NCBI GenBank assembly: GCA_029559475.1
Contig: JAKQBN010000020.1
Coordinates: 1 to 17,883, forward strand
Source: a bacterium
GTDB taxonomy: Bacteria > UBA4055
Direction: 5' to 3'
Length of the DNA: 17,883 bases
Shown: piece after piece, positions 1 to 17,883 of the stretch
Numbering within the stretch: the first letter of the stretch is position 1
Layout of the letters: each line of letters opens with the position of its first letter
Position numbers and translations under genes: made by a program
Notes under the pieces: generated by a model
Told to the model about the DNA's origin: nothing
The model's input: only the letters and a program-made list of their open reading frames with translations
The model's database searches: none

Positions 1-26
1 AGCAATACGGAAAATATTCTTTTCAT
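1..26 (-). CDS. 5' end of a probable exported protein, running off the left edge (partial)
   Basis: On the minus strand an ATG at 26-24 opens MKRIFSVL and runs off the window. It is preceded by AGGCGG (34-39) with a 7-base spacer, a good ribosome binding site. Lys-Arg followed by hydrophobic residues is how a signal peptide or membrane anchor begins. It has the same direction as the polysaccharide genes but lies about 580 bases from the last of them and has its own promoter-like sequence at 106-134. Only eight codons are visible, so no function can be given, and a chance start cannot be excluded. Confidence 0.42.
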
Positions 27-105
27 TTTTGATCCGCCTGAAAATTATTAGTTATACCGCATATGAACCGGTCGTTTTTTTACTCACGTTCATAATTAGT
101 GAACA

Positions 106-134
106 AATATAATAATTTAATATAGACTAGTCAA
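106..134 (-). promoter_or_regulatory. Sigma70-like promoter for the left-edge gene
   Basis: Read on the minus strand, TTGACT (134-129), a 17-base spacer and TATATT (111-106) form a near-consensus pair. Transcription would start near 99 and give a leader of about 70 bases before the ATG at 26. The -10 also reads TATATTTG, which fits the TAnnTTTG element known from Bacteroidota. The region is AT-rich, so chance matches are possible. Confidence 0.42.
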
Positions 135-185
135 TTCTAAAGTCATTTGTGTGATTTAAATATATATGCTCGACATAACTTCATC

Positions 186-374
186 TCAAACCGGACACTG
201 CTTCATCAGGCCGATCGATATTTTACGGCTGATTTCATACCGGCGGGTGAAGAGGTGTAAACGTGATCCGTTTTTATATGAATTATGTATCGCTCCATCA
301 CCTGTAAAGGAAATAGTCGAGTTATAGATTTTGATAAGCAGTAACGCATTCTCGTTTTGTGTTTTGAACGAGCC
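186..374 (-). pseudogene. Start-less 62-codon open frame, possible gene remnant or repeat
   Basis: Between an in-frame TAA (377-375) and a TGA (188-186) the minus strand is open for 62 codons with no ATG, GTG or TTG near its beginning. The translation looks protein-like, ends in GLMKQCPV and contains the basic stretch GSRLHLFTRRYEISRKI. I do not recognise it. A stem ATCA(G)GCCG/CGGCTGAT with one bulged base spans 205-233, and a second, CTCGTT/AACGAG, spans 351-372. It may be the 3' end of a decayed gene, an interspersed repeat, or chance. No ribosome binding site serves this frame. Confidence 0.22.
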
Positions 375-467
375 TTATATCCGGAGAAAAAATATCAAAG
401 ATCGTGCCGGTATGGTTAATCTCCAAATCATCATATGATTAATGCCGATATTTTTTTGGAGGATGAT

Positions 468-527
468 ATGCGAGTGATATTAATACCGGCTTTAGCCGAT
501 TGTGAACTGCTTAGAAAAATGATATGA
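468..527 (+). CDS. Possible 19-codon small ORF
   Basis: ATG at 468 follows GGAGG (458-462) by 5 bases, one of the better ribosome binding sites in the window. The frame encodes MRVILIPALADCELLRKMI and then TGA. It continues past two more in-frame TGA codons without becoming a recognisable protein. It may be a short peptide, the remains of a longer gene, or chance. No homology is recognised. Confidence 0.15.
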   Translation: MRVILIPALADCELLRKMI

Positions 528-609
528 CGAGACAATATTGAACTAATGGATATAGGATGAGATCCAGAATGACTTTATATCGGGTATTGTAATATAATAA
601 AACCGGTAA

Positions 610-1716
610 CTATTTAAAAAACGCCCTGATCTTATCGCAAACATAAATAATATCTTCCTCGGATATCTGTTCGGACATCGGAAGCGAAAGTATCTCGTTA
701 GAAAGCTTTTCGCTAACAGGAAAATCACCTTCTTTGTATCCCATGAATTTATACGAATGCTGCAGATGACACGGAATAGGATAATGAATACCTGTCTGAA
801 TACCGTTCTCGTTGAGAAATTTATTCAGTTCATCCCTTCTCTTCGTCCTTATCACAAAAATATGATAAACGTGCTTGACGTTCTTACTCTCTTTAGGCAG
901 AACGATATCCTTCACACCGGCAAGATATTTCCTGTACAGATCAGCGTTCTTCCTTCTCTTATCCGTCCAAGACTCAATATACTTAAGCTTAACATCAAGG
1001 ATCGCGCCCTGTATCCCCTCGAGCCTGTAATTATGCCCGAGATACTCGTGATAGTATTTCTTAAAAGAACCGTGCTCTTTGATCGCCTGGATCCTTTTCC
1101 AGAATTCCTCGTTGCTGCAGATGACCGCGCCGCCTTCACCATAAGCACCGAGATTTTTGCCGGGATAAAAACTGAAACAGCCCGCGACACCGAAATTACC
1201 GACCTTTCTGCCTTCAAACTCAGCCATATGAGCCTGAGCGCAGTCCTCGACAATAGTAAGATTATATTTTTTAGCTATCTCCATTATCCTGCCCATCTGA
1301 GCCGGCTGCCCGTAAAGATGGACCGGCATAATAACTTTTGTCTTGGGAGTGATCGCCTTTTCGATCTTATCAGGATCTATATTAAAATCATCCTCCGAAC
1401 AGTCAACGAAAACGGGTTTTCCTCCCTGAAGGCTGACCGAAGCGGGTGTGGCTATGAACGTATTGGCGGGAATAATAACCTCGTCCCCCCTGCCAAGATT
1501 TATCGCCATAAAAACGATATGAAGCGCTGAAGTGCCGTTATTGATCCCGGAACAGAATTTCGCGCCGTGAATGTTAGCGAAATCCTCCTCGAATTTTTTT
1601 ACGAAGGGACCTCCCGCGAAAGCGCTCGCCAAAAGAACTTCCTGAATAGCATTATCGATCTCTGATTTTATAGACAAATACTGCGATTTAAGATCGACGA
1701 ATTTAATCTCTTTCAT
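610..1716 (-). CDS. DegT/DnrJ/EryC1/StrS-family PLP-dependent sugar aminotransferase
   Basis: 368 aa, the usual family length. It transfers an amino group, normally from glutamate, to a keto-sugar nucleotide using pyridoxal phosphate. The Schiff-base lysine is K187 in FYPGKNLGAYGEGG, with D158 and Q161 in VEDCAQAH for the PLP ring. NNGTSAL (59-65) is the phosphate-binding loop, and YGQPA (135-139) is typical of the sugar transaminases. The ATG overlaps the stop of the cupin gene as ATGA, so translation is coupled. With the dehydratase, cupin and acetyltransferase upstream it most likely makes an NDP-3-amino-3,6-dideoxyhexose (FdtB/QdtB role). The exact sugar isomer cannot be read from this protein. 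It is the last gene of the minus-strand run. Confidence 0.93.
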   Translation of the reverse strand: MKEIKFVDLKSQYLSIKSEIDNAIQEVLLASAFAGGPFVKKFEEDFANIHGAKFCSGINNGTSALHIVFMAINLGRGDEVIIPANTFIATPASVSLQGGKPVFVDCSEDDFNIDPDKIEKAITPKTKVIMPVHLYGQPAQMGRIMEIAKKYNLTIVEDCAQAHMAEFEGRKVGNFGVAGCFSFYPGKNLGAYGEGGAVICSNEEFWKRIQAIKEHGSFKKYYHEYLGHNYRLEGIQGAILDVKLKYIESWTDKRRKNADLYRKYLAGVKDIVLPKESKNVKHVYHIFVIRTKRRDELNKFLNENGIQTGIHYPIPCHLQHSYKFMGYKEGDFPVSEKLSNEILSLPMSEQISEEDIIYVCDKIRAFFK

Positions 1717-2105
1717 ATCTTTATCTCGTGTTTATACTGATCCGGACCCGAATGATCGTGAACCTGATCGCCCCACGCCAGAAGAACGACTTCCTCGTCT
1801 CCGATGTTAATAAAAGTATGTGCGTAATTAGGTTCGACCACCACTCTGTCGATATTCTGACCGTAACCATGAAGAATATACTCTTTTATTTCTCCGCCGC
1901 TAATGTGCTGTACAAGTACCTTGAGCTTGCCTTTCATAACGGCGAACACTTCAGTCTTATGCTCATGAAAATGATTTCCCCTGACTGTTCCGGGAGCTAT
2001 GGTCGAAGCGTATATCTGCCCTTTGAAATTAAGAAATTTCTCGTCCTCTCTTAAAAATTCGATAAGAAAGCCTCTTTCGTCACCGTGTTTAGGTATTGGA
2101 TCCAT
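1713..2105 (-). CDS. Cupin sugar-nucleotide isomerase/epimerase (FdtA/QdtA-like role, CapF-C/RmlC-like sequence)
   Basis: 130 aa, a single cupin domain. The first cupin motif is complete and metal-binding: Gly39, then H45, H47 and E52, then Gly59 (GTVRGNHFHEHKTE). The second motif has PNYAHTFIN with H96. It sits between a 4,6-dehydratase and an aminotransferase. There a 3,4-ketoisomerase is needed to move the keto group of NDP-4-keto-6-deoxyglucose to C3 before transamination, so that is the inferred role. The sequence looks closer to the metal-binding C-terminal cupin of CapF and RmlC-like proteins than to classical FdtA with its RGFHAHK motif, so an epimerase is the alternative. The start overlaps the dehydratase gene by 17 bases and its stop overlaps the next ATG. 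Confidence 0.82.
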   Translation of the reverse strand: MDPIPKHGDERGFLIEFLREDEKFLNFKGQIYASTIAPGTVRGNHFHEHKTEVFAVMKGKLKVLVQHISGGEIKEYILHGYGQNIDRVVVEPNYAHTFINIGDEEVVLLAWGDQVHDHSGPDQYKHEIKI

Positions 2106-3021
2106 ATTTTTCCTTATAGAATTTTATAACGTCGTCTATGGTGTCCTTTAGCCTCAGTCTTGATTTCCAGCCTGTTTTATCAAAGATCTTCTTCATCGAG
2201 ATCGCATACCTGAGGTCCTGCCCCCATCTGTTCTCAACGAACTGGATATTCGGTTTTAAACCCATGCGCTCATAAACAAGATTAACTATCTCAAGGTTGG
2301 ATATTTCATCGCCCGAGCAGATGTTATACACGTCATTATGAGCTTTATGCTCAATCAGGCTCAAGATAGCCTCGCAATGATCAATTACGTGGATCCAGGA
2401 ACGGATGTATGAGCCGTCCCCATGGATCGTCATCGGTCTGTTGTGCAGAGCACTCATTATCGTCTTTGGTATCAGCTTTTCCGGATACTGTCTTCTGCCG
2501 AAATTATTCGAACAGCGCGTCATAACAAAATCTATGCCGTATGTTCTGTTATAAGCGTAAACGAACTGCTCTGCGGCAGCTTTTGTGGCGGAATAAGGAT
2601 TACTCGGCTTTAAAGGATCGGTCTCGGTAAATTCACCTTTAGTTATATCGCCGTATACTTCGTCGGTCGATACCTGAACGAACAGAGGTCTGTCGAATTT
2701 TGCTTTCATTCTGACATGCTCAAGAAGATTATGAACTCCGTTCACGTTGGATTTAAAAAATATACCGCTGTTCTCAATTGAGTTATCTACAAAAGATTCA
2801 GCAGCGAAATTTACCAGCACGTCGCATTTAGGCAGATTTGTAATGTCGGAAATGTCCTCTTTCAGAAAGCTGTAGTTCGGATGTTTCTCGAATCCGATAT
2901 CCGACCATGATACGTAGGTCATTTTATCAATGTTAAGCACTCTGTAGCCTCTTTTCAGAAGTATCTCGATAAAATGGCTTCCTATGAATCCGCATCCTCC
3001 GGTAACTATAAAATCATACAT
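2089..3021 (-). CDS. NDP-glucose 4,6-dehydratase (RmlB family, divergent)
   Basis: 310 aa extended short-chain dehydrogenase that converts an NDP-glucose, usually dTDP-glucose, to the 4-keto-6-deoxy sugar with bound NAD. TGGCGFIG (7-14) binds NAD. STDEVYG (118-124) carries the dehydratase triad T119-D120-E121, and YSATK supplies Y143 and K147. SNNFGRRQYPEKLIP (171-185) matches the RmlB family. Three usually conserved positions differ: ESHVD is ESFVD (F77), RDW is RSW (S208) and GHD is GQD (Q268). Length is slightly below the roughly 330-360 aa norm. The gene starts 15 bases after the acetyltransferase stop, with AAGGG upstream. It supplies the intermediate for the cupin and aminotransferase. 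The nucleotide is presumed to be dTDP. Confidence 0.9.
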   Translation of the reverse strand: MYDFIVTGGCGFIGSHFIEILLKRGYRVLNIDKMTYVSWSDIGFEKHPNYSFLKEDISDITNLPKCDVLVNFAAESFVDNSIENSGIFFKSNVNGVHNLLEHVRMKAKFDRPLFVQVSTDEVYGDITKGEFTETDPLKPSNPYSATKAAAEQFVYAYNRTYGIDFVMTRCSNNFGRRQYPEKLIPKTIMSALHNRPMTIHGDGSYIRSWIHVIDHCEAILSLIEHKAHNDVYNICSGDEISNLEIVNLVYERMGLKPNIQFVENRWGQDLRYAISMKKIFDKTGWKSRLRLKDTIDDVIKFYKEKYGSNT

Positions 3022-3036
3022 ATAGAACCCTTATTT

Positions 3037-3600
3037 TTAAATTATTCTTTCGCATTTTTTTTCTTCGATCATATAAACTTTCCCGCATGCGCATCCGCTT
3101 CTGCCGCAGGCTGAATCTAGTTTTTCTCCGCATTCGCACACCCATGCTCTGATCTTGGCCGGGTTTCCATAAACAAGCGCGTGATCGGGTACGTTTTTCG
3201 TTATTACAGAACCTGCTCCTACCATTGAGTATCTGCCGATCGTTATTCCGCCGATAATGGTCGCATTCGCTCCTATTGTGGATCCTTCTTTGACAACTGT
3301 CTTCAGCTGTACGTAATCATGGGCTTTTGACCTGGGCTTCAGATCGTTCGTAAAAACCATATCGGGTCCCAGAAACACCCTGTCCTCAATAGTTACACCG
3401 TCCCAAACGGATATTCCGTTCTTGACAGTAACGTCATTTCCAATTATTACCTCATTTTCAATAAAACAGTGCTCGCCTATATTGCATCCGGAGCCTATCT
3501 TCGCGCCTTTCATAACATGCGTGAACGCCCAGATCCTTGTATGCTTTCCCACATTTGAACTTTCGCACCAGGCACGTTCATGAACAAAATGCTCTGACAT
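3037..3600 (-). CDS. Left-handed beta-helix sugar N-acetyltransferase with C-terminal cysteine cluster
   Basis: 187 aa. Hexapeptide repeats run from about residue 13 to 150 (for example IGSGCN, IGNDVTVKNG, IGANATIIGG, IGRYSMVGAG), forming the trimeric acyl-CoA-dependent fold. The VWDGVTIED...FLGPDMVFTND stretch (65-86) is the hallmark of amino-sugar N-acetyltransferases such as WbpD/WlbB and QdtC/FdtC. Given its neighbours it probably acetylates the 3-amino group of the NDP-3-amino-3,6-dideoxyhexose. The tail has C155, C157, C165, C170 and C172, a zinc-ribbon-like cluster. Its ATG overlaps the glycosylphosphotransferase stop by one base (TAATG), so the two are coupled. A UDP-linked amino sugar substrate cannot be excluded. 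Confidence 0.88.
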   Translation of the reverse strand: MSEHFVHERAWCESSNVGKHTRIWAFTHVMKGAKIGSGCNIGEHCFIENEVIIGNDVTVKNGISVWDGVTIEDRVFLGPDMVFTNDLKPRSKAHDYVQLKTVVKEGSTIGANATIIGGITIGRYSMVGAGSVITKNVPDHALVYGNPAKIRAWVCECGEKLDSACGRSGCACGKVYMIEEKKCERII

Positions 3601-5027
3601 TATTTCCCGCCCTTTCCGAATAGAACTACCGGTATTGTTTTTAATAATATTTCAAGATCGAGCATTGTCGTCCTGTTCTCGATATAATAAAAATCAAGCA
3701 CGATCTGATCTGTGAATTTGACTTCGTCCCTTCCTTTTATCTGCCATAATCCCGTCATACCCGGAAGAACGCTGAACCTTTTCTTCTGCCAGTTCCTCAT
3801 GTGCTCATACTCGTAAGGAACATTAGGCCTGGGTCCGACCATGCTCATATCTCCAACAAGAACATTCCACAGCTGCGGAAATTCGTCTATCGAATATTTG
3901 CGCATGAATTTTCCTAAAGGAGTGATCCTCGGATCGTCAACCAGCTTCGTCGTAGCTTCATTTTTGATTATCATTTCCTTTACTTTATCTTCGTGAAGCT
4001 TCTTGCTCGTATTATGGTACATCGACCTGAATTTGAGCATATAGAATATTTTTTCATCCTTACCGACGACTTTGGCTTTGTAGAATCCCGGCCCGCTTGA
4101 AGTAGTTCTTACAGCGAGATAGATAGCCAGCCACACCGGGAAGAAAGCGGTTATGAAAAAAAGCGATCCGAATATATCAATAATCCTTTTTACGATATCA
4201 TAATATGTTCTTGCTTTAGTCGGAACAACTCTAAACGTTGAAGTGGAAGATATCTGCTCGACAGACAGGCGTTCGTTCACGATCTCGTATAAAGATGAAT
4301 CAACATGAACAGGTTTATTTATGCTTATGCAGTGATCGATAATAGCCTGCAGTTTTTCTTCATTTATTTTCTTTATGAAAATGAAAACATCGTTTACTTT
4401 GTGCTCTTTAACAACCTCGGAAAGTTTTGTGACATCGCCCAGAACCGGTATCCCGTCATACACTTTTCCCTGCTTTAATGGATCGTCATCAAGAAATCCG
4501 ACAACTTTATAATAATTCGCTTTATCCTTCAAAATCGCCGCGACTTTCTCTCTCGCTTTTTCACCCGCACCGAGAACAAGCATATTTACGCTTAGTTTGC
4601 CTTCTTTTACTAGAGTAAAATAAGCTCTCGGAATTATAATTACTCTTGTTATCAGCAGAACTCCGAAAAGTATCAGATAAGTTTCGATCACGAATGACCT
4701 GCTAAGAGTAACTTCAGGGAATTTCATAAAGAAAGCAAAATAGATGTGGAGCGTCATGCTTAGAATAAGACATTTAATGAGTACGACAATGTGCCTTGAT
4801 CTGTTAAGGAACACCTGATATCTGTACATTCCGTTGAATTTAAAGATGAAGATCATCGCAATAAGAAGGAAAGCAAAGCTCGAATAATACCTTTCGGCCA
4901 TATCGGCAAATCTGTAAGGTCTTCCGTTAATAAGCATAAGATATAATAAAACCGACGTTATGACTATGTCATGAACTGCAAATACAAGCTTATGTACCGG
5001 GATCAACCGTCTTATATACCCGAGCAA
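3600..5027 (-). CDS. Polyprenyl-phosphate glycosylphosphotransferase (WbaP/WcaJ type)
   Basis: 475 aa integral membrane enzyme that transfers a sugar-1-phosphate to undecaprenyl phosphate and so starts repeat-unit synthesis. Four N-terminal membrane segments lie near 14-33, 50-65, 80-101 and 113-133. A Rossmann-like domain follows with VLGAGEKARE (151-160). A membrane helix at about 283-305 leads into the catalytic domain: KFRSM (332-336), DDPRITPLG (364-372), catalytic Asp-Glu in SIDEFPQLWNVL (379-390), and MVGPRP (396-401). The start is TTG at 5027. An in-frame TAA lies two codons upstream, and AGGGGAGGGG (5036-5045) sits 8 bases before the TTG, a very strong ribosome binding site. The beta-helix gene ends 92 bases upstream with no clear terminator. 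Confidence 0.95.
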   Translation of the reverse strand: MLGYIRRLIPVHKLVFAVHDIVITSVLLYLMLINGRPYRFADMAERYYSSFAFLLIAMIFIFKFNGMYRYQVFLNRSRHIVVLIKCLILSMTLHIYFAFFMKFPEVTLSRSFVIETYLILFGVLLITRVIIIPRAYFTLVKEGKLSVNMLVLGAGEKAREKVAAILKDKANYYKVVGFLDDDPLKQGKVYDGIPVLGDVTKLSEVVKEHKVNDVFIFIKKINEEKLQAIIDHCISINKPVHVDSSLYEIVNERLSVEQISSTSTFRVVPTKARTYYDIVKRIIDIFGSLFFITAFFPVWLAIYLAVRTTSSGPGFYKAKVVGKDEKIFYMLKFRSMYHNTSKKLHEDKVKEMIIKNEATTKLVDDPRITPLGKFMRKYSIDEFPQLWNVLVGDMSMVGPRPNVPYEYEHMRNWQKKRFSVLPGMTGLWQIKGRDEVKFTDQIVLDFYYIENRTTMLDLEILLKTIPVVLFGKGGK

Positions 5028-5045
5028 ACCTTAAACCCCTCCCCT
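5027..5045 (-). promoter_or_regulatory. Strong Shine-Dalgarno that decides a TTG start
   Basis: AGGGGAGGGG on the minus strand (5045-5036) lies 8 bases before TTG (5027-5025). The codon before the TTG is GGT and the one before that is TAA (5033-5031), so no start further upstream is possible. No ATG or GTG occurs in frame nearby; the next ATG is at residue 31, inside the first membrane segment. Confidence 0.7.
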
Positions 5046-5049
5046 GTAA

Positions 5050-5064
5050 ACGGATTTTGTCCGT
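5050..5064. other. Short hairpin ACGGA-ttttg-TCCGT
   Basis: A perfect 5-bp stem with a 5-base loop lies just upstream of the strong ribosome binding site of the glycosylphosphotransferase gene. It is too short and lacks the T-tract of an intrinsic terminator. It could affect translation initiation, or it could be chance. Confidence 0.2.
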
Positions 5065-5119
5065 GAGAGAAAATAAGAAAATCGGATTTAATTGGCAAGC
5101 GGAAAAATAAGGTGTAAAT

Positions 5120-7123
5120 CTATCTGATTCTATTTTCAATGTCGATTTTCGTTCCCCATCCTGTCCAGAACTTGATCTGCCGGAGAAACTTAAATTTATT
5201 TTTATCTATCAAATTTCTGACTTTTTTATCGACCCTGCCGCCGCATCTCATATCCTTTACATCGGAAGCATGAAAAAAGATCGCCGCGTTTTTTATCAGG
5301 CTGTCGGGTATATTATTGCAGAAAAAATCATCATTCCCAGTTAGATTCGTAACCAGATTATCCGTTAAATTCTGCCAAGTACTGAATTTAAATGAAAATT
5401 TATTTTTGCCGGCGTCAGGTATAAAAACATTATCTTTTACAAGATTATTTCCAGGCTTAACATACACTATCCCGTTTTTCTTGTTTTTATAATACAATAG
5501 CCCTTCTTTTTTATCCCATGTATATCCTTTCGGGATCGAATCGAGCTTATCCGGATCGAATTCAGGATCATTATCAGGATTTAACCGCCCGCCGTTTAAT
5601 ATCGCACCTGCGTGATTTATATGAAACTCATAATTAGCATTCTTTTCAGTTCTGTTGAACATTACGGTATCTGATCGCGAATTCTGTATATAAATACCAC
5701 CCCCGCAGTCAGTTACATAATTGCTGTCTACTCTAAAATTTAGTGATAATTCGTCAAGATAAATTCCGCTTGAATGGTTGTACGAGCCTGTTGTTCCGTC
5801 TGCATTTCCATACGCTTTTCTGACAATATTTTTCCTGATTATTTTATTTTTATCGCCTTCGATATAATGCCATGTGTATATTGCTCCGCCGTCAGCCATA
5901 ACCTGAACCGTATTTTCTACGGTGTTGCCGATAACTTTGCAGCCGCTGGAACCAAAAAATCTTATGCCTGAATAACCGGTGTTGGAAATATGATTATCCC
6001 TTATCGTATTATCTTTCCCTCTTAAATCTATTCCGCACAGGTTATTGTAACCTCTGCTTTCGCACCCGAGGGTCATACCGACTGAATCTATCGAGTTATT
6101 CGCGATTAAAATGCTGTCGCCATTTAATTTTACTCCGAAAGAACGGATGTTTTTCAACGTGTTTTTTAAAATATTGATTTTATCGCTCTTAGGATTTTTA
6201 TTAAAAATTCCGTAAACACAGTTTTTGATAACGCAGTTCAAAACCTTAATGTTTTCGGATTCCTCTATCGCAATTCCTGTTTTGCAGTTTACGAATTCGA
6301 TATTCTCAACAGTAATATTTCTTTTTTGGACTATTTTCAATCCGATATTTCTCTCACTTGCACCTGAAATGTAAATCACGCATCTCTCTACACCCGGAGA
6401 AAAGTATAGTATTCTTTTTTCATTGTCGAAATACCATTCTCCTACTTTATCAAGTGCTTCACAGCTGTTCTGAATGAAATAGCCGTAATTTTTTCTGAAA
6501 GGATCCTGCAAAGGTTCTGTCATTGTGTATCCATCGGAATCGTTTTGAAAATTTCTAACTTCATAAGACCAGTTCTGAGTTTTCGTAACCAGTTCAGCCT
6601 TCTTCCCCCAATCTGCCTTATTTGAAAAATCATAGAATTTCAGATTTGGCTGAGCAGCATCAACACTGTCGATCTTAAAAAATCCGGTAAAAGAATTTTT
6701 CTGACCTGTAACTACTGTTTCATCTGCATCGGGCTCCCTTGCCAAAGTCAGCATTTGCTCTCCGGCATAAACATTTCCTGCATTTTCAAGTTGCGGTATG
6801 TGTATTTGATAGAATTTTACACCGTTTATGATCTCGGAATCAATCCATCCTGCCGAATCAAAATCAAAATGAAAAACGCTGCCGTCAATCACAGGCTTAG
6901 GCAAATTTGTATCTCCGACTGCGCCGATATATTTAATATTGATCAATGAATCGGATGTCAGATCGTTATTTGTAAAATATCTTTCACCTCTAACATAGAA
7001 AAGGCTGTCGTTAGATATGTATCTTTTTAAAACGACAGCTTTCACCGGTGAATTAACAACATTCGTCAGATAACATCCTGTCAAAAAAATAAAAACAGTA
7101 AAATGGAGATAAGCGAATTTCAT
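5120..7123 (-). CDS. Right-handed parallel beta-helix lipoprotein, possible polysaccharide-acting enzyme
   Basis: 667 aa. The N-terminus is a lipoprotein signal: a hydrophobic stretch then FLTGC with the lipidated cysteine at C17. Residues 75-260 form a beta-rich domain with LAREP (127-131) and EWYFDNEKRILYFSP (229-243). These phrases are common in the leading part of beta-helix glycoside hydrolases, lyases and epimerases. Parallel beta-helix repeats run from about 265 to 510, with DGGAIYTWH (411-419), SGIYLDE (452-458) and GGGIYIQNS (474-482). Such proteins act on or bind polysaccharides outside the cytoplasm. Placed next to the glycosylphosphotransferase, it may trim, epimerise or cleave the glycan made here. 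No catalytic residues are assigned. There is no clear Shine-Dalgarno before the ATG at 7123. Confidence 0.85.
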   Translation of the reverse strand: MKFAYLHFTVFIFLTGCYLTNVVNSPVKAVVLKRYISNDSLFYVRGERYFTNNDLTSDSLINIKYIGAVGDTNLPKPVIDGSVFHFDFDSAGWIDSEIINGVKFYQIHIPQLENAGNVYAGEQMLTLAREPDADETVVTGQKNSFTGFFKIDSVDAAQPNLKFYDFSNKADWGKKAELVTKTQNWSYEVRNFQNDSDGYTMTEPLQDPFRKNYGYFIQNSCEALDKVGEWYFDNEKRILYFSPGVERCVIYISGASERNIGLKIVQKRNITVENIEFVNCKTGIAIEESENIKVLNCVIKNCVYGIFNKNPKSDKINILKNTLKNIRSFGVKLNGDSILIANNSIDSVGMTLGCESRGYNNLCGIDLRGKDNTIRDNHISNTGYSGIRFFGSSGCKVIGNTVENTVQVMADGGAIYTWHYIEGDKNKIIRKNIVRKAYGNADGTTGSYNHSSGIYLDELSLNFRVDSNYVTDCGGGIYIQNSRSDTVMFNRTEKNANYEFHINHAGAILNGGRLNPDNDPEFDPDKLDSIPKGYTWDKKEGLLYYKNKKNGIVYVKPGNNLVKDNVFIPDAGKNKFSFKFSTWQNLTDNLVTNLTGNDDFFCNNIPDSLIKNAAIFFHASDVKDMRCGGRVDKKVRNLIDKNKFKFLRQIKFWTGWGTKIDIENRIR

Positions 7124-7156
7124 TTCAAAAAACTAAGAAAACCCGAGCGATACTGC

Positions 7157-7180
7157 AAGTAATATTTTTTAAAAATACTT
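7157..7180. repeat. AT-rich imperfect inverted repeat in the divergent intergenic region
   Basis: AAGTAATATTTTT is followed by AAAAATACTT, which pairs with it apart from a two-base bulge. It lies between the divergent genes, within the leader of the beta-helix mRNA. It could be an operator or a weak hairpin, or a by-product of AT-rich sequence. Confidence 0.25.
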
Positions 7181-7207
7181 GTTTTTATATTAGAATGAAT
7201 ATATATT
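7179..7207 (+). promoter_or_regulatory. Possible promoter for the three-gene secreted cassette
   Basis: TTGTTT (7179-7184), a 17-base spacer and TATATT (7202-7207) lie about 47 bases before the ATG at 7254. The -10 is the same as in the candidates before the antitoxin and the left-edge gene. Confidence 0.35.
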
Positions 7208-7212
7208 GTAAA
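7184..7212 (-). promoter_or_regulatory. Possible promoter for the beta-helix lipoprotein gene
   Basis: On the minus strand TTTACA (7212-7207), a 17-base spacer and TATAAA (7189-7184) precede the gene by about 60 bases. It overlaps the plus-strand promoter candidate face to face. The interval is AT-rich, so confidence is low. Confidence 0.3.
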
Positions 7213-7253
7213 AAGTGCGAATTAATTATGATTGTAATCAGGCGGAGGCAGTT

Positions 7254-8333
7254 ATGAAAAATTTTGTTTTTATTTTAATGATCATTACACTAAACCTTTT
7301 TGCTCAGCCCGGAAAAGGCGGTGTACTGACTGGAGAAAGATTCTTTAACAGAGTTGATGACGCTTGGTTAATGTATGAATATCGCTATCTTCTAAGAGAT
7401 GTTGAAGGAACTGTAACACAGAGGGTGGACTATGACGGTACAGGAGCTGTATTAAAAACATGGAACTGCACTCATACAGATACAAGTTATGTACTTCGGT
7501 ATGATTGGTATGGAAGCGGATATAAAACAAGCTGGCACGGATATTATATTTATGTTTACGATCTTGAAGACACAATATTATCCTACACTTATCACATGAT
7601 TTATTCGGATCCTAACGGTACTGAGGAATACGGCGATGGGATCAATTATACCTATTCAAACGGAAAAATAGCAATTATAGAAACATACGATGAGTATGCC
7701 TGGGGACACTATAATTTTATTAGGACTGTATTCACATATGATATTTCAGGATATCCCGAACAGGAAATTAAACAGTTTCGCAGTGACTCTGAAGATGAAT
7801 GGATCGATAAAGAAAGAACTCTTTGGACATGGGACGGTATTTTCGGTACCGGAACTAACGAAATATATAAAAATACAGTGTGGATAAATAAAGGAAAAAC
7901 TTCACGGATTATTAATGAACAGATTAAGCCGATAAGTGACCAGACTTGTTATTGGTCGTGGGGATTTTGGATCAATCAGTACGAATATATTACGGAGTAC
8001 GTGAACGAAGGCGTGATCAACAGATTGTATACAAATATTTACAACCCTGCAACAAAAGGTTACGATCTTTATAAACTACACAATTATTATTACGAAAACT
8101 TCGGTGGCATGTCAGCTCCCGGCAATCTTATCACTACTATAGCCGGCGGTCAAATTACTCTCAACTGGTATGCCGTTACCGGTTCTACAGGCTATAAAGT
8201 ATATTCTTCAGACGATCCTTTCGGCACTTTTGAAGAAGATACATCAGGTACGTTCAACGGAAATGAATGGACTGCTCCAATATCCGACAGTAAGAAGTTT
8301 TATAAAGTAACTGCTATTAGCGAGGAGAAGTAA
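7254..8333 (+). CDS. Secreted beta-strand-repeat protein with C-terminal Fn3-like module (cassette protein A)
   Basis: 359 aa. I chose the ATG at 7254 because GGAGG (7244-7248) lies 5 bases upstream and a signal peptide (MKNFVFILMIITLNLFAQ) follows directly; a GTG at 7215 would put 13 polar residues before it. The mature protein opens with GKGGVLTGERFFNR (20-33). It continues with tyrosine- and tryptophan-rich strands of YTYSNGK/WTWDG type (about 50-285), reminiscent of YD-like repeats. It ends in an Fn3-like module (287-359) with GYKVYSSDDPFGTF. It is a paralog of the gene at 10109. No sorting tail or catalytic motif is seen. The product is presumably exported to the periplasm or cell surface, perhaps as a binding or structural protein. 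Function unknown. Confidence 0.85.
   Translation: MKNFVFILMIITLNLFAQPGKGGVLTGERFFNRVDDAWLMYEYRYLLRDVEGTVTQRVDYDGTGAVLKTWNCTHTDTSYVLRYDWYGSGYKTSWHGYYIYVYDLEDTILSYTYHMIYSDPNGTEEYGDGINYTYSNGKIAIIETYDEYAWGHYNFIRTVFTYDISGYPEQEIKQFRSDSEDEWIDKERTLWTWDGIFGTGTNEIYKNTVWINKGKTSRIINEQIKPISDQTCYWSWGFWINQYEYITEYVNEGVINRLYTNIYNPATKGYDLYKLHNYYYENFGGMSAPGNLITTIAGGQITLNWYAVTGSTGYKVYSSDDPFGTFEEDTSGTFNGNEWTAPISDSKKFYKVTAISEEK
8028..8077 (+). repeat. 50-bp perfect direct repeat, copy 1 (within gene A)
   Basis: Identical to 10898-10947. Encodes YTNIYNPATKGYDLYKL plus flanking partial codons. Synonymous positions are unchanged, while the flanking coding sequence has diverged. Confidence 0.95.
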
Positions 8334-8335
8334 CC

Positions 8336-10096
8336 ATGAAAAAATTTAGCCTTCTGATTTTTATAGTAACCTGTTTATTGTTTTCTCAGATCACAATGCA
8401 AAGAATTGAGAGTCTTTCATGGAATGAACCGTATCCTGCAGGTCAGCTTGTAAGAATAAATTCAGCCGGTGATATTCTGGCCGTGAATTCAACTTACCGC
8501 ACAGTTTACAATCTTTCCAACGGATCTACCGCATGGAACTCTAATCTTACTACATCCTCGAACATTACAGAAATTTACTACTCACCTTCAGGTACCACCG
8601 CTTTTGTAGGTACCGAATCAACCGGATTATATTACTGCGCAAATACCGCGAATTACACATGGACGCAGATCCTTGTCGAAACAAAAGTATTCAGTATAGC
8701 TGTTTTACCCGATAATACTATTCTCGCAGGTACGACTGACGGTCTTTACAGATCGGTTAACGAAGGTGTTTCCTGGTCAATAACCTACGATTATCCTCTG
8801 AAGATGTTTGTTACTCCTTCAGGCGTTATATATATTGAGGAATATAATAAAGGTCTGTGTAAATCTGCCGACAACGGAGCAACTTGGGAAGAGATAAATT
8901 TCAACCTGTCGAAAGATCTTGTAATAAAAGACATTCAGGTAGCTGTGAACGGTACCGTTTTCGTTCTTGTCGATAATGACGGCGTTTACAGGCTCGACGG
9001 ATCTACATGGACCGCGAACGGATTTCAGGCATCGGTTGTAAATTCACTTCATGCCGCAAAAGATGGATATATGTACTGCAGCCGTGTCAATAAAATATAT
9101 AAGAAAACAACTGCTCAGTCTTACTGGACAGCAGTTAAAAGTACTGACGGAAATATAACTTCATTCTCAAGTAAAACAGGAAAGATCATCGCCGGACATA
9201 CCGAAGTTATGGAGATATTCCAGTCGACGGATTCGGGAGTCAACTGGACGGTAATTGGAACACCCATTTATCCCTCGATTACAGCTGTGTTCAACGAAGG
9301 AAGTAATGTCTATTCCGGAACTTCAAGCGGATTGTATGTTTCTGCAGATAGTGGAATAACATGGACGGAAAAACTTAACGACTACACGATAAACTCAATC
9401 ACTGCAGATACTTCAGGCAACATTCTTACGGCAACTTCAGGCGGTCTTTACTCATCAGCCGATCACGGTGTTACATGGAACATCGTTTCATCATGTCCGG
9501 TCTCTCAGCCTTACGGAATTTATTACAGCGCCTCAAGATATTTTGTAGGCGGTTACAACAATCTTTACAGAACAACAGATCTTTCAACATGGTACACTTC
9601 TAATCCAAGCGGTTTTAGTTATCCGTACGACATGGTAAGAACTGCTGCCGGAAGACTTTATGTTTCGTGTCCGACTTACGGAATTCATTATACAGACAAT
9701 CAGAGCACATGGACATATACGGGATACGACAACTCTCTGGCAATAGAAATATGCGCCGATGGCGATATTTTCGCGGGGCATCATAATGCCGGAGCAGGCG
9801 GCGGACCCTGGCTGAAAGTTCTCAGGTCAGGCCAGACAGAATGGGTTGATTGTTTAGATCCTGTCGGAGAAATATACGACATTCATGTTTCAACTGATAA
9901 TTTGTTACTTGCTTCATCCTTGGGGATGATCTATTATAGTCTGAACGATGGAACGAACTGGTCTGGAGTAACATCAGGATTACCATCCGGTATTGCAATA
10001 GATGCAGTATCAAGAGATTCATTAGGATTCGTTTACGCAGGAGCAGCTTCGTCGAGAGGACTGTATAAATCCACAGCTTCATTGCAAACTAAATAA
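8336..10096 (+). CDS. Secreted Asp-box beta-propeller protein (cassette protein B)
   Basis: 586 aa with a signal peptide (MKKFSLLIFIVTCLLFSQ). At least six Asp-boxes of the S-x-D/N-x-G-x-T/S-W kind are visible at about 140-147, 177-184, 297-304, 336-343, 374-381 and 535-542. Degenerate copies lie near 220-225, 413-419 and 452-459. Each is usually preceded by GLY-x-S, the pattern of BNR/sortilin/Ycf48-type propellers. The spacing suggests one or two propellers filling nearly the whole protein. No sialidase arginine triad is evident, so a binding or scaffold role is more likely than hydrolysis. The gene starts 2 bases after the stop of protein A, with GAGGAG in the 3' end of that gene as ribosome binding site, so the two are coupled. 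Confidence 0.88.
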   Translation: MKKFSLLIFIVTCLLFSQITMQRIESLSWNEPYPAGQLVRINSAGDILAVNSTYRTVYNLSNGSTAWNSNLTTSSNITEIYYSPSGTTAFVGTESTGLYYCANTANYTWTQILVETKVFSIAVLPDNTILAGTTDGLYRSVNEGVSWSITYDYPLKMFVTPSGVIYIEEYNKGLCKSADNGATWEEINFNLSKDLVIKDIQVAVNGTVFVLVDNDGVYRLDGSTWTANGFQASVVNSLHAAKDGYMYCSRVNKIYKKTTAQSYWTAVKSTDGNITSFSSKTGKIIAGHTEVMEIFQSTDSGVNWTVIGTPIYPSITAVFNEGSNVYSGTSSGLYVSADSGITWTEKLNDYTINSITADTSGNILTATSGGLYSSADHGVTWNIVSSCPVSQPYGIYYSASRYFVGGYNNLYRTTDLSTWYTSNPSGFSYPYDMVRTAAGRLYVSCPTYGIHYTDNQSTWTYTGYDNSLAIEICADGDIFAGHHNAGAGGGPWLKVLRSGQTEWVDCLDPVGEIYDIHVSTDNLLLASSLGMIYYSLNDGTNWSGVTSGLPSGIAIDAVSRDSLGFVYAGAASSRGLYKSTASLQTK

Positions 10097-10108
10097 ATTG
10101 GAATCAAA

Positions 10109-11203
10109 ATGTCAGTATTTAAAAAGCTGGTCTTGATATTTTTTGTTTTATCGGTTAAATCTTATATTTTTGCCGATACTAAAGGAGGAATTCTTACAGG
10201 AGAAAGATATTTCGACAGGATAGGATCCGCATGGCAGACAACTTTGTATCAGGATTTGGAGCTAGATTCTCTTGGTAAAATAATCAGTAGAGTTGATTAC
10301 GCATATAATAGTTCAGGCGTTTTAACCTCAACTTCAACCTATAACTGCACTTACTACGCGACATATTACACTCTAACCCGTACTTATATTTATTCAGGCT
10401 GGAACTACTGGTCAATAACTGACTGGAAATACACTTATGATCTTGATGGAAAACTGACCTCATATAATTATTCTTGTGAATGGACCGGTGATCATGATAA
10501 CGGTCTAACCGTACAGACAGATACTTATACATACGATCAAGAAAAGCTTGCCGAGTTTCACACCGAATATGATGGAAATGGGTTGGGTTACATAATTAGA
10601 ACACTCTATACTTATGATTCTAATGGCAGAATTTCTCAGGAATTAACTCAGACATCTGATGAACATAACTGGACTAACAAAGAACGAACACTCTGGACTT
10701 ATGACGGAAATGCAGGTGTCGGGATTAAAGAGATCTATAAAAATACCGTATGGATAAATAATGGAAAAACTATCCGAACCCTCAACGAACAGCTTAAACC
10801 TGTCACTGAATACAGCAGCTACTGGTCATGGGGAAACTGGATTGATCAGTACCAATATATTATGCAATATGTTAATGAAGGCGTAATAAACAGGCATTAT
10901 ACAAATATTTACAACCCTGCAACAAAAGGTTACGATCTTTATAAACTTCACAACTATTATTATGACAATTACGGTGGCATGTCCGCGCCGGGTAACCTGA
11001 CAGTAACTGTGACAGGTGATTCTCTAAAACTGAACTGGTTTGCTGTTACAGGCTCTTCAGGATATAAAGTATATTCTTCGGACGATCCTTACGACACTTT
11101 CATTGAAGATACAACCGGAACATTCAACGGCGTGGAATGGACGACTCCTGCAAGTGCAATCAGACGATTTTACAGAGTAACTGCCGTAGACAGTGATAAA
11201 TAA
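10109..11203 (+). CDS. Secreted beta-strand-repeat protein with C-terminal Fn3-like module (cassette protein C, paralog of A)
   Basis: 364 aa. The signal peptide ends near IFA/D (residues 1-22). The mature N-terminus, TKGGILTGERYFDR, matches that of the gene at 7254. The middle again has YTYDS/WTYDG strands and the end is the same Fn3-like module (KVYSSDDPYDTF), finishing FYRVTAVDSDK. Similarity to protein A is strongest in the last 160 residues and weak in the first half. A 50-bp stretch is identical in DNA. It starts 12 bases after the propeller gene with a modest GGA ribosome binding site, so it belongs to the same operon. Function unknown; it is likely exported with A and B. Confidence 0.85.
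   Translation: MSVFKKLVLIFFVLSVKSYIFADTKGGILTGERYFDRIGSAWQTTLYQDLELDSLGKIISRVDYAYNSSGVLTSTSTYNCTYYATYYTLTRTYIYSGWNYWSITDWKYTYDLDGKLTSYNYSCEWTGDHDNGLTVQTDTYTYDQEKLAEFHTEYDGNGLGYIIRTLYTYDSNGRISQELTQTSDEHNWTNKERTLWTYDGNAGVGIKEIYKNTVWINNGKTIRTLNEQLKPVTEYSSYWSWGNWIDQYQYIMQYVNEGVINRHYTNIYNPATKGYDLYKLHNYYYDNYGGMSAPGNLTVTVTGDSLKLNWFAVTGSSGYKVYSSDDPYDTFIEDTTGTFNGVEWTTPASAIRRFYRVTAVDSDK
10898..10947 (+). repeat. 50-bp perfect direct repeat, copy 2 (within gene C)
   Basis: Identical to 8028-8077. Lies at the equivalent position of the paralogous protein, just before the Fn3-like module. Confidence 0.95.
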
Positions 11204-11256
11204 GCCTGGCAGGATCTATTTCAGCATCATCATCTTTCTACATTGAACAGATGGAA

Positions 11257-11337
11257 TTAATAATTATTATATAGATTTCTTAAAACATCGCTTATATAAT
11301 GTTTGTAGCCTTTTCTTGATGCTATTTTTATCATCAT
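11257..11337 (-). CDS. 26-codon ORF overlapping the antitoxin stop, possible toxin replacement or remnant
   Basis: The ATG (11337-11335) overlaps the antitoxin TGA as ATGA. The frame encodes a basic 26-residue peptide beginning MMIKIASRKGYKHYISDV and ends at TAA (11259-11257). The position is where the toxin of a toxin-antitoxin pair should begin. However, the sequence resembles neither Doc/Fic nor MazF nor PIN toxins, and it is far too short for any of them. It could be a translated peptide, the remains of a truncated gene, or a chance frame. Confidence 0.25.
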   Translation of the reverse strand: MMIKIASRKGYKHYISDVLRNLYNNY

Positions 11338-11561
11338 TTAGCAAGTTTCTTTAAGGTTCTGCTGTGAATTTTATTTGTTTTTGCTAATGAGTCTTTCAGG
11401 ATTGACGAACTGATAGAAATTTTAAGTGGAGTTATTATTAATTTTACACCGTCAGTTGATAAATCGAGAGATGTATTCTCATCGATATGAAGTAAATCTA
11501 GGATCGGTTTATCAATTATCAGTGCAGAACTGTTTCCGTGTTTAACCAATTTTTTTATCAT
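11334..11561 (-). CDS. AbrB/MazE/SpoVT-type antitoxin, apparently without its toxin
   Basis: 75 aa. I chose the ATG at 11561 because GGAG lies 5 bases upstream and the protein then starts exactly at the AbrB domain, MIKKLVKHGNSSALIIDKPI. The frame is open further upstream but would add an unrelated hydrophobic leader that lies over the promoter. The swapped-hairpin DNA-binding domain covers about 1-48 (HGNSSALIIDKPILDLL...DGVKLIITP). The tail HSRTLKKLAK resembles the toxin-binding tail of antitoxins usually paired with Doc/Fic-type toxins, so the antitoxin looks complete. No toxin gene follows; a convergent secreted-protein gene ends 130 bases away. It may be a solitary regulator or the relic of an addiction module. 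Confidence 0.85.
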   Translation of the reverse strand: MIKKLVKHGNSSALIIDKPILDLLHIDENTSLDLSTDGVKLIITPLKISISSSILKDSLAKTNKIHSRTLKKLAK

Positions 11562-11586
11562 AATTACTCCATGATGTTTCAACTTC

Positions 11587-11594
11587 GTATATAC
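11587..11594. promoter_or_regulatory. Possible operator palindrome GTATATAC
   Basis: A perfect 8-base palindrome abuts the -10 element of the antitoxin promoter, with a related GTATGTAT in the spacer. Antitoxins of this family commonly repress their own promoter through such palindromes; binding here is inference. Confidence 0.3.
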
Positions 11595-11623
11595 AATATA
11601 GATACATACAAGGATGAAATCAA
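11595..11623 (-). promoter_or_regulatory. Promoter of the antitoxin gene
   Basis: On the minus strand TTGATT (11623-11618), a 17-base spacer and TATATT (11600-11595) end 33 bases before the ATG. The gene therefore appears to be transcribed independently of the deacetylase gene, which ends at 11662. Confidence 0.5.
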
Positions 11624-11661
11624 GAAATAAATATAAAGATACTATTAGATTATTTTGAAGT

Positions 11662-12606
11662 CTAGAATTCTTCGTTCCAGTATTCTGCAATGTCTTTCGG
11701 CAGAACGTGCCAGAGTCCGTCTTTTGAAGACAGAAACTCCAAAAATTCTTTATATTTCTCTTTATAGCCGTCGAGAAGGTAATCGGGATGAGTAATCAGC
11801 ATTATCATACCGCTGTTTTCTATCAGCCATTCGGTTTTCTTTTTCCAGATTTCGATATCGTTCCTTTTCATCATATAGAAAATGTCGTGATCCTGCGGCA
11901 GAGTGTATGGCAGTTCGATGAATTTACCCGCTCTGAACGGCCAGATCGATCCTGTACCGCCGGGGAACGGCTGATAGGGGTCGTAATCGAAACAGGAAGC
12001 GTCGTATTTTATGTCCAGTTTCTGAAGCCATAAAAGGTTCCTGTGGACCATCGGCGACCTGAATCCGGATGCTTTGTACTTTTTTATAGCTTCATTTATG
12101 TAGGGTGCTCTCGAATCGAATATCTTTTCGGAATAATATAGTTTTCCGTCATGGTTGTAGCCGTGGATGCCTATTTCGTGTCCGGCTGCGGTTATAAGAT
12201 CGATTATTCCCGGATCAATTTTATACTTGTACGGAACTATGTTCCAGCAAGATCTGAAGCCGGATTCCTGTTCGAGCACGAGGATTTCGGGAATATTGTC
12301 GAAACCTTCCTGCGTATCAACATCGTGAGTAAGCACTAGAGCAGCCTGTTTTTTATCGGGATAAATATTCCAGTCTGTTTTCTTTTCTTTTACGATATTG
12401 ACCAGTTCGTCCCAAATGAAATTCTCCCTGCAGACGACTCTTCGGCTCGCTCTGTCCTGAAGGTAATGGCGGACCGAGATCGGCATGACCGGTCTTGCGA
12501 GCTTATAATACGTCTTTTTTAAAAGCGAGAACCTGTTGTTGAATCCGTTCTCGGTAAGATACCGCCCGATCCTATCGTCATCTATATTGAACAGATTTGT
12601 TTTCAT
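11662..12606 (-). CDS. NodB-type polysaccharide deacetylase family protein
   Basis: 314 aa. The family removes N- or O-acetyl groups from glycans using a metal held by Asp-His-His. Motif 1 is LTHDVD (92-97), in the spaced HDxD form. Motif 2 is HEIGIHGYNH (143-152) with H148 and H152. GFRSP (181-185) supplies the arginine, and LITHPDY (270-276) the late histidine. There is no signal peptide or membrane helix, so it should act in the cytoplasm on a precursor or lipid-linked sugar. About 85 residues precede the NodB core. The ATG overlaps the DUF354 stop as ATGA. It is the last gene of the right-hand operon; the antitoxin promoter follows. Confidence 0.88.
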   Translation of the reverse strand: MKTNLFNIDDDRIGRYLTENGFNNRFSLLKKTYYKLARPVMPISVRHYLQDRASRRVVCRENFIWDELVNIVKEKKTDWNIYPDKKQAALVLTHDVDTQEGFDNIPEILVLEQESGFRSCWNIVPYKYKIDPGIIDLITAAGHEIGIHGYNHDGKLYYSEKIFDSRAPYINEAIKKYKASGFRSPMVHRNLLWLQKLDIKYDASCFDYDPYQPFPGGTGSIWPFRAGKFIELPYTLPQDHDIFYMMKRNDIEIWKKKTEWLIENSGMIMLITHPDYLLDGYKEKYKEFLEFLSSKDGLWHVLPKDIAEYWNEEF

Positions 12607-13625
12607 GCATGATCTTTTATAAAATTTACAATAAAATCGAAGGTGTTTTTATCGCTTTCGATATTTACATCGCCCTTCTTTTTATAAATTATCCTGCCTA
12701 TATCCTCTTTGTTTGTTATAAAAGTGAGTCTGCCCTCTTTCTCCAGAGTTTCGTCGATCTTGGGTTTTTTACCTTGAAAGATGCTGTAAACCGGAGTTTT
12801 CATAGCAGCGGCTTCCCTGTTCATTGTGCCTCCGCCGCTTATGACCAGATCGCTGAAATAGATCAGATTAAGTCCTTCTTCGACATCTTTGGGAAGAATC
12901 ACGTTCTCTCTTTCTATGAACTTTTTATATTTCTCTTTCTGGCTGTCGTAGCGCGGGATGAAAATGACTTGCAGCCTGCCGTCTGTCGAAAGTCTGTCGA
13001 AAAGATCTGAGAACAGGTCGTAGGAAACATTCGCGTTGTAATGCGACACTTCGCTCGGCGGCCTTAACAGAACGATTATCTTATTCATGTCCAGTTTGAG
13101 CCTTTCTTTCATCGAAGGATCGTTCTTATAGAAGGGCAGATAGATGCTTTCCTTAAGTTCGGGATATTCTGTAAGCTTCGCTTCGGGATATCCCATCGCT
13201 ACAAGATAGTCTTTTCCGAGATATGACGGGACGAGAAGATATTTTCCGAATTTCGTCTTTAAGAACCTTTCTGAATGCTCGTAGTCGAACATGACGACAG
13301 ACCGTATGCCTGTAAGCTTTGATGCCATTATAAGCGCCCTAGAGCCGTGGCAGACGCTGATGTCTATGTTCTTCCCTGTCGCCCAGATCGCAAGCCTGAC
13401 CGCTCTGAATATGTTCCCGAATACCTTTTTAAAAATGTTCGCTCCGGGATGACGCCCGAAAAGTTCGTACTTAATCCCTTTCAGCTTTAACAGCCCTAAT
13501 GTCTGATTGTAGTCTTTAGCCGTTACAAGAACATTAAAATCAGGTTCGAGAGCCTTGATGATGTTCTCGAATATCTGAACGTGCGGCGAGTTATCTATGT
13601 CTATCCATACCGTTTTCTTTTTCAT
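12603..13625 (-). CDS. DUF354 family protein, GT-B-fold, putative glycosyltransferase or epimerase-like
   Basis: 340 aa, the usual DUF354 length. It opens with the family signature MKKKTVWIDIDNSPHVQIF, followed by strands typical of a GT-B N-terminal domain. The C-terminal half has LVISGGGTMNREAAAMKTP, which resembles the nucleotide-sugar site of UDP-GlcNAc 2-epimerases and MurG-like transferases. The biochemical activity of DUF354 is not established to my knowledge; members recur in surface-polysaccharide clusters. No membrane segment is seen. The gene starts one base after the acyltransferase stop (TAG-G-ATG) and overlaps the deacetylase ATG, so the three are coupled and probably act on the same sugar. 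Confidence 0.85.
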   Translation of the reverse strand: MKKKTVWIDIDNSPHVQIFENIIKALEPDFNVLVTAKDYNQTLGLLKLKGIKYELFGRHPGANIFKKVFGNIFRAVRLAIWATGKNIDISVCHGSRALIMASKLTGIRSVVMFDYEHSERFLKTKFGKYLLVPSYLGKDYLVAMGYPEAKLTEYPELKESIYLPFYKNDPSMKERLKLDMNKIIVLLRPPSEVSHYNANVSYDLFSDLFDRLSTDGRLQVIFIPRYDSQKEKYKKFIERENVILPKDVEEGLNLIYFSDLVISGGGTMNREAAAMKTPVYSIFQGKKPKIDETLEKEGRLTFITNKEDIGRIIYKKKGDVNIESDKNTFDFIVNFIKDHA

Positions 13626-13626
13626 C

Positions 13627-14112
13627 CTAATCGAACTCCTTAACTACTTTCGCCGGCACTCCGGCTGCAACGCAGTAAGGAGGCACATCTTTCGAGACAA
13701 CTGCACCTGCCGCGATTATCGCGCCTTTGCCCACAGTCACTCCGGGAAGGATCGTCGCGCCGATCCCGATATGGCATCCGTCTTCTAATCTTACAGGCAT
13801 GATCTTGAGCGGATTCTGCATTCCCCACATTCCTTTTTTATAGTTCGTCAGGTCTCTCTGATGGGCAAGTATCCTCGAACCTGCGCATACGGCCACGCCG
13901 TCGCCGATCCAGACAGCCTCAGGATTCCTGTCGTCAATATAGACATATTTGGCTATGTGGGCCTTTTTACCCACGTGAACTCCTCTCAGCCTGTGAATGA
14001 AATTCGTTACCTGATGAGGTATGGACAGAAAAGCTATCACATTCAAAATCCTGTTGATCGTTCCTCTTATGCTTCCGGTTGCTACAATTTTATCTTTCAG
14101 TGCGTATGCCAT
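13627..14112 (-). CDS. Left-handed beta-helix (hexapeptide repeat) acyltransferase
   Basis: 161 aa. A basic, partly hydrophobic N-terminus (1-45) leads into hexapeptide repeats (46-80 and 108-150). The pair is closed by IGIGATILPGVTVGKGAIIAAGAVVSKDV in parts and GVPAKVV (151-157), typical of O- or N-acetyltransferases. H84 in ILAHQRD is the likely catalytic histidine. The long loop at 85-107 (with YKKGMWGMQNP) is unlike the simple WbbJ/Maa loop. It lies 14 bases after the adenylate-forming enzyme gene, with an AGGGG ribosome binding site. It probably acylates a sugar of the repeat unit; the acyl donor is unknown. Confidence 0.85.
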   Translation of the reverse strand: MAYALKDKIVATGSIRGTINRILNVIAFLSIPHQVTNFIHRLRGVHVGKKAHIAKYVYIDDRNPEAVWIGDGVAVCAGSRILAHQRDLTNYKKGMWGMQNPLKIMPVRLEDGCHIGIGATILPGVTVGKGAIIAAGAVVSKDVPPYCVAAGVPAKVVKEFD

Positions 14113-14126
14113 AATTAACCCCTGAT

Positions 14127-15437
14127 CTATGAGTTGACGAAGTAATTTCTTTTTCCGCTTGGAAGTAGCTTGAATTCATATTTATAGTTAAATTTCAGAT
14201 CAATTTCTTTACCGGCGTATTTTACGAAAGAATTTATGATCGTATTTTCGGTCTCATCCGTAAAACCTTCACCTTTCTCAATCCTGATCTCCAATTCTTT
14301 ATCGCCGGTTTTTGCTATCTGATAAGTTTTTACGGGTAGCTTGGAGAAAAGGATCGTGAATGCCGGACCTGTTATCACGTTGCCGTTAGAAAGCTCTATG
14401 ACCTCGGAAGACCTTCCCAGAATATCTTTAAATGTTCTCGTATTGCTTCCGCACGAACAGATGCTGTCATGAAGCGTGATCACGTCCTTTACATTAAAAT
14501 TTATAAACGGCATCGCGAAGTTTACAAGGTTCGTCGCTGTGATCTCTCCCCTTTTCTGATCATTCTCAGTATAGAAAACGCAGGTTTCGATCATGTGAAA
14601 AAGTCCTTCCGGACATTTATAGCTGTAAATACCTGCTTCCCTGTCGCCGTATTCGTCGATCACTGTACAACCGAAGGCTTTTTTTATGGTACTCTCATAA
14701 TGCTCTGTAAGCTTTTCGGACGTTGTCATGCATATCTTCAGTTTTATGTCAATTGAATTATCGAGAACGTATTTTGCTAGAAGATAAACTGAAGATGCGT
14801 AGCCGTAGATCATTTTGAGCTTGTATTTTCTGATTATAGCGAGAGCGGTTTCGCAGTTATCCTTATTCATGCTGGCTGCGTTTAACGGAATTACTCTGGT
14901 GAGTTTGTGAAAATATTTCGAAGCTCCTTTTTCTTTCGAGCCCGGAATGATAGAAGAACTGCCGAGAGCCAGATAGCGGTCGCCGAAGCTGTAGCCGAAT
15001 TTCGAAAGAACAAATATTCTTTTTGCCCAAATGGCGCTCTGAGCTTTGTAACTGACATAATATTTCATCGGAACGCCTGTAGAACCTCCGGTAGCTGCTG
15101 TCTTATATCTGTATTCGGTCAAATTGGATGGAATGAACTTTTCAAAATTTTCTTTAATAAATTCCTTTGTGAGAACCGGAAAAACTTTCAGGTCTTCCGC
15201 GTTTTTTATATCTTCAGGCCTGATATTATTATCTCTCATAAATTCAGTATAAAAAGGCACGTTTTCGTAACAGTGACGGACAAGTTTTTTTATTTTCTCG
15301 TTCTGCCACTTTTCTATATCTTCGCGACTGAATTTTGAAAGATCGCGGAAAAGCTTAAGATAATATTTATATCTCGTGCCTGCAGCCATATCAGCAGCGG
15401 GCAGGATCAGGTTCAAAAGCAGATTCTGATATATCAT
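14127..15437 (-). CDS. PaaK/CapK-like adenylate-forming enzyme (phenylacetate-CoA ligase family)
   Basis: 436 aa, the family's usual size. The ATP-binding P-loop is TGGSTGVPM (116-124). DEYGDREAG (261-269) corresponds to the adenine-binding Y-G-x-x-E core. [19 protein letters not shown] (327-345) carries the cysteine pair and the GR hinge. The C-terminal subdomain ends in [11 protein letters not shown]. Family members activate carboxylic acids as acyl-adenylates; CapK-like versions occur in capsule clusters, where their substrate is not known. It is flanked directly by two hexapeptide acyltransferases, so it may supply an activated acyl group for them. Its ATG overlaps the upstream acyltransferase stop as ATGA. 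Confidence 0.87.
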
Positions 15438-15958
15438 TTTTGTTTATGTTCCCTTTTCCTTATGATTTTTGCCGGTACTCCGCCGACTACCGAATAAGGT
15501 TCAACATCTTTCGTTACAACAGCGCCGCTTGCGATGATGCTTCCTTTTCCTATCCTGACACCCGGCATGATTATCGCGTTCCTGCCTATCCAAACATCGT
15601 CTTCGATCACAGGATTAATTGTTCTTGACGCTCCCTGTTTACACATCGGGATATCTGTCCTCTCGAAATTATGCATTGAATTTAGTATCGATACTCCCGG
15701 AGCTATCATAATATGATCGCCGATCTCAGCGCCCTGAATAAAAACGTTTTCGTTTATATGGCAGTCCAAACCAATCTTTACATTTTTCCCGCTGCTCAAA
15801 TAGACATTGTCTTCAACGCAGGAATTCTTGTCCCACGGCAGAATTTTGAGAAACTTTGCGATGTAGAAGACTCTAATATATTTAAAAAAATATATGAAGC
15901 GGGTGTTCGGCAGCTTTGAAATGAACAAATAATATATTATTAAAAATATCTTACGCAT
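15434..15958 (-). CDS. Left-handed beta-helix (hexapeptide repeat) acyltransferase, WbbJ-like
   Basis: 174 aa. The first 45 residues are aromatic and basic with a hydrophobic start, perhaps a membrane-associating helix. Hexapeptide turns run from about 48 to 160: [52 protein letters not shown] and [12 protein letters not shown] (95-98) carries the likely catalytic H96, as in the WbbJ/LacA/NodL group of O-acetyltransferases. The gene is 2 bases after the GT4 stop and overlaps the PaaK-like ATG. It presumably O-acylates a sugar of the surface glycan. Confidence 0.88.
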
Positions 15959-15960
15959 AA

Positions 15961-16926
15961 TTATCTGCCTTTTTTTAAAACTGATTCGTATAATGCCCTG
16001 ATCCTGTCGGCAACGCTTTTCATGTCGAGTTCTTTTTTGAATATCGTCTCCCGTTCGTTCCTGTCTTTTATACTCAGAGATCTAATAACGAGTTCTGATA
16101 AATCTAAAGCTGTATTGCTTTCTGCTACAAAAGATGCTTTGCAACCCTCAAGCATTTTTAAAACGTTCCCCACATCCGTTGAAACAACTGCAAGATCACA
16201 GGACATGGCTTCTTTTACCGCGTTCGGTGAACCTTCGTGATCAGAAGTCAATATCATTATGTCGGCCGCATTGAAATAAAACGGTACAATATTTCTTTCC
16301 GCGCCCGTCATCACCAGCGGTTCTAATTTGATGCCTTTTTCCTCAGCGATATTTAAGGTATCGCAGAATTTATCATATCGTTTTATACCGCTTTTTGTCC
16401 CTGATGCTGAGACGAAAAGCGCGTAATTCTTATTCACATCTAAGTCAAGCTTTCTTTTTGCTTCAGACTTGTCTATCGGCCTGAAATGATCCGTGTTTAC
16501 CCCGTTTGGAATATAATGGAATTTTTTACTTTCCTTTTCTATCAGCTTCATGTCGTTCTTGTATATTACCGCTGAAGCTTTTTTTGAGATATAATGGAAT
16601 AATCTTCTATCAATTTCTCTTTTTTGTTTATTGATATCACCGAGATTGGAAAAAACGAGGGGTTTTCTGAAAAAAGGATTACTAAGCAGATAAACCATGC
16701 CTGAATATGAATGATGGCAATGAATTATGTCGTATTTTCCGCATTTCCCTATCAGCCTTAAAACTGCTTTCAGATACTCTGCGCCTCCTTTTTCGTAGGC
16801 ATTGATAAAGAAAACATCATTATTTATACCTAAAGCATTCAATGAATTGATCTGCTCTTTAATAAATATCCCGAAAGCGCCGTATTTTTCAGTAGGATAT
16901 GCGTTTGTAATGTGCAATACTTTCAT
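15961..16926 (-). CDS. GT4-family glycosyltransferase
   Basis: 321 aa GT-B enzyme, slightly short for the family. The N-terminal domain starts [22 protein letters not shown], with the donor-side glycine loop partly replaced, and has DIIHCHHS (66-73). The C-terminal domain carries the E-x7-E signature of retaining GT4 enzymes, E231 and E239 in [14 protein letters not shown]. The role is transfer of a sugar from a nucleotide donor to the growing lipid-linked repeat unit at the cytoplasmic face. Its ATG overlaps the stop of the upstream GT4 gene (ATGA). The donor sugar cannot be predicted from sequence. Confidence 0.92.
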
Positions 16927-17883
16927 TTTATCATTCCGGCATATAGGTCATAGGTCTGCTTAGTCATTCCTCCGATGCTGAATTTTTCCTTTACTATCTG
17001 CTGCGATCGTTTTCCCATTCTGATCCTAAGATCGCAATCATCAAGCAGGAGTGTCAGTCTTCGTGAAAAATCTTCAATGTTCCTGTGCTCAAACAAGTAA
17101 CCTGAAACGCTGTTTTCGATGATCTCTTTATTCCCTCCTCTATCCGTAGCGATAGCAGGCTTTCCCAGAGCCATATATTCCAGTATCGAATTTGAAAGTG
17201 ATTCTCCGTAAGTGCAGAGCACGGCTATGTCGCAGGAATTAACAATATCTTCAACATCCTTTCTGCTCCCGGTAAAAATCATCCTGTCATTATTACGATA
17301 CATTTCTTTGAACTTTGTTAAGTTCCTGCCGTCGCCGATGCTTAGAAAAGTTACATCAGTTCTTTTTTTTGTGAGCGCATCAGCTGCAGAAAGATATGTA
17401 TCATAATCCTTTTTATCCGAAAATGTAGCTACCATGCAGACGGCCAGTTCAGTTCTTACGCCTAATTCTTTTCTTACCTGATCTTTGTCCCTGCAGTATT
17501 TCAATCTGTCATTATTGAACCCGTTATAAATCTTTCTGCCTTTGCTTTCACTTACTCCGAAAGCCTTTAATCCCGCGGATGAATTAGACAAGATCAGGTC
17601 GGAAAAAAAGAAACTGAATTTTGCGTAAAACCATGTTTTCGTAAACTTAAGGTTTTCGGGGGCGGATGCAACGAGAGCATTGATAAATTTAAATTTGTAC
17701 TTCAGCTTAAGAAAAGATATGTACAATGATGGCACTGTGCCCCATGAGTGAACTATTTCAGGCTTGAGCAATCTGAAGATTTTCTTAATCTCCGAATATG
17801 TTTTCAATGCTCCAACTTTTTTTCTGTTAATGCAGATTATATCTATTCCGAGATTTTTGAATTCATCATAAAAAATGTCTTCG
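16923..17883 (-). CDS. GT4-family glycosyltransferase (partial, 5' end beyond the right edge)
   Basis: The frame is open to the last base of the window, giving about 320 codons without a convincing start. A TTG at 17807 is internal. The codons upstream of it (DIFYDEFKNLGIDIICINRKK) read as the usual GT4 N-terminal region before KPEIVHSWG. The C-terminal half has VCTYGESLSNSILEYMALGKP with the E-x7-E pair and GGNKEIIENSVSGYLF after it, as in capsular and LPS glycosyltransferases. Roughly 50 N-terminal residues are probably missing. It is coupled by ATGA to the next GT4 gene and is the first visible member of the right-hand operon. Confidence 0.9.
   Translation of the reverse strand, partial: EDIFYDEFKNLGIDIICINRKKVGALKTYSEIKKIFRLLKPEIVHSWGTVPSLYISFLKLKYKFKFINALVASAPENLKFTKTWFYAKFSFFFSDLILSNSSAGLKAFGVSESKGRKIYNGFNNDRLKYCRDKDQVRKELGVRTELAVCMVATFSDKKDYDTYLSAADALTKKRTDVTFLSIGDGRNLTKFKEMYRNNDRMIFTGSRKDVEDIVNSCDIAVLCTYGESLSNSILEYMALGKPAIATDRGGNKEIIENSVSGYLFEHRNIEDFSRRLTLLLDDCDLRIRMGKRSQQIVKEKFSIGGMTKQTYDLYAGMIK

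Follow-up and report, generated by a model that had tools for sequence, protein, structure and literature searches.

The window analysed here spans contig C41 from end to end (17,883 bases) and is part of a 2.28 Mb draft genome, G000. Its named relatives, UBA12480, UBA4055 (filed as UBP11), GLR157 and GH31, indicate that the host belongs to the phylum Candidatus Delongbacteria. The minus-strand genes of the window form an exopolysaccharide locus encoding an aminotransferase, a cupin, a dTDP-glucose 4,6-dehydratase-like protein, acetyltransferases and a polyprenyl glycosylphosphotransferase. The same locus also carries, again on the minus strand, genes for a beta-helix protein, a deacetylase-like protein, a DUF354 protein, a CoA-ligase-like protein and two glycosyltransferases. 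Opposed to these on the plus strand are three genes, here called A, B and A'. The features are as follows.

3600..5027, minus strand: polyprenyl glycosylphosphotransferase of the exopolysaccharide locus (TIGR03025 over cut-off)
5120..7123, minus strand: predicted exported right-handed beta-helix protein, divergent neighbour of A, conserved near A-B in G005, G007 and G012
7168..7196, plus strand: weak sigma-70-like match upstream of A
7254..8333, plus strand: gene A, 359 aa, with a signal peptide, a diverged YD-like beta domain (approximately residues 22–284) and a C-terminal Fn3-like module; four other genomes that carry B also have a homologue of A
8103..8330, plus strand: C-terminal Fn3-like module of A
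8336..10096, plus strand: gene B, 586 aa, with a signal peptide and a modelled double beta-propeller that bears six canonical Asp boxes; four other genomes have a homologue, which in every case directly follows A
10109..11203, plus strand: gene A' (364 aa), a paralogue of A that probably arose by duplication in the lineage of the window
10970..11200, plus strand: C-terminal Fn3-like module of A'
12603..13625, minus strand: DUF354 protein, probably glycosyltransferase-like, which points towards A-B(-A') wherever the two occur together (four genomes)

Gene layout and the second copy of A

The initial annotation described a tight plus-strand cassette within a minus-strand polysaccharide cluster, and this layout was confirmed, with gaps of 2 bases between A and B and 12 bases between B and A'. 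Each of the three genes begins with a plausible signal peptide, as judged by eye from the sequence. The cassette had been taken to start at 7179; the likely start of A is instead the ATG at 7254, just upstream of which is the purine-rich sequence GGCGGAGGCAG, making 7179–7253 upstream DNA. The sequence GAGGAG precedes B. Sigma-70-like matches in the region number 23, against 18.4 in shuffles, and are therefore no evidence of a promoter upstream of A. Between A' and the deacetylase-like gene is a small MazE/AbrB-like frame (11334–11690; PF04014 E 0.011, below cut-off), with no evident toxin partner.

A and A' are 53% identical. The N-terminal GG[VI]LTGER motif that had been reported as common to the two is present: A has GGVLTGERFFNR and A' has GGILTGERYFDR. 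Both also have the KVYSSDDP Fn3-like end; as a mark specific to the cassette this end fails, there being 26 other copies in the genome, all of them C-terminal. Since it is a genome-wide C-terminal module, it is not evidence of a special pairing between A and A'.

The second copy of A is not a fixed part of the cassette. It is absent from G005 and G007, where B is followed by a convergent DUF354 gene and by a pair of SGNH/MBOAT-type acyltransferase genes, respectively. G012 was left out of this assessment because B runs off the contig. In G010, which is of another genus, contig C455 ends within B; contig C458, when reversed, opens with the last 43 residues of a B protein, and an A-type gene comes immediately after these, with DUF354 next on the opposite strand. 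Joined across the contig break, these would give an A-B-A' arrangement. In the tree, A and A' of the window group together with full support, and a clade uniting the window A' with that of G010, which is a long branch, was rejected (p-AU 8.4e-6). Gene conversion, for which there is one identical tract of 50 bases, could mimic this rejection of orthology.

Distribution of A-B and its association with glycan genes

The comparison covers 13 draft genomes of the phylum, mutually related and all within one family. B is present in five of these (G000, G005, G007, G010 and G012), in each of which A lies directly upstream on the same strand, and among the 13 genomes B was never found away from A. The proposal that homologues of the cassette would stay together and near polysaccharide genes thus held for A and B, in five of five genomes, and not for A'. 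These sequence comparisons identify the conserved unit as A-B, not A-B-A'. The constant adjacency of A and B, and their place in polysaccharide loci in all five genomes, mean that they are not a scattered or random insertion. Because the 13 genomes are few and related, the five co-occurrences do not count as independent. A phage origin was also considered and rejected, the PHROGs matches touching only the Fn3-like part, in tail proteins; no relatives were found in viral contigs.

The N-terminal domain of A is found more widely than B, in seven of the 13 genomes at E up to 0.001, including a weak partial match in G011. In a set of 386 genomes treated as relatives, the domain has matches outside the family in only two, both of them weak, and in both cases the protein has YD-like repeats. 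The domain is reused in two chimeras with domains assigned by eye. One, in G004, is a LamG/GLUG/Fn3 protein encoded next to the beta-helix gene, in the place occupied by A-B elsewhere. The other, in G010 (L084 376–3117), combines FG-GAP repeats, Fn3, an A-type domain and a type IX tail, and so has the A domain with another kind of C-terminus.

DUF354 is present in G000, G004 (where it is broken by stops), G005, G007, G010 and G011, and the beta-helix protein in G000, G004, G005, G007 and G012. A-B occurs in five of the seven genomes that have either of these genes and in none of the six that have neither (one-sided Fisher p 0.016, uncorrected for kinship). G011 has DUF354 and the sugar transferase and lacks A-B. 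When G000, G005 and G007 are compared, the nearest pair is G005–G007 for A (71% identity), B (61%), DUF354 (86%) and the beta-helix protein (61%), whereas for the sugar-phosphate transferase it is G000–G005 (80%). A-B therefore seems to travel with the glycan-specific genes. This identity comparison, on a small sample, suggests that A-B is inherited together with them; the neighbouring genes could also be linked only by their position in a variable region.

The beta-helix protein (window 5120–7123; L041, L038, L040, L086, L085, L087) is conserved with the locus, is present in G004 and G005 in two or three copies and is possibly a polysaccharide-modifying enzyme. On G004 contig C50 (L085) the DUF354 gene that is interrupted by stop codons adjoins a second beta-helix copy. 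The beta-helix gene of G007 adjoins a reading frame of a mutator-type transposase (L086 4092–5006).

Domains of A and B and the Fn3-like module

The N-terminal part of A is a diverged YD-like beta domain. It has no match in the Pfam and NCBIfam profile libraries, neither A nor A' as a whole matches NCBIfam, and no YD/RHS repeat profile of Pfam is matched, even at E up to 1, by A, A' or their homologues. The structural model of A is poor (pLDDT 55.5), with strands of about ten residues in series from 58 to 184 and an Fn3-like end. The best conserved stretches are residues 180–220 and the Fn3 end. A fold search with the model of A', which is also poor, gave no match with E under 0.001 and was discarded as evidence. 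No C-terminal toxin domain was found; the Fn3 module is the last domain of A, of A' and of every relative of A.

B had been described as an Asp-box propeller, and this is borne out by six S-x-[DN]-x-G-x-x-W boxes, where shuffling predicts 0.02, and by an all-beta AlphaFold2 model (mean pLDDT 81, pTM 0.60). The protein is modelled as a double beta-propeller. Its first 360 residues are more conserved than the rest (49–71% against 32–47% per block). The best Foldseek matches are the heparin/heparan-sulphate sensor BT4663 and its relatives, which are two-propeller ectodomains of Bacteroides sensors, with GH74 at rank 16 and PorZ (PDB 5m11) at rank 30 (TMq 0.43, rmsd 13.8, for a B model of pTM 0.60). 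In a second structural alignment, single seven-bladed propellers of many functions, including WD40 and lyase, score equally well; the fold alone therefore assigns B no function and does not show glycan binding. There is no glycosidase family among its Pfam matches, and its only NCBIfam match is a partial one to the propeller glycosylhydrolase model NF045728, at 92 bits against a cut-off of 175. In the model no more than about 10 residues follow the last strand, and no profile match to a type IX C-terminal domain (CTD) was found in B.

The Fn3-like modules of A and A' belong to a subfamily with 28 copies in G000 (loci L091–L117 and L010), in all 28 of which the domain is C-terminal and the protein ends within 42 residues after it. 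A single-sequence search with A', in which position was not a criterion, had already recovered most of these copies. A plausible signal sequence is present in 23 of the 24 other carriers examined, of which 19 were recognised with a simple rule and the remaining four on inspection; the sole exception, L139, is near a contig end. Carriers include C10 peptidase, FG-GAP, LamG, GLUG, nidogen-like and rhamnogalacturonan-lyase-type proteins. The Fn3 profile of Pfam, PF00041, matches five of 21 members at E up to 0.1, the best (E 1.4e-4) having 22.4 bits against a cut-off of 25. In G005 one predicted exported protein (9216–10382) has an Fn3-like stretch near its N-terminus, therefore the C-terminal rule may not be absolute in relatives. 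A C-terminal lysine or arginine was rejected as a mark of the class, occurring in 20 of 26 against five of 12 among the other proteins of the window. One of the carriers, a predicted exported protein that ends in the module (L124 165–2495), has partial similarity to the PorU sortase, at 40 bits against a cut-off of 420.

As judged by SprA, the host encodes type IX secretion: SprA_N exceeds its cut-off in 12 of the 13 genomes, G000 among them. The type A CTD (TIGR04183) is present over cut-off in 39 proteins of G000; none of its 41 places in the genome is on the window contig. None of the 28 Fn3 copies is followed by a type IX CTD, and there is no room for such a tail. In the open-access literature no paper was found that deals with either type IX secretion or exopolysaccharides in Delongbacteria.

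Possible functions and comparison with known systems

The explanation favoured here, tentatively and at a little short of an even chance, is that A-B is a conserved exported pair that belongs functionally to a particular Delongbacteria exopolysaccharide or capsule locus and holds or organises the polysaccharide at the surface. Both proteins would be carried across the inner membrane by Sec. The C-terminal Fn3 module would then deliver A to the outer surface or hold it there, the double propeller of B would bind the polysaccharide, and at the cell surface the two would act on it jointly. The A-B-A' version of some lineages would come from an additional A downstream of B, perhaps with a second binding or docking specificity. 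The module itself may have a sorting role, to judge from its position and the kinds of protein that carry it. That it is a sorting or anchoring domain new to description, parallel to the type IX CTD, through which A brings a polysaccharide-binding B to the surface, is a speculative proposal, conceivable but somewhat doubtful.

Other explanations differ in what B does and in whether the pair touches the glycan at all. A-B may be surface cargo, adhesin-like or acting in cell contact, that lies by chance in the variable glycan locus, a site of gene exchange, and has no contact with the glycan. The different LamG/A-domain/GLUG protein at the same place in G004, the A-type domains in other secreted chimeras and the transposase frame beside the beta-helix gene of G007 are all consistent with this. 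It is set against by the presence of all five A-B pairs in this type of glycan locus and by the kinship pattern that A and B have in common with DUF354 and the beta-helix protein, and is considered doubtful, if a serious contender. In an enzymatic role, B would be a hydrolase, lyase or similar that trims or matures the polysaccharide, with A as its docking partner. The GH74 Asp-box two-propeller enzymes among the structural matches and the partial match to NF045728 point in this direction; that match is below the family cut-off, however, and no catalytic residues were identified, which leaves such a role unlikely.

It is very unlikely that B, like PorZ, hands surface polysaccharide to the type IX machinery for attachment to cargo, with A as cargo or adaptor. 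The genome does have SprA and the 39 type A CTD proteins, and PorZ, which is among the Foldseek matches, binds anionic LPS, a surface polysaccharide (PMC8545088). The propellers of B are not followed by a C-terminal domain, however, and as SprA is found in 12 of the 13 genomes and B in only five, B does not belong to the core of the secretion machinery.

A-B is a candidate protein pair for the handling of surface polysaccharide in an uncultured phylum. The Fn3-like module is found at the C-terminus of 28 proteins of one genome and is barely recognised by the family libraries. Were it a sorting signal, it would define a second class of surface proteins recognisable from sequence in bacteria with type IX secretion.

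PorZ of Porphyromonas gingivalis is, as B is predicted to be, an exported double beta-propeller in a type IX secretion host, and itself binds surface polysaccharide, whereas B has no CTD and a patchy distribution, with A as its partner and a polysaccharide locus as its setting. The ectodomains of the two-component sensors BT4663 and BT4673 have two propellers, as B does in its model, but B is free-standing, without Y_Y_Y, kinase or regulator parts. With the GH74 xyloglucanases and other Asp-box propellers B has the Asp boxes and the modelled two-propeller layout in common, with no family match over cut-off. A resembles the secreted YD/RHS-like repeat proteins of other phyla, having their W-x-N-x-x-R-x-x-Y-x-Y-D pattern and matching weakly by profile in two genomes from beyond the phylum, yet its repeats are diverged, it ends in an Fn3 module and it has no toxin part. 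The Fn3 end is comparable to the TIGR04183 CTD as a small C-terminal all-beta module on many exported proteins of one genome, although the two profiles have no similarity (hhalign probability 0.1).
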